The notes below the pieces were generated by a model, which saw only the letters and a program-made list of their open reading frames with translations, ran no database searches and had not been told where the DNA came from. From an uncultured Lentisphaerota bacterium (GTDB taxonomy: Bacteria; Verrucomicrobiota; Kiritimatiellia; CAIQIC01), in contig CAITZM010000116.1 in NCBI GenBank assembly GCA_903896925.1, positions 1-64,000 on the forward strand: a DNA stretch of 64,000 nucleotides, given 5' to 3'. The position numbers were made by a program, and so were the translations under genes. Of this stretch, positions 1-64,000 are shown piece after piece. The stretch's first letter is position 1. Every line of letters begins with the position of its first letter.

Positions 1-957
1 CACCGATTTCACGGATGAGCAGACGGGGTTTGAAAGGCACCGACCAGAACCTCACGCGGAGCGTGAGGACTACTACGCGGAAGATATTCACAGAAGATAG
101 CGAAGGGAACGAAGCTCTTGGTTCCCTTCGTTAGCTTCCTGTTCAACGTCTGCCGTCAGACCAACTCCGCAAAAACCGGATGCTGACGAACAGAGCGCGT
201 TCGGTCTGGAAGATTTCGACAGAATCATTATCGTCAGAATCATCAGGAAGCGCCGGCCGTCTTAAAATGATTCTGCCCCTAATGATTCTGTCGTTTCCTC
301 CGCTGCTGCCGGTGCGTCATCACCCTGTACATGGCCCCGCAAAGGGGAACGGCAGAGGCAGAAGTGATCCACAGATTCCACCGATTTCACGGATGCGAAG
401 CCGGGATGGGAAAAACACCGAACAGAACCTCACGCGGAACGTGAGGACTGCTTTGAGGAAGAGGTTCACAGAAGATAACGAAGGTAACGAGGCTCTTGGT
501 TCACTTCGTTATCTTCCTGTTCAACATCTGCCGTCAGACCAGCTCCGCAAAAAACCGGATGCTGACGAACAGCGCACGTTCGGTCTGGAAGATTTCGACA
601 GAACCATTATCGGCAGAATCATCAGGAGGCGCAGACCGCACTGAAATGATTCTGGCCCCAATGATTCTGTCGTTTCCTCCGCTGCTGCCGGTGCGTCATC
701 ACCCAGTGCATGGCCCAGCACAGAAGCACGGCCGAGGAAGAAATGATCCACAGATTCCACCGATGCGAAGACGGGAGGGGTATGGCACCGAACAGAACCT
801 CACGCGGAGCGTGAGGACTACTTTGAGGAAGAGGTTCACACACGACCATGAAGGGAACGAAGCTCTTCGTTCCCTTCGTTGTCTTCGTGTTCAACGTCCG
901 CCGTCAGACCAGCTCCGCAAAAACACGATTGCTGACGAACAGCGCGCGTTCGGTCAG
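1..957. repeat. Three direct repeat units of about 370 bp; last unit merges into the 3' end of hemW
   Basis: 'cgtcagaccaRctccgcaaaaa...ctgacgaacagMgcRcgttcggt' recurs at about 151, 529 and 899 (spacing 378 and 370); each unit also has 'cctcacgcggagcgtgagg' and the first two have 'cagaatcatt...aatgattctg'. Confidence 0.85.
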
Positions 958-2037
958 GCGCAGGCGGCCGGCCCCCAGCTCCAGCAGGCCCTGCGCGCAC
1001 AGCTGCTCCAGCGCCGCGCCGCTGAGCGCGAGCGCGTCGAAGCCGGTCTGCTGCCGGAACGCCGCCAGGTCCACGCCCTCCAGCAGCCACAGCCAGACGA
1101 TCAGCGTCTCGCGCGCCTTCGCCTCCGGCGCCAGCTCCTCTTCAAAATCGCGCGGCGACCCGCCCGCCTCGATGCGCCGGCAATAGTCGTCCAGGTCCTC
1201 GACGTTCGCATGCCGCCGGCCCGCGGTGTGCCCGTGCGCCGCCGGCCCGCAGCCGGCATACTCGCCCCCGCGCCAGTAGTTCAGATTGTGCCGGCACGCC
1301 CGGCCTGGCCGCGCGAAGTTGGAGATCTCGTAATGTTCCCAGCCCGCGGCCAGCAGCGTGCGGCGCAGCGCGTGGTACTGCTCCGCCTGCTCCTCGTCGG
1401 GCACCTCGACCAGCGCGCCCCGGGCCTGCTGCTCCGCGAGCGGCGTGCCCGGCTCGATGGCGAGCGCGTAGCAGGACAAATGCTCCGGTTGCCACGCGAG
1501 CAGCCCGCGCACATCCGCCAGCATCCGCTCCGTGGTCTCCCCCGGCAGCGCGTACATCAGGTCCACGCTCACGTTGTCGAAGCCCGCCGCGCGCAGCAGG
1601 TCGAAGCCGGCGCGCGCCTCCGCCGCCGTGTGCAGCCGGCCGAGGCGGCGCAGGGCCGCATCGTCGAGCGACTGCACGCCGAGCGAGACGCGGTTGACGC
1701 CGGCGCGCCGGAGCACCGCCGCCTTGCCGGCGTCGAGCGTCCCGGGATTCGCCTCGACCGTCCACTCGCGCACCGCGGCCAGCGGCACGCGCCGCCGGAC
1801 CAGGTCGAGCAAGTCACCGAGCTGCGCCGCGTCGAGCGCCGTCGGCGTGCCGCCGCCGATGTAGACCGTGTCCGGCGCGAAGCCCGCGGGCAGCGCCGCC
1901 AGCTCCTTTTCCAAGGCTTGGAAGAAGCGGGCGACCGTTTTTCCAAAGCTTGGAACACCCGCCAGCGGCAGCGAATAGAAATCGCAGTAGGCGCACTTGC
2001 GGGCGCAGAACGGGATGTGGATGTAGAGGCCGGACAT
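904..2037 (-). CDS. hemW: Radical SAM HemW-like heme chaperone / coproporphyrinogen III oxidase-like protein
   Basis: MSGLYIHIPFCARKCAYCDFYSL radical SAM CxxxCxxC; YIGGGTPTAL; NLNYWRGGEYAGCGPAAHG. Confidence 0.93.
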   Translation of the reverse strand: MSGLYIHIPFCARKCAYCDFYSLPLAGVPSFGKTVARFFQALEKELAALPAGFAPDTVYIGGGTPTALDAAQLGDLLDLVRRRVPLAAVREWTVEANPGTLDAGKAAVLRRAGVNRVSLGVQSLDDAALRRLGRLHTAAEARAGFDLLRAAGFDNVSVDLMYALPGETTERMLADVRGLLAWQPEHLSCYALAIEPGTPLAEQQARGALVEVPDEEQAEQYHALRRTLLAAGWEHYEISNFARPGRACRHNLNYWRGGEYAGCGPAAHGHTAGRRHANVEDLDDYCRRIEAGGSPRDFEEELAPEAKARETLIVWLWLLEGVDLAAFRQQTGFDALALSGAALEQLCAQGLLELGAGRLRLTERALFVSNRVFAELV

Positions 2038-2044
2038 GCCGCGG

Positions 2045-2326
2045 TTATTTTTCCGCGCCGATGGCGAACATGCGCTCGAGGTCGTGCTTGGAAAACACCT
2101 TGAAGGCGATCAGGGTTTCCGACTTGGTGATGCCGGGGATCAGCAGCATGTGGCGCGTCACCAGGTCCGCCAGCTCCTCGTTGTCCTTGACGCGCAGGAT
2201 CGCCACGAGGTCGTGGCGGCCGGCCACGGAGAAGACCTCCGTGATGCCCGCCAGTTCCGCGAGGCGCTCCGCCACCTCGTTCACCCGGCCGCGTTCGGTA
2301 TTCAACAGCACCATGGCAGAGATCAT
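2045..2326 (-). CDS. Lrp/AsnC ligand-binding (RAM) domain protein, stand-alone
   Basis: 93 aa MISAMVLLNTERGRVNEVAERLAELAGITEVFSVAGRHDLVAILRV; start moved in from the longer track ORF, RBS-like ggagccgaaag upstream. Confidence 0.8.
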   Translation of the reverse strand: MISAMVLLNTERGRVNEVAERLAELAGITEVFSVAGRHDLVAILRVKDNEELADLVTRHMLLIPGITKSETLIAFKVFSKHDLERMFAIGAEK

Positions 2327-2346
2327 CTTTCGGCTCCTTGGTTGGT

Positions 2347-3072
2347 TCACCAGAAATGATAGTCGCCGGTCGCCAGGATGTAGAGACCGAGCAGGAAGTT
2401 GGTGACGCCGTGGCAGACGATCGCGGCGGCGATGTCGCGCGTCCGCAGCAGCACCCAGCCGAAGGCGAGGCCGGCGCCGATCCCCGCCAGCCACTGGCTG
2501 TGCTCGAGCCCGAAGACCAGGCAGACCAGCGCGAACATGAGCGGCTGGAACAGGCCCAGGTCCACCCGCCAGAACTTGTCGCCGATCATCCAGCGGTAGA
2601 CGAAGCCGCGCCAGAACAGCTCCTCGCACGCGGCGATCGTCACCGACGTGCCGAACAGCTTGACCAGCGTCAGCCCCCAGCCGCAGGTCTCCGGCGCGAA
2701 GGGCCAGATCTTCGGCAGCGCCGGCGCCGGGAACCACGGCTGCACCGCGCAGAAGCGCATATAGATGGCATGGAGCGTCGGGCAGTGCGCCTTGGTCCAC
2801 GGGAGTTCCGGCCCGACCCAGAGCGCGAACACCCCGACGCCCACCGCGAACGCCAGCGGCAGGTGGCGCACGCTGGCCCGCCCGTACCAGCGCCACGGCC
2901 GCAGCGCCAGCAGCAGCAGCGAACAGACGACCGTCTGGATCGCGTAGCGCCACGCCGGAGGGATCTGCGGCACGTCCAGAAACGTCATGATCGCCATCCA
3001 CACCCCGAAGGGCGCGATGTGGCTGAGGTAGGCCTTGCGGCCCTCGTCGGTCGGCTGGAGCTGGGCATCCAT
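2347..3072 (-). CDS. CPBP/CAAX-like intramembrane protease (resembles exosortase-associated CAAX-related proteins)
   Basis: ACEELFWRGFVYRW, LVFGLEHSQW, AAAIVCHGVTNFLLG motifs; start uncertain (3072 or 3144). Confidence 0.78.
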   Translation of the reverse strand: MDAQLQPTDEGRKAYLSHIAPFGVWMAIMTFLDVPQIPPAWRYAIQTVVCSLLLLALRPWRWYGRASVRHLPLAFAVGVGVFALWVGPELPWTKAHCPTLHAIYMRFCAVQPWFPAPALPKIWPFAPETCGWGLTLVKLFGTSVTIAACEELFWRGFVYRWMIGDKFWRVDLGLFQPLMFALVCLVFGLEHSQWLAGIGAGLAFGWVLLRTRDIAAAIVCHGVTNFLLGLYILATGDYHFW

Positions 3073-3142
3073 GGCAAAAAGTTCTGGCGCATTGTAAGGA
3101 AAAACTTGCGGATGGCGACGCTTTTTCCAATCATCGGCCCCC

Positions 3143-4126
3143 ATGAACACCACCTTCCCCCTCCTCGACGCCGCCGGCTTCGCGGCGCGGCTCGCCGCGC
3201 CGCCCGCGCCGTACCAGCAGCAGTATTTCGCCCTGTACTCCAGCATCCTCGGCGGCATCGTCACCGACCCGCGCCTGATGCTCGTACCCGCCGACGACCA
3301 CCTCGTCCACCGCGGCGACGGCGTCTTCGACACCGCCAAGTGCGTCGCCGGCCGGCTCTACAACCTCGAGGCGCACCTCGACCGGCTGGAGCATTCCGGC
3401 GCGCGCATCTTCCTGGCGCCCCCGCTCGACCGCCCCACCCTGCGCGCCGCGGTCGTGGCGACCGTCCATGCCGGCGGCCACCGCGACTGTCTCGTGCGCA
3501 TCCTGCTCGGCCGCGGCCCCGGCAGCCTCGGGATCAGCCCGCGCGACTGTCCCCGCGCCTCGCTCTACATCCTCGCCTACGCCGGCCATCCGTCCTTCAT
3601 GACCGCGCACCCCGGCGGCGCGCGCATCGTCACCAGCCGCGTCCCGGTCAAGGCGGATTTCTTTGCCACGATCAAGACGGTGAACTATCTGCCCAACGCA
3701 CTGATGAAGCGCGAGGCTGTCGAGGCCGGCGTGGATTTTGCCGTCGCGTTCGACGCCGTCGGCCAGCTCGCCGAGGGTGCGACCGAGAACTTCGGGATCG
3801 TCACCGCCGACCGCCGGCTGCTGGTGCCCGGCCCGGAGCACATCCTGGCCGGCACGACGATGAACCGCGCGCTGGAGCTGTCGGCCGGGCTGGTGCGCGA
3901 GGGCCTGCTGACCGGCGTCGGCCGCGGTGCGATCACGCGCGCGATGGCGGGAGCCGCGTCCGAGATGTTGATTTTCGGGACCACGCCGGACGTCACCAGC
4001 GTCGTCGAGTGGGATGGCAAGCCGGCGGGCGGCGGCCGTCCCGGCCCGGTGGGGACGGCGCTCAACCTGCTGGTGCAGAGCGACGAACGGGAGAACCAGG
4101 GGCTGCTGACGCCGGTCTGGGAATAA
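3143..4126 (+). CDS. Aminotransferase class IV (branched-chain aminotransferase / aminodeoxychorismate lyase-like)
   Basis: HRGDGVFDTAKCVAGRLYNLEAHLDRL; KTVNYLPNALMKREA; EGATENFGIV. Confidence 0.87.
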   Translation: MNTTFPLLDAAGFAARLAAPPAPYQQQYFALYSSILGGIVTDPRLMLVPADDHLVHRGDGVFDTAKCVAGRLYNLEAHLDRLEHSGARIFLAPPLDRPTLRAAVVATVHAGGHRDCLVRILLGRGPGSLGISPRDCPRASLYILAYAGHPSFMTAHPGGARIVTSRVPVKADFFATIKTVNYLPNALMKREAVEAGVDFAVAFDAVGQLAEGATENFGIVTADRRLLVPGPEHILAGTTMNRALELSAGLVREGLLTGVGRGAITRAMAGAASEMLIFGTTPDVTSVVEWDGKPAGGGRPGPVGTALNLLVQSDERENQGLLTPVWE

Positions 4127-4183
4127 AGATTTCGAGGAAGTGCTTGCATCCCGTGGGTTTTTGGCTATCTTAGCGGCCGCGAC

Positions 4184-4260
<77 letters not shown>

Positions 4261-4270
4261 ACCTTCGCGA

Positions 4271-4296
4271 GGCCAGCCCAAGTGGGCTGGCCTTTT
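4271..4296 (+). terminator. Rho-independent terminator-like hairpin after tRNA
   Basis: ggccagccc-aagt-gggctggcc followed by tttt. Confidence 0.75.
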
Positions 4297-4375
4297 GCTT
4301 CGGTTGGCACGCCCGCTGTAACCCGGTGAAGGCGGGCACGCCGCGACAAGGAGGCCCATGATGGAACACGCTGCT

Positions 4376-4711
4376 ATGCACTACGTTTACATCATCGGGA
4401 GTCTCTCTTCCCCTGGCCATCGATACGTGGGTTTCACAGCGTGCAAGGTGGATTTACGGCTGGAGCGCCACAACGCGGGAACGACGCCGTCCACGGCGCG
4501 CTATCGGCCCTGGCAATTGTTGTGGGTCGGCGCGTTCACCACAAAAGAGTTGGCACTGGCCTTTGAGACATATCTGAAGAGCGGCTCGGGGCGTGCTTTC
4601 GCCAACAAACATTTGTTACCTATGAGCGGCCTGCCATCATCGACCGAAGAAGATCCGCAGCCGCCATCCACCTCCACCCTGCCAGACGCCAGCAGACCGT
4701 TTCCGCCGTAG
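4376..4711 (+). CDS. GIY-YIG nuclease family protein
   Basis: MHYVYIIGSLSSPGHRYVGFTACKVDLRLERHNAG...RPWQLLWVGAF...AFETYLKSGSGRAFANKH; alternative start 4358. Confidence 0.85.
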   Translation: MHYVYIIGSLSSPGHRYVGFTACKVDLRLERHNAGTTPSTARYRPWQLLWVGAFTTKELALAFETYLKSGSGRAFANKHLLPMSGLPSSTEEDPQPPSTSTLPDASRPFPP

Positions 4712-4800
4712 CTTGCCCGCCGTAGCCCGCCGTAGCCTTGCGTAGGCGGGCGTAGGCGGGCGTAGCCGGAACCTGTCCGCCGTAGCCCGGCGAAGGCGGG
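4700..4800. repeat. Palindromic 'CCCGCCGTAGC/GCGTAGGCGGG' cluster
   Basis: Repeated ccgccgtag followed by complementary cgtaggcgggcgtaggcggg; can fold into long hairpins. Confidence 0.7.
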
Positions 4801-4816
4801 TCCCCGCTACCACCTT

Positions 4817-4851
4817 GAAGGGCCGGAACCCGTGTTCCGGCCCTTCTTTTT
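4817..4851 (+). terminator. Strong hairpin terminator following a duplicated tRNA 3' end
   Basis: gaagggccggaac-ccgt-gttccggcccttc (13 bp perfect) then ttttt. Confidence 0.8.
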
Positions 4852-5215
4852 CCCCGAGCGCTGTCCATCGCAACCGCTTTTCGCCCAGTTAGCTGTGCAT
4901 CGTCGCCCTTATGCTGCTGGAGCAATTGTCCTAGCTGGGCCATGTGCGCGGTTTCCTTGCTGCAATCACGGGCTTTACTCCCCTCCTCTTTCCCGATGTC
5001 GTCATCGCCACGACGCGCGGCCACGCAACACACCTATCCATTGTCAGGTGACAAGCCTTTACACTGTCACCCTGTTCACTCGCGATGAACAAGCCTTATT
5101 AATGAACATCCAGGGTTGCGTTCATTTTCTGTCCACCTGCATGGTAAGCAGCTACAAGTTATGGCACCAGCGCGGAAGGTCGGCCACCGCGAACAGGCTG
5201 GCGATGTCAGTCGCG

Positions 5216-5749
5216 TCAATCACTTGCCAACAAGGGTTCAAGCCGGTCCACGCAGGTGGCAAAACGATGCAGGGCCTCGCGAAACACGCTCACATTGAGC
5301 GCGTCGTGGTGGATGGTGGTCTCCAGCGATATCGGGATCACGGGCTCCTGAGGATCGGCCGGCGGGAACAACAGGGCGATGAAATGCACCGAGCAAAGGT
5401 GGTGAATGTCGCGAAACCTGTCCGCGAGGCCCAAGAGGTCCTTCCTCAAGCTGATATGGGTCCCCAGCCGCACCATCGGCGAGTTCCACTGCTTGAGGAC
5501 GTAGCCCAGCTTCTGCCCGCTATCGTACACGTCGAAAAACACCTCGATGGCCGGGATGTCGCGAGGCTGCACTTCCTGCAGCGTGATGCCGCAGCAGGGC
5601 GCGCAGAGGAGCAGGAAATCCTTCAGGTTGGCTTGCTCCACGAGCTGCGCCATGCGTTCCATGGATACCTTAGGTTTAGGAACGCGCAGAAAACGCGCCC
5701 TGTTCGTCGGGCGCCGGTATTTCCCGCGGTCAAATGGGTCATTGTTCAT
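5216..5749 (-). CDS. Hypothetical protein
   Basis: MNNDPFDRGKYRRPTNRARFLRVPKPKVSMERMAQLVEQANLKDFLLLCAPCCG...; RBS-like ggaggcggag upstream of 5749. Confidence 0.6.
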   Translation of the reverse strand: MNNDPFDRGKYRRPTNRARFLRVPKPKVSMERMAQLVEQANLKDFLLLCAPCCGITLQEVQPRDIPAIEVFFDVYDSGQKLGYVLKQWNSPMVRLGTHISLRKDLLGLADRFRDIHHLCSVHFIALLFPPADPQEPVIPISLETTIHHDALNVSVFREALHRFATCVDRLEPLLASD

Positions 5750-5966
5750 CTCCGCCTCCCCTCGACAGGCAGTCTGCTTGTGTTGGTTTTCATGGCGTTT
5801 CCTTTCACGCCCACCATGATAAGGCCCCACAGGGACATTTGACGTCCGTGTGAATTTAAAGCACGGGCCGCGGGCTGGCGGCGGCTCGGGCCCGCGCCAG
5901 GTTTATGACACGGAAAGCCGTTGCCAAGCATGGGAACCCGTGGTTGAATAGACACGCATCAGGAGT

Positions 5967-6120
5967 GAGCCCGCGATAGTGCGGGCTCTGCCAACCGGGG
6001 ACGGGATCCCACGGTGGCTTCCTGAAGGTCGGTGACCTTCAGGAGATGTGCGGAGGACGAACCTCCGAAACAAAAATCCCGGGCGAGCAGGCCATCCTGA
6101 TGCAGGATGGCCTGCTTTGT
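5967..6120 (+). ncRNA. Candidate structured RNA / leader with four consecutive hairpins
   Basis: gagcccgc/gcgggctc (5967-5988), tcctgaaggtc/gaccttcagga (6020-6044), cggagg/cctccg (6051-6067), agcaggccatcctg/caggatggcctgct (6086-6116) then ttgtttt. Confidence 0.45.
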
Positions 6121-6159
6121 TTTCGCCAAGGCCTGATGCGTCGGGAAAGGAAGCGACGC

Positions 6160-6378
6160 ATGAGCGCGAAGATCAGCATCCGGTTGAATCCGGCGAACCC
6201 GGAACACCACCTGTGGAACAACCACGGCACGTGGTTCATCCACTACACCCTCCACCGGCCCGACTGCACCAAGCAGCGGGTCCGGGCCTCCCTGGGAACC
6301 CATGACCGCCACGCGGCGCGCCTGCTCCGGGATGAGCGTCTCGCCCTGCTGGGGGCCCCGGCCGTCAACAAGGAGTGA
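6160..6378 (+). CDS. Small protein resembling the N-terminal arm-type DNA-binding domain of tyrosine recombinases
   Basis: MSAKISIRLNPANPEHHLWNNHGTWFIHYTLHRPDCTKQRVRASLGTHDRHAARLLRDERLALL. Confidence 0.5.
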   Translation: MSAKISIRLNPANPEHHLWNNHGTWFIHYTLHRPDCTKQRVRASLGTHDRHAARLLRDERLALLGAPAVNKE

Positions 6379-6381
6379 GCC

Positions 6382-6963
6382 ATGGATATCGTCATTATCT
6401 CAGCGGACGAACCGCAGGAACCGGAACTCCTCAGCTTCCCCGTGGTCTGCCTCTATCTTATCCAGCGGCGGCCGGACCTGACCACCTTGGAACACTTTGC
6501 GATCTGGCAGAAAATCCGCGACCTGGTCAACGGCAGCTGCGGCGGCGAGGCGGCCTTTGTCGGCCGTGACGGAGGGCTGTTGTTCTATCCCAACAATTAC
6601 ACCCCCATGCTGACCGCCCTGCTCACGGAGCCCGCCTTCTTTGACCTTTTGGAGGGGTACGATTTTGACGGGCGCGCCCTGAAGCTCTTCTTCCACCATA
6701 GCTACCGGTGGAGCGGCCACCCGTGGCGGCCGGCCACGCCCGCCCTGGAGGCAGAGGAACAGGTCCTGCCGGCCTTCAATGAGGCACTGCGGCAGATGAG
6801 CAGGTTCTCGGAGACTCTGCAACCCATCGCCCTGGACGCGCCCCACCGCAGGGTGTTGTGCAGCCCCATGCCACCCATGAAGTGGTTCATGAAGCCCCTG
6901 CCCCGTAAACCGGCGGACCAGGATGCGGCGAACGCCATCCAGAAAACCGGGACAGACCTTTGA
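6382..6963 (+). CDS. Hypothetical protein
   Basis: 193 aa ORF 4 nt after the preceding ORF, same strand, GGAGTGAGCC RBS-like. Confidence 0.6.
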   Translation: MDIVIISADEPQEPELLSFPVVCLYLIQRRPDLTTLEHFAIWQKIRDLVNGSCGGEAAFVGRDGGLLFYPNNYTPMLTALLTEPAFFDLLEGYDFDGRALKLFFHHSYRWSGHPWRPATPALEAEEQVLPAFNEALRQMSRFSETLQPIALDAPHRRVLCSPMPPMKWFMKPLPRKPADQDAANAIQKTGTDL

Positions 6964-7051
6964 GCGCTGAGCCGAAACGAAAACAACAGCTGCATGGATG
7001 ACGAATAGCATGACAACACACCAAGACGTAGTTGAAGCCTGAAGGAGCATC

Positions 7052-7456
7052 ATGAACCATAACGAATACGAAGAGACCGGCAGCAAGGCGCTGCGCGCCG
7101 CCTGGGAGTTCCCCTTCCCCGCCCAGGCCGTGGCCAAGGCAGCCGAGCAGCAACGGCAACACCATGCCCGGCGGATGGCGTGGTGGGAGAAAACCGCCCG
7201 CACGGTCGAGGCGACCCTGCGCAAGAAAGGCTTCGAATACCGCGAGCGGGAGGTCACCGGCGGCGCGCGGCTCGAAGTGGTCGGCGACCCGGAACTGGTC
7301 AAGCGCATCGGCGAGGCGAAGCGCAAGATCCGGGAACACCGGGAGTCCGCCCGCACCTATGCCACGTGGACGCGCGCGCTGAAGACCGTCAGCCGGCGCC
7401 CGGGCGGCCAACCGCTCCAGCTGACCATCGGGGATATCCTGTTCTTTGGCTTGTGA
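7052..7456 (+). CDS. Hypothetical charged, helical protein
   Basis: 134 aa, RBS-like gaaggag upstream; EEQQRQHHARR-type helical composition. Confidence 0.6.
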   Translation: MNHNEYEETGSKALRAAWEFPFPAQAVAKAAEQQRQHHARRMAWWEKTARTVEATLRKKGFEYREREVTGGARLEVVGDPELVKRIGEAKRKIREHRESARTYATWTRALKTVSRRPGGQPLQLTIGDILFFGL

Positions 7457-7464
7457 GGAACGCG

Positions 7465-7665
7465 ATGAAAATACTGATGGCTTTCGGCTTCCTGAGCCTG
7501 CTGGGCTTGCTGACCGCACTCGCCGGGCTGGGCCTGTGGAAGGCCCTCGTGCTGGCCGTGGAAACCCAAGGCGAGCTGGCGGTGCGCGCCCTGTTCTATG
7601 CCACCTTCTTCGTGGCCAGCGGGGTCTTTACGATCGTGTCGTGCCGCCAAAGCCGAGGTCAGTGA
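7465..7665 (+). CDS. Small two-TM membrane protein
   Basis: MKILMAFGFLSLLGLLTALAGLGLWKALVLAVETQGELAVRALFYATFFVASGVFTIVSC; 66 aa, 8 nt after previous stop. Confidence 0.6.
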   Translation: MKILMAFGFLSLLGLLTALAGLGLWKALVLAVETQGELAVRALFYATFFVASGVFTIVSCRQSRGQ

Positions 7666-7768
7666 TACCGAGGGGGCACAGGGGAGGTGGGCCATGACGG
7701 CCCGTCCGCGGCACCACCGAGCGGTGAAGAAGATTGACCGCGGAACAGAAGGAAACGAAGAAGCAAAG

Positions 7769-8040
7769 CATCCACAGATTCCACAGATAACACAGATTTC
7801 CGGAGGGGGGATGAGGGAATCAGGAAGGCAGGAACGAGAAGAAGAAAATCAACCGCCAAGACGCCAAGGACACCAAGTTAAAGCAGCGGAGAAAAGGATG
7901 TCAGCGACAGACTTCGACTCCGATCCTTGACGACAGAGCGCTACTGGCATCCGCGGCTTCGTTTATCTTGGCGATCTTGGCGCCTTGGCGGTGAAAAGAA
8001 AAGGCATCCGCCCTTCGACAAGGCTCAGGGCAGGCGGGGC
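7769..8040. repeat. Composite repeat island
   Basis: catccacagattccacagataacacagatttccgg; accgccaagacgccaagg...cttggcgccttggcggtg inverted pair; cccttcgacaaggctcagggcagg. Confidence 0.85.
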
Positions 8041-8082
8041 TCAACACAGGCAGGGCAGGCACGATACAAAGGCGGAACAACC

Positions 8083-8844
8083 ATGATTCTTCATATTCCA
8101 CATTCATCCCAAACCATTCCACAGGATTTGAGAGACCAACTCGTCCTTGCCGATGACGAACTGCGCACAGAACTGCGGCTGATGACCGATGCGTTCACCG
8201 ACGAGCTGTTTGGCCTGCCGGGAACGACCATGGTCCGGCTGCCCATTTCCCGGCTGCTGGTGGATGTCGAGCGGTTTCCGGACGACGCCCAAGAGCCCAT
8301 GAGCCAGGTCGGGATGGGCATGACCTACACCGCCACCGCCGACGGGAAAATGCTGCGGCGCACGCTCCAAGCCGCCGAGAAACAGGCGCTGGTGACCCGG
8401 TACTATGAGCCTCATCACCAACTGCTATGCGCTAAAGTCCGGGAAGAACTGGAACAGCAGGGTCGGGCGCTGATTATTGATTGCCACAGTTTTCCGAGCC
8501 AACCCCTGCCGTTCGAGCAGGACCAGGCCGTGCCGCGGCCCGCGTTCTGCATCGGCATAGACTCGTTTCACACGCCGGAGTCGCTGGCCTGCCTGACCGC
8601 GCGGTTCATCGGGGAAATGGGTTTCAGCGTCGGCATCAACCGCCCCTACGCGGGCGCCTTGGTGCCCATGGCCTATTATAGGAAAGAGCGCCGCGTGACA
8701 TCCATCATGATCGAGATAAACCGCAGCCTGTACATGGACGAGTCGAACGGCAAGAAGGCCGGCGGCTTCGAGCGCACCCAAGCGCACGTACAAGGACTGC
8801 TGAACACGATAAGAGCTGGCCACCAACAGGCGCTCAAGCTTTGA
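8083..8844 (+). CDS. N-formylglutamate amidohydrolase family protein
   Basis: MILHIPHSSQTIPQDLRDQL; DCHSFPSQPLPFEQD; NRPYAGALVPMAYY; IMIEINRSLYMDE. Confidence 0.85.
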   Translation: MILHIPHSSQTIPQDLRDQLVLADDELRTELRLMTDAFTDELFGLPGTTMVRLPISRLLVDVERFPDDAQEPMSQVGMGMTYTATADGKMLRRTLQAAEKQALVTRYYEPHHQLLCAKVREELEQQGRALIIDCHSFPSQPLPFEQDQAVPRPAFCIGIDSFHTPESLACLTARFIGEMGFSVGINRPYAGALVPMAYYRKERRVTSIMIEINRSLYMDESNGKKAGGFERTQAHVQGLLNTIRAGHQQALKL

Positions 8845-8976
8845 ACAGCTGAAGTAAACCGACCAGGCCCCGGCGCGGCCAGAGCCATAGCACGGCGGCC
8901 GCACACCCGGCCGGAGCGCGGCCGGCAAGCTGCCCCACCCTGACGACCGCACGCATACTTCCTGAGAAAACAGCGA

Positions 8977-9610
8977 AGAGCGATTCCGGCTGACGTTGCC
9001 GCGCGCGGCCCTGCGGGAGAAGACCAAAGAGCTGACTGTGCTGCGCGCGTCTACGCAGGGAAGAGAAGCAGGCTGACTACGCGGAACGAAAAGCCAAGCA
9101 GGCGCGAAGAGCAGGAGCACCCCACAAGAACCCCTGCCTGGGGGGACAAGCGAAATCCGAAGGCGCAAAGAAGGAAGAGAAAATTAGCCACGGATGAACA
9201 CGGATGGCACAGGGAAAACATTAACGCAAAGGCGCCAAGTCAGGCGCCAATCGACTGAGCTCAGGGCAGGGAAGACGCAAAGGAAGAGCAGAGTCAACGC
9301 AAAGACGCGAAGCAAAAGCACAAGGCGCAAAGGCGGATGAAGCTGGGGCCGGAGGCAGAGGAAAACAGAGGCAAGAGCAACAGAGAACCAACCGCCAAGG
9401 CTTGCCAGCCTCAGGCTGGCGCCAAGGACACCAAGCCGGAGCAGAGCAGAGGAGCATCCACAGATTACACGGATGACACAGATTCCGGAGGGCGGAGGAG
9501 AACAGGAGCAAAGCTGCAGCAAGGAAACCACCAAGACGCCATGGTCGCTAAGGGCAAGGCACGGAGCATACGGATGACGCAAATCCATCGTTCTCGTCCG
9601 GGATCGACGG
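8977..9610. repeat. Composite repeat island with three 41-bp 'gctgact' units at its start
   Basis: gctgac starts 8989, 9031, 9072; then aacgcaaag, ccaccaagac, ccacagattacacggatgacacagattccgg modules. Confidence 0.8.
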
Positions 9611-9674
9611 TCACGGAAATTTCGAGGACGAGGACGATGGACGAGCACGAGGACGAACAGGCAGCGTGCAGGAC

Positions 9675-11828
9675 CTACGGTTTCGGGTAGGACACGCGGA
9701 GGACGAGGTCATGGCAGGACTGGCTGTCGGCACACGCGCGGACGGAGGCCCAGTAGGCGGCGCCGACGCCGGTGCTGTCGGACGCGCCGAAGGCGAGCTG
9801 GTTGAGGTTCGCGGTGACGGGCTTGCTGTACGCGCCCGGCGCGTCGAGGCGCAGGATGCCATCGACATAGACCTTCACATCCTTGCCCTGCGTGGCGATG
9901 CGGTAGACATGGAAGTTGTCGGTGGTGTCCAGCGCATAGCGGATGGTCTTGCGGCTCCACAGCTCGATGCGGTCGGGCCACAGCTCGAGCCGCTCCTGCG
10001 CGACACCGTTGCAGATGATGAGGCGGCTCAGGCCGGAGACGACCTTGACGCGGGCCTCGACCACCGAGGTCCCGGCCGGGTCGGCGCCCCACGGCTGGCG
10101 ATAGTAGCGGTAGTCGCCGACGGCGGTGCCGCGGTCGGCGATGAGCAGCGCGCCCCCGTCCAACCGCTCTTCGATGTTGGTGGAGCCCTTGTCGCTCAGC
10201 CACGGCTTGGCGGGCAACTTGCCGGCAGCATAGGCGATCGTCCAGGGCGCGTCGACGCCGGCCGGCGGCGGGAGGAGGGCGAGTTCGATGGCGTTGGCGC
10301 CCTTCCGGATCCACGCGGGGTTGACGGGGAGATCGAGCCAGCCCTTGGCCCAGATGCCGCCGCCGAGTTCGTGGCCGTTGAGTGTCACGCGCGCCAGGCG
10401 GGCGTCGTGCAGGCCGGGCAGTTGCGCGTGCAGGGTGAGCTGGGCCTTGGTCGCCGGGTCAAACGTTTCGCCGACCGCGAGATCGAGCGCCAGCGACCGG
10501 CCGGCCGTGATGGTCCTGGGATGATCCGGGGTGAGGATGGGCAGAGTGTTATAGGCCGCGCCGCCCGCGAGCCACATGTCGGGCCGGCCATCGCGCACGG
10601 TGACGAAGTAGAGCTTGTCCAGGGCCCGCAGCGCCTGCGGGTCGCCGACGTCCTTGAAGACGGGCGCGTGCGGGCCGAACACGTCGAACAGGTTGAAGAG
10701 GTGGATACCGTCGGCGCCGGCCGCCCAGGCGACCAGCGCCTGGCCGCGGTAGCTCTCGACCGAGCTGCGCCGGAAGCGGCCTTCCCCTTTCACGCGCGAA
10801 TCGCTCAGGCACGGATAGACGGGCACGCCGTATTTGTGGCCGAGCGCGACGCTGGTTTCCCACGGGTTGAGCCGGAAGTAACAGGTGGTCACGAGCAGGT
10901 CGAGCAGTCCGTCCTGGAGCCAGCGCTCGAGGTCTAGGCCGAGGTCGCGGTTGAAGGGCACCGAGTCGGTCGCGCGCAGCATCACGAGGATCGGGCGGCC
11001 GCGCTGCAGGCCGACCTCCTCGGTCATGGCGCGCACGCGGCGGAGCAGGTCGGTCATCAGATCGCGCTCGGCCTGGGTCGCCTTGCCGCCCTGGGCGGTG
11101 CTCTTGAAGAAGCACAGGTGCCGGAAGAAATCCAGCTCCACGCCGTCGACGTCGTAGTTGCGGCAGACCTCCTCGATGTAGCGGAAGGCGAGGTCGCGGA
11201 TCTCCGGGCGGGCGTAATCCACCGAGCTCCAGCGGCCGAACGGGGTCCGTTTGACGGACTCGCCCACGAGCCAGTCGGGGTGGTCCTGCTTGAGCGGCGG
11301 GTAGAGCAGGTGCGGCTTGCCCGGGCGCTGGTCCGCGTCGTGGGTGTCGTTCATCCGCATGGACCAGAAACATTCCATTTTATTGGTGTGGGCAAACCCG
11401 AGCACGGCCTGCAGGCAGTCGGCGCCCTGATCGATCAGGTCCTGGGCGATGTTGCGCATGGCGGGCTGGAGCCCGTAGTCGCCGGGCCGGCGGGTCAGCA
11501 CCGCCCCGACCTTGGTGCGGTGCGTGAAGAAGCCGAACCCGGAGCTGATCGAGCAGTAGGCGAGCGCGTCGACCTGGGTGCCGGCGAGGGGCGTCGTGCG
11601 GCGGGCGAGGAATTTTTCGACGGTGACCGGCTCGTCCTTGGGCCAGTAGAGGACGTCGCAGCCATCGTTGTTGAAGATGACCCGGCGCGGCTGGTGGGCG
11701 AGCTGCGCGCGTGCCGCGCGGAGCTGGAGCAGCGCGGCGTCGGACGGCGCGGCTCGCAGCGGCGCGGCGGCGCAGGCGGCCAGCAGCAGGACCGGCCACA
11801 GTTTCGACGGCAGGCGCGAGAGGTTCAT
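9675..11828 (-). CDS. Secreted glycoside hydrolase-like (family-10-like TIM barrel) protein
   Basis: Signal peptide MNLSRLPSKLWPVLLLAACAAAPLRA; NYDVDGVELDFFRH; AGADGIHLFNLFD; C-terminal concanavalin-like region. Confidence 0.7.
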   Translation of the reverse strand: MNLSRLPSKLWPVLLLAACAAAPLRAAPSDAALLQLRAARAQLAHQPRRVIFNNDGCDVLYWPKDEPVTVEKFLARRTTPLAGTQVDALAYCSISSGFGFFTHRTKVGAVLTRRPGDYGLQPAMRNIAQDLIDQGADCLQAVLGFAHTNKMECFWSMRMNDTHDADQRPGKPHLLYPPLKQDHPDWLVGESVKRTPFGRWSSVDYARPEIRDLAFRYIEEVCRNYDVDGVELDFFRHLCFFKSTAQGGKATQAERDLMTDLLRRVRAMTEEVGLQRGRPILVMLRATDSVPFNRDLGLDLERWLQDGLLDLLVTTCYFRLNPWETSVALGHKYGVPVYPCLSDSRVKGEGRFRRSSVESYRGQALVAWAAGADGIHLFNLFDVFGPHAPVFKDVGDPQALRALDKLYFVTVRDGRPDMWLAGGAAYNTLPILTPDHPRTITAGRSLALDLAVGETFDPATKAQLTLHAQLPGLHDARLARVTLNGHELGGGIWAKGWLDLPVNPAWIRKGANAIELALLPPPAGVDAPWTIAYAAGKLPAKPWLSDKGSTNIEERLDGGALLIADRGTAVGDYRYYRQPWGADPAGTSVVEARVKVVSGLSRLIICNGVAQERLELWPDRIELWSRKTIRYALDTTDNFHVYRIATQGKDVKVYVDGILRLDAPGAYSKPVTANLNQLAFGASDSTGVGAAYWASVRACADSQSCHDLVLRVSYPKP

Positions 11829-11959
11829 GATTCTCTTTCCCGGCGCAGGCCACCGCGCATCCGTGCGGCGGCCGTGCCGTGGCGTGAGAAAGACATACTA
11901 CCGCAAGCCGGGGGCGGAAGGCACGCGCGGAGTAGAGGGCACGAAGGAGAGCGGAAAAG

Positions 11960-12810
11960 AAAGGGTATCCACAGATTTCACAGATGACACAGATTTCCGG
12001 AGGAGGAAGCAGGAGAGGCGGCCGCGGAGGTGAATGGCCGCGAAGGAACGCACAGAGCGCAGAGCAGAGATTAACGCAAAGTTGGAAACCCTTCCTTGGG
12101 GAGGGACGCGAAGCAAAAGCACCCTTCGACAAAGCTCAGGGCAGGCCCTTCGACAGGCTTGGTTCGGCGGGGCTCACCACAGGCAGGGCAGGCAGGCCGA
12201 GGAGGAAGCACAGATGACACAGATTTTCCGGAGGGGGAATAAGGAAAGCAGGTAGGAAGGAACGGCGAAGAAGAGTATCAACCGCCAAGGCGCCAAGGAC
12301 GCCAAGCTGAAGCGGAGGAAAGGGCCTCTCCACAGATTTCACAGATGACACAGATTTCCGGAGAAGAGGTTAACGCAAAGTTGGAAACCCTTCCCTGGGG
12401 AGGGACGCGAAGCAAAAGCACCCTTCGACAAAGCTCAGGGCAGGCCCTTCGACAGGCTTGGTTCGGCGTGGCTCACCACAGGCAGGGCAGGCGGCGGAGA
12501 AAAAACACGGATGGCACAGATTCCGGAGGAGGAATGAGGAAAGCAGGAAGGCAGGAACGGCGAAGAAGAGTATCAACCGCAAAGGCACCAAGGACGCCAA
12601 GCTAAAGATAGGGAAAGGAAGAAGGCAGATGGATAGCAGCGACGGACTTTCGACCGCCGAACCTTGACAGCCTGAGGGCTGAAGGCATCCCCCGGCTTAG
12701 TTTTCCTTGGCGGCCTTGGCGTCTTGGCGGTGAACGGCTTTTCCCTCTTTGCGCCTTCCCTGCCCTGAGCTTGTCGAAGGGGGCTTACCTTTGCGACTTT
12801 GCGTTAAAAA
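11960..12810. repeat. Composite repeat island with about 299-bp tandem duplication
   Basis: ttaacgcaaagttggaaacccttcc...gcacccttcgacaaagctcagggcaggcccttcgacaggcttggttcggcg at 12071 and 12370, about 120 bp near-identical. Confidence 0.9.
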
Positions 12811-12994
12811 AATGAAACCACGGATTACACTGGGCACACCGAGGCCGGAAGCGAGCATGCCGCGGCAGGCTGCCATTATTCTGTGTCGCCATTATTCTGC
12901 TGCGAGTGGGTCGGGATAGCTGTATAAAGAGTGATCGGCTGCGGGGGCACGAATGGGGGCTGCGCAGCACCGGGGAAAACGACAGGAGCCTGGC

Positions 12995-13624
12995 ATGCGT
13001 ATTTTGATTGCCGAAGACGACGCGACCTCCCGCCTGCTGTTGACGAACATCCTGCAGGGCTGGGGCTATGACGTGACCGCCGTGGTGGATGGGTCCGCGG
13101 CGCTCGCCAGCCTGCAACAGGCCGATGCGCCCAAGCTGGTCGTCCTGGACTGGATGATGCCCGGACTCGAAGGCCCGGAGGTGTGCCGCCGCCTGCGCGC
13201 CACGCCGACCGCCACCCCACCCTACGTCATCCTGCTGACGGCCCAGGACGAAACGAAAAGCGTCGTGGAGGGGCTGGAAGCTGGCGCCAACGATTACATC
13301 AGCAAGCCGTTCAACCGGGCGGAGCTGCAGGCCCGGCTCGCCGTCGGCCGGCGGGTGCTCGAGTTGCAGGAGTCGTTGAGCCAGCGCGTGCGCGACCTGG
13401 AGGCGGCGCTGGCGCACATCAAAACCCTGCAGGGCATTCTCCCTATTTGCATGTACTGCCATAAAATCCGCAACGACCAGCAGAGCTGGGAGCGGCTCGA
13501 GGGCTATCTGAGCGAGCATGCTGAGGTGGAGTTCAGCCACAGCATCTGCCCCACGTGCCTGGTCAAACACTTTCCCGACCATGCCGCCGGGGTGGCCGAG
13601 GACATGCGCGGGCCGCCGCCCTGA
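12995..13624 (+). CDS. Response regulator (REC) with C-terminal Cys-rich CxxC...CxxC domain
   Basis: MRILIAEDDATSRLLLTNIL; VVLDWMMPGLEGPEVCR; YISKPFNRAEL; ILPICMYCHKIRNDQQSWERLEGYL...FSHSICPTCL. Confidence 0.9.
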   Translation: MRILIAEDDATSRLLLTNILQGWGYDVTAVVDGSAALASLQQADAPKLVVLDWMMPGLEGPEVCRRLRATPTATPPYVILLTAQDETKSVVEGLEAGANDYISKPFNRAELQARLAVGRRVLELQESLSQRVRDLEAALAHIKTLQGILPICMYCHKIRNDQQSWERLEGYLSEHAEVEFSHSICPTCLVKHFPDHAAGVAEDMRGPPP

Positions 13625-13639
13625 GCGGGGCGCGCAGGG

Positions 13640-13855
13640 TGGGTTCCGCTGACTTTGCTGGGCGGGTCTCTGCGGGCTCCGCTGACTTCGCTACGCGCGT
13701 CGACGCGGAGAAGCGATTCGGACTGACTTTGCGACGCGTGGCTAGGCGGAAATGAACGCCAGGCTGACTTTGCTGCACGCGTTGACGCGGAGAAGAGATT
13801 CAGGGTGACTTTGCGGCGCGCGTTGACGCGGAAACCAAAGCGAAAAAGGCGGCGC
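13640..13855. repeat. Five-unit tandem array of ctgacttTgctRcgcgcgtcgacgcgg
   Basis: gctgact-type unit starts at 13649, 13681, 13722, 13763, 13804 (spacing 32, 41, 41, 41). Confidence 0.88.
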
Positions 13856-13859
13856 GGGG

Positions 13860-14756
13860 CTAGGCGGGATGAAAGCCGAACAGGCGCAACTTGGCGGTCA
13901 GGAGACCGTCCAGAGCCGACAGGTCTTGCGGATAGACCGAAAGCAGCCGCTTGCCTTCCTGTTGATAAAGCAGCTGCTTTTTGTACATGCTCATCTTGTA
14001 CTGGGGCGTGTCCAGACCCCAATACTCGATGTACACGTCCAGTTCGGGCAAATAGAAGTCGGGCCGTATCTGGAACTCGGCGATGATCCTGAACTTGGCG
14101 TCGTAGCGATAGGCCAGTCCGTGGGCCGTGAGCCAGTCGGCGATGCGGCGCTCGCCCTCGGACTGCACAACCGTGCCGTCTTGCGCGGCGATCGTCTTGT
14201 TGAGCTCCACCTGCACTTCGAAATTACGCCGTTCCAGAAAGACCTCGTCGAAACACCGGTCGCAGAAAACGCGCTGAAAGGCCTGGTTCGAGCGGGCGTA
14301 CTCGTCTGCCGTGACCCGCGCTTGGCAGCGCTGGCAGGCCTGTTCGGCGGCCGACGCGGCGATGCGCACCGCTGTTTCTATGCAGGTTGCCGCCACACCG
14401 GCATCGCGCCGGATGTAGTCTTTTTCGGACAGGTTGGCGGCCATGTCGCGCAAGTCGTGCAAGCAGCCTTCAGCGGCGACGCCGTAGGCTTTCAGGGCCT
14501 TGATCGCATATTGCCGGGTCTGCGGGTGCGGATCGCAGCGCGACACGGGCGCGAGTGCCGCCACGGCCGCGGCTTGGTCCACCCCCAGCCAGGCGAGCTT
14601 ACCCAGGGCGGAGGCGGCCAAGCGGCGCGCGTTCGCAGACGACGAACGCAGCAACTCCAACAGTTCGCCGAACGCGGCCACCTCGCCTTCGCGCCCGATG
14701 GCCACCGCGCGGTCGGAAAGCCGCTGCTCAAGCTGACGGTCCATCGGGTTTTTCAT
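13860..14756 (-). CDS. HEAT-like repeats + Cys4 zinc ribbon + PD-(D/E)XK nuclease-like domain protein
   Basis: Helical repeats at N-term; CQRCQARV...FCDRCFDE; QSEGERRIADWLTAHGLAYRYDAKF...IRPDFYLPELDVYIEYWGL...KKQLLYQQEGKRLLSVYPQDL. Confidence 0.72.
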   Translation of the reverse strand: MKNPMDRQLEQRLSDRAVAIGREGEVAAFGELLELLRSSSANARRLAASALGKLAWLGVDQAAAVAALAPVSRCDPHPQTRQYAIKALKAYGVAAEGCLHDLRDMAANLSEKDYIRRDAGVAATCIETAVRIAASAAEQACQRCQARVTADEYARSNQAFQRVFCDRCFDEVFLERRNFEVQVELNKTIAAQDGTVVQSEGERRIADWLTAHGLAYRYDAKFRIIAEFQIRPDFYLPELDVYIEYWGLDTPQYKMSMYKKQLLYQQEGKRLLSVYPQDLSALDGLLTAKLRLFGFHPA

Positions 14757-14925
14757 CGCGGTCCTCCCGTGCCACGCGGACGCACGCCAGCAAAGTCAGC
14801 GGTGCGCCCAGGAAGCAGGCCTGGGTCAGGGCTGGCCGGAGCAGCGTCTTCATGGTGATGGAACTATGCGCCCGGCCCGGCAGGGTGTCAACAGCACCTC
14901 GCAGGGAGGTGCAGAGCTGCATTTC

Positions 14926-15285
14926 CCGCTGACTTTGCTGCGCGAGGAGACATGGGTTCCGCTGACTTCGCTACGCTCGTCGACGCTGGAAAGGGATGCG
15001 GGCTGACTTTGCTGCGCGTGCCGACGCGGGCTCTGCTGACTTTTCTGCGCGCGCAGATGCGGGCTCCGCTGACTTGCTGCGCGTGGAAACACGGATCCCG
15101 CTGACTTTGCTACGCGCGTCGACGCTGAAAGGGATGCGGGCTGACTCTGTTGCGCACGCCGAAGCGGGTTTCACGGACTTTGCCGGGCGTGGAGGCAGGG
15201 GTTCCGCTGACTTTGCTCCGCGCGTCGAAGCGGGAAGGGGATGTTGGCTGACTTTGCTGCGCGCGCCGAAGCGGGATGGAAAAAA
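14926..15285. repeat. Ten-unit tandem array of the same gctgactttgctgcgcgcg unit
   Basis: Unit starts 14928, 14961, 15002, 15035, 15068, 15100, 15140, ~15173, 15206, 15247 (spacing about 33 or 41). Confidence 0.9.
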
Positions 15286-15402
15286 ACGCAGGAAGGCCAG
15301 CACAACTGCGGAGCAAGGCTTGCGCCGCAGGCGTTGATTTGGCACCTTCGCACGCATGCACGCACTTCTTCAGGCCGTGGCCACGAACGCCATGAAAGCA
15401 AA

Positions 15403-16284
15403 ATGAAAGTCACCTTGTCGCACGCGCGGAACTGCCTCCGCCCCACCCACTCCACACCCATGACACCACCGCCTCAACCCGGTCCGCACAGGCGTCGATG
15501 CCGCACGGCCGCGACGCTGCTGGCCTGCTGCTGCGTCGCGGGCCTGGCGGTGTCCCGTGCCGCCGAGAAGGCGGACAAGCCCGTGAAGCTGATGGCCCGC
15601 TTCGGAGCGCTGCTGGGGAAGGTGGGGACGAGCAACAAAGACAAGGTCAACATCCTCTCGGGTCCTGTTCCGGTCCAGATGCTCAACGACAAATCGCCCG
15701 GCCAGGTCTGGCAGGCCGCCGTGGGCAACGTAAAGTTCAAGATCACGATCCAGGACGCGACCCGGCTGCGCATCGAGGACTGTCTCGAGCGCGTGCAACG
15801 GCTGCCGCCGGCCTACCGGGCTATTCTGCCCATCGTCTCCGAGGGCAACAAAGCCGGCATGGCCTGCTATACGAACCTCAACGGCGCCGCGGCCCACGGC
15901 TCGCAGGATTACCTGAACCTGGTGCCGACGGCGGGCGCGCAAGTGATCCTCCACGAGGCCGGGCACATTCTCGAGCAGCGCGTCACCTCAGCCCGGCCCG
16001 ACACCCTGGAGCGCTGGAAGAAGGCCATCGCCGAGGACAAGGTCTCCGTGTCGGACTATGGCGACCAGGTCGCGCACGAGGACCTCGCGGAGTTCTCGCT
16101 CGTCTATGCCGTGTGCCTCGAGGCCGGCGGCGCCCGTCTGGCCGAATTGCAGAGACTGTCTCCGCGGCGGTTTGCGCAATGGGCGGACATCCTGCGGACG
16201 GCCCCCACCCTGCCGCCGCCACCGAAAAAGGCCAAGGCCGCAGATCGCCCGCGCGGCAAGCCGGGCAGCAAGGCCGGGTCTTGA
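15403..16284 (+). CDS. Secreted zincin-like metallopeptidase (HExxH)
   Basis: Hydrophobic N-term; QVILHEAGHILEQRV with downstream HEDLAEFSLVYA; Lys/Pro-rich C-terminus. Confidence 0.6.
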   Translation: MKVTLSHARNCLRPTHSTPMTPPPQPGPHRRRCRTAATLLACCCVAGLAVSRAAEKADKPVKLMARFGALLGKVGTSNKDKVNILSGPVPVQMLNDKSPGQVWQAAVGNVKFKITIQDATRLRIEDCLERVQRLPPAYRAILPIVSEGNKAGMACYTNLNGAAAHGSQDYLNLVPTAGAQVILHEAGHILEQRVTSARPDTLERWKKAIAEDKVSVSDYGDQVAHEDLAEFSLVYAVCLEAGGARLAELQRLSPRRFAQWADILRTAPTLPPPPKKAKAADRPRGKPGSKAGS

Positions 16285-16343
16285 AGCGGGCCTCAACAGG
16301 CGGACGAAACTTTTGCACGAAACCCTGACTGGAGAAAAAGCAC

Positions 16344-18254
16344 ATGTGGCAACGACTGATCCTGACCTTGGCAATGGCAGCCCTCATGGGTGCGGCGGCG
16401 GCAACGAAGACCGGGCAACCGCTGGAGGGCGGCGTGGATCCGCAGCGCGTCCGGCAGATTGCGGCGCTGCTTGGCGAGCAGCCGTTCGCCTTCGGGCCGC
16501 GGATCGACGACCGCGCCGGCTGGCAGCGACTGGCGGCGACGAAGGCCTACGCCAGCGCAGTCAGGGACGCCGAGAAGGCGCTCGCCAAGCCGATGCCGGA
16601 GATGACCGAGGAGCTCTACATGCTCTTCAAGAAAACCGGCCGGCGCACCAAGGAATACGGCAAGGCCCGCGGCGAGCGCTACGACCGGATCACCCGCTTC
16701 GCCCGCGCGGAGTGCATCGAGAACAAGGGCCGGTTCCTCCCGCCGCTGGAGGCGGCGCTGAAGGCGATCTGTGACGAGAAGACCTGGATCTACAACTTCC
16801 ACGACCGCACGCTGGGCGACTACACCGGCAAGACGATCACCATCGACCTGAGCTCGGCGGACGTGGCAGAGAACCTGGGCGAATGCCTCTGGCTCCTGGG
16901 TGAGCGCCTCAATCCGGCCACGCGCCAGCTGGTCATGGACAAACTGCGCGAGCGCATCTTCGAGCCCTACCACAAGGCCGTGGCGGGGACGGGCATGCGC
17001 CAGTGGTGGATCACGGCGGACATGAACTGGAATTCCGTCTGCCACGCCGGCGTCGTCGCCGCCGCCCTGGCGGTCTGTCCCGACCGCAACGAGCGGGCCT
17101 TCTTCGTGGCATGCGCGGAGAAGTACTCGAAGAATTTCCTCAGCGGGTTCGATGGCGACGGCTATTGCGCCGAGGGCATGGGGTATTGGAATTACGGCTT
17201 CGGCAATTACATCCAGCTGTGCGAGTCCGTCTTCCAGGCGACGCAGGGCGGCGTGGATCTCTACCAGCTCGAGGGTGCCCGCGACGCCGCGCTGTATCCC
17301 GTGCACATCAGCCTGATCAACGGGGTCAATCCGTCCTACGCCGACTGCTCGCTCGACGCCAAGCCCAGCCAGCAACTCATGAGCTACATCAACCGGCGCT
17401 ACGAGCTGGGGTTGAAGGAGTATGTCCTCGCCGACTTCACGACGGGCGGCAGCCTGCTCACCTCGCTGATGTACTCCTGGTCGAACTCGGCCACCGCGCG
17501 CCCGCAGGCCGCGGGCAAGGAGGCCTATGAAATCCGCAGCTTTTTCAAGCACGGCGTGTTGAACTGCCGGCCGGCGCCGGGGTCGACGTGCCGCCTGGCG
17601 GTGTCGCTGAAGGGCGGCCACAACGCCGAGCCGCACAACCACAACGACCTGGGCACGTTCGTCGTGGTCATCGGCAAGGACGCGCCCATCCTCGATCCCG
17701 GAGGCGAGGTCTACACCGCGCGCACGTTCAGCAAGGACCGCTACAAGAGCAACCTGCTGAACTCGTTCGGGCATCCGGTGCCGGTGGTGGCGGGGCAGCT
17801 GCAGCGGACCGGCAAGGAGGCCAAGGCGGTCATCGTCGCCCGCCAGGACACCCCGGCGGCCGATACGCTGGCGATGGACCTGCGCAGCGCCTACGAGGTG
17901 AAGGAGCTGCTGACGCTCAAGCGCACGTTCGTCTACACCCGCACCGGCGCGGGTGCGCTGACCGTGACGGACGACTTCGCGTTCAGCGCGCCGCGGACCT
18001 TCGGCTCGGCGCTGATCACCTGCGGCACGTGGCAGCAGCCCTCCGCGCGCGAGCTGCTGATCACCAGCGGCGGGGAATCGGTGAAGGTGACCATCGACGC
18101 GGGCGGCGTGCCGTTCACGGTGGCGGCCGAAACAATCAAGGAAGAGAGCCACGGCAAGACGCTGCCGACGCGCATCGGGATCAACCTGACCGGGCCGCAG
18201 GCGAAGGGCCGCGTGGTGTTCACGATCGTGCCGGTCGCGGCGGCGGGCAAGTAA
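16344..18254 (+). CDS. Secreted heparinase II/III family-like protein
   Basis: MWQRLILTLAMAALMGAAAA; NWNSVCHAGVVAAAL; GDGYCAEGMGYWNYGFGNYI; HNAEPHNHNDLGTFVVV. Confidence 0.8.
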   Translation: MWQRLILTLAMAALMGAAAATKTGQPLEGGVDPQRVRQIAALLGEQPFAFGPRIDDRAGWQRLAATKAYASAVRDAEKALAKPMPEMTEELYMLFKKTGRRTKEYGKARGERYDRITRFARAECIENKGRFLPPLEAALKAICDEKTWIYNFHDRTLGDYTGKTITIDLSSADVAENLGECLWLLGERLNPATRQLVMDKLRERIFEPYHKAVAGTGMRQWWITADMNWNSVCHAGVVAAALAVCPDRNERAFFVACAEKYSKNFLSGFDGDGYCAEGMGYWNYGFGNYIQLCESVFQATQGGVDLYQLEGARDAALYPVHISLINGVNPSYADCSLDAKPSQQLMSYINRRYELGLKEYVLADFTTGGSLLTSLMYSWSNSATARPQAAGKEAYEIRSFFKHGVLNCRPAPGSTCRLAVSLKGGHNAEPHNHNDLGTFVVVIGKDAPILDPGGEVYTARTFSKDRYKSNLLNSFGHPVPVVAGQLQRTGKEAKAVIVARQDTPAADTLAMDLRSAYEVKELLTLKRTFVYTRTGAGALTVTDDFAFSAPRTFGSALITCGTWQQPSARELLITSGGESVKVTIDAGGVPFTVAAETIKEESHGKTLPTRIGINLTGPQAKGRVVFTIVPVAAAGK

Positions 18255-18650
18255 AGGCGCAGAGGCGGAGAAGAAGATTGACCGCAAAGCGCATGGATCA
18301 GACCGAGCAAAGAAGAAAAAGCATCCACAGATTTCACAGATGACACAGATTTTCGGAGAAGAGGAGTGACCGCGGAGCACACGGAGAAGAAAAGAATTAA
18401 CCACCAAGACGCCAAGGACACCAAGCTGGAGCAGAGAAGAAGAGCATCCACCCTTCGACTACGCTCAGGGCAGGCAGGCTGCGGATGACAAGATTCTAGC
18501 GGACGGAGGAGATCAGGAGCAGAGCAGCAGGAGCAGCAGTAAGGAAACCGCCAAGGCACCAAGCACGCCAAGCCGGAGAAGAGAAGTGACCACGAACCAC
18601 ACGGCGAAGAAGCGGAGCAGAATTTAACGCAAAGGCACGGAGCAAAGCCA
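18255..18650. repeat. Composite repeat island
   Basis: catccacagatttcacagatgacacagattttcgg; ccaccaagacgccaaggacaccaagc; cccttcgactacgctcagggcagg. Confidence 0.85.
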
Positions 18651-18682
18651 GCGGGCGCGGGGCGGGCGAGCGGGAGAAATTC

Positions 18683-21574
18683 ATGAGCAAAACGATTATT
18701 TCGTCGGCGATGAACCGGGGGGCAGGCTTGCTGGTGTTTTTTGCGGCGGCTCTGATGGCAAGCGCGCAGCCGTTCGAAACCACGCCGCAGGGGTTTCAGT
18801 GGCAGCAGGGCGAGAACTGGATCCGCTTCAACAAGGGGAAATGGTCGGCGGGCGTCAGCGGCGGCGGCAGCCTCCAGTGGAACGCGTTCCTCTGGCACGA
18901 CCGGTATATTTACGAAACGCTGCCCGGGGGCAAGATCACGGCGGGGCCCACGCTGCAGGCCGATGGCACGCTGGAGATGCAAGGCACCTTTTCGACCCAC
19001 GACCCGGCGCCGCCGATGCAGTACACCTATCGCATCAAGCCCGCCGCCGACGGCGTGCAGGTCCGGTGCGAGTTCCGCAAGACCGGCGAACTGCGCTTGA
19101 GCCGCGGCATCTGGCTCCACGTCTACGGGGATCGCAAGCAACTGGCCAACACGGCGCGCGTATGGGCCGAGCCGGCGGCCTTCGGCACGGTGGGGGGCGG
19201 CGTGCATGGCGTGGCCCGCCAATTCCACGTCGAGCTGCAGCCGGGGCGCGCGGTGCACCTAGGCGGCCCGGCGCTCTATGAAGTCGAAGGGGAAAAGCCC
19301 CAGAACCAGATCTATCGCATGAACCTCGTGCGCGAGGACTTTGCGGCCGACCAGACGGCGGTCGCCGAATACCACATCGGCTTCGGGCCGCTGCCCGCCG
19401 TCTTCCCCGGCGAAATCCGGCCGGCGGCCCAGCCGCTGGCCCTCCGTCACGTCAGCGCCAGCGCCGAACAGGTGCCGCAGTTTGGCAAACTCGAACTGAC
19501 CGTGGATCTGGGGGCGAATTACGAAAACCCGTACAATCCCGAGCAGGTCCGGCTCGACGCCGAGTTCACCAGCCCGACGGGCAAGCGGTGCATAGTGCCC
19601 GGCTTCTTCATGGTGCATTACCGGCGTGAGGCGCAGCAACACATGGAACTGCTCAACCCGACCGACAACGGTTCCTGGCGCGTCCGCTTTGCGCCCCGCG
19701 AGACCGGCCGGTACACGTGGCGGCTGACGCTGCAGGACCGGCGCGGCAAGGTCAGCGGAGGTGAGGGCGCCTTCACGGCCGTGGCGCCGCAGACGCCGGG
19801 CTTCGTCCGCCGCAGCAAGGTCGATCCGCACTATCTGGCTTTCGACAACGGCCAGGGCTATTTCCCCATCGGCCACAACCTGCCCATCGATCATCCCGCG
19901 GGCCAGCTCGGCGATGAGGCGATGCGCAAGTTTGCCGCCGCCAAGGAAAATTACAACCGGTGGTGGATGAGCGCGGACGGGTATGGCCTGGAATGGTGCG
20001 CCAAGCTGGGCTGGTACCGCCAGGACGCGGCGACGCGGCTGGACCAGATGCTCGAGCTCGCGCGGCAGCTGGGGCAATACTACATGCTGTGCATGGACAC
20101 GCACCAGGATTTCCGCGAGCCGGGCTGGGAGCGCAATCCGTTCAACAGCAAGAACGGCGGCCCCTGCGCGACGGTGGCGGAGTGGTTCACCAACGCCGAG
20201 GCGAAGGACTACTACAAGAAGCGCCTGCGCTACACGGTGGCCCGCTGGGGCTACAGCCCGAACGTCCTCTGCTGGGAATTCGGCAACGAGATCGAAGGCT
20301 GGGCCAAATCGCCCGACGAGGTGAAGCTCCCCTGGCACAAGGAGATGGCCGCCTGTCTCCGCGGGCTGGATCCGTTCGGCCACCTGATCACCACCAGTTT
20401 CTGGACGAACACCGGCAACGAAGATTACTGGAAGCTGGACGACATGGACATCGTCCAGACCCATCTGTACACCGGCAACGACGCAGGCGTGGCCCCGCAG
20501 GTGCGCGACTGCTGCCTCCTGCAGCACGCCCGTTTCGACAAGCCGCATATCTTCGGGGAATTCGGCATCCGCGGCGGCGCCGGCACGCCGGAAAAAGATC
20601 CGCAGGGCTGGGCCATCCACAATGGGCTGTGGGCGGGGCTGTTCAGCTTTGCCGCCGGCGGTCCGATGCCGTGGTGGCACGAGGACTACCTCGACAAGCT
20701 CAACCTCTATTTCCACTTCACGGCCTTGGCCAACTTCACCGCCGATCTTCCGCTGGGCAGCGCCCGCTGGTCCGAACCGCAGCTTGCGCCGCCTGAATTT
20801 CCGGATAAGCAGCGCCCTGCTGCGCTGCGCGACACGCTCATCGCCCCGACGGCGTCGGGCTGGACGAAGCCGGCGCACAACGAATTCATCGTGCTCGCGG
20901 ACGGGACCCTCGCCGAGGGCCGCAAGCCTGCGGCCCTGCTGCACGGCGACGGCCATCGCGATCTGCGCAGCCCGCCGACGTTTGTGGTCAACTATCCGCG
21001 GCCGGGGCAGTTCAGCGTGCGCGTGGGCCGCGTTTCGCGGGCCGGGCTGCTCCGGATCTGGGTGGATGACCGCGAGGTGCTCACCCGCGAGCTGCCCTGC
21101 GCCCAAGGGCTGGGGAAGGAAAGCCATTTCGTCCCGCAATATAAACTTTGGGAGACGCAGTACGATGCAGACATCGCCGTCGCCGTGCCGGCCGGACAGC
21201 ACCGCATCCGGGTGGACAACGCCGGCAAGGACTGGGTCACGGTCACCCGTTACGTTTTCACCGGCTGCCGGGTGGTGGACCGCCCCGACGTGCTGGTCGC
21301 CGGCCTGAGCACCGACCGGCTGACGCTCCTCTGGCTGCAGAACCGCGAAAGCATCTGGGTCAACCATGCCGGCGGCGGCGCCGTGGGGCAGGTCGATGCG
21401 TTTCGCGTGCAGGTGGGCGGTTTGCCCGACGGACGTTACCGGCTCCAGTGGTGGGAAACATGGCAAGGCAAGGTGTCGCGCGAGACCACCGCCGCCGCCA
21501 TCGGCGGCAAGCTGACGATCGACGTTCCGGCGTTGCAGACCGATGTGGCAATCAAGATCCGTCCGGTCCCGTGA
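18683..21574 (+). CDS. DUF5060-containing glycoside hydrolase-like protein
   Basis: Signal peptide; VPQFGKLELTVDLGANYENPYNPEQVRLDAEFTSPTG; DNGQGYFPIGHNLPIDH; VLCWEFGNEIEGW. Confidence 0.75.
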   Translation: MSKTIISSAMNRGAGLLVFFAAALMASAQPFETTPQGFQWQQGENWIRFNKGKWSAGVSGGGSLQWNAFLWHDRYIYETLPGGKITAGPTLQADGTLEMQGTFSTHDPAPPMQYTYRIKPAADGVQVRCEFRKTGELRLSRGIWLHVYGDRKQLANTARVWAEPAAFGTVGGGVHGVARQFHVELQPGRAVHLGGPALYEVEGEKPQNQIYRMNLVREDFAADQTAVAEYHIGFGPLPAVFPGEIRPAAQPLALRHVSASAEQVPQFGKLELTVDLGANYENPYNPEQVRLDAEFTSPTGKRCIVPGFFMVHYRREAQQHMELLNPTDNGSWRVRFAPRETGRYTWRLTLQDRRGKVSGGEGAFTAVAPQTPGFVRRSKVDPHYLAFDNGQGYFPIGHNLPIDHPAGQLGDEAMRKFAAAKENYNRWWMSADGYGLEWCAKLGWYRQDAATRLDQMLELARQLGQYYMLCMDTHQDFREPGWERNPFNSKNGGPCATVAEWFTNAEAKDYYKKRLRYTVARWGYSPNVLCWEFGNEIEGWAKSPDEVKLPWHKEMAACLRGLDPFGHLITTSFWTNTGNEDYWKLDDMDIVQTHLYTGNDAGVAPQVRDCCLLQHARFDKPHIFGEFGIRGGAGTPEKDPQGWAIHNGLWAGLFSFAAGGPMPWWHEDYLDKLNLYFHFTALANFTADLPLGSARWSEPQLAPPEFPDKQRPAALRDTLIAPTASGWTKPAHNEFIVLADGTLAEGRKPAALLHGDGHRDLRSPPTFVVNYPRPGQFSVRVGRVSRAGLLRIWVDDREVLTRELPCAQGLGKESHFVPQYKLWETQYDADIAVAVPAGQHRIRVDNAGKDWVTVTRYVFTGCRVVDRPDVLVAGLSTDRLTLLWLQNRESIWVNHAGGGAVGQVDAFRVQVGGLPDGRYRLQWWETWQGKVSRETTAAAIGGKLTIDVPALQTDVAIKIRPVP

Positions 21575-21664
21575 GGCGCCAGACGCGCAGGGCGGAAACC
21601 AGACGGCGATGGTATCATGCGCAACCGACGGCGGCGTCCGCGTTGGGCGACAAGACATGGGCCT

Positions 21665-23719
21665 ATGAAAAAAATCGGGTTATACGCCGTCACGATCTTC
21701 CTGAGCGCGTTCCTGTTGTTCCAGGTCCAGCCGCTGATCGCCAAAATCATCCTGCCGTGGTTCGGCGGCTCCGCGGCCGTGTGGAGCGCCAGCCTGGTGT
21801 TTTTCCAGCTGGTCCTGCTGGCGGGCTACACCTACGCGCATCTCTCCATCCGCTGGCTGCCGGCGCGTGCGCAGATGCTGGTGCATGTGGCGCTGCTGCT
21901 GCTCAGCTGCGCCTTGTTGCCGATCTTGCCGTCGGCCGCGTGGCGGCCGGATGCCACGGCCGACCCCACCGGCCGCATCCTGCTCGTGCTCGGCGCGACC
22001 ATCGGGCTGCCCTACTTCCTGCTCTCGGCGACCAGCCCCCTGCTGCAGGCGTGGTACGTGCGCCGGTCCGGCTCCGGCACCCCGTACCGGCTCTTCGCGC
22101 TGTCCAATTTCGGCTCCCTGCTCGCGCTGCTGAGCTTCCCGTTTCTCATCGAGCCATGGTTGGCCTCGGGGCTGCAGGCCTATGCCTGGAGCGCCGCGTA
22201 CATCGTCTTCACGCTGGCGTGCGGGGCCACCGCCTGGGTGAGCCGGCAGGCCGCGCCGGAGGCGGCGCCGGTGGCGGATTCTGCGGCGGCCACCGGGCCC
22301 GCGCGCCCCGGCTTTGGGCAGCTTGTGTATTGGGTACTGCTCGCCGCGTGCGCCTCGGTGCTGCTGGTGTCCGTGACGACCCAGCTGACCGCCAACATCG
22401 CGCCGGTCCCGCTGTTGTGGATCGTCCCGCTCGCGCTGTACCTGGTGACGTTCATCCTGGCCTTTGAGAGCGACCGCCTCTACCAGCGCTGGCTGTTCCT
22501 GCCGCTGCTCCCCGTGTCCCTGGGGGGCATGGTGTATATGCTGCATGCCGCGGAAGGGAATTTCCCGATCCGGTGGGCGGTGCCGGGGTTCTCGGCGGGG
22601 CTGTTTGTCTGCTGCATGGTCTGTCACGGCGAACTCGCCCGACGCCGTCCCGCGCCGCGCCACCTGACCCTTTTTTACCTGATGGTGGCGCTGGGCGGGG
22701 CCCTGGGCGGCAGCTTTGTGGCCCTGCTCGCGCCGCACATCTTCACGGCGTACTGGGAGCTGCCGCTGGGACTGATCGTCTGCGGCCTGCTCGCTCTGCC
22801 CGCGGTCTGGAGCCTGCCCCTGCCGCAGCGCGCCGCCTGGCCGCTCCGGACAGCCTGGGTCTTGGGCGTGCTGGTGCTGACCACCTATGCCGTGCGCCAG
22901 GAACTCGCCGACCGCCAGGAAGTGGTGTTCCAGGCCCGCAATTTCTATGGATCGCTGGCGGTGCGCGACGAGGTGCCCCTCGCGGAAGACGTTGTGCGCT
23001 CCCTGTATCACGGCACCATCGACCACGGCTCCCAGCTGCTCGACCCGGACCTGTGCTTCACTGCGACCTCCTACTATGGGCCCCACTCCGGCGTCGGGCG
23101 CGCGATGGAGGCGCTCCAGGCCAAGGGGCCGGTGCGGGTGGGCATCATCGGCCTGGGGGCGGGCGTCCTGTCGAATTACGGGCGCAAGGGCGACTGGTTC
23201 CGGATCTACGAGATCAATCCGCTGGTGGCGCAGATCGCGCAGAAGATGTTCACGTTCTATCTCCACGCGGGCGCCGACAAACAAATCCTGATGGGCGACG
23301 CGCGGCTGACCATGGAGCGGCAGGAGGCGCAGCATTATGACCTGCTCATCGTCGATGCGTTTGCGGGCGACGCCGTGCCCGTGCACCTGCTGACGCGCGA
23401 GGCCGCGCAACTCTACGGGCGGCATTTGAAGCCCGACGGCATTCTGGCCCTGCACATCTCCAACCGCTATCTCGACCTCGAGCCGGTCTGTTTGGGCGAT
23501 GCCCAGGCCTTGGACAAGCAGGCCGTGGTCGTCGATGACGAAGGCGACGAGGAACCTTATTTGTCCTCGTCCACCTGGGTGCTGGTGACATCCAACGCGG
23601 CGTGGTTTGCGTCCGCCAGTTTCAAGGATGCGCGCATGCGCCCGGCCAAGATGCCCGGCCAGTTCCGCCCGTGGACGGACGACTACAGCAATCTGTTCCA
23701 GATCCTGATGCGCAACTAG
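21665..23719 (+). CDS. Fused MFS-like / spermidine synthase-like protein
   Basis: LLFQVQPLIAKIILPWFGGSAAVW; IIGLGAGVLSNYGRKGDWFRIYEINPLVAQIA; MGDARLTMERQ; DAFAGDAVPVHLLTREA. Confidence 0.85.
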   Translation: MKKIGLYAVTIFLSAFLLFQVQPLIAKIILPWFGGSAAVWSASLVFFQLVLLAGYTYAHLSIRWLPARAQMLVHVALLLLSCALLPILPSAAWRPDATADPTGRILLVLGATIGLPYFLLSATSPLLQAWYVRRSGSGTPYRLFALSNFGSLLALLSFPFLIEPWLASGLQAYAWSAAYIVFTLACGATAWVSRQAAPEAAPVADSAAATGPARPGFGQLVYWVLLAACASVLLVSVTTQLTANIAPVPLLWIVPLALYLVTFILAFESDRLYQRWLFLPLLPVSLGGMVYMLHAAEGNFPIRWAVPGFSAGLFVCCMVCHGELARRRPAPRHLTLFYLMVALGGALGGSFVALLAPHIFTAYWELPLGLIVCGLLALPAVWSLPLPQRAAWPLRTAWVLGVLVLTTYAVRQELADRQEVVFQARNFYGSLAVRDEVPLAEDVVRSLYHGTIDHGSQLLDPDLCFTATSYYGPHSGVGRAMEALQAKGPVRVGIIGLGAGVLSNYGRKGDWFRIYEINPLVAQIAQKMFTFYLHAGADKQILMGDARLTMERQEAQHYDLLIVDAFAGDAVPVHLLTREAAQLYGRHLKPDGILALHISNRYLDLEPVCLGDAQALDKQAVVVDDEGDEEPYLSSSTWVLVTSNAAWFASASFKDARMRPAKMPGQFRPWTDDYSNLFQILMRN

Positions 23720-23804
23720 AGAGGCGCGGCCGGCGGAGAGCCAGGAACCAGCGGGCCGTCCCGGTAATGCGGAGGTCGAGACGCGCACCCGCGCAGTCCG
23801 CCGG

Positions 23805-25169
23805 TTACTCGTGGCGTAGCGCTTCGATGGGGTCGAGCCGCGACGCCTTCCAGGCGGGGTAAAAGCCGAAGATCATGGCGACGCTGCCCGCTACGCACAC
23901 GGCGGCCAAGATCGCACCCAAGGACATCTCGGTGGGCCAGCGCATGACGACCGTGACCAGCCAGGAAATCGTCCGCCCCAACACGATGCCCAGCAATCCG
24001 CCCGCGAGGCACAGCACCAGCGCCTCCATCAGGAATTGCCACAGGATGTCGCGTGACCGGGCTCCGACGGCCATGCGCAGGCCGATTTCACGCGTCCGTT
24101 CGGTCACGCAGACCAGCATGATATTCATGATGCCGACCCCGCCGACGACCAGCGAGATCAGCGCAACGCACAGCAGCAGGTTGGTCATCAGGGTCGAGGT
24201 CTTCGCCAGCGCCGTGGAGATTTCGGTCAGGTCCCGGATCCGGAAGTCATCCGGGGCCTCCTCCGGCAACCGGTGCCGTTCGCGGAGCAGGGCGGTGATC
24301 TGGAGCAAGGCGGGAGGCACCTCCTGCGGCGAATTCGCCGACACGAAAATGTCATCCATGTCGGCGAACCGCGTCATCAGCGGAAAATCGGCCAACTGCA
24401 TGGCGCTGGGCTGCGGGTAGAGCGGCAGCGTCCCGCCGGGATAGAGCCGGTTGAGCGAGTTGATGCCGCCCCCGGTGCCCGCGGCGGCGGGGACCGTCGC
24501 TGCCCGCACACCCGACAGCCGGAACTTGACCGTCGTCCACGGCAAGATGACGTAATCGTCCTGGTCGCGGCCCATCATGTTGGCACCCTTGGTCGCGAGG
24601 ACGCCGATGACCCTCACCATCAGATTCTTGATGCGAACCTCCTTGCCGAGGGGCGACTCGTCGGGGAACAAGGCGCGGAGGACCGTCTGGCCCAGCAGGC
24701 AGACGGGGGCCGCCTTACGCACATCGTCCTCCGTGAAGCATTCGCCCTCCACCAGGTCGCCCCAACCGCGGATCCACAGATAGGCCCCGGTGGTGCCCCG
24801 GATGTTCGAGGGCGACCAGTTGCGATGGCCGTAGAGGACCTGGGCCTTGACGTCGATACTCGGCGCGGCCCAGCGAATGCTGGGACATTCGCGGAGGAGC
24901 GCTGTGCAGTCGGCCGGGGTGAGCGTCACCCGGCCGCCGCTGCCGCCGCTCACGCCGGCCTTGACGGCATCGCTCGGGTCAATCTGGATGACATTCGCGC
25001 CCAGGCCTTCGATCGTGCGCCGGACAGCCGTGGTCGAACCGCGCCCGATTTCCACCATCGCGATCACGGCGGCGATGCCGATGATGATGCCGAGCGCGGT
25101 CAGCGTTGAGCGCAGCACATTGCTCCGCAGGGCGCGGAAGGCAGTCCGGATGGTGTGCGCCCGTCTCAT
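23805..25169 (-). CDS. MacB-like ABC transporter permease
   Basis: MRRAHTIRTAFRALRSNVLRSTLTALGIIIGIAAVIAMVEIGRG; GGVGIMNIMLVCVTERTREIGLRMAVGAR; YPAWKASRLDPIEALRHE. Confidence 0.9.
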   Translation of the reverse strand: MRRAHTIRTAFRALRSNVLRSTLTALGIIIGIAAVIAMVEIGRGSTTAVRRTIEGLGANVIQIDPSDAVKAGVSGGSGGRVTLTPADCTALLRECPSIRWAAPSIDVKAQVLYGHRNWSPSNIRGTTGAYLWIRGWGDLVEGECFTEDDVRKAAPVCLLGQTVLRALFPDESPLGKEVRIKNLMVRVIGVLATKGANMMGRDQDDYVILPWTTVKFRLSGVRAATVPAAAGTGGGINSLNRLYPGGTLPLYPQPSAMQLADFPLMTRFADMDDIFVSANSPQEVPPALLQITALLRERHRLPEEAPDDFRIRDLTEISTALAKTSTLMTNLLLCVALISLVVGGVGIMNIMLVCVTERTREIGLRMAVGARSRDILWQFLMEALVLCLAGGLLGIVLGRTISWLVTVVMRWPTEMSLGAILAAVCVAGSVAMIFGFYPAWKASRLDPIEALRHE

Positions 25170-25179
25170 AAGCGGCTGC

Positions 25180-26088
25180 TCAAGGCTTGTAGTCGCGCCA
25201 CAGCCAGCGCATGGCCTCCGGGAACAGCTGCGTGCCGTGGATGCTGCTGTGGACGCCTTCGCCGAAGACGAACTTGTGGTCGTAGCCTTTTTCGTCGAGC
25301 GCGGCCGCCATGGCCTTGTTCGCGTCGGGCCAGCTGCCGTACTGGTTGACGATGTCGTGCGCGCCGTCCTGCTGGAAGAGGCGGATGGGCTTGGGCGGCG
25401 CGGCCCGGACGAGGTCGGGATATTTGTTGCCGCCGCGGATGTTGGTGAAGCTGCCGACGGTGGTGAAGCATTTGCGGAACTCGTTGGGCCGTTCCCAGCA
25501 TACGGTCCAGGCACAGATGCCGCCGCTGCTGCTCCCGGCGATGCACCGGCCGGCCGGGTCCTTCGTCAGGTTATAGTGCTTGCCCACTTCGGGCAGGATC
25601 TCCTCCAGCAAAAAGCGCGCATACGCATCGCTGAGCGTGTCGTATTCCAGGCTGCGATTCGCGCGCGAGGCGGGCCGGCCGTCGGGACGTTTGCGCGGCT
25701 TTTCACCGGGCTTGAGCGGGAAGTCGCCCGGCTGGATGAAGATGCCGATGGTCACCGGCATCTCGTGCCGGGCGATCAGGTTGTCGAAAACCGTCGGCGC
25801 CTTGTACTGGACGCCGTCCTGGCAGACAAAGACGCACGCGGGTCTGGTCGGCTCGTATTGCTGCGGCACATACACCCAGTACTTCCGCACGGTGCCACGA
25901 AAGACCGCGCTGTTGGTCCACGCATATTCCGTAACCTTCCCCTGCGGCACGCCGGCGTGCTCCTCCGAGTCCGGCGTCAGTTTTTTGTAGATGTCGTCGG
26001 GCGACGCGGCCGGTTTGTCGGCGGCGTGCAGTGCCGTCAGCGGGGCCAGCAGCAGGCCGGCGAGGGCGAACGCGAGAGAGAGTTTCAT
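25180..26088 (-). CDS. Secreted esterase (enterochelin esterase-like alpha/beta hydrolase)
   Basis: MKLSLAFALAGLLLAPLTALHA; RKYWVYVPQQY; RCIAGSSSGGICAW; GVHSSIHGTQLFPEAMRWLW. Confidence 0.85.
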   Translation of the reverse strand: MKLSLAFALAGLLLAPLTALHAADKPAASPDDIYKKLTPDSEEHAGVPQGKVTEYAWTNSAVFRGTVRKYWVYVPQQYEPTRPACVFVCQDGVQYKAPTVFDNLIARHEMPVTIGIFIQPGDFPLKPGEKPRKRPDGRPASRANRSLEYDTLSDAYARFLLEEILPEVGKHYNLTKDPAGRCIAGSSSGGICAWTVCWERPNEFRKCFTTVGSFTNIRGGNKYPDLVRAAPPKPIRLFQQDGAHDIVNQYGSWPDANKAMAAALDEKGYDHKFVFGEGVHSSIHGTQLFPEAMRWLWRDYKP

Positions 26089-26391
26089 GGTGTGCTCATT
26101 TCCGGCCTGCCGGGATTTCTGTGCGGCGCCGTTACCGTTGCGATCCGTGGTCCCGATGCCGACGGGCTGACGCCACACAGCGTCCGGTGCACGTCGACCA
26201 TCAGAACAAACGCTGGTGAGTATAGGCGGGGCGGGTTTTCCGGCCAGCTTTTTATCAGCCGCGCCGAGGGAGGCAAGCGAGGCGCAGCCACAGATGTCAG
26301 GACAAAGCATGGGAGAAATAGTAGGATGGAAACGTAAGCGGCGCAGGAGGAACGGACGCTGACTGTTGGACGGCGCAACCGAAGGAGCACC

Positions 26392-27317
26392 ATGCAGAGA
26401 CGCGAATTTTTGAAATCCGCCAGCCTGGGCCTGGCCGCCTTGGCGCTGCCGGCCTGCACGGCCACCACGGGCCACACCGGCGGTGTGGCAACAAGTACTC
26501 GCACCCAAGTCGCAGCGCCACTGGTCAAGGGACAGCGCGTCTTCACCTGTGCGCACAGCTTTCACGCGTTCGTCTATCGCCAGCTGGCCGAGGCGGCCCG
26601 GAACGCCGGCCTTCAAGATCACCAGTGTGTGGGGCTGTCGTCGATCGGCGGCTCGCGGATCAGCCAGCACTGGGACGTGGCGGAGGAGAAAAACACGGCC
26701 AAGGCGGCCCTGCGCGCGGGCAAGGTGGACGTGCTCACCCTCTCGCCCATCTGGATGCCCGACGACGGCATCGAAAAATTCGCCCGGCTCGGCGTGGAGC
26801 ACAACCCGGACATCCGCATCACGGTGCAGGAGTTCTGGCTCCCCAACGACACCTACGAGCCGCGCTATCCTCTGGACACGCGCAAGAAAGTCGACCACGA
26901 CGCCACGGATCTCGCGGCGCTGCAGCAGGCCCAGACGCGTTACGACCATGACGTGGATGAATTCGTTAGCGGGATCAACCGGCGGCTGGGCAAAAATGTG
27001 CTCCTTACCGTGCCGGTCGGGCAGGCCGCGGTGGCGTTGCGCAAAAAAATCGTCGCCGGCCAGGCGCCGGGCCTGAAGAAGCAGTGGGATCTGTTCCGCG
27101 ACTGCTGGGCCATCCCTTGGTGCCGCTGCAGCTGCTCTCGGCGTACTGCCACTTTGCCGTGATTTACCGGCGCAACCCCGTGGGCCTGCCCGTGCCCTCC
27201 GACTTCGCCAAGGCCAATAGGCCGGAGTGGGATGCCCGGCTGAACAGTCTGCTCCAGGAACTGGCCTGGGACGCCGTCCTGCAGCATCCCATGAGCGGCT
27301 TCGCGGCCGCGACGTGA
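26392..27317 (+). pseudogene. Frameshifted exported SGNH-like / hypothetical protein
   Basis: MQRREFLKSASLGLAALALPACTA...KKQWDLFRD in frame 1, then GLGHPLVPLQLLSAYCHFAVIYRRNPVGLPVPSDF in another frame; shift near 27100-27110. Confidence 0.6.
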
Positions 27318-27393
27318 GCCGGACCCGTTTCAATCCGGGAGAAGCACTTTGTCGAGCAAAGACGGCTGGCAGCCGGAGCGTTTCCAGTTCACA

Positions 27394-27545
27394 GGTAGCC
27401 GGCTTGGCACACTTTGTGGAAGCGACCTCCGGTCGCTTTCCTCAATTTGATGCGGCCGGCCTGCCCCGGCGCAGCCACTCGGCGAAGCCGGGAGGCCGCA
27501 TCTACGCGGCGGCAGCTCTGCCGCCACGACTTCGTCGAAGCTACA
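27394..27545. repeat. Palindrome cluster downstream of cytochrome gene
   Basis: agcgacc-tcc-ggtcgct; gatgcggcc...ggccgcatc (27449-27502); ggcggca-gctc-tgccgcc (27509-27526). Confidence 0.65.
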
Positions 27546-27562
27546 GCATTTGTGGAAACGCG

Positions 27563-28342
27563 CTAGTCGTGGCCACGGCGGCCGCGCTGGCTGCTGGCGC
27601 CGTGGCAGTAGGCGCAAAAGTTGTTGGGCAGCACTTTCGCAAACGCGGCCTTGTCCTCGGCATTTTTCACCAGCGCCAACTGCGCCTCGCGATAGATCTG
27701 GGACTGGGCCTTGTCTTCCTGGCCCAACGCCCCCGCGCCACGATGACAGGCCGCGCATTTCTTCGCGCCATGCTCGGCGCTGTCGCCATGCCGCCCGGCG
27801 TAATCGGCGCCGTGGCTGGCAGGGACATGGCACCGGCTGCACTGTTCATCGCCCTTGTGGCCGAAGGTGCTGAACAGGACCGGATTGGCCGGCGGCGTGG
27901 CGCCCTCGATCTGCCTGGCGGTGAAGTTGTCGTGGTGACAGTTCGCGCAAAAGCGACCGCGCGAGGTGGCGCCGTGCGGCTCCAAAGCCGGCGTGCGGGC
28001 GAGGCTGGGGAACGGTTTGCCGCTGCCGAGCCCTTTGGCCTCGGCATGGCAGACCTTGCACTCTTTCGCACCCAACCAGCCGAAGTGGCGCTCGTGGCTA
28101 AACACGACCCGGCTGGCGCCATTGGTGGCGGGAAACTTGACCAGGATGTCGAGCGGTGACCGCCATTCGCGATGGCCCACGTACTGGCCGGGCGTCAACG
28201 CACTGTCCGCCGGCGCGCCGTTGGACAGCCTGGTGGTCTTCGTGTTAGGGTCATATTGCACCCACGTCTGACGACCGCCGTGCTCCTCCGCCAGAACCAG
28301 CGTGGCGCAGGCGACCAGGATCAACCAGGGAAAACGTTTCAC
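27563..28342 (-). CDS. Five-haem c-type cytochrome (cytochrome c3/c7-like family)
   Basis: Five CxxCH: CKVCH, CANCH, CSRCH, CAACH, CAYCH; FSHERH; N-terminal signal; GTG start at 28342. Confidence 0.88.
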   Translation of the reverse strand: MKRFPWLILVACATLVLAEEHGGRQTWVQYDPNTKTTRLSNGAPADSALTPGQYVGHREWRSPLDILVKFPATNGASRVVFSHERHFGWLGAKECKVCHAEAKGLGSGKPFPSLARTPALEPHGATSRGRFCANCHHDNFTARQIEGATPPANPVLFSTFGHKGDEQCSRCHVPASHGADYAGRHGDSAEHGAKKCAACHRGAGALGQEDKAQSQIYREAQLALVKNAEDKAAFAKVLPNNFCAYCHGASSQRGRRGHD

Positions 28343-28881
28343 GGCGCCGCCCTTTCTCCCGACACATGAACCTTCACCTCGTCGGCCACAACCACGCCCA
28401 GCATCGCGGGGCGCTTCAGCTGCCAGTCGGTCAAACGCAACACCAGGTCGCCCTGAAAAAACTGCCACCCGTGCGCGACCGTGACCGTGCCGGGGATTTC
28501 GACGGGCCGCTTGACACCGTGCAACGACAGCACGCCCAACACCGTCACGGGACCGGCATCCACCCGGCCCTTCAAGCCCGTCGGCTGGAAGCTGGCGGTG
28601 GGGAAAGCCTGGGTTTCAAACAGCGCCACGGTGTGGTTGTCGCGGACTTTGTTCCCCGAGGACCAGCGGGCCAGGTCCACCAGCACGGCGCCGCTGACCG
28701 GCCCGGCGGCCTGGCTCCAGATGAGCTGACCGGTAACGGCGGAGTTGGTCCCGCTCCATGAACCCATCAGGGAACTGCCCGTGTAAATGACCTGCCCGGA
28801 GAGGCGATTGGTCACGGTGGCGGCCGGAGTTGCTGTGGCCAGCAGGCACAAACAAAGCAAAGTTATGGCTGAACGTTTCAC
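28339..28881 (-). CDS. YceI-like family protein
   Basis: GTG start; signal peptide; VTNRLSGQVIYTGSSLMGSWSG...ATASFQPTGLKGRVDAGPVTVLGVLSLHGVKRPVEIPGTV. Confidence 0.75.
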   Translation of the reverse strand: MKRSAITLLCLCLLATATPAATVTNRLSGQVIYTGSSLMGSWSGTNSAVTGQLIWSQAAGPVSGAVLVDLARWSSGNKVRDNHTVALFETQAFPTASFQPTGLKGRVDAGPVTVLGVLSLHGVKRPVEIPGTVTVAHGWQFFQGDLVLRLTDWQLKRPAMLGVVVADEVKVHVSGERAAP

Positions 28882-29095
28882 GTGCAAAAATCGCGCGGCG
28901 ACTTTAGGCAACTGGTGGGCGGGAGTCAAATTTTTCCCAGCGCATGCGGACAGAAAGCAATGGCCCCGCCCCACCCCACAGGCCGGGCACCGCGCCAGCC
29001 CAGGTTGCCGACCAGCGCTTCATGCAGTATCTATGCAGGCGCAGTTTACGCTGCCGGGGCCACACGGGCACGACAGCGGACGCGACAACGGAAGG

Positions 29096-29692
29096 ATGTT
29101 CGACATGCATCACGGATGGAACACATGGCTGGCGGCGGGCGCGCTGGGCGCATGGCTGGGCGGCACGGCACAGGCGCAGCAACTGGAGACCAACCACATG
29201 GACAAGCTTTATGACATCGGCGTGCAACGCATCGACGGCACGACGACGAACCTCGCCGCCTACAAGGGCCAGGTGCTGTTGATCGTCAACGTGGCCAGCC
29301 GGTGCGGCTTCACCAAGCAGTATGCCGGCCTGCAGAAGCTCTATGAAACCTATCGGGAGCGTGGCCTGGTCGTGCTGGGCTTCCCGGCCAACGATTTCCT
29401 TGGCCAGGAACCGGGCACCAACGAGGAGATCGCGCAGTTCTGTTCGACGAAATTTCACGTCACCTTCCCGCTGTTCGCCAAGATCACCGTCGCCGGCCGG
29501 GACCTGCACCCGCTCTACAAATTCCTGACCGACAAGGCGACCGACCCGGAGTTTGGCGGCAAGATCACCTGGAACTTCAACAAGTTTCTGATCGGCCGCG
29601 ATGGCCGGATCATGGCCCGCTTTGGCAGCATGACCGCCCCGGAACACAAGGACCTCGCCGCCGCCATCGAAAAAGCCTTGGCGGTAAAATAA
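29096..29692 (+). CDS. Glutathione peroxidase family protein, exported
   Basis: NVASRCGFTKQYAGLQKLYETYRERGLVVLGFPANDFLGQEPGTNEEI; WNFNKFLIGRDG; N-terminal signal-like region. Confidence 0.92.
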   Translation: MFDMHHGWNTWLAAGALGAWLGGTAQAQQLETNHMDKLYDIGVQRIDGTTTNLAAYKGQVLLIVNVASRCGFTKQYAGLQKLYETYRERGLVVLGFPANDFLGQEPGTNEEIAQFCSTKFHVTFPLFAKITVAGRDLHPLYKFLTDKATDPEFGGKITWNFNKFLIGRDGRIMARFGSMTAPEHKDLAAAIEKALAVK

Positions 29693-29814
29693 GCGGGCCG
29701 CAGAAGACCCCTTCCTCCGTAAGCACAGCCCCGCTCCGGACCAAACCTCACGCACCAGCGGCCACTCGGCCGCAGCCTTTTCATGGGTGCCGGGCCGCAG
29801 CGGGCGCAGCGCAG

Positions 29815-30300
29815 CAGCCACGGACGAACACGGAGAAGAAGATAACGCAAAGTCGCGAAGCCAGGCGGAAGACGCAAAGACGGAAGCTGTTAACGCAAAG
29901 CGGGAAACCCTTCCCTGGGAGGGGGCGCGAAGGCGGATGGAACAGAGGCCATTCCACAGGGCAGCCGACGCAGATTGAAGATGAACGCTTGCTCGATCTT
30001 TGCGCCTTACCAACCCTGAGCTTGTCGAAGGGGGCTTAACCTTGTGACGTTGCGTTAAAAGGCCTCCACAGATTTCGACAGGGATGAGGGGAGGTTGGCG
30101 GCAGGTGCAGAAAAGAGTAAACCGCCAAGGCGCCAAGGACGCCAAGTTGAAAGCAGGCGGGTAAGAAGGCTCGAAGGCTACAGCGAAGGTTTCCGGTCGC
30201 CAACCCTAGACGCCTGCGTGCGCGGGCATCCCTTGTTTCCTTTTCCTTGGCGACCTTGGCGCCTTGGCGGTGAGAAGAAAAGGCAGCCACAGATTTCAAG
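29815..30300. repeat. Composite repeat island
   Basis: aacgcaaagcgggaaacccttccctgggaggg; ctgagcttgtcgaaggg; accgccaaggcgccaagg...ccttggcgccttggcggtg. Confidence 0.85.
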
Positions 30301-30410
30301 AGGAACCCGGCACGCGGGATGCTTCAATTCTTGGGCACAAGCCCCCACGAGCAAACCGTCGGCCGCCGATGCCGGGGGTGTGCGTGGCACTGAAGAACCG
30401 TGACGATGTT

Positions 30411-31562
30411 ATGATGTGGATGGCTGTCAGACGGACGGGGCGGTGTGGCGGGATCCAGAGCGGTCTTGTCGGCCTCGCGCTGGCCCTCGCGGTCGCGAGC
30501 CAGGCCGATGTACTCCGTTTGAAAAATGGCAATCGCATGGAGGGCGTGATCCGCGCCGAGACTGCGGCCGACTATCAAATGGATCTCGGCTTTGGCACCG
30601 TCGGGATTCCGAAAGCCCAGGTCGCCGGCGTGGAGCGCGCGTCTGACGACGCACGGGCCCGCTGGGAGGCGGCGCGCCGCACCCAATTCATCCTGCATGA
30701 GAAATATGTCCCGGCCGGGCAGCGTGACCTGCTGGCCGCCTGGCAAGCCTTGGAGACGCAGCGCGCCGGTGCCTTGAAAGCGCAGCGGACGGTGACCGAC
30801 CTGCAGCAGGCGCTGGCGCGGGAACCACAGGAGGCCGCGCAACTGCTGGCGCAAGAAGCCAGCACGAGCAGCCGGCTGAGCCTGCCAACCCATCCCACCA
30901 GAACAACGGTGGCGCAGTACAACCAAGCCGTGACCGAGGTGAACGAACTGCGCACCCGGCTAATGGCCTTGCAACAGAAGGCGCCGGAGCAGCAGGCCGC
31001 GCTGGACCAGGGACGGCGCGAGTCCGCACGCTACACGGGCGCGCTGCTCCGCTTCGCCGACCAAGTGAAGCAACGGAAAGCGCTGGGGGCCGGCACGGAC
31101 GACCCGCAGATGGTGGCCGTCTTTTTTGCCGCGGTGGAGGCCCGTCTCCATACATTCCTGGGCGAAATCCAACAGGTACAACTGCCCTACCAGCCCGATC
31201 GACGGCAGGTGGTGGTCAAAGCCCGGCTGAACGATCTGATCGAAGGCTTGTTCCTGGTGGATACCGGGGCCTCCACCATGAGCATCAGCGAGGAGTTCGC
31301 GCGGCGGCTCAACCTTCCGGCCGGCACGCCGGCGGCCCTGATCACGCTCGCCGATGGGTCCACGCGCAAAGCGCGGACCAGCAGGCTGCGCTCCGTCGAA
31401 ATCGCAGGCGCCCGCATGGCGGATGTCGCGACCGTCATCCTGCCGGACCAGCCCGGCACAGGTATCGATGGCCTGTTGGGCATGAACTTCATATCGGAAT
31501 TCAACATCCAGCTGGACACCGAGGCGCAGGTGCTGAGGCTGAACCGCTTCGCCCCACCGTGA
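30411..31562 (+). CDS. Retropepsin-like aspartic protease with N-terminal SLA-like domain and coiled coil
   Basis: ADVLRLKNGNRMEGVIRAE; long Gln/Ala-rich helical middle; LFLVDTGASTMSISEEFARRL...GIDGLLGMNFISEFNIQLD. Confidence 0.8.
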   Translation: MMWMAVRRTGRCGGIQSGLVGLALALAVASQADVLRLKNGNRMEGVIRAETAADYQMDLGFGTVGIPKAQVAGVERASDDARARWEAARRTQFILHEKYVPAGQRDLLAAWQALETQRAGALKAQRTVTDLQQALAREPQEAAQLLAQEASTSSRLSLPTHPTRTTVAQYNQAVTEVNELRTRLMALQQKAPEQQAALDQGRRESARYTGALLRFADQVKQRKALGAGTDDPQMVAVFFAAVEARLHTFLGEIQQVQLPYQPDRRQVVVKARLNDLIEGLFLVDTGASTMSISEEFARRLNLPAGTPAALITLADGSTRKARTSRLRSVEIAGARMADVATVILPDQPGTGIDGLLGMNFISEFNIQLDTEAQVLRLNRFAPP

Positions 31563-31569
31563 GGGGGCA

Positions 31570-31830
31570 TGATCATCCACAGATTTCACGGATTACACAG
31601 CTTTCCGGGCTGAGGAAAGCAGGGTCGGAAAACCAACCACCAAGACGCCAAGGACGCCAAGACCGAAGCAAAGCAGCAGCCACGGATGAGCACGGATTTC
31701 GCGGAGCAGCAGATCGAGCGAGACAACCAGCCCGCATCAAGAAAACCCTTCCCGCCAAAGGTCTCAGAGCAGCTCAAAGAGATCTCTCTTCTTGGCGACC
31801 TTGGCGCCTTGGCGGTTAAACGCTCCTCGC
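31570..31830. repeat. Composite repeat island
   Basis: catccacagatttcacggattacacag; accaccaagacgccaaggacgccaag ... cttggcgaccttggcgccttggcggtt. Confidence 0.85.
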
Positions 31831-31845
31831 CTCTGCGTCCGCCGG

Positions 31846-33177
31846 TCACGGCGCGGCGAGCGAGAGGCAGACCAGTTCCCGGTCGTTGCGCACAAAGACG
31901 CAGCGGCCGGCGAAGGCGGGATGCGACCAGACGAGGTGCCGGCCGCCGGCGGTGTTGGTCGGCTCCAGCAGGTGGGCCCGGCTGATTTCCTCGTAGCCGC
32001 GCGGGCTGAGGCGGGCGATGATCAAATCGCCCTTTTCATTGTAGAGAAAGAACCGGTCACCCTGCTTGACGATAAAGGCGTTAGCCCAGCGCCTGTTGGA
32101 CTCGGCGGCGGCGCCCGTCGGCACGTCGCTCGCCCAGACGCGCTCGCCGGTGTCGGTACGCAGACAACGGAACTGCCCATAGCTGCACACGCCGTAAATG
32201 TAGCCATCTTCCAGGAACGGCGTACTCATCACGCAATGCAGCTTGTCGGTGTTCCGCTCGCTGTCGCTCGTGCCACGCCACTGCACGGTCGCGGCTGGCT
32301 GCGCGGCTGCGAGCCGCAGCATCAGCGGCCCGTTGTAAAACGCCGAGACGAACAGCTGGTCGCCCAGCTGGCGCGGCGTGGGGATGGTCATGCCGGCCTT
32401 CACCGCAAACGGTTCCGACCAGTAAACCCGGCCGGTTTCCGGGTCGAGCGCGTTGAGCGACTCCGGATGCCAGACGATGAGCTGCCGCTTGCCGCCGGCT
32501 TCGCAAAGCATCGGCGGACAGTAGCCCGGCTCCTTGGCCGAGAGCGCACGCCAGAGTTCCTTGCCGGTGTCCTTGTCGAACGCCACCACCGTGCTGCCTG
32601 CGCCGCCAACCAGGCAGATGAGCCGCTGCCCATCGAGCAGCGGATGCCCGGCGAAGCCCCACGTCGGCGCCCTGATGCCGTAATCCTGTTTCAGATCCCG
32701 GGCCCAGAGTTCCTTGCCCGAGGCCGCGTCGAGACAGCCGAGGTGGCCTTCGGCCCCGAGCGTGTACACCTTGCCGCCCGCCACCAGCGGCGTCGCCCGC
32801 GGTCCGGCCGGGTAGCTGATGGTGTAGGTGCAGGCGTATTCGTTCGTCCAGAGCGGTTGGCCGTCGGCCGCGCTGAAGCAGAGCACACGCTCCTTGCCGG
32901 GCACCGTCTCGCGCTTGAACGGGTCGGCCGGGTTGCTGGTATGCTCCGGCAGGATGCGGTCGGTGACGAACACCCGGCCGCCCGCCACCGCCGGCCCGGC
33001 ATAGCCGCCGCCGAGCGGCGCGCGCCAGCGCACAGGCGGACCGCCCGCGGGAAACTTCTCCAGAATCCCCGTCTCGCGCCAGACGCTGTCGCGCTGCGGA
33101 CCGAGCCACTGCGGCCAGTCGTCCGCACATGCGACGCCGGTTCCCAAGACCACCAACCACAACGCGATTTTCTTCAT
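31846..33177 (-). CDS. PQQ-like beta-propeller repeat protein
   Basis: Signal peptide MKKIALWLVVLGTGVACA; DDWPQWLGPQRDSVWRETG; repeated propeller blades GRVFVTDR, LWTNEY, YSLGAEG-type. Confidence 0.85.
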   Translation of the reverse strand: MKKIALWLVVLGTGVACADDWPQWLGPQRDSVWRETGILEKFPAGGPPVRWRAPLGGGYAGPAVAGGRVFVTDRILPEHTSNPADPFKRETVPGKERVLCFSAADGQPLWTNEYACTYTISYPAGPRATPLVAGGKVYTLGAEGHLGCLDAASGKELWARDLKQDYGIRAPTWGFAGHPLLDGQRLICLVGGAGSTVVAFDKDTGKELWRALSAKEPGYCPPMLCEAGGKRQLIVWHPESLNALDPETGRVYWSEPFAVKAGMTIPTPRQLGDQLFVSAFYNGPLMLRLAAAQPAATVQWRGTSDSERNTDKLHCVMSTPFLEDGYIYGVCSYGQFRCLRTDTGERVWASDVPTGAAAESNRRWANAFIVKQGDRFFLYNEKGDLIIARLSPRGYEEISRAHLLEPTNTAGGRHLVWSHPAFAGRCVFVRNDRELVCLSLAAP

Positions 33178-33518
33178 AACGATATCCCCCACCCTATTCG
33201 AGCCGACCACAATCGCCATACCTTGACAGGCCGAATAGATCATGGAAGCATTCTCATGCAGGGCAGCGGAAAGACAAGCGCTATCTCGCCATGAAACGGC
33301 GCAGTGCCAGAACCGGAAGAGTCGACAGAATCATTGAAGCAGAACCTTTCCACCACGACCTGAGCACTATGCATGCTGGCGACAAACTCAGCTCACCCTG
33401 CGCTGCGCTTGCTCTCAAGGGCGGTGTTCATGTCGGCGGAGGGCACTTCGCCGACAAGCCCTGGGCACCTGCTGGCCGGAGGCGCTGACGGAGGAGCGCC
33501 TGTCGTCTCGTCATCCCG

Positions 33519-34037
33519 CTAGAGCACACCGTGATGCCCGCGAATCCGGCTCATCTCCGGGGCGGACAGTCCGGCTTGCGCGGCGAAATCCGGCCAGGCC
33601 TTCACCGCGACACCGATCCGTTGCAGCACCTGCGCCGCGGTGCCGATGCCGAACCGGTCGGCCACGGCCAGCAGGTCGGCACGGGAAATGCCGGAGAATT
33701 TCCCGTTGACCGCCATGAGATGCTGGTTGGTCCACTCGCCCTCAGGATTGTGGGCGTGCGTCACATCATAGGCTGGCGCGAGCAGCCAGTGGCCCCCCTC
33801 GCGCAACAGGAACGCAAAGTTTTTTGTGTGATCATCGCAATTGGCCGTCATGACATTGAAGGCCATCCGGCGGAAGGCCTCCTCCTGCGCCGCGTACCCC
33901 AGCTGCAACCGGGAGATGGCCAGGAAAAGCTGGTTGTAATCGTGGCTGGCCTTCTGTTTGTAATCCAGGTGCGCCATGGCGCAGAGGGTTTGCACATGGT
34001 GTTTGCGGTTGCCGTCGCGGTCAAAGCGCAGGGTCAT
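33519..34037 (-). pseudogene. HipA-like kinase, C-terminal fragment
   Basis: AFNVMTANCDDHTKNFAFLLREGGHWLLAPAYDVTHAHNPEGEW; lacks N-terminal half; no upstream continuation. Confidence 0.75.
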
Positions 34038-34118
34038 GTAAAGCCCTTTATTGGTCCATTAACGCACACGGGATAGATAATGGCCCTGATTAAGTCCACT
34101 CATAACGCACGCTGTCTG

Positions 34119-34502
34119 TTACGCGGGGTTCCACCAGCAGGGTCCCTTGCCGGCGATGGCCAGCTTGGCCTTGCCGCGGAGATAAGCCAGCTGATGCTGG
34201 GAGAGCGGTTGAAAGGTCGTGGCGGCCGCGAAGGCCGCGTCCTGCTCGTCGGGGGTGCTCAGGCCCAGCAGCGCCACATCGGGGTCGCAGATGAGCGTGT
34301 ACCCGCTGTAGCCATCCTCATAAGCCGGGGCGGTGTCGATGACGTTCAGTCCGGCGTCCAGCGCCCTGCGCAGCGTGGCCGCGCATTGCTCCAGCGGGAC
34401 GCTGCGGTCTGCGAGGTCACCGAGGCCCAGCAGGCTGGCCGTGAAACCGGTCCGGCCCAACTCGCGCCGCGGCCGGAACGTGAACGCGGAATGATCAGAC
34501 AT
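34119..34502 (-). pseudogene. Aldo/keto reductase with large internal deletion
   Basis: RRELGRTGFTASLLGLGDLADRS...NVIDTAPAYEDGYS joined directly to C-terminal-like GYTLICDPDVALLGLSTPDEQDAAF. Confidence 0.65.
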
Positions 34503-34894
34503 ATTCACCTCGCATGGCTTGCGCTGCTTAAGCATGGCGCAGGCATAGGCCGGGGCGGGAAGAAGAGGAGTTCAGAGGTCAGCGGTCAGAGGTCGGACGG
34601 AGGGGAACACCCTCGCGTCCAGTGTCTCGCGTTTCGTGTTCAAGGTTCAGCGCCTACCGCATTATCCGGCTGACTTCGCGGGGCTGGAAAATACCGACCA
34701 CAAGACTTGAGCTTGGTTGCGGTTGGTTTATCTGGCGGCGGGCGCGCCGCTCCCGCCCTACCCCTTCGTTTCCTTTGTTGCCTTCTGTGAATTTCCCGAC
34801 TTCCGCAGCCCTCTCCGAAAATCTGTACATACCTGCTCTGCAGGCTCCGGTTGCGATCCGGCGAGGTTGATTGTGCGGCAGCGTACGCCCGGCT

Positions 34895-36604
34895 TCATGG
34901 CAGCGGCTGAATCTGTGGCTGTGCGCAATTTTCCACCAGCACTGCCGTCGGTGTATTGGTGCCCCACGACCAGGGCTGGACCAACGGCGGCACGAAGTTC
35001 TGTGGATCCGTGGCGGTCAGCCGGTTGCCCTTGATGATCAGGCCCGCCGTGGAGGTGACGAGGATATTCGGCCAGGGACAAGCGAGCAGCGAGTTGCCGA
35101 GGATGGAGATATCGCGATGGGTGCCGCTAGGCAGCGGCTTGCCGTTGCCGCCCGGCGCCATGACCTTGATGGCCGGCTGCCGGCAGCCAATGATCTCGTT
35201 GTCGCGCACCACCACATCGCAGGAACTGGCCGACTCGGACCACCAGTACTCCGGCGAAACCAGCACCGCCGCCATCCAGCAATGCGTGAGCTTGTTGCTC
35301 GTCACCTGCCCGTGGCTGGCCTTGATCAGGATGCCCCGCGAACGGTTGAAGCCGAAATCGCACCCGGTGACCTGAAACCCGTTCCCGACCCGGTTGGCGG
35401 CGCAGACCATCGACCCCATCGGCAGCGGTGTTGGCCGGTCCAGCGTCAGCTTATAAAATTTCGCCTGGCCGTTGAGATACCGCTCCTTGTTGTGCGGGTT
35501 GAGGCTCAGCTTCTTCAGAAAGGCGAGTTCCAACTCCGTGATCGGCCCGTCCGGCTCAAGGGACTTGGCCACCGCGTCGGGCGGCCGCTCCCCCGCGAAC
35601 GGGAGGAACTCCACCGGATCGCCCGGCTCGATCGCCAGCCGGCCCGTCACGCCGATGCGCAGCACGTTCCCCGTGCAGGCGGTCACGAAGTGATAGCTGC
35701 CGTGGATGTTCACGCAGTCATCGCCCTGGAACTTGGCGGTGCAGTCAATGATGGCCGGCCCCTTGAGCGCCTCGGTGCTGTGGAAGGCATCCGCCGTCAG
35801 CGACCGCATCCGGGGGAAACCGCGCGGCACCAGGTCGGTGGCTGCCGGCCGGCGGTCGATCTTGCAGCGCAGATAGGTGGATCCATCGCAGCGGTGCTCC
35901 ACAAAGCCGAAACACGGCGAGCTGTAGAGGGTGATGTCTTCCAGCCGCAGCCCGACACACTGCTCGGAGGTGATCGCATGGCCGCCGGTGCCGTCGGGGG
36001 ACTGGTTGATCGTCACCAGGATGTCGCCGACCTGCTCGGTGTCATACGCCTCCCGATAACGGTAGTGCGGGTGCTTGGTGCACCGATAACGGTGATTGCC
36101 CAGCGCTTCAAGCTCGTCGCGATAGCCCGGGTCCGTCCGGCGCAGTTCGCCGGTCTGCGGGTCATAGATCTCGATCCGCTGCGCGAGCTTGTTGTCGGGA
36201 TAGCCCTCGATGATCGTGAACTCGGCCCAGCTCCGGTCCGGCGCCAACGCCGTGATCCGGGCCTCGGTGGTCGGCAGCGGATCGTAGTCGATGGTCAGTC
36301 CCTTGAACCGGACATTGCGACAGTTGTCGAACGCGATGGCCCGGCAGGTCTTGGTGCAGATCATCTCCACGTCATCGGCGATGATCGTGACATCGACGAG
36401 GTCCTTGAAGCGAAGATGAGAGCCGTGCTGGGGAGTGACCCGGTACCGCCCGTGCGGGACTTCAACGCGTTTCTGCCCCAACTTGAGGGCGCTGTCGATG
36501 AAGCCCTGGAGGTCGAATTCCTTGCCGGGGTCGGCCGCCGACGCCGTGGCGCAAACCACACAACCTGCGAGGACCGCCGCCCGAATTAATAACTTCATTT
36601 CCAT
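34895..36604 (-). CDS. Secreted right-handed beta-helix protein (GH110-like candidate)
   Basis: Signal peptide; LTADAFHSTEALKGPAIIDCTAKFQGDDCVNIHGSYHFV; repeated beta-helix rungs. Confidence 0.7.
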   Translation of the reverse strand: MEMKLLIRAAVLAGCVVCATASAADPGKEFDLQGFIDSALKLGQKRVEVPHGRYRVTPQHGSHLRFKDLVDVTIIADDVEMICTKTCRAIAFDNCRNVRFKGLTIDYDPLPTTEARITALAPDRSWAEFTIIEGYPDNKLAQRIEIYDPQTGELRRTDPGYRDELEALGNHRYRCTKHPHYRYREAYDTEQVGDILVTINQSPDGTGGHAITSEQCVGLRLEDITLYSSPCFGFVEHRCDGSTYLRCKIDRRPAATDLVPRGFPRMRSLTADAFHSTEALKGPAIIDCTAKFQGDDCVNIHGSYHFVTACTGNVLRIGVTGRLAIEPGDPVEFLPFAGERPPDAVAKSLEPDGPITELELAFLKKLSLNPHNKERYLNGQAKFYKLTLDRPTPLPMGSMVCAANRVGNGFQVTGCDFGFNRSRGILIKASHGQVTSNKLTHCWMAAVLVSPEYWWSESASSCDVVVRDNEIIGCRQPAIKVMAPGGNGKPLPSGTHRDISILGNSLLACPWPNILVTSTAGLIIKGNRLTATDPQNFVPPLVQPWSWGTNTPTAVLVENCAQPQIQPLP

Positions 36605-36697
36605 CTCCTGTTGTCAGCGCCAAGCGGCGGGACACCGACAGCCACCAAACTTTTTATGTTTTCCAACTTCATCAGGAGTTCCTCGCTTTGAATATGT

Positions 36698-37615
36698 TCA
36701 CAGGATGGGTTTGAGTGCGGTGGTTTCCCGGGTACGAGCGGGTTCCATGAGTTTCCAGACGACGTGTTTATCGGGCGCGACTTCCAGGAAGACCACGCGT
36801 GGACCCGGCTTGGACGAACGCGAGGCGCAGGCGACGAGGGTGTTGCCGCTGGCGAGGCGGGTGGACTCGCAGAAGCTGCCGATGTTGAGTTCGGCAGGCA
36901 GGTCGGCGGCGGTCAGGGTCCAGACAGTTTTCCCGACCGGGTCCACCTCCACCAACTGCGCCGGTTTGTAACCGGAGATGAGCGTGTTGCCGTTGGCGAG
37001 ACGGCTGGCGCCATAGGCCATCGGCAGGTCCCACTCCTTGAGCAGCTTGCCGGCGCGGTCGTATTCGCGCAGCTTGTGCGAGTAGCATTCGCCCACCAGC
37101 ACGGTGCCCTGCGGGGTCAGCCGGATCAACCGGGCGGTCTTGTGGCCCTGGCCCTTGGCCTTGAGGTCGAACGAGCGGAGCGGCTGGCCCTCGCGGTCCA
37201 GTTCGGTGATGCGGCCGGCGTCGCACTCGTTGATCAGGAGATGGCCCTGAGCCAGGGGCTGGCACGACATGATCTCGTCATTGTAGGGACGATCGAAGAG
37301 CGTCTGCCGGTCCGCGCCGATCAGACGCACGCCGCCCTTGTCGCCGGTGCGGGGCGAAGGCAGATACGCAACCAGCACGGCGCCATCGGGCATGGGCCAG
37401 GCGTCGATGGGGCGCACCCGGTCATAGACCCAGACCGGTTCACCGGACGCGTTGAACTTGGTGATTTCAGAGGTGTCCACATCGCAGGCGATGAAGCCGT
37501 AGCCGGGCTGGGCGGAAGGTGCCGCGGCCCCGGCGCTGCAATGTTCCCATGCCGGGAAGAGCAGCAGCGCCAGCAGGCCAAGGCTGAAGAACCGGTGTGG
37601 TCGTGAGATGTTCAT
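36698..37615 (-). CDS. Exported beta-propeller-like protein
   Basis: MNISRPHRFFSLGLLALLLFPAWEHCSA; repeats NGNTLISGYKPAQLVEVDPVGKTVWTL, SGNTLVACASR. Confidence 0.7.
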   Translation of the reverse strand: MNISRPHRFFSLGLLALLLFPAWEHCSAGAAAPSAQPGYGFIACDVDTSEITKFNASGEPVWVYDRVRPIDAWPMPDGAVLVAYLPSPRTGDKGGVRLIGADRQTLFDRPYNDEIMSCQPLAQGHLLINECDAGRITELDREGQPLRSFDLKAKGQGHKTARLIRLTPQGTVLVGECYSHKLREYDRAGKLLKEWDLPMAYGASRLANGNTLISGYKPAQLVEVDPVGKTVWTLTAADLPAELNIGSFCESTRLASGNTLVACASRSSKPGPRVVFLEVAPDKHVVWKLMEPARTRETTALKPIL

Positions 37616-37823
37616 GGTTGAGTTCGGCGCGTATGGCGGCATGCGGATCATCCTAGCGCAGCCAGAGGGCAATGCAAGAAGCAGAAAGTACCACGCAGAA
37701 AAGCCTGCGCTGCGCAGGAACGGTCGGAGAATTTAGCAGCGCTCATCTCGACGGGAGAACAGGGCAACCACAGTAACGCGCATACGACAAACGCACCCAC
37801 CGACAAGCCGGAAGCCCAGGCCC

Positions 37824-38408
37824 CTACTCCCCTGCCATGCGCAACCACTTGGCCGATTCGGCAGCATTCTGCGGGACGCCGTGGCCATCGGCATAGCATT
37901 TACCGAGTTCCAACATGGCCCTGCTATGGCCCCGCTCGGCAGCCTTGCGAAACCACTGCGCGGCTTCGGTGTAATCCTGAGAAACGCCCTGACCATGGAA
38001 AATCATCAAACCCAGCAGGTACTGCGCGTCGGCACTCCCCTTGTCCGCCGCCCGGCGAAACCACATCCCGGCCGCGGCATAGTCCTGTGGGACACCTTGG
38101 CCCTGCTGACACAGTGTACCCAGCGCCAGCTGGGCGTGGACCTTCCCCAGGTCCGCCGACTTGCGATACCACTTGGCGGCTTCCGCATAGTCCTGAGGGA
38201 CGCCGGCGCCTTTGTCGTAAGCCAGTCCCAGTTCGAACTGCGCGAGGGCGTCACCCGCCTCGGCCGCCTTGCGATACGCTTGGATGTCCGCAGTGCTTAC
38301 ATCTGTGGAGCCCGCAGGTGGCGCGTTTTTCTGTCCACCGCCATGATACAGCAGCGCCACGAGCGCGACGCCCACGACCAGCATGGCCAGCATAAGTATT
38401 TTTTTCAT
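37824..38408 (-). CDS. Sel1-repeat (SLR/TPR-like) protein
   Basis: Four+ Sel1 repeats: ALAQFELGLAYDKGAGVPQDYAEAAKWYRKSAD etc. Confidence 0.92.
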   Translation of the reverse strand: MKKILMLAMLVVGVALVALLYHGGGQKNAPPAGSTDVSTADIQAYRKAAEAGDALAQFELGLAYDKGAGVPQDYAEAAKWYRKSADLGKVHAQLALGTLCQQGQGVPQDYAAAGMWFRRAADKGSADAQYLLGLMIFHGQGVSQDYTEAAQWFRKAAERGHSRAMLELGKCYADGHGVPQNAAESAKWLRMAGE

Positions 38409-38581
38409 CGTCCGTCTCCCGCGAAAACCATAACTGCAATATAAGCCCCCGCTGACGGATGGCGAACATTTAGAGCGGCGGGGCGGGCACAGCTCCAGCG
38501 CCAGACCCTGCAAAAGAGCGCTCCGCCCCCTACCCACCGGACAGGAAAGCGGCTATAATGTCGGGCCATGGAGAGGACACG

Positions 38582-39088
38582 ATGAGCAACAAGCAAGCGG
38601 CCGAAGACGGAGACGAACTGCGCGCCTTGCAACAACTGGTGACCCTGCGGTTTGCAGGCGACGTGCAATCCATCCACGGCATCGCCCACTGGCGGCGTGT
38701 GGAACAAAACGGACTGGAGATCGCCCGGCACTCCGGCGCAGATCTGCTCGTGGTCCGCCTGTTTGCCTGGCTGCACGACTCCCGAAGGCTCAACGACAAC
38801 GAGGATCACGGGCACGGCGCGCGGGCGGCGGCCTGGCTTACGGAACTGCATGGTGAGTACTTCGTGCTCGATGCGGGGCGGCTGGCGACCCTGTGCTACG
38901 CCTGCGAGTGGCACACGGATCGGACCTCCACCGAGGACGCCACGGTCGGCGCCTGCTGGGACGCGGACCGACTGGACCTGCCCCGCGTCGGCACCCTCCC
39001 CGACGAGGCCTACCTGAACACCGCCCACGGCAAGCTGTTGAGCCGGCACATCCGGCACCGGATGACGCAGGGCCACCGCTCACGCTGA
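38582..39088 (+). CDS. HD-domain phosphohydrolase-like protein
   Basis: SIHGIAHWRRVEQNGLEIA; FAWLHDSRRLND; DADRLDLPRVG. Confidence 0.7.
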   Translation: MSNKQAAEDGDELRALQQLVTLRFAGDVQSIHGIAHWRRVEQNGLEIARHSGADLLVVRLFAWLHDSRRLNDNEDHGHGARAAAWLTELHGEYFVLDAGRLATLCYACEWHTDRTSTEDATVGACWDADRLDLPRVGTLPDEAYLNTAHGKLLSRHIRHRMTQGHRSR

Positions 39089-39210
39089 CGCCCGCATACG
39101 CAGAGCGGGTCAAAAAACGGCCGATGCCGCCAGACAGCCAAAGGCACGCCGCGATAAGCGCGAAGCACTCCAAACTTTGATATTTCGCCAAGAATAGGGC
39201 GAGGCTGCCT

Positions 39211-39338
39211 GACTAGCTGGGCGGGGCGGTGTCCTCACCGCCCCGCATAGTGAGACCGCCTTGCCGTGGCCGCAGAACCGTGTGCAACAACCATGCGTGA
39301 CGTCTTACTGCGGCGGGACCGCCGCTCCCAGCTAGTTG
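39211..39338. repeat. Inverted-repeat-bounded palindromic element
   Basis: gactagctgggcggggcggtg-tcct-caccgccccgc ... gcggcgg-ga-ccgccgctcccagctagtt; outer ends complementary (ctagctggg/cccagctag). Confidence 0.7.
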
Positions 39339-39495
39339 CCAGAAGCCAACCCACAGCATAGATCCACACCGACCCCAAGCATCATCCCGATAATGCGGGA
39401 GCGGGGCAGTTCGTTTGCCACACCACTTCAAGAGCGGGCTTCAGAAGTTCCACCGCCGTGCCATGCCGGCGATCTACCCGCTCGGCCTCGGTCGC

Positions 39496-40641
39496 TCAGG
39501 CGACCGTGACCCAGCGGCCGCTGGCGGCGGAGGCGAGGACGGCGTCGCACACCTTGGTCGTCTCGAGCGCCTCGCGGAACGTCGGCGAGGCCGACTTGCC
39601 CTGCGCCGCGGCTTCGAGGAAATCGGCGACCTGGTGCACGAAGCTGTGCTCGTAGCCGATCTGCAGGCCGGGCACCCACCAGGCCTTCATGTAGGGCTGA
39701 TCGCCATCGCTGACGTGGATGTTGCGCCAGCCGCGCACGATGGACTCATCGGCATGGTTGAAATACTGCAATCGGTGCAGGTCGTGCAGGTTCCAGGCAA
39801 TGGACGCGTTCTCGCCGTTGATCTCGAACGTGTATTCCGCCTTGTGGCCGCGCGCGTAGCGGGTGGATTCGAAGATCGCCAGCGCCCCGTTTTCAAAACG
39901 CGCAAGAAACGCGCAGGCGTCATCGATGCCGACCTTCTCGACCTTGCCGGTCAGCGTGTGCTTGCGCTGCTTGATGAACGTCTCCGTCATCGCCGAGACG
40001 GACTTGATCGGGCCGTTGATCCAGATCGCCGTGTCGATGCAGTGCGCGAGCAGGTCGCCCGTCACGCCGCTGCCCGCCGCCTTGACGTCCAGCCGCCACA
40101 GCCCCGTGCCGCCCTGCGGCAGGTCGGGGGAGATCGTCCAGTCCTGCAGGAAGTTCGCGCGGTAGTGGAAGATCTTGCCGAGCCGGCCCTCGGCGACGAG
40201 GTTCTTCGCCAGCGTCACCGCCGGCACGCGGCGGTAGTTGTACCAGACCGTGTTGAGCACGCCGGCCTTCTCGACCGCCTTGCACATCTTCAGGCCTTCG
40301 GCGGTGTTGCGGGCGATCGGCTTCTCGCAGAGGATCATCTTGCCGGCCTTCGCGGCGGCGACGGCGATCTCCAGGTGGAGATCGTTGGGCACGCAGATGT
40401 CGATGGCGTCGATGTCGCGGCGCGCGACGAGCTTGCGCCAGTCGGTCTCGACCGACGCGTAGCCCCACTGGTCCGCGAACGCCTGCACCTTCACCGCGTC
40501 CCGGGCGCAGGCGGCCTTGAGGACCGGCTGGTACGGGACGTCGAAGAAGTTCGTCACCTTCCGCCACGCGTTGGAATGGGCCCGGCCCATGAAGCCGTAG
40601 CCGACCATGCCGATGTTGAGGTTTTTCTTTGGGGTGCTCAT
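39496..40641 (-). CDS. Gfo/Idh/MocA family oxidoreductase
   Basis: [53 protein letters not shown]. Confidence 0.92.
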
Positions 40642-40660
40642 GTGCATCTCCTCCGTCTGT

Positions 40661-41719
40661 TCACTCGTGCCAGCCGTGCGCACTGCGCACGTCGATCATG
40701 GCGGCGAGGATCGAGTTCCAGGTCCCCGGCTTGTGCATCACGTCGTTCGAGAACATGCAGCCGTCCCAGCAGATATGCCGGATGGTGCGGGTCGGCTGAC
40801 CGGCCGCGTCGCGCAGCCACTGGCCGGCGGCCCAGGTGATGTCGAGCTTGCCGTTCGGGTCGCGCGGCAGGCAGTGCCGTCCGGTCTTGTCGTGGGTCCC
40901 CTGACCCTTCACGGTCGCATCGTTTTGGGCGACGTGGAAGTCGATCGTCCACGGCCGCAGCGCGGCGACGAGCTTCGTGTAACCCACATTGAACGTCGCT
41001 TGGTCCTTCCAGTCGAAGCTCGCGGGGACCAGGCGGTCCTCCGGCGCGTTGTAGCCGAGCATGTAGAGCAGCGTGTGGGCCATGTCGGCCTGGAAGCCGA
41101 GGACCTTCGGGCGGCCGACGCCCTCGAGCACCTGCAGCATCGTCCGCCACGAATGCATGCCGCCCCAGCAGATCTCGCCCTCGGCGGCGAGCCGCTCGCC
41201 GTATTCCTGCGCCACATCGCAGGCCTGCGAGAACGTCTCGATGATCCGCTTGGTGTTGCCCGCGGGATCCTTCGCCCAGTCGGCCACGCCGCCGGCGGAG
41301 TCGATGCGGATGACGCCGTCCGGGCGGACGCCGAGCTTCTTCAGGGTCTGCCCGATGCGGCAGGCCTTGCGGACCTGGGTGACGAACTGCGCACGCTGCG
41401 TGGCGTCGCCCATCGCCGAGCCGCCGCCGGCCGGGGGCCAGACCGGCGCCACCAGCGAACCGGTGACGAGATTTTTCGCGCGGAGCCGATCCGCCAGCCG
41501 CGCGAGATCGGCGTCGGTCGAATCGATGTCGACGTGCGGGGCGCACAGGAAGAGGTCGAGGCCGTCGAATTTGACGCCATCGACATCCGCCGCAGCGGTC
41601 AGATCGATCATCGTCTGCAGATCAATGAGCGGCTCCGGCGTATCCGGCCCCTTGCCGACCACTCCGGGCCACGCCGCGTTGTGCAGTTTCGGGAAGTTAT
41701 TCGCATTCGTTGCTGTCAT
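40661..41719 (-). CDS. Sugar phosphate isomerase/epimerase-like TIM barrel
   Basis: [81 protein letters not shown]. Confidence 0.82.
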
Positions 41720-41773
41720 GTTCGTTTCTCCTGGTTGCGTTGTTCCAGCTTCGCTCTCGTCATGGTTCCAGAT

Positions 41774-43036
41774 TTACTTGCCCTGCTTGCCGACGGCCGG
41801 CGCCTCGGGATTCACCTCGGGGCCGAAGTAGCGCAGGACGACCAGCGGTTCGGTGGCGGACGTGTTCTCGAAGACGACGCCGGCGCGGGCGGCGCCATCC
41901 ACGACGAAGACCTCGTCCTCGGTCAGTTCCGTGAACCGGATCAGCTTCGGGCACATCAGCCGCTGACCGTTGATCGTGCCTTCGCCCTGCACGGTGATCA
42001 GGCCGTAGGCGCCGTTGTCGCGCACGGTGCAGGTCGCGCCGGGGAGCACGGTCAGCTCCTTGGCCGTCACGCACTGCCAGCCCTGGATGCGCCCGTAGCA
42101 GATCCACTTGTCGAGGTAGCCCTCCGCCACCGACCCGCCCGCGGACACAGGCTCCAGGTAATGGTTCGCCTTGAAATCCGGATCCGTGTTCTGCTCCCAG
42201 TCGAGCTGTTCGACGAGGTAATCGAGGTCGTGGTGCTTCTTGCGCGGCACGTCCTTGACGAGCAGCGCCCACGGCACCTCGCGGCCCTCGACGAGGCTCT
42301 GGTACATCCCGAACACATCCGAGCCCCACTGCGGCTCATAGGTGCACAGCGAGCCCGGCGCGTGCAGCACGCACGGCGGCACGAGCCAGCCGGTGCCGGG
42401 CTTGAGGCGGTAGGCCTGCGCGAGGTCGAGGATGCCGTTGTCGCCGCGGTTCCAGTTCTCGAGGCAGCGCCGCACCTGGGCCTTGGTCGTGCCCGGGGTC
42501 AGCCCGAAGAACGTGTACGGGAAATTATTCCCGACGTTGTTGTGCTGGACCGGATAGTAGTAGGCCTCCGGCTTGCCTTCCTGGCCGACCAGCTTCGCCT
42601 GCGCCGCGCTCTGGTGCATGTGGTGCGGGATCGGGCCCATGTTGTCGAAGAACTTGCTGTAGACCGGCCAGCGCCGGTACTTCTTCCAGATGTCGACGCC
42701 CACCGCCGCCGCGCCCAGCTCCGCCACCGCATCGCGCAGTTGCAGGCGCTGCCCCTCGAAGACCACGTAGCTCAGTCCTTCGTCCGGCACGCGCCCGTCG
42801 TTGGCCGCCTCGGTCGTCGAGGCGAACCACCGCTCGTCGATGCCGCCGCGGTTCAGGCCGTAGGCATAGAGATCGTCCGGGTGCAGCTTGATGCGCCGGC
42901 CGGGATGGAGGAACGAGCGCGGCACCCAGTTCGGCGCCAGCCGCAGGACGCCGCGTCCCGCATCGAGGGCCGACTGCGCGGCCGAGCGGACATTTTTCTT
43001 GAGCGTCTTCAGGTCGGTCACGGATTTTACCTTCAT
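41774..43036 (-). CDS. Cupin / mannose-6-phosphate isomerase class I-like protein
   Basis: RPVYSKFFDNMGPIPHHMHQSAAQAK; LKPGTGWLVPPCVLHAPGSLCTYEPQWGSDVF; LTVLPGATCTVRDNGAYGLITVQGEG. Confidence 0.75.
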   Translation of the reverse strand: MKVKSVTDLKTLKKNVRSAAQSALDAGRGVLRLAPNWVPRSFLHPGRRIKLHPDDLYAYGLNRGGIDERWFASTTEAANDGRVPDEGLSYVVFEGQRLQLRDAVAELGAAAVGVDIWKKYRRWPVYSKFFDNMGPIPHHMHQSAAQAKLVGQEGKPEAYYYPVQHNNVGNNFPYTFFGLTPGTTKAQVRRCLENWNRGDNGILDLAQAYRLKPGTGWLVPPCVLHAPGSLCTYEPQWGSDVFGMYQSLVEGREVPWALLVKDVPRKKHHDLDYLVEQLDWEQNTDPDFKANHYLEPVSAGGSVAEGYLDKWICYGRIQGWQCVTAKELTVLPGATCTVRDNGAYGLITVQGEGTINGQRLMCPKLIRFTELTEDEVFVVDGAARAGVVFENTSATEPLVVLRYFGPEVNPEAPAVGKQGK

Positions 43037-43488
43037 GCCGGGCTCCCTTTGTTCAAGTCTGCAACAGCGTTTGCATGGTTCGCATGATGCCCGATGAACG
43101 AGGGAAGGCAAGGCTGAAGATGCGGCGCGGACGAACTTTTTCTTACGACGCGGCGACCGGGCCGCGCACCGGGTCAGCGGAGGCGCCGCAGCATCCGTGG
43201 ATTACCGGGGCGGCCGCGCTGTCCGCCCGGCAAGGCCGGCGCCTCCACCCCGGGCGAAGCGACGGGGCAGACCGCCAGCGTGCGCATGACCGGAGTACCG
43301 AAGGCGGCCCAAAAGGAGGACCAAAACGGGTGCTCTTCCCGTTGTGCATGCGGCTGTTCGTTCCATCCAGACCGTTCATTCTTCATTGTTTTTCTCCTGC
43401 AGACTGCGTTGCTTCCATCCTGTTCGAGCAAAGCTCCAAGCCTTGGAAAAAGGCGCCGGCCTTCATCCAAGGCTTGGACAGCGGCCGT

Positions 43489-44481
43489 TCAATACACCCT
43501 GAAATTCCGCCGGTGGTTCGAATCCGACATGTGCCCTGCCTGTTCCTTCTCATCCACCCGGAAGAAGGCGGTATGGATCACCGCCTGCTCGTGGACCAGG
43601 GCCGAGCCGGCGACGCCCGGCGCCTTGCAGCGGTGATCGGCGCCCAGGCCGATGGACTTGAACTGCTGTTCCGCGCAGGCGCCGGCTTCGGCGAGGAACG
43701 CGTGCGCCGTGGCCCGCACCGCGGCCAGGGACTTGGCCCGCTTGGGCTTGCGCGCCAACGCGTCCAGCACGTAGCTCCGGACCAGCTTGCCGTGCAGCTG
43801 GGCGAACGCCGGCGCCAGCGACACATAGTCGAACCCGACCGGCTCGCCGTTGATCAGCACCAGGATGCCCCGCTGTTGGGGCAGCAGCGGGAAGGACTGC
43901 AGGGCCGCGTCGATGTCCGTCTGCTTGGCCTCGAACACATCCCGCAGCGCGCCGGTCTTGGACTCGCCCACGGCGAGCTCGCAGGCCATTTCAGTGATCC
44001 CCTGCCAGACCTCGCCCTGATCCGAGGCGAAGCCCGAGTCGGCCGCCAGGTTTTTCGTCACGGAACGCGTCTTGCAGCCGCGCAGGCTGGCGTGCATCAC
44101 GTGGCCCGAGGTGCTGAAGGCCGGGGAGACGTAGGACCAGCGCCCCTGCTCCGTGCAGCTGACCGGCACATCAAGCGGTTTGCCGGCCGGGATCAGGAGG
44201 CTGGTGTTGAGCACCCGGTTCTGCTTGGCGCCGCAGACCTCCTCACCGTCCAGCAGGAGGACCGGCTGCGCCGCCTGGTTGGTGACGCGCAGCTCCGGCA
44301 CCGAACCGCCCACGCTGACCTCCGTGACCGTCAGCAGCCGCTGCGCCAGCGCCTCGACCAGGGTCAGGTACTGCGGGGAATGGTTGAGCGCCGTGAACAG
44401 CGGGAACACGGCGATATGTTTCGACCGCTGGGGATCGGTCAGCCGCAGCCCCGTCAGCAATTCCGTCAGCACTGTATTCAT
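43489..44481 (-). CDS. ARPP-1 / DUF6569 family protein
   Basis: VLLLDGEEVCGAKQNRVLNTSLLIPAGKPLDVPVSCTEQGRWSY. Confidence 0.82.
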   Translation of the reverse strand: MNTVLTELLTGLRLTDPQRSKHIAVFPLFTALNHSPQYLTLVEALAQRLLTVTEVSVGGSVPELRVTNQAAQPVLLLDGEEVCGAKQNRVLNTSLLIPAGKPLDVPVSCTEQGRWSYVSPAFSTSGHVMHASLRGCKTRSVTKNLAADSGFASDQGEVWQGITEMACELAVGESKTGALRDVFEAKQTDIDAALQSFPLLPQQRGILVLINGEPVGFDYVSLAPAFAQLHGKLVRSYVLDALARKPKRAKSLAAVRATAHAFLAEAGACAEQQFKSIGLGADHRCKAPGVAGSALVHEQAVIHTAFFRVDEKEQAGHMSDSNHRRNFRVY

Positions 44482-44536
44482 CTGGTTCTCCTTGCCGGGC
44501 GGTGACTCCGTCCCGACGCCCCCTATTTTATCGGCC

Positions 44537-44561
44537 CGGACAGACAAAGCTTGTCCGTCTG
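44537..44561. promoter_or_regulatory. Inverted-repeat operator candidate, site 1
   Basis: CGGACAGAC-aaagctt-GTCCGTCTG (7 of 9 complementary, 7-nt spacer). Confidence 0.6.
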
Positions 44562-44580
44562 AATTAAATCGCTTATTTTT

Positions 44581-44605
44581 CTGGCGGACGCTAATTGTCC
44601 GTCAG
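44581..44605. promoter_or_regulatory. Inverted-repeat operator candidate, site 2
   Basis: CTGGCGGAC-gctaatt-GTCCGTCAG (8 of 9 complementary, 7-nt spacer), 44 bp from site 1. Confidence 0.65.
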
Positions 44606-44628
44606 GCCCATTACCTTGGAGGCGCGCC

Positions 44629-45603
44629 ATGGAACGCAACAAGAGCCAGTTCTCGCGGTTGATGGAGTTGGACCGGCAGATCCGGGCCGGCAAGTATCCC
44701 AACTGCCTCACCTTCTCCAAGGCCTGGGAGGTCTCGCAGAAGACCATCCAGCGCGACATCGACTACCTCAAGTTCCAGCTCGACGCCCCGCTGGCCTACA
44801 ACCGGGTCGAGAAGGGCTTCTACTACACCGACCTCAACTGGTTCCTGCCCTCGGTGAGCCTGAGCGAGGGCGAGCTGTTCGCCCTGCTGGTCGCCGGCAA
44901 GGCGATGGAGCAGTACCAGGGGACGCCGGTGTCCAAGGAGCTCGAGCGCATCTTCGGCAAGATGATGAGCGGGATGACCGACAAGATCACCGTGCAGCCG
45001 GAGCTGGTGTTCGCCCGCTTCAGCTTCACCGCGCCGCCGTCCCGGCCCGTGGCGATCGAGACCTGGAAGACGATCGTCCGCGGGCTGGCCGGGCAAAAAC
45101 AGATCAAGCTCCTCTACAAATCGCAGAACGCCGAGCAACCGAAGCAGCACCTCCTGTCGCCCTACCACATCGCCAACCTGCAGGGCGAGTGGTACGTCTT
45201 CGGCCACAGCGACGTGGACGGGGAGCTGCGCCAGTTCTCGCTGGCGCGCATCCAGAAGGCCCAGCTGACCGAGCGGTCCTTCGAGCGGCCCAAGGATTTC
45301 GACGCGGCGGAGTTGCTCAAGCACACCTTCGGCCGGTTCGTCGGGTCCAACAAGCCCTACACCATCCGGCTGCTGTTTCCCAAGGAGGCCGCCGGCTGGG
45401 TGCAGGAGCGCGAGTGGCACAACGGGCAGAAGCTCCGGCCGCGGGCGCACGGCGCCATCGAGCTGGAGTTCCAGGCCCACGGCCTGTTCGAGGTATTCCG
45501 CTGGGTCATGGCGTGGGGCCGCTACGTGCAGGTCCTCGAGCCGCAGGAGCTCAAGGACAAGGTGCGCGCCGAGGTCGCCGCGATGCAGCAGAATTTCGCC
45601 TGA
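44629..45603 (+). CDS. WYL-domain transcriptional regulator
   Basis: N-terminal wHTH SRLMELDRQIRAGKYPNCLTFSKAWEVSQKTIQRDIDYLK; WYL region YHIANLQGEWYVFGHSDVDGELRQFSLARI. Confidence 0.9.
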   Translation: MERNKSQFSRLMELDRQIRAGKYPNCLTFSKAWEVSQKTIQRDIDYLKFQLDAPLAYNRVEKGFYYTDLNWFLPSVSLSEGELFALLVAGKAMEQYQGTPVSKELERIFGKMMSGMTDKITVQPELVFARFSFTAPPSRPVAIETWKTIVRGLAGQKQIKLLYKSQNAEQPKQHLLSPYHIANLQGEWYVFGHSDVDGELRQFSLARIQKAQLTERSFERPKDFDAAELLKHTFGRFVGSNKPYTIRLLFPKEAAGWVQEREWHNGQKLRPRAHGAIELEFQAHGLFEVFRWVMAWGRYVQVLEPQELKDKVRAEVAAMQQNFA

Positions 45604-45695
45604 ACCGCGCCGCGCCGCCGGCCGAGAGGACGCTTGTATAACCCGACGCGGCTTGTTTTAATCCGCCCGCCTTACGGGCCAAAGGAATCCTCATC

Positions 45696-47897
45696 ATGAA
45701 AAAAACACTCTGGTTGGTCGCGGCACTGGCGCTGCTCTCCGCCTGCACCTGTCCGTTCAAAGGCAGCCAGTCAGCGGACCTCACGCAGTATGTGAATCCG
45801 TTCATCGGCTGCGCCGAGAACGGGCACACGTTCCCCGGCGCCTGCTACCCGTTCGGCCTGATCCAGGCCAGCCCCGACACCGGCAACTGCACCTGGAACT
45901 ATTGCTCAGGCTACATGTACCTCGACGAGCAGATCTGGGGCTTCTCGCAGACGCACCTCAACGGCACGGGCTGCCCGGACCTCGGCGACGTGCAGCTCCA
46001 GCCCTTCGCGGGCCCGGTCGCGCGCACGAACTACCACAGCGCCTACCGGAAGGCGACGCAGACGGCCCGCCCGGGCTATTACGCCGTGACGCTGGCGGAC
46101 TTCGGCGTGGACGTGGAACTGACCGCCACGCCGCATGTCGCCTGCCACCGGTACACCTACCAGCAGGCCGCCCCCGCACACCTGCTGGTCGACCTGCAGT
46201 ACGGCATCGTGAGCAGCAAGGAAGCGCTGAAGACCCACATCCTGGCCAGCGAGGTGAAGCTGGAGGACAAGTACACGATCAGCGGGCACAACCAGGCGCG
46301 CGCGTGGGTCACCCGCCACTACTATTACACGATCAAGTTCGACAAGCCCTACACAGCGATCAAGACGCTGCCCGCCCAGAAGGGCGAGAAGGCGCCGCGG
46401 TACGTGCTGGACTTCGACCTCAAGCCGGGCGAGATGCTGCAGGTCAAGGTCGCGCTCTCGACCGTCAGTATCGAGGGCGCCAAGAAGAACATGGCCGCGG
46501 AAGTCCCGGGCTGGGATTTCGCCGCCGTCCAGGCGCAGGCCAAGGCCGCCTGGAACGGACTGCTGGCGCGCGCCGAGGTGCAGGGCACCCAGGCCCAGAA
46601 GGAGAACTTCTACACCTCGATGTATCACCTCTTCATCCAGCCCAACAACATCGCGGACGTCGACGGCCAGTATCGCGGGGCCGACGACAAGGTGCTGACC
46701 GCGCCGGACAAGGCCTACTACTCCACCCTCTCGCTGTGGGACACCTACCGCGCGGCACACCCTCTCTACACGATCCTGGCGCCGGAGCGCGTGGACGGCT
46801 TCATCAGCACGATGGTCGCGCACCAGCAGGCGCAGGGCTATGTGCCGATCTGGACCCTCTGGGGCAAAGAGAACCACTGCATGATCGCCAACCACTCGGT
46901 GCCGGTGATCGTGGACGCCTTCCTCAAAGGCTTCAGCGGGTTCGATGCCGAGGCCGCGTTCCAGGCCATCAAGACCTCGCTGACGGTCAAGCATCAGAAA
47001 TCCGACTGGGACGTCTACACCAAGTACGGCTACCTGCCGTTCGACCTCATCAAGGGCGAGAGCGTGTCGCGCGTGCTGGAATATGCCTACGACGACTATT
47101 GCGCGGCGCAGCTGGCCAAGGCGCTGGGCAAGACCGAGGATGCGGCGTTCTTCGCCCAGCGCGCGGAGAACTACAAGAAGGTGTTCGACCCGGAGACCAA
47201 GTTCATGCGCGGCCGCGACACCCAAGGCCGCTGGCGCACGCCCTTTGACCCCATGCGGCTCGGCCACGGCGAAGACACGCCCAGCGACTACACCGAGGGC
47301 AACGCGTGGCAGTACACCTGGCATGTGCAGCACGATCCCGCCGGCTTGATCAAGCTCGTCGGCGGCGCGGAGGCGTTCACGGCCAAGCTGGCCTCGCTCT
47401 TCAAGCTGCCCTCGAAGGTCGAGGGCTCGGGCTTCGTGCTCGACGTCTCCGGCCTGATCGGCCAGTACGCGCACGGCAACGAGCCGAGCCATCACGTGGC
47501 CTACTTCTTCAGCCTGGCGGGCCAGCCGTGGAAGACGCAGGAGCTGATCCGCGAGATCTGCGACACGGAGTACAAGAACTTCCCCGGCGGCCTGTGCGGC
47601 AACGACGACTGCGGCCAGATGTCGGCCTGGTACCTCTTCTCCGCGATGGGCTTCTACCCCTTCAACCCCTGCCACGATGGCTACGTGTTCGGCGCCCCGC
47701 AGGTCGAAAAGGTGACGCTCCACCTCGCGGAGGGTAAAACCTTCACGATCGAGGCGCATGGCCTCTCGAAGGCGAACAAGTACGTGCAGAGCATCACGCT
47801 CAACGGCCAGCCCTGCACCGGCCTCAAGCTCGCGCACACCCAAGTAATGCGCGGCGGCACACTCGTCTTCGAGATGGGCCCGCAGCCGAAGCGCTGA
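45696..47897 (+). CDS. GH92 alpha-mannosidase-like lipoprotein
   Basis: Lipobox LLSACTC; YVNPFIGCAENGHTFPGACYPFGLIQASPDTG; GFSQTHLNGTGCPDLGDV; GNEPSHHVAYFF; CGNDDCGQMSAWYLFSAMGFYPFNP. Confidence 0.95.
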   Translation: MKKTLWLVAALALLSACTCPFKGSQSADLTQYVNPFIGCAENGHTFPGACYPFGLIQASPDTGNCTWNYCSGYMYLDEQIWGFSQTHLNGTGCPDLGDVQLQPFAGPVARTNYHSAYRKATQTARPGYYAVTLADFGVDVELTATPHVACHRYTYQQAAPAHLLVDLQYGIVSSKEALKTHILASEVKLEDKYTISGHNQARAWVTRHYYYTIKFDKPYTAIKTLPAQKGEKAPRYVLDFDLKPGEMLQVKVALSTVSIEGAKKNMAAEVPGWDFAAVQAQAKAAWNGLLARAEVQGTQAQKENFYTSMYHLFIQPNNIADVDGQYRGADDKVLTAPDKAYYSTLSLWDTYRAAHPLYTILAPERVDGFISTMVAHQQAQGYVPIWTLWGKENHCMIANHSVPVIVDAFLKGFSGFDAEAAFQAIKTSLTVKHQKSDWDVYTKYGYLPFDLIKGESVSRVLEYAYDDYCAAQLAKALGKTEDAAFFAQRAENYKKVFDPETKFMRGRDTQGRWRTPFDPMRLGHGEDTPSDYTEGNAWQYTWHVQHDPAGLIKLVGGAEAFTAKLASLFKLPSKVEGSGFVLDVSGLIGQYAHGNEPSHHVAYFFSLAGQPWKTQELIREICDTEYKNFPGGLCGNDDCGQMSAWYLFSAMGFYPFNPCHDGYVFGAPQVEKVTLHLAEGKTFTIEAHGLSKANKYVQSITLNGQPCTGLKLAHTQVMRGGTLVFEMGPQPKR

Positions 47898-48052
47898 GCG
47901 ACACGCCCGCGGCCTGAATGCGAGCGGGTCATGGCGGCGCAGAAAAAGCATCCACAGATTGCACCGATTACACGGATTTTCGGCAGGAAACTGACAGACG
48001 GTTGCCCTGCCTCAAATCGGCAATCGGAAATCTTAAATCGTACATTGCCGTA

Positions 48053-49171
48053 TCAGTGTCCGGGCATGAGGCCGGGGATGAAGGGCATGACGATCTCGAT
48101 ACCGATCAGCACGATGATGATCCACTCCAGCATTTCCAGCCGGATGCTGGCGGCGGTGTTGTGGACCAACTGGTAGAAGTCCTCGATCGTGTCGAGCTTG
48201 CGCAGAATCGAGCTGTTCCATTCGCCGACATGGAACCGCTGCGCGGCGAGCCGGTAGGCGCGGGCCAAGAACTGGTCGCCCAGCAATTTCGGCGCGTTGC
48301 TCACGCGCTCGAAGAGGATCGCACCATCCAGCTGCATCCGCGAAATGCGCCGCAGGTGCGCGGCCGAGCGGCCCGGGATGAAGCGCAAGAGTCCCGACTG
48401 CCGCAAGGCATACGCATAGGAGCGATCCAGCGAGCTGTCGAGCTGGTGGTCGAGCAGCCGCAGTTCCAGCAGCTCGACGTTGGCGAACTCCAGCACGGAG
48501 CGCACGTCCTCGGCGTCCCGGTCGAACAGGAGCGCCGCGTTCCAGTCGATCAGCGTCAGATCGTCCCGCCCGTAGGAAATCCGGCACGCCAGCGCGTCCA
48601 GGGTTTCCTGCTCCGACAGCGGCTGCGTCTCCGCGCGGAGGATCTGCGCCAGGCGCGCGCCGACCAGCCCGGGCAGATCGGCGGCGGGACAGGGCAGGTC
48701 GCAATCCGTGATCTCGAAGATCGCATAGTCCTCGACCAGCGCGGCTATCTGGGACAGCTCGACGGCCTTGCCCAGCGTGCGCTGCAGTTCTTCCGCGCGG
48801 CGGCGGGAGTCGCGCAACAATTCCTCGTTCTGCGCTATCGCCCCGCTCAGTGCACAGAGGTCGTCCAAGCCGCCTGCGAGCGGGATCTCGTAGCTGATGG
48901 AGACCGCGCCGAAATCGTAGAAGGTAAGGTCCACCGACGTGGACACCGCGTACGGACCGAGCCGCTGCGGAGCACTCTCCTGGATGATCGTCAGCGGCGG
49001 CGGGTCATAGTCGAAAACCTTAGGTGCGCGCCGGTGCCGGGCCGACAACGTGGCGCGGCCCAGCTTGGCCAGCCGGCCCTGGCAGGCTTTGAGGTCGATC
49101 GCCATGCCGATGTCGTAGGCGTAGAGCACGTGGCAGGTGCCCCGGCGGATCACGATGTCCTTGGTGTTCAT
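48053..49171 (-). CDS. RMD1/DUF155-like family protein with C-terminal TM
   Basis: VDLTFYDFGAVSISYEIPL; WNSSILRKLDTIEDFYQLVHNTAASIRLEMLEWIIIVLIGIEIVMPFI. Confidence 0.65.
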   Translation of the reverse strand: MNTKDIVIRRGTCHVLYAYDIGMAIDLKACQGRLAKLGRATLSARHRRAPKVFDYDPPPLTIIQESAPQRLGPYAVSTSVDLTFYDFGAVSISYEIPLAGGLDDLCALSGAIAQNEELLRDSRRRAEELQRTLGKAVELSQIAALVEDYAIFEITDCDLPCPAADLPGLVGARLAQILRAETQPLSEQETLDALACRISYGRDDLTLIDWNAALLFDRDAEDVRSVLEFANVELLELRLLDHQLDSSLDRSYAYALRQSGLLRFIPGRSAAHLRRISRMQLDGAILFERVSNAPKLLGDQFLARAYRLAAQRFHVGEWNSSILRKLDTIEDFYQLVHNTAASIRLEMLEWIIIVLIGIEIVMPFIPGLMPGH

Positions 49172-49323
49172 GGCCCCTTTCTCCAATCAAAGATCGGAGC
49201 GAAAGCCGCCCCAGTCAAGAAAGTTTCCCGCGCGGTGAGCCGGCACATCGGAGCGGACAGCCACAGACGAACCCGGAAGGACATTTCTTGACGCGGCGCG
49301 GGCGTTATGGGTACAAGGTCGCT

Positions 49324-50067
49324 ATGAAAAACAACATGTGCATTGCCAGCCTCCTCGCCCTCGCCATCGTCGCGCAACTCGCCACCGCCGTGGTCCAAGC
49401 GCAGGACGTGGAGCCGGGCTTCAAGAGCCTGTTCAACGGCCAGGACCTCTCCGGGTGGGCCGGCCGCTCCAACCATTGGTCCGTGCAGGAAGGGGCCATC
49501 ACCGGCATCACCACCACGGAAAATCCTGCGAAGGGGAACAACTTCCTCATTGCCCGCGACGGCGCGAAGGACCTGGTCGTGGACAATTTTGAGTTGCGCC
49601 TGTCCTATCGCTTCAGCAGCGTCTGGGGCAACTCCGGCATCCAGTACCGCAGCGCGGCCTTCGACAACTACGTCGTGCGCGGCTATCAGGCCGACATGGA
49701 AGCCGGCCCGACCCACAGCGGCATCCTGTATGAAGAAGGCGGGCGCGGCATCCTCGCCAAGCGCGGCGAGAAGGTCATCATCCGCGAGAATGCCGACAAG
49801 CCCGGCAAGCACAAGGTGGAGGTGGTGGGCAGCGTCGGGGACACCAAGGCCATCCAGGCCGGCATCAAGGCCGGTGACTGGAACGACTACGTCGTGATCG
49901 TCCAGGGGAACCATCTCCAGCATTTCATCAACGGCAAGCAGACGGTGGACGTGATCGACGAGCAGGCCAGCAAGGCGGCCAAGTCCGGCGTCCTCGCGCT
50001 GCAGATCCACGCCGGCCAGCCGATGAAGATCCAGTTCAAGAACATCCGGATCAAACAGCTGCCCTGA
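49324..50067 (+). CDS. DUF1080 / 3-keto-disaccharide hydrolase-like secreted protein
   Basis: GFKSLFNGQDLSGWAGRSNHWSVQEGAITG; WGNSGIQYRS; YQADMEAG; GVLALQIHAGQPMKIQFKNIRIK. Confidence 0.92.
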   Translation: MKNNMCIASLLALAIVAQLATAVVQAQDVEPGFKSLFNGQDLSGWAGRSNHWSVQEGAITGITTTENPAKGNNFLIARDGAKDLVVDNFELRLSYRFSSVWGNSGIQYRSAAFDNYVVRGYQADMEAGPTHSGILYEEGGRGILAKRGEKVIIRENADKPGKHKVEVVGSVGDTKAIQAGIKAGDWNDYVVIVQGNHLQHFINGKQTVDVIDEQASKAAKSGVLALQIHAGQPMKIQFKNIRIKQLP

Positions 50068-50083
50068 GCAGAGGAAGAACGCC

Positions 50084-50164
50084 AACCGCCAAGACCGGAG
50101 AGGCAGCAACCATGCCCTCAGGTTTCACTTCTCTCCCCTTGGCGACCTTGGCGTCTTGGCGGTT
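50084..50164. repeat. Compact inverted-repeat element (aaccgccaag...cttggcggtt)
   Basis: aaccgccaagac ... ccttggcgaccttggcgtcttggcggtt. Confidence 0.75.
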
Positions 50165-50261
50165 CAGTCTTTCGGTACGCGAGCGTGGTCCGCTGTTCTC
50201 CAGTTTATTGGGCCTGATCATCCGGGCCGTCCCCGCAACAACCGCAACGGAAAAGCGATTA

Positions 50262-50730
50262 CCGCCAAGGCGCCAAGCACGCCAAGGCCGGAGGAGCGGC
50301 AACCGAGGCGGATTGAATGAGGAAAGCAGGAAGGCAGGAAAAGAATGCAACCCTCTCCGTTCCCACTTTCCTCATTTCCTCATGGAAAAGCCGTGAAAAC
50401 CTGCGTAATCCGTGAAATCTGTGGATGAGTACCTTCTCCTTTGCGTCTTCCCAGTCCTGAGTCTTGCCTGCCCTGAGCTTTGTCGAAGGGCCTGCCCTGA
50501 GCTTTGTCGAAGGGCCTGCCCTACGCTTATCGAAGGGCACTGATCTTCGCACTACTGCTCCTTTGCGCCTTCTGCCTACCTTCGCGCCTTTGCGTTATTC
50601 TGCCGCTGCGCCTTCCCTGCCCTGAGCTTCGTCGAAGGGTGCTTATCTTCCGCGTTACTCCGCCCCTGCGCCTTCTGCTTGGCTTTGCGTCCCTCCCAAG
50701 GGAAGGGCTTTCAACTTTGCGTTAAAAAGA
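50262..50730. repeat. Composite repeat island incl. tandem 24-bp CCTGCCCTGAGCTTTGTCGAAGGG
   Basis: Tandem copies 50467-50490, 50491-50514, 50515-50536 (variant); reverse-oriented aacgcaaag module at 50690-50725. Confidence 0.88.
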
Positions 50731-50797
50731 GAAGGTCAGCACCGCTTGAACGTTTGTCAGGGAACCGAAACGAGGGAGAGCGCCGGGACCATCGGCA

Positions 50798-51208
50798 TCA
50801 AACGCCGTATTTCTTGCGGAGATACTCGTAGGCGCAGTTGATATCCTTCATCTCCTGCTCCGCCACCACCCGCAATTTGGGGCCGAGATGCTGGACCTGG
50901 TCGGGATGGTATTGCCGCGAAAGTTCCCGCCAGCGCCGCTTGATGTCGGCCGGCGTGATCCGGCCGGACAGGCCGAGGATCTTCTTGGCCTTCTCTTCCA
51001 AGGAAGCGGCCGAAGTATCCAGCGACGGGGCGCGGTACTGCTCCTGGCGCATGCGCGCACTGCGTCCGCCGGCGCCGCCCACCATGCGGCCCAGTTTGCG
51101 GGCCAACCCGCCCATCCCGCGCTTCACCATGAAGGAAGGAAGGATCAGCAGCAGCACGGCCAGCAGCAGCAGCACGGCCGGCACCGAAACAAGGGCTATT
51201 GAAATCAT
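50798..51208 (-). CDS. Membrane-anchored J-domain (DnaJ-like) protein
   Basis: N-term TM; KILGLSGRITPADIKRRWRELSRQYHPDQVQHLGPKLRVVAEQEMKDINCAYEYLRKKYG with HPD. Confidence 0.85.
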   Translation of the reverse strand: MISIALVSVPAVLLLLAVLLLILPSFMVKRGMGGLARKLGRMVGGAGGRSARMRQEQYRAPSLDTSAASLEEKAKKILGLSGRITPADIKRRWRELSRQYHPDQVQHLGPKLRVVAEQEMKDINCAYEYLRKKYGV

Positions 51209-51455
51209 AGTTCGCTACGTTTTGTCGCCGGCGATGATGCTCAGCCGCCGCCGGAACGTCAAGGCTGTGCTGGCAAGGAAACGGCCGCCTTTCTCTTGCG
51301 GAACGGCGCAGGGCTTGACTTCGCCCCTCAGATCGCGAGAATCCGCGCGCCTTTCCGACGGCAACACGGCGCACGGCGCCGCGTGACGGCGGACGTGCGC
51401 AGAAAAAATGATGTGGCGCGGCAACCGGGCTGCGTCCGGAGGCGGGAGCACCACG

Positions 51456-52025
51456 ATGGAGAATACGGACATGACGGATAAATACGCCAACCCTGCGCCG
51501 CTCGGGCTGATGGGTTTCGGAATGACGACCGTGCTGCTGAACATCCACAACGCCGGATTCTTCCCGGTCAGCGCGATGATCCTGGCGATGGGCTTTTTTT
51601 ACGGCGGCATCGCCCAGATCATCGCCGGCATCCTCGAGTTCAAGAAGGGCAACACATTCGGCATGACCGCGTTCATCTCCTACGGGTCGTTCTGGCTGAC
51701 GCTCGTCGGCCTGCTGGTGCTGCCCAAGCTCGGCTGGGCCGAGAAGACCCCCGAGGCCTTCATGGGCTGGTACCTGTTCATGTGGGGCGTCTTCACGTTC
51801 TTCATGTGGATCGGCACGCTGAAGGGCAACAAGGCCCTGCAGTTCGTGTTCCTCTCGCTGACGGTCCTCTTCGCCCTGCTCGCCTGCCGCGACTGGTTCG
51901 AGTCCGCGCTCATCGGCAAGATCGCCGGCTGGGAAGGCCTCGTCTGCGGCGCCAGCGCGATCTACCTGGCCATGGCCGAAGTGCTCAACGAGAAGTACCA
52001 GCGGATCGTGCTGCCGATCGGCTGA
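51456..52025 (+). CDS. satP: Acetate uptake transporter (GPR1/FUN34/YaaH family)
   Basis: [57 protein letters not shown]. Confidence 0.92.
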
Positions 52026-52052
52026 GCCGCGCCGAAACTGCTTGTGTTTCTT

Positions 52053-52193
52053 GGCGGCACGCGTCCCGCGTGCCGGTGCCGGCGGCGTCCCCGTTTCGCC
52101 CAAGCGCTTCACGGGACAGGCCCCCCGCCGAGCGGGTTGGGTTGTGCCGGGCGTGACGCCCGGCTCACCGGCAGGCGGGCCGCCTGCCGCCAC
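52053..52193. repeat. Palindrome-rich dispersed element, copy 1
   Basis: ggcacgcgtcccgcgtgcc ... ccgggcgtgacgcccggctcaccggcaggcgggccgcctgccgccac. Confidence 0.85.
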
Positions 52194-52329
52194 AAGGTTC
52201 TGGCTGGGGTGTCAGCCGCGCTATGCCTCCCTGCCCTTGCGGTGGCGAGCACAACTGAACCGCACCGTCGCGCGGTCGCCGCAAGTTCCTGTTTGACTCT
52301 GCGGCGCGGAAGCACTAAAGCCAGCACCC

Positions 52330-53448
52330 ATGAAAACCACCGCGCTCCAGTTCTGCCTCGCCCTGCTCGGACTGTCCTGCCTCGCTCCGGCCGCCGAGGC
52401 CCCTGCGCGCCGCGTGCGCCCGCCGGCAATCGTTTCTCCGGACATCCAGGCCGATCGCCACGTGACCTTCCGACTACAGGCGCCCAAGGCCACCGAGGTG
52501 CTCGTCAATGGCCAGTGGACCGACGGGCGCGCCCCGATGACCAAGGGCAGCAACGGGGTATGGAGCGTCACCATGGGCCCCATCGAGCCCGGCGTGTGGG
52601 AATACAGCTTCCAGGTGGACGGGCTCGCGATGATCGATCCGGGCAATCCCGCGCTCAAGCCGATGCGCGCGCCGCGCACGAGCATCCTACACCTGCCGGG
52701 ACAGCCGCCGCTGATCCACGATTTTCAGGACGTGCCGCACGGCGTCGTCCACCAATACACCTATCGCTCCCAAGCGCTGGGCCGCCTGCGCGAACTGGTC
52801 GTCTATACCCCGCCGGGTTACGACAAGCAGCCGGACGCGCGCTTCCCCACCCTCTATCTCCAGCACGGGTCCGGCGACAACCAGGCCACCTGGGTCGCGC
52901 ACGGCAAGGCGCATTGGATCCTCGACAACCTCCTCGCCCAGGGCCGCGCCAAGGCGATGGTGGTGGTGATGATGGATGGCCACGCGGCGACCGGCGGCGG
53001 CGCGGGCGGCCCGACATCGAACACGGCCCTGTTTGAACGCGACCTGCTGGAGGACGTGCTGCCGTTCGTCGAGGCGAACTACCGCGTGAAGACCGACGCC
53101 GCCAACCGCGCCATCGCCGGTCTGAGCATGGGCGGCGGACAGGCGCTCGCCATCGGCCTGCAGCATCCGGACCGGTTTGCCTGGATCGGCGGCTTCAGCT
53201 CCGGCCTCCCGGACCAGGATTCCCTCACGGGACTGCTGTCCCAACCGGAGGCCGCCAACGAGAAGCTCAAGCTGCTCTGGATCGCCTGCGGCAAGGACGA
53301 TTTCCTGCTCAAGCGCAACCTAGATTTCATTGCCTTGCTCACGGAGAAGCACATCCGCCACACCTGGCGTCCGTCCGAGGGCGCCCATAGCTGGCCCGTC
53401 TGGCGCGGTTATCTGGCCGAGTTCGTGCCGCTGCTTTTCCAGCCATAG
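52330..53448 (+). CDS. Secreted esterase with N-terminal Ig/CBM48-like domain
   Basis: Signal peptide; HVTFRLQAPKATEVLVNGQW; RELVVYTPPGYDKQPDARFPTLYLQHGSGDNQATW; AIAGLSMGGGQALAIGL. Confidence 0.9.
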   Translation: MKTTALQFCLALLGLSCLAPAAEAPARRVRPPAIVSPDIQADRHVTFRLQAPKATEVLVNGQWTDGRAPMTKGSNGVWSVTMGPIEPGVWEYSFQVDGLAMIDPGNPALKPMRAPRTSILHLPGQPPLIHDFQDVPHGVVHQYTYRSQALGRLRELVVYTPPGYDKQPDARFPTLYLQHGSGDNQATWVAHGKAHWILDNLLAQGRAKAMVVVMMDGHAATGGGAGGPTSNTALFERDLLEDVLPFVEANYRVKTDAANRAIAGLSMGGGQALAIGLQHPDRFAWIGGFSSGLPDQDSLTGLLSQPEAANEKLKLLWIACGKDDFLLKRNLDFIALLTEKHIRHTWRPSEGAHSWPVWRGYLAEFVPLLFQP

Positions 53449-53455
53449 GTCGCCG

Positions 53456-53553
53456 TAGACCTCACGTTCCGCGGGAGCAAAGGTGGCAGGTCGAAACCGG
53501 AGCTTCACGCGGACTTGTCCGCCTCAGGCGGAGCGTGAAGCCTACGGGACGGA
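53456..53553. repeat. Paired REP-like palindromes
   Basis: gtagacctcacgttccgcggga ... cttcacgcgg[acttgtccgcctcagg]cggagcgtgaagcctac. Confidence 0.7.
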
Positions 53554-53627
53554 CTGGAGCGGCAGGTATCGTCGCCCATGATTTTTGTTGGAGAAAATGA
53601 AACGCTCATAAAACAGGAGTCCTGATC

Positions 53628-54608
53628 ATGCATCCAACCAACGCCCGCTCGCGCCGTGAGTTCCTGCAAACGACCGCCGGCCTCGTTCTCGCGGCAGGTT
53701 TCACCGGCGCATGCAGCAGCGTGCCGCGCGCCGCAGCGGAGCCGAAGCACTGGATGGTCGCCTGCCGCGATGCGCACCTCAAGGCGACCGGCCAGCCCGA
53801 CTGCTGGGCTGCGTTGAAGTACCTCGGCATCACGGGCGTGGAGGTGGATGTCACCCCCGAGATATTGTGCCCCGCACTCTTCCATCCGGCCAAGCAGTAC
53901 AGCCTCGCCACGCCCGCAGGGATCGACGCCCTGGCCGGCGAACTCGCGGCCCGCGGCGTCACCATCACGGCGTTCTGCATGCACAACCGCTTCGACGACC
54001 GGCTCGAGGAAGAGATCGCCTGGATGCGCCGGCTCGTCCCGGTGGCGCAGGCCCTGAACGTCAAGGTCATCCGCATCGATGTGGCGCCCCACAAGACCCC
54101 GGTGGACCAGTTCCTCCCGGTCGCCATCAAGGCCTGCAAGGCAGTATGCGCCATCGGCGAAGGCCGGCCGGTCCGCTACGGCATCGAGAACCACAGCCGG
54201 TTCACCAACGACCCCGCCGTGCTCGACCAGCTCTTCGCAGCGGTGGGTTCCCCGCAGTTGGGACTCACGCTCGACGCCCTGAACTTCTACTGGTACGGCT
54301 GGCCGCTGGAGGAGTTGTACGGGATGTACGAGAAGTTCGCGCCACGCGTCGTCCACACGCATTGCAAGAGCATAGGCTACCCGCCGGACCGGCGGAACGT
54401 CCGCCGTCCGATGGGCTGGGAGTACGCCAAGTATGCTGCGCCGATCTACGCGGGCGACATCGACTACAAACGCGTCGTAGCGATCCTGCGCAAGGCCAAT
54501 TATCAGGGTGACCTCTGCCTCGAGAATGAATGCCTCAAGCATTTCCCGCCGGCGGACCAGCCGGGCGTGCTGCGCAAAGAGATCGAGCTGCTCAAGAGCC
54601 TGGCCTGA
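53628..54608 (+). CDS. Exported sugar phosphate isomerase/epimerase
   Basis: TAT-like SRREFLQTTAGLVLAAGF; GVEVDVTPEILC; YGIENHSRFTNDP; GDLCLENECLKHF. Confidence 0.85.
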   Translation: MHPTNARSRREFLQTTAGLVLAAGFTGACSSVPRAAAEPKHWMVACRDAHLKATGQPDCWAALKYLGITGVEVDVTPEILCPALFHPAKQYSLATPAGIDALAGELAARGVTITAFCMHNRFDDRLEEEIAWMRRLVPVAQALNVKVIRIDVAPHKTPVDQFLPVAIKACKAVCAIGEGRPVRYGIENHSRFTNDPAVLDQLFAAVGSPQLGLTLDALNFYWYGWPLEELYGMYEKFAPRVVHTHCKSIGYPPDRRNVRRPMGWEYAKYAAPIYAGDIDYKRVVAILRKANYQGDLCLENECLKHFPPADQPGVLRKEIELLKSLA

Positions 54609-54620
54609 GCGGCGGCAGGT

Positions 54621-54696
54621 AGTAGGCCTCACGCTCCGCGTGAGGCAAAGGTAGCGATGCCACAACCAGATCTTCACGCGGAGCGTGAAGACTACT
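54621..54696. repeat. Paired REP-like palindromes overlapping the 3' end of the next gene
   Basis: agtaggcctcacgctccgcgtgaggc ... cttcacgcggagcgtgaagactact. Confidence 0.8.
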
Positions 54697-55780
54697 TGGC
54701 CGCGGGCGGCGGAATGGCGAGCTCCGCTTCCGGCACCAGCTCCACCTTGACCTCCGCGCCCTTGAGATACTTGTCGAAGAAGGTCTCGATCAGTTTGACG
54801 GCGGCGGGTTTGCCGAACGCGGGGCCGCCGTGGCCGGAGCCGGGCAGGGTCTGCAGGAACACCTCCACGCCTTTTCCCTTGAGTGCCGCGACCAGTTCCA
54901 CGCTCTGCGCGTAGGGCACGAGCGCGTCGTAGGTGCCGTGCAGGATCAGGATCGGCGCGTTGTCCTTGCTGACATAATGCACTGGACTGACCGCCGCGCC
55001 CTTCTGCTGGTCCGAGCCCAGGCTGACGCCGATCAGGCCGGAATAGGGATCGGCGGGCGTGTTGAACTTGAAGATGTTCTTCACGTTCTTGTCGTCCGCC
55101 GCCTGCTGCATGACGGTGTTGAAATCCGCCGGTCCGAAGAAGTCGCACACGGCCTGCACCCGGTCCGACTGTTCCTCGTTCCCGCCGACGGGCGCAAACG
55201 CATGCTTGCCGCCGGACGTGCCCAGGAGCGCAACCAGATGTCCGCCCGCCGAGGAGCCCCAGACGCCGAAATGGTCCGCATCCAAATTGTATTTCTTGCT
55301 GTTGGCCCGCAGCCAGCGCAGCGCGGCCTGGCAGTCCTGGATCTGCGCCGGGAAGAGCGCCTTCTGGCTGAAGCGGTATTCCACGCTCGCCACCGCATAG
55401 CCCATGGCCAGCATCCCCAGCGCGGGGCAGCCCGTCTTGTTCCCGCCCCGCCAGCCGCCGCCATGGATCCAGATCACCAGCGGCAGCGGTTTCGCGCCGG
55501 GCTGCTCGGGCAGATAGAGGTCCAGCCGCTGGGCCTCGTCGCCGCCGGACACGTACTGCAGATCCTTCTCCACACGGAAGCCCTTGGGCAGATGGGCCGC
55601 TTGCGCCGCCGGCTTGGCGGCGCCCACATGCGGCGCACCGGGCTTCGCGCCAACGGCTTCCGCCCCCTGCACCGTCCAGCAGACCGTGGCAGCCAACAAC
55701 CCCGACACCATCAACAACTCAAACCTGCCACGGGCGATCCGGGGCAACGCTCGCTCGCGGGCGTAAAGCTTCATGCTCAT
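54692..55780 (-). CDS. Alpha/beta hydrolase (BD-FAE-like acetyl esterase), exported
   Basis: DLYLPEQPGAKPLPLVIWIHGGGWRGGNKTG; DHFGVWGSSAGGHLVALLGTSGG; APILILHGTYDALVPYAQS; LPGSGHGGPAF. Confidence 0.92.
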   Translation of the reverse strand: MSMKLYARERALPRIARGRFELLMVSGLLAATVCWTVQGAEAVGAKPGAPHVGAAKPAAQAAHLPKGFRVEKDLQYVSGGDEAQRLDLYLPEQPGAKPLPLVIWIHGGGWRGGNKTGCPALGMLAMGYAVASVEYRFSQKALFPAQIQDCQAALRWLRANSKKYNLDADHFGVWGSSAGGHLVALLGTSGGKHAFAPVGGNEEQSDRVQAVCDFFGPADFNTVMQQAADDKNVKNIFKFNTPADPYSGLIGVSLGSDQQKGAAVSPVHYVSKDNAPILILHGTYDALVPYAQSVELVAALKGKGVEVFLQTLPGSGHGGPAFGKPAAVKLIETFFDKYLKGAEVKVELVPEAELAIPPPAAK

Positions 55781-55827
55781 ATTTTCTCTTTTATTGGAGG
55801 CCCCTGAAAAACTCCGAAGCAGCCAAC

Positions 55828-55900
55828 GTGGCACGGGCAACTTGCCCGTGCCACATGGGCGGGACGCCAAGCCACGAGGTTATGGCAACAGCCTCGTGGC
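55828..55900. repeat. Two strong hairpins upstream of hydrolase
   Basis: gtggcacgggcaa-c-ttgcccgtgccac; gccacgagg...cctcgtggc. Confidence 0.7.
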
Positions 55901-55920
55901 ATGCTACGTAAGAACAGGGC

Positions 55921-58176
55921 TCAAAACCCTTGGTAGGCTTCCGTCTTCTGCCCGGCGGCCGGCGGCGGCACGCTGCGGGGCGCCGCCCCGACGCCGGGCA
56001 ACACCAGCACTTTGAATTCGCCGCGGCTGTAATTCTGGGCGCTGGAGGTGAAGGTCCAGTCACGCGTCTTGCCTTCCGAGTTGCCCAGCCCCACATCGTT
56101 GCCCCGGCCCGCGCCAAAGCGGTTGAAGCAGATGATCGAGTGCTTCTCTTTCCAGTTGTGGACCTGCATCGAGCCGTAGCCCGCCCCGCCCTTCGCATCC
56201 ACGCCGTCGCCGAAGTCATAGAGCCCATCCTCAGCGCCAGGCACCTTGGCCGTATTTTGCGGGCCATAGTTGCTGGGCCAGAACTCGATGTTGCAACCGT
56301 CGGCGAAATCGCCGGGCTGCACACCCTTGGCGTTCGTCTTGACCACGACGCCGCTGATATTCTGCTGGAACTTGGCCCCGCTAGCCACGCACGGCACGCC
56401 GATCTTGGTGAGGTCATCGGCGAACGGATCCATGGCGACGAACGCGTAGGACTCCTGGCCGGCCTGATCCTGCAGCGCGAGGAAATAGGCCACCTTCTTG
56501 AATGGGCCCTTGACCTGCGCGGAGCGGTCCTCGTCATAGACAAAGCGCGTGTTGCCGTCGGTCATTTTGCCCGCGAGGGGATCAAAGCTGTACACCTCCG
56601 TGTACGCCTTCGCCTCTTCCGGAAGACACCGGGCAAACGCCGCGTACTTGGGCATCTCGCCGAAGCGGAACGGCGAGGCCGGCAACCCTTCGCCATTGAA
56701 CAGGTTGACGCCCACCGGATTGTTGGCCCAGGCATAATGCACCACCACCGCCTGCTTGACCTTGGGCGAACTGATCACCACGGTGTCCGTACCCTCGATG
56801 ACCGCGTCGGCCGCCACGGTGTTGCCATCGAGCCCCGTCAGCGCAAAGCCGATCAGGCTGCCGCCGCCCTTGACCGTGAGCGGCGCGCCGCCGTTGTCGA
56901 AGCGCACCGTCGCTTTGTCACCGCTAAACTGGCAGGACTCCGCCACCGGACCGCTCCAGGCAAAGCCCTTCAGGCCATAGGTTTTGTGCAGGGCCACGCG
57001 GGCCAGCCGGTCGCCCACCGCCTGCTTGTTCTTGGGATGGATGTCGTTGTCCTCGCCGACGTCGATAGTGATCGCCATGCCCGTGTTGGGCACTTCCTTG
57101 GCCGTCTTGGCGAACGACTCGCGGATCAGCGGCCAGCCGCCGTCTTCCACGGGGCTCTTCTGCGGCGCCATGAAGTTGGGCAACTGCACCATGTAGAAGG
57201 CCAGATCGATACCCCACAGCGTGCGCCAGTTGACGATCAGGCGCTCCATCTGCACCCGGTATTCCTTGCCGCGGCCGGAGTTACCTTCGCCCTGGTACCA
57301 GATGGCGCCCCGCATCGCAAACGGCACCAGCGGATTGATCATCGCGTTGAACAGGTTGGCGGGATAGTTCTGGTCCTTGCGCGGCTGACCTTGCAGGCGC
57401 GGCCGCGGCGCCTTCGTTTTCTTGTCGCCCTTGTTCCACTCAGCCAGGGCCTGTTTCTCGGCTTCGAACTGGAGCTTGGCCTTCTCGGGTGTATAGGTCT
57501 CGTCGCGCTTGTCCCAGTTCTTCTTCAACTCCTGCATGGCCGGGTCATCCTTCTGCACATCCCATGATGTCCACGCCTCGATGCAGGTGCCGCCCCAGGA
57601 GGAGTTGATCAGTCCGATCGGCACCTTCAAATCCTTGTGGAGCTTGCGGCCGAAGAAATAGCCCGAGGCGGTGAACGAGCCCACGTTGGTGGGCGCGCAG
57701 GCCTCCCAGCCACGCACCTTGCACTCCGTCTGCGGCTCGTTGGCCGTGGTCAGGTTGACGCTCAGCAGTCGGATCTGCGGGTAGTTGGCGGCGGCGATCT
57801 CCTCCGGCGCGTTGGTCACGCCGCTGACGGTCATGCCCATGTTCGACTGGCCCGAGCAGAGCCAGACCTCGCCGGCCAGGACGTTCTTGAGCACGATGAC
57901 GTTGTTGCCCTTGATCGTGACCGTGAGCGGGCCGCCCGCGGCCGGGGTTTTGAGCTTCAGGCGCCAGGTCCCGTCGGCCTCCGCCGTGCACGCGGCCTTC
58001 GCGCCCCATGAACCGGTGACGGAGATCTTCTCGCCGGGGCTCGCCCAGCCCCAGAAGGTGGCGGAGGTCTCCCGCTGCAAGACCATATTGTCGCTGAACA
58101 GCCCCGGGAGCCGGACATCGGCCCGCACGGAGCCCAAGGTCAAAGCCAGGGCCAACAATCCCACGTATCTCTTCAT
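55921..58176 (-). CDS. Sialate O-acetylesterase-like protein
   Basis: VRLPGLFSDNMVLQRETSATFWGWASPGEKISVTGSWG; WLCSGQSNMGMTVSG; GAIWYQGEGNSGRGKEYRVQMERLI. Confidence 0.95.
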   Translation of the reverse strand: MKRYVGLLALALTLGSVRADVRLPGLFSDNMVLQRETSATFWGWASPGEKISVTGSWGAKAACTAEADGTWRLKLKTPAAGGPLTVTIKGNNVIVLKNVLAGEVWLCSGQSNMGMTVSGVTNAPEEIAAANYPQIRLLSVNLTTANEPQTECKVRGWEACAPTNVGSFTASGYFFGRKLHKDLKVPIGLINSSWGGTCIEAWTSWDVQKDDPAMQELKKNWDKRDETYTPEKAKLQFEAEKQALAEWNKGDKKTKAPRPRLQGQPRKDQNYPANLFNAMINPLVPFAMRGAIWYQGEGNSGRGKEYRVQMERLIVNWRTLWGIDLAFYMVQLPNFMAPQKSPVEDGGWPLIRESFAKTAKEVPNTGMAITIDVGEDNDIHPKNKQAVGDRLARVALHKTYGLKGFAWSGPVAESCQFSGDKATVRFDNGGAPLTVKGGGSLIGFALTGLDGNTVAADAVIEGTDTVVISSPKVKQAVVVHYAWANNPVGVNLFNGEGLPASPFRFGEMPKYAAFARCLPEEAKAYTEVYSFDPLAGKMTDGNTRFVYDEDRSAQVKGPFKKVAYFLALQDQAGQESYAFVAMDPFADDLTKIGVPCVASGAKFQQNISGVVVKTNAKGVQPGDFADGCNIEFWPSNYGPQNTAKVPGAEDGLYDFGDGVDAKGGAGYGSMQVHNWKEKHSIICFNRFGAGRGNDVGLGNSEGKTRDWTFTSSAQNYSRGEFKVLVLPGVGAAPRSVPPPAAGQKTEAYQGF

Positions 58177-58439
58177 CGGTTCGTCCTCTCGTATATGGTT
58201 CTGCCGGCCGTCGCGATTGCGGAAACGCCGCCTCCGCCTAAGGTCAGGCGCGCCCACCGCGAGCGCGCCCTGCTTACAACGCACGATGACCGGAAAAATA
58301 TGCAATCATTTTTGCGCCGGAGTTGCGATGGGTCAAGCGCTTTTCCGGCGATTTATTTTTGGGACAGAAGATGACGAAGTAAACAAAAGGAACTCATGAA
58401 AGCGGAACGGACCAAGTGCCGAGGCCGGCGAAAGAAGTA

Positions 58440-59235
58440 AACCAGCCACGGATGAACACGGATGCCACGGATGGCCGGAGCTGGGCAGAAGGAAAGCCGG
58501 AACAAATGAACAGGAGGCAACGAAGGGAACAAAGGGGGCCTCCAAAGACTCTAACCCTCTGTGCCCTCTCCGACCTCTGTGACCTCTGTGGTTAAATCTC
58601 TCCTTCGGCTGCGTGCGCCTTGAGGGGCCAGCGTTCTGACGAATGCGGCAACACAGACCTCCTTGGGATCTTTGCGCCCTTTTGCGGCAATGCTTTCCTG
58701 CCTCCGGCTGCGGACCGCCCTAATTCTTCTTCGAACTTTGCGACTTGCCAGCCTCAGGCTGGCCTTGGCGTCCCTCCGCAGCGAAGGGTTTTCAACTTGG
58801 CGATTCGGCTCTGCCTGCAGTTTCTCTGCTTTGGGTTGCTGTCCGTTTTCTGGCGGACGGCGCGGCGCGCCGTCCCTATCTTCCGAGTGTGACTCTTCTT
58901 TTCGTCTTCCCGCCCTGAGCCTGTCGAAGGGTGATGAACTTCGCGCCCCTCCCAAAGGAAGGGTTTGCAACTTTGCGTTAAAATCTGCTGCCGCCTGCTT
59001 TCCTTCCGTGCTGATCCGTGCCTGTCCGTGGCTTCTGCTCTTGGCCCTCTGTGACCTCATCCGACCTCTGCGACCTCGGTGGTAAAATCTTTCCGGCTGC
59101 TGCGTGCGCCTTGCGGGGGCCGCGTTCTGACGAACGCAGCTACAAAGACTTCCGTGGACTCTTTGAGACCTTTTGCGGCAAAGCTTTCCTGTCTCCGGCT
59201 GACCTCCCTGCCCTGAGCGAAGTCGAAGGGTGATT
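58440..59235. repeat. Composite repeat island
   Basis: ccacggatgaacacggatgccacgg; cctctgtgacctctgtggtta; ccctgagcctgtcgaaggg; cccaaaggaagggtttgcaactttgcgttaaa. Confidence 0.85.
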
Positions 59236-59273
59236 CCTCTGACTTCTGTTTCTTAGGCGAAGCCCGCGGGCGG

Positions 59274-60794
59274 CTACGGGGCCACGGTCACGCGGCTGAC
59301 AAACGCGTTGGTTTTTACATCGGTCATGGCCAGCGGCCGGCCATTGACCACCACGTCCTTGAACGAAACGTCCGCCACCCCATGGGCCGCATCGAAGCCC
59401 TTGAGCTCGACGCGCAGCGGGTCGCTGCTCGCCTGGATGTCCTTGAAGCTCACGCCCCGGATGTGGCCGGCTTCCCTGTCCCGGCTCCAGACCGCCTTGC
59501 CGATCCAGACGGAGATCAGGTGCCGCGCCTCCTCGATACGCAGGTTCTCGAAACGCACGTTGCTGACCGTCGCCGCGTCGCAGTGATAAACGCGCAGGGC
59601 CCATTCGCGTCCGGTGTCGTGGATCACGTCGCAGTCGGTGAACAGCACGTCGTCCACGTTCTCGCGCAACTCCGCGCCGACCGACAGCGCGTGGGCGACC
59701 TGGTTCCACAGCACGCAACGCCGGGCGATGATGCTCTTGACCTCGCCCTGCCCCTTGTCCGCCTTGATGACGATCAGGTCGTCCAGCGTCCGGATGAAGC
59801 AGTCCTCGACCGTGACGTCGCGGCTGTTGCAGATGTCGATGCCGTCGGAATTGGCGCGGTGGCCGAGGAGCTTGATGTTCTTGATGGTGACGCGGTCCGA
59901 CTGCCGCACCGGCACGGTCCACGTGCTAGCGTCGCGCAGGATGACCCCTTCCACGGTGATGTCGGAGCCGTGGATCGAGAGCATGTGCCGGGCGTGGGTG
60001 GTACAGCCGCCCTGATCGATGATCCCGCGTCCGCGGAACTTGATGTTCTTGCCCTTGAGCTCAAAGCTCGGCGCGTAGGTGCGCAGACCGCTGTAGCCGC
60101 TGATGTGGAACGTCTCGTCCGGCTTGATGATGGCGCGCACCACCGCCCCGCCGGCGATGTAGACCGTCTGGTTATCGCCCACGACCAGCCGGCTGACCTC
60201 GTGGACGCCCGGGCCGAAGTAGATGACGTTCGGGTCGCCCTGCTGCGGGACATCGGTCTCCGGCGGGTTGGCGAACAGGTGGAGCGAGCGGAAAATTTCG
60301 CCATTGATCTCGATGGTCAAATTCCCCGGCTTCGCGACCGTGAAAGAGAGCGTCCGCCCTTGGATGACCGGCGTCAGGTGCAGCGAGTTGGGCAGGATCC
60401 GCGCCTTGGCGATCGGCTCCGGGCTGGTCACGGTCACCTGCACCGGGCCGCCGAGCAGGTCAAAATAGGCGAACGAGGCCAGGTCGAAAAAGTCCGCGGA
60501 GTTCTTTTTGTCGTCCATGGCCTTCCACCGCCGCTTTTCATCAGCAGGACCAACCTTGGCGAGGTAGACCGGCACCGTCTGGCCTTCCACGCTGACCTGA
60601 TAGTCCTGGCTGAGCGTTTCGCCGGCCGGCGCCGGGTAGACCGTCACGCGGCCCCCCGCAGCCCCAGCCACGCCGACGAGACTGCACAGGGCGAGCAGCA
60701 GCGCCAAATGCACGACTGTGCGCAAGGGCCGTGCAGCGGAACGGTTGGAAGCGCAAGGCGGGTGCGGCGTATTCAAAGATGTCTGATGTTGCAT
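59274..60794 (-). CDS. GH28/GH49-like parallel beta-helix protein, exported
   Basis: GAGGRVTVYPAPAGETLSQDYQVSVEGQTVPVYLAKVG; INGEIFRSLHLFANPPE; RGRGIIDQGG; HRANSDGIDICNSRDVTVEDCFIRTLDDLIVIK. Confidence 0.85.
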   Translation of the reverse strand: MQHQTSLNTPHPPCASNRSAARPLRTVVHLALLLALCSLVGVAGAAGGRVTVYPAPAGETLSQDYQVSVEGQTVPVYLAKVGPADEKRRWKAMDDKKNSADFFDLASFAYFDLLGGPVQVTVTSPEPIAKARILPNSLHLTPVIQGRTLSFTVAKPGNLTIEINGEIFRSLHLFANPPETDVPQQGDPNVIYFGPGVHEVSRLVVGDNQTVYIAGGAVVRAIIKPDETFHISGYSGLRTYAPSFELKGKNIKFRGRGIIDQGGCTTHARHMLSIHGSDITVEGVILRDASTWTVPVRQSDRVTIKNIKLLGHRANSDGIDICNSRDVTVEDCFIRTLDDLIVIKADKGQGEVKSIIARRCVLWNQVAHALSVGAELRENVDDVLFTDCDVIHDTGREWALRVYHCDAATVSNVRFENLRIEEARHLISVWIGKAVWSRDREAGHIRGVSFKDIQASSDPLRVELKGFDAAHGVADVSFKDVVVNGRPLAMTDVKTNAFVSRVTVAP

Positions 60795-61017
60795 GCGGCA
60801 TTCTCGCGGGGCACGCCAACGACTGCAAGCCCATTACCAATCTGCCCAACGAGATGGCGCTTCGTTCTGACGATCAGCCGCGCAATGTCCTTGACTCTCA
60901 GCCCCGCCACAGGAAAATGTGGGCGCGGTGTGGCAACGCACCGCGCGCTTCCGGCAGGCGCGGCCTGAACCGGGTGCGCAGCGCATCCTGACCTGAGCTT
61001 GGAAAGGGAAAACGAAC

Positions 61018-61587
61018 ATGGCCGACGAAAAACGCACCGATACCGATCCGCTGAAAAACCAGGAGCCGGATCCGCGGATGGACGAGTTCAAGAAGTCGCC
61101 CGACCCGTGGAAGGAAATCGCGCAGCTCACCTGGGGCGGCGACCGCACGCACGCCTCAACGATCCAGACGCTGATCATGGACGCCGACCCCTCGCAGTAC
61201 CCGGCGTTCGAGAAAAAACTGCTCGGCCTCGTCACCGCCCACGCGTACGAAGCGGCCGGGCTCGACTTCGTCTGCCGGATGCTCCGGCTCATCGGCTCGC
61301 CCGCGAGCGTGCCGGTGCTCGCGCCGCTGCTCGCCGACGAAAAGACCGCCGACGCCGCCCGCCACGCGCTGCAAACGATCCCCGGCACCGAGGTCTCCGC
61401 CGCGCTGCGGGCCGCGCTGCCGGCGCTCAAGGGCCGGCCGAAGGCCGGGCTCATCGGTACCCTCGCGGCACGCGGCGACCGCGACGCGCAGGCCGCCATC
61501 CAGGCCATCGCCAAGGACCCATCCGAAACCGCTGAAGTCCGCGAAGCGGCGGCGCTCGCCGCCGCGACGCTGGGAGGTGCACAGTGA
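61018..61587 (+). CDS. HEAT-repeat-like protein
   Basis: EKKLLGLVTAHAYEAAGLDFVCRMLRLIGSPASVPVLAPLLADEKTADAARHALQTIPG. Confidence 0.75.
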   Translation: MADEKRTDTDPLKNQEPDPRMDEFKKSPDPWKEIAQLTWGGDRTHASTIQTLIMDADPSQYPAFEKKLLGLVTAHAYEAAGLDFVCRMLRLIGSPASVPVLAPLLADEKTADAARHALQTIPGTEVSAALRAALPALKGRPKAGLIGTLAARGDRDAQAAIQAIAKDPSETAEVREAAALAAATLGGAQ

Positions 61588-62894
61588 ACGGGCTGAATCT
61601 CAACCGCCGCGAATTCATCAAGTTTTCCACGCTGGCCGCGGGTGCCGCCACGATCCTGCCGTCGCATGTGCTCGGCGCCAACGCTCCGGGCCAGCAACTC
61701 GCCTTCGGGTTTGTCGGCACCGGCGGCATGGGCATCTCGAACATCGACCGCGTGCTGCGCCTCAAGGACAAGGGCGCGCGCATCACCGCCGTCTGCGACG
61801 TGGACAAATTCATCCGGGAGCGCGCCGCCGCGCACATCAACAAGTTCTACGGCGACACGAGCTGCGGGCTCGTCTCCGGCGATTTCCGCGACCTGACGCG
61901 CAACCCCAAGCTGGACGCGATCGTCGTCTCCACGCCCGACCACTGGCACGCGCTCGTCGCGCTCGATGCGATCCGCCACGGCAAGGACGTCTATTGCGAA
62001 AAGCCGCTGACGCACAGCATCCGCGAGGGCCAGGTGCTCGTCGCCGCCCTGCGCCAGCATAACCGCGTCGGCCAGACCGGCACGATGCAGCGCAGCGACG
62101 CCTCCTTCCGCTACGTCGCCAACGCCATCGCCCAGGGCGCGCTGGGCAAGCTCGACCACATCGACATCCTGATCCCCGCGAACAACAAGTACGTCGGCGC
62201 GACTTGGGCGCCCGCGCCGGTGCCGGACGGGCTCGACTACGACTTCTGGCTCGGCCCCGCGCCCTTCGCGCCCTACACGCCGCAACGCACGCACTACCAG
62301 TTCCGCTACGTCATGGACTACGCCGGCGGCCAGACCACCAACTGGGGCGCGCACTACATCGACATCGCGCAGTGGGCACTCGGCAAGGACGACTCCGGGC
62401 CCGTCGCGGTCGACGGCAGCGGCGAGTTTCCGACAACCGGCCTGTTCACCGCGCCGACGCGAGTGGACTTCACCGCGACCTATGCGGACGGCGTGAAACT
62501 GCGCGTGAAGACCCGTACCGACGGCATCTATGACGGCAACATCATCTTCTATGGCGCCAAGGGCTGGATCGACGTCTCGCGCAGCAAGCTCAAGGCGAGC
62601 GACGAGGCGTTGCTCACCATCGGTGGCGGCCCCGCGAAGCAGAAGGGCAAGGGCAGCGACGCCAGCGGCATCGCGCACATGACGAACTTCATCGACTGCA
62701 TCCGCAGCCGCGAGCGCTGCGTGGCCGACCTCGCCATCGGCCACCGCACGACGACCGTGTGCAACCTCGGCAACATCGTCCTGCAACTACGCCGGCGGCT
62801 GCAATGGGATCCGGTGAAGGAAGCATTCATCGGCGACGAGCAGGCCAACCGCATGAAAGAGCGCGCCTACCGCGCGCCTTGGGCGCTCGTGTAG
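61584..62894 (+). CDS. Gfo/Idh/MocA family oxidoreductase, TAT-exported
   Basis: NRREFIKFSTLAAGAATILPSHVLG; FGFVGTGGMGISNIDRVLRLKDKGARITAVCDVD; PDHWHALVALDAIRHGKDVYCEKPLTHSIREGQ. Confidence 0.95.
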   Translation: MNGLNLNRREFIKFSTLAAGAATILPSHVLGANAPGQQLAFGFVGTGGMGISNIDRVLRLKDKGARITAVCDVDKFIRERAAAHINKFYGDTSCGLVSGDFRDLTRNPKLDAIVVSTPDHWHALVALDAIRHGKDVYCEKPLTHSIREGQVLVAALRQHNRVGQTGTMQRSDASFRYVANAIAQGALGKLDHIDILIPANNKYVGATWAPAPVPDGLDYDFWLGPAPFAPYTPQRTHYQFRYVMDYAGGQTTNWGAHYIDIAQWALGKDDSGPVAVDGSGEFPTTGLFTAPTRVDFTATYADGVKLRVKTRTDGIYDGNIIFYGAKGWIDVSRSKLKASDEALLTIGGGPAKQKGKGSDASGIAHMTNFIDCIRSRERCVADLAIGHRTTTVCNLGNIVLQLRRRLQWDPVKEAFIGDEQANRMKERAYRAPWALV

Positions 62895-62932
62895 CGGGGG
62901 CGGCTGTCGCCAGCAAACGACCGTGGCGGCAG

Positions 62933-63057
62933 GCGGCCCGCCTGCCGGTGAGCCGGGCGTCACGCCCGACAGTGCGCGTCGAGTATCTGTGGGAAATTGA
63001 TTCGGTACCATGGCGGCGAGACGCCGCCTGCACCGGCACGCGGGACGCGTGCCTCCA
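62933..63057. repeat. Palindrome-rich dispersed element, copy 2 (inverted relative to 52053-52193)
   Basis: gtggcggcaggcggcccgcctgccggtgagccgggcgtcacgcccg ... caccggcacgcgggacgcgtgcc. Confidence 0.85.
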
Positions 63058-63273
63058 CAGAGCGCATTCAAGGTGGTCGGTAGGGCGACGCTTGTTGTGA
63101 CGAGGGATGAGGTTGTATCAACGGCGAGCAGGTGCGATTAACTGCGATCGAGCGCGTGATCGCCAATGAATACGGGCCTGAGAGGCCTCAATGGGGTGAA
63201 CGAGGCCGTCCGGCAACAGGTTTTGACACTCGACGCCCAGGATGGCCCAAGGTTCAAGTGCGCGCTCGCCTAA

Positions 63274-63984
63274 TCAGCACCGATCACGAGTGCGCCGAAC
63301 TTCGTGTGCGCCGAGACTATCGCGGATCACGGTGAACCCGGACAGATAGCCGCCCAGCAGCAAAAGATCCGGCCGGCGCAGCGGCTGACGCTCCCAGGAC
63401 GGCTCCCACGTGGCGAGCTCTTCGTCCTGGGGAACGGCAACCAGGCGGCCGGCGGACAAGTCGCGGAGCGCGCGGCGGAACAACTCGACCCCTAGGGGAA
63501 ACAGCTTGTCGCGCCAGAGCTGCTCGATGGTTTCGCCCGGCTCGATCCAACACCAGTCCTGCGCCGCGATCGCGCCGCAGTCCACCGAGTCGGACAGCCA
63601 GTAGATCGAGCCGCCGGTGATGGGGTCGCCCATTTTAATGGCCCAACGCACGGCGTCACGGCCCCGGTGGCGCGGCAACAGCGACGGGTGGTACCCAAGG
63701 GCGCCCAGCTTGGTCTTGAGGCGTGTGCGCCGTCCTATGAAATCGTGCGAGTGCGCCGCCAGGATCAGATCGAGACCGTCTGGCAGGGTCTCTGCACGGA
63801 GCGTTCCGGCGATCTGCACGGGCACTGCAGCCGCCTCGGCGGCGAAGCGCAGCCGGTCCGGCCGATCGTTGCCCGAGGATCCGGAAAGCGGCGCCGCCAC
63901 GCCGACCAGCTCGTGGCCTTCCTCCCGGCACATCTCGAACACGGCCTTGCCGAACGCCCGCTGCCCGCATAGAAAGATTCTCAC
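63274..63984 (-). CDS. Formyltransferase family protein (methionyl-tRNA formyltransferase-like)
   Basis: MRIFLCGQRAFGKAVFEMCREEGHELVGVAAP; ALGYHPSLLPRHRGRDAVRWAIKMGDPITGGSIYWL. Confidence 0.85.
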   Translation of the reverse strand: MRIFLCGQRAFGKAVFEMCREEGHELVGVAAPLSGSSGNDRPDRLRFAAEAAAVPVQIAGTLRAETLPDGLDLILAAHSHDFIGRRTRLKTKLGALGYHPSLLPRHRGRDAVRWAIKMGDPITGGSIYWLSDSVDCGAIAAQDWCWIEPGETIEQLWRDKLFPLGVELFRRALRDLSAGRLVAVPQDEELATWEPSWERQPLRRPDLLLLGGYLSGFTVIRDSLGAHEVRRTRDRC

Positions 63985-64000
63985 GCTGCACCTCCGACAT

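Follow-up and report, generated by a model that had tools for sequence, protein, structure and literature searches.

A divergent ARPP-1 and WYL regulator gene pair with shared predicted operators in an uncultured Lentisphaerota bacterium

ARPP-1 (DUF6569) proteins have, to our knowledge, no known activity, and a locus that sets one of them opposite a transcriptional regulator raises the question of what switches it on and what it is for. In the window, a stretch of 64,000 nucleotides of DNA from an uncultured Lentisphaerota bacterium, an ARPP-1 gene (43489..44481, minus strand) lies head-to-head with the gene for a WYL transcriptional regulator (44629..45603, plus strand), and the two ATG codons are exactly 147 bp apart. 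A sequence-only reading had put this distance at about 147 bp and proposed a regulated, self-contained stress or conflict module with ARPP-1 as its sole effector. As a candidate the unit is real, but the pairing itself is not new: ARPP + WYL is already listed as a conserved two-gene neighbourhood by Iyer et al. 2022 (PMC9503650), which that reading left unmentioned, and the window locus is a further instance of it. As in the published neighbourhood, the two gene families adjoin without an ADP-ribosylglycohydrolase (ARG), and the ARPP protein carries the conserved Cys and Gln. The accessible text of that paper names the neighbourhood without operators, whereas here the dyads are mapped, are tied to the family of the regulator and also turn up ahead of unlinked ARPP genes. 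Such a conserved, mapped predicted operator offers a handle on when ARPP-1 is made, which genes are made with it and hence its purpose.

Both domain assignments of the sequence-only reading were borne out by Pfam. ARPP-1 (330 aa from the ATG) matched PF20208 over the whole model (residues 12-307; model positions 2-297 of 297; 315 bits against a cut-off of 27 bits; E = 6e-94). Its frame is intact, the version first proposed (352 aa) starting at an upstream TTG in the same frame, and no signal peptide is apparent on the 330-aa protein. An alignment of 19 sequences revealed the invariant residues E54, V61, G79, G84, Q87, R89, C109, E111, R114, W115, Q155, W159 and G205, including G79, G84, Q87 and R89 in motif 1 (GEEVCGAKQNR, residues 79-89; 44215..44247, minus strand) and C109, E111, R114 and W115 in motif 2 (PVSCTEQGRW, residues 106-115; 44137..44166, minus strand). 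The family hallmark of a conserved Cys and Gln is present as C109, Q87 and Q155; the invariants thus agree with the enzyme-like Cys and Gln of Iyer et al., and further residues are added to them. A PDB profile search with ARPP-1 found no relative, PADLOC returned no match to it, and an AlphaFold2 model from four input sequences (pLDDT 42) was too uncertain to show whether the family's duplicated beta-meander with an inserted beta-barrel is present. The chemistry of ARPP-1 is a guess. In PMC9503650, ARPP is proposed to act on ribose moieties, perhaps with covalent cross-linking as in SRAP, and HIRAN is described as a DNA 3'-end binding domain; HIRAN is fused to ARPP in two of the genomes analysed (G198 and G415), and from these fusions a DNA sugar may be an equally good guess at the substrate.

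The regulator (324 aa) exceeded the Pfam cut-offs for both the WYL domain (PF13280, 46 bits; 45061..45264, plus strand) and a C-terminal WCX domain (PF25583, 64 bits; 45355..45585, plus strand). Its WYL domain contains R201-x-F203-x-x-x-R207 (45229-45249), which in an alignment is spaced like R183/F185/R189 of the CapW ligand site (PMC9122588). None of the Pfam HTH models fired on the protein, and a conserved segment (VSQKTIQRDIDYLK, the VSxKTIQRDI segment of the alignment) suggests a putative N-terminal winged helix-turn-helix (wHTH). The PDB profile search ranked PafBC first (E = 8e-26), with entry 8tp8, which we take to be DriD, among the next-ranked matches; PafBC and DriD share the WYL+WCX layout of the window regulator. 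BrxR (1e-11) and CapW (1e-7 to 1e-10) also matched, their similarity being confined to about residues 131-225, the WYL core, and the regulator was therefore not filed as an orthologue of either. PADLOC gave WYL-type matches and one 'Cas3c' model; the latter identity was set aside, since the whole WYL protein aligns to the first third of a 1009-position model. Neither the regulator nor ARPP-1 is a specific PADLOC defence effector.

Both ORFs had been taken to be genuine, and they are intact, conserved and under purifying selection. Compared with a locus of the same genus (L019, the same contig as G468:C226 and counted once), amino acid identity was 79% for ARPP (dN/dS 0.30) and 89% for the regulator (dN/dS 0.23). 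The divergent pair was found in all three ARPP-bearing genomes of the genus (the source genome, G000, together with G012 and G468) and in G198 of another class. The pairing is thus not unique to this genome, and its recurrence argues that it is not due to chance. In G198, HIRAN-ARPP and WYL occur together, whereas PMC9503650 lists these two neighbourhoods separately. Around the window pair, Pfam identified a GFO/IDH/MocA oxidoreductase, a xylose-isomerase-like barrel, a GH92 protein and uncharacterised proteins; no known defence gene adjoins the pair among the neighbours scanned, so that the locus is no defence island, and ARG and macrodomains were absent from the eight neighbouring proteins scanned with Pfam. 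An Rfam scan returned nothing.

The region between the two starts holds two dyads of the general form GACGGACA-N5-TGTCCGTC, which lie over a candidate WYL promoter. Both are 21-bp predicted WYL operators read on the minus strand: dyad 1 is GACGGACA-AGCTT-TGTCTGTC (in full GACGGACAAGCTTTGTCTGTC; 44539..44559) and dyad 2 is GACGGACA-ATTAG-CGTCCGCC (in full GACGGACAATTAGCGTCCGCC; 44583..44603). They lie 44 bp apart, and a spacing of 44-45 bp, typical of close relatives of the regulator, recurs at L056, L082, L116, L117, L118 and L124. The dyads are kept in L019 and, despite diverged flanks, in L021 and L024, and in the 7.2-Mb assembly dyad 1 alone matches GACGGACAN5TGTCYGTC perfectly. Read by eye, the candidate WYL promoter is TTGTCC (44551-44556), 17 nt and TATTTT (44574-44579) (44551..44579, plus strand; 8 of 12 consensus bases), which would put the -35 hexamer inside dyad 1 and the predicted start site inside dyad 2, a layout shared by L019. 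On the other strand, also by eye, the candidate ARPP -10 is TAAAAT (44525..44530, minus strand) with dyad 1 covering the -35 region, and TAAAATAGGGG, on the ARPP promoter side, is conserved in L019 and likewise at L082, the paralogous locus. A sigma-70 scan of the region gave no promoter at threshold, both candidates scoring below it, and the hexamers for WYL and ARPP are accordingly putative.

The regulator has a single paralogue in the window's genome, with 59% identity to it and two degenerate dyads 45 bp apart upstream. At this locus (L082:7565-10609, on contig C20 of G000), the genes that diverge from the paralogue encode a DnaB_C/AAA ATPase and a weak 23S-IVP-like protein, and the locus is a sister module in the same genome.

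The dyad is conserved with the regulator family. In a set of 45 family members, nearly all of them from the class, the exact GGAC-N7-GTCC pattern occurred at most 250 bp upstream of 20 genes, where the remainder of these loci would predict 0.57, and with up to one mismatch upstream of 31 against 4.4. The WYL subfamily is present in 69 of 240 genomes of the class, usually without ARPP as its neighbour. Its neighbours include RhuM/Fic, YhcG (DUF1016), HARE-Mrr with ZacA, PDDEXK, AAA and DnaB-like ATPases, and AbiEii-like proteins, and they lean to defence. The statistic is modest: in an unselected comparison (PADLOC, E < 1e-10), at least 5 of 36 adjacent proteins matched versus only a few of 36 distant ones, the latter to generic AAA+/IetA-type and DolB models.

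We then asked where the box stands relative to ARPP starts. Upstream of ARPP, its distance from the start is 60 bp in the window, 59 bp in L056, 81 bp in L021 and 63 bp in G198 (L024; distance from the predicted start Met67). It is also present 44 bp ahead of ARPP in G392 (L055) and, in G415, 66-85 bp ahead of three HIRAN-ARPP genes (L057, L058 and L059), in each case with no adjacent WYL gene; both genomes encode a related WYL protein elsewhere. Boxed cytosolic ARPP genes thus come from four lineages, two of them without an adjacent WYL gene, whereas none of 17 secreted ARPP genes had the box upstream (Fisher, p = 1e-4; p = 0.006 with lineages collapsed). Because the box precedes ARPP independently of adjacency, control of ARPP by the regulator finds its strongest evidence here, and this regulatory half of our reading is, as a prediction, well supported. 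The proposed regulated two-gene unit is likewise favoured by the dyads that the two starts share and by the box in front of ARPP genes without a linked WYL gene. That ARPP-1 is the sole effector fits this locus, where the next gene on its strand is 453 bp away, but not the relatives, which show HIRAN fusion, a DruE-like helicase and several boxed genes.

In G392, the boxed ARPP (L055:5987-6973) and the related WYL gene (G392:C450:64537-65523) share one contig about 37 kb apart, possibly a physical uncoupling of regulator and target.

Taken with these data, the known WYL repressors suggest how the unit may work. CapW and BrxR are dimeric repressors that act on inverted repeats over promoters and have a conserved WYL pocket (PMC9122588, PMC9122601). 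The inverted repeat of about 20 bp over a target promoter that characterizes them has its counterpart in the two 21-bp dyads over putative promoter hexamers. CapW, a CBASS repressor (PMC9122588), resembles the window regulator in having WYL+WCX with a predicted wHTH, a dyad over the promoter, the RxFxxxR spacing and a promoter region shared by regulator and target; it differs in controlling CBASS rather than, as predicted here, ARPP, and the match covers the WYL core only, the likeness of the boxes being one of layout and not of base-by-base alignment. The BrxR family (PMC9122601) likewise has diverse defence-type neighbours and 5-bp-spaced inverted repeats upstream of its own gene. Unlike BrxR, the window family has one box sequence family-wide that recurs on unlinked genes within G198 and G415, and the profile similarity is limited to the WYL domain. 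By full-length similarity the regulator is an orthologue of neither, and its unit would nevertheless work like theirs.

From the WYL+WCX layout and the RxFxxxR spacing shared with CapW/BrxR, we infer a ligand-released autorepressor, and we consider it probable (about 0.6) that such a CapW/BrxR-like WYL protein holds cytosolic ARPP-1 in check for a role in defence or repair. The product of 44629-45603 would be a dimeric wHTH-WYL-WCX autorepressor whose dimer, seated on the two dyads (GGACA-N5-TGTCC core), would block both its own promoter and that of ARPP. Binding of a ligand in the WYL pocket would release the regulator and allow ARPP-1 to be made; this ligand is probably either single-stranded nucleic acid or an ADP-ribose/nucleotide product that arises on damage or infection. 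ssDNA is a candidate because PafBC is the best profile match and PafBC and DriD sense ssDNA, and ADP-ribose is one because of the links to ARG. ARPP-1 would be a cytosolic protein with an invariant Cys-Glu-Arg-Trp/Gln-Arg centre, its substrate most plausibly a ribose or deoxyribose moiety (ADP-ribose, or a damaged or 3'-end DNA sugar).

The profile ranking itself speaks against an autorepressor, as the regulator is nearer to PafBC, a DNA-damage activator, than to BrxR or CapW. The pair may accordingly be a DNA-damage repair module, in which the WYL protein would sense ssDNA in the manner of PafBC/DriD, as activator or repressor, ARPP would handle damaged deoxyribose or 3' ends, and phage defence would be incidental. 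PafBC and DriD bind ssDNA (PMC11804915 and PMC12340889), and the HIRAN fusions and the lack of a surrounding defence island in the window also agree with such a module. However, boxed genes and family neighbours (Cas12b, DruE-like helicase, YhcG, RhuM/Fic, Mrr) lean to defence and not to core repair, and although PafBC and DriD are described as activators, the window dyads lie across the candidate promoter of the regulator's own gene, where an autorepressor would be expected to bind; we therefore regard this account as unlikely. Rather doubtful, too, is a clean-up of ADP-ribose or NAD, in which ARPP would act, as in the proposal of Iyer et al., on ADP-ribose freed from modified macromolecules, with the WYL protein sensing ADP-ribose. 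PMC9503650 describes systems in which ARG occurs with ARPP and with WYL or Nudix regulators; in G415 (L177) the box is followed by one small gene and then an ARG (272 bits), in G274 (L115) WYL, RhuM/Fic and ARG stand in line, and ARPP adjoins ARG on a Pimelobacter plasmid (L039). Against this, the scanned window neighbours include no ARG or macrodomain, and most relatives of the WYL gene do not adjoin ARG.

That a local WYL autoregulator has an ARPP gene beside it by chance, with no relation between them, would be in keeping with a WYL subfamily that is common in the class and usually apart from ARPP, and with the phylum's ARPP genes being mostly of the secreted VIT/VWA kind, without a WYL link. 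It is nonetheless very improbable, given the box close upstream of cytosolic ARPP in lineages with and without an adjacent WYL gene, and a pair kept in the genus even where identity to the window falls to 41% for WYL and 64% for ARPP (L021). The ligand-released autorepressor is thus preferred, and the conflict role first proposed for it is upheld in part: PADLOC-type neighbours of WYL relatives (RhuM/Fic, YhcG, Mrr, PDDEXK) and a boxed Cas12b support it, whereas the pair in the window has sugar-metabolism neighbours, no ARG among the neighbours scanned and no specific PADLOC effector.

Beyond the pair, the strict GGACAN5TGTCC pattern was enriched in G415 (35 sites versus 3 for a reversed-pattern control) and G198 (8 versus 1). 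Leaving out nine identical GGACATTGCATGTCC sites as a possible repeat gave a conservative count of 26 versus 3 in G415. Across 198 genomes of the class to which G198 belongs (summed from a per-genome table), GGACAYWWWRTGTCC had 57 sites compared with 6 for the control, at least 8 of the 57 falling 47-123 bp upstream of WYL genes. In G198, the exact box GGACATAAAATGTCC stands 122 bp before the start of a Cas12b gene (PADLOC, 325 bits; L201:5020-8357 on contig C111), which is unlinked to the WYL gene and truncated by the end of its contig, and a box stands 64 bp before an AAA ATPase; in G415, a box precedes HIRAN-ARPP and then a large DruE-like helicase. Tentatively, and with a little less than an even chance, a phylum-wide WYL repressor family with the GGACA-N5-TGTCC box may, in trans in some genomes (G198, G415), run a scattered immune regulon that reaches beyond its neighbour to ARPP, HIRAN-ARPP with the DruE-like helicase, ADP-ribosylglycohydrolase and even Cas12b; the window would hold the minimal, one-target version. 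If so, GGACA-N5-TGTCC would be an SOS-like box for immunity, a readable motif, and unknown genes behind it in these genomes would be candidates for new defence functions. In the literature searched, with most subscription journals outside it, we found neither this operator nor its place before unlinked ARPP and Cas12b.

A regulon in the source genome was rejected (2 strict sites versus 3 for the control; one at a gene start inside a gene run, one intergenic), and the switch in the window's organism looks local. The nine identical GGACATTGCATGTCC palindromes of G415 (contigs C83, C105, C122, C124, C203, C296, C329, C369 and C549) may be copies of a dispersed repeat and not operators. Several copies of small proteins (about 96-133 aa) lie 47-95 bp behind a WYL box in G415 (L057, L058, L177, L180 and L184), and Pfam gave no match for the two members scanned. 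At L115:4968-8034 in G274, the WYL, RhuM/Fic-like and ARG genes are on one strand with boxes upstream, and the middle gene resembles the RhuM/Fic protein of G136 at its start and in the PADLOC models that it matches.

Mobile elements yielded little. Viral contigs held one truncated and one secreted-type ARPP and no relatives of the WYL protein, the phage records searched gave no match, and plasmid records gave three distant matches, among them the Pimelobacter plasmid with an ARPP+ARG operon. The truncated fragment (L152:6079-6276, an IMG/VR contig) shares its contig with a reverse-transcriptase-like ORF (YVDD).

The commonest ARPP context in the phylum is a secreted-looking ARPP beside a VIT/VWA protein (L023, L027, L028, L029, L031, L032, L034, L035, L049, L052, L053, L060, L062, L064, L065 and L066), a context not found in the accessible part of the 2022 paper (PMC9503650). 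These proteins share the ARPP domain and invariant residues with the window ARPP, but differ in their signal-peptide-like N-terminus, VIT/VWA neighbour, absence of the WYL box and separate family lineage. A sigma-70 factor gene lies close by in related secreted-type loci (L025 and Granulicella L038). In a Fibrobacter-labelled MAG (L020:3946-6017), a TrmB-family regulator gene is followed by ARPP with stop and start abutting or overlapping, and the TrmB family is another regulator type for cytosolic ARPP.
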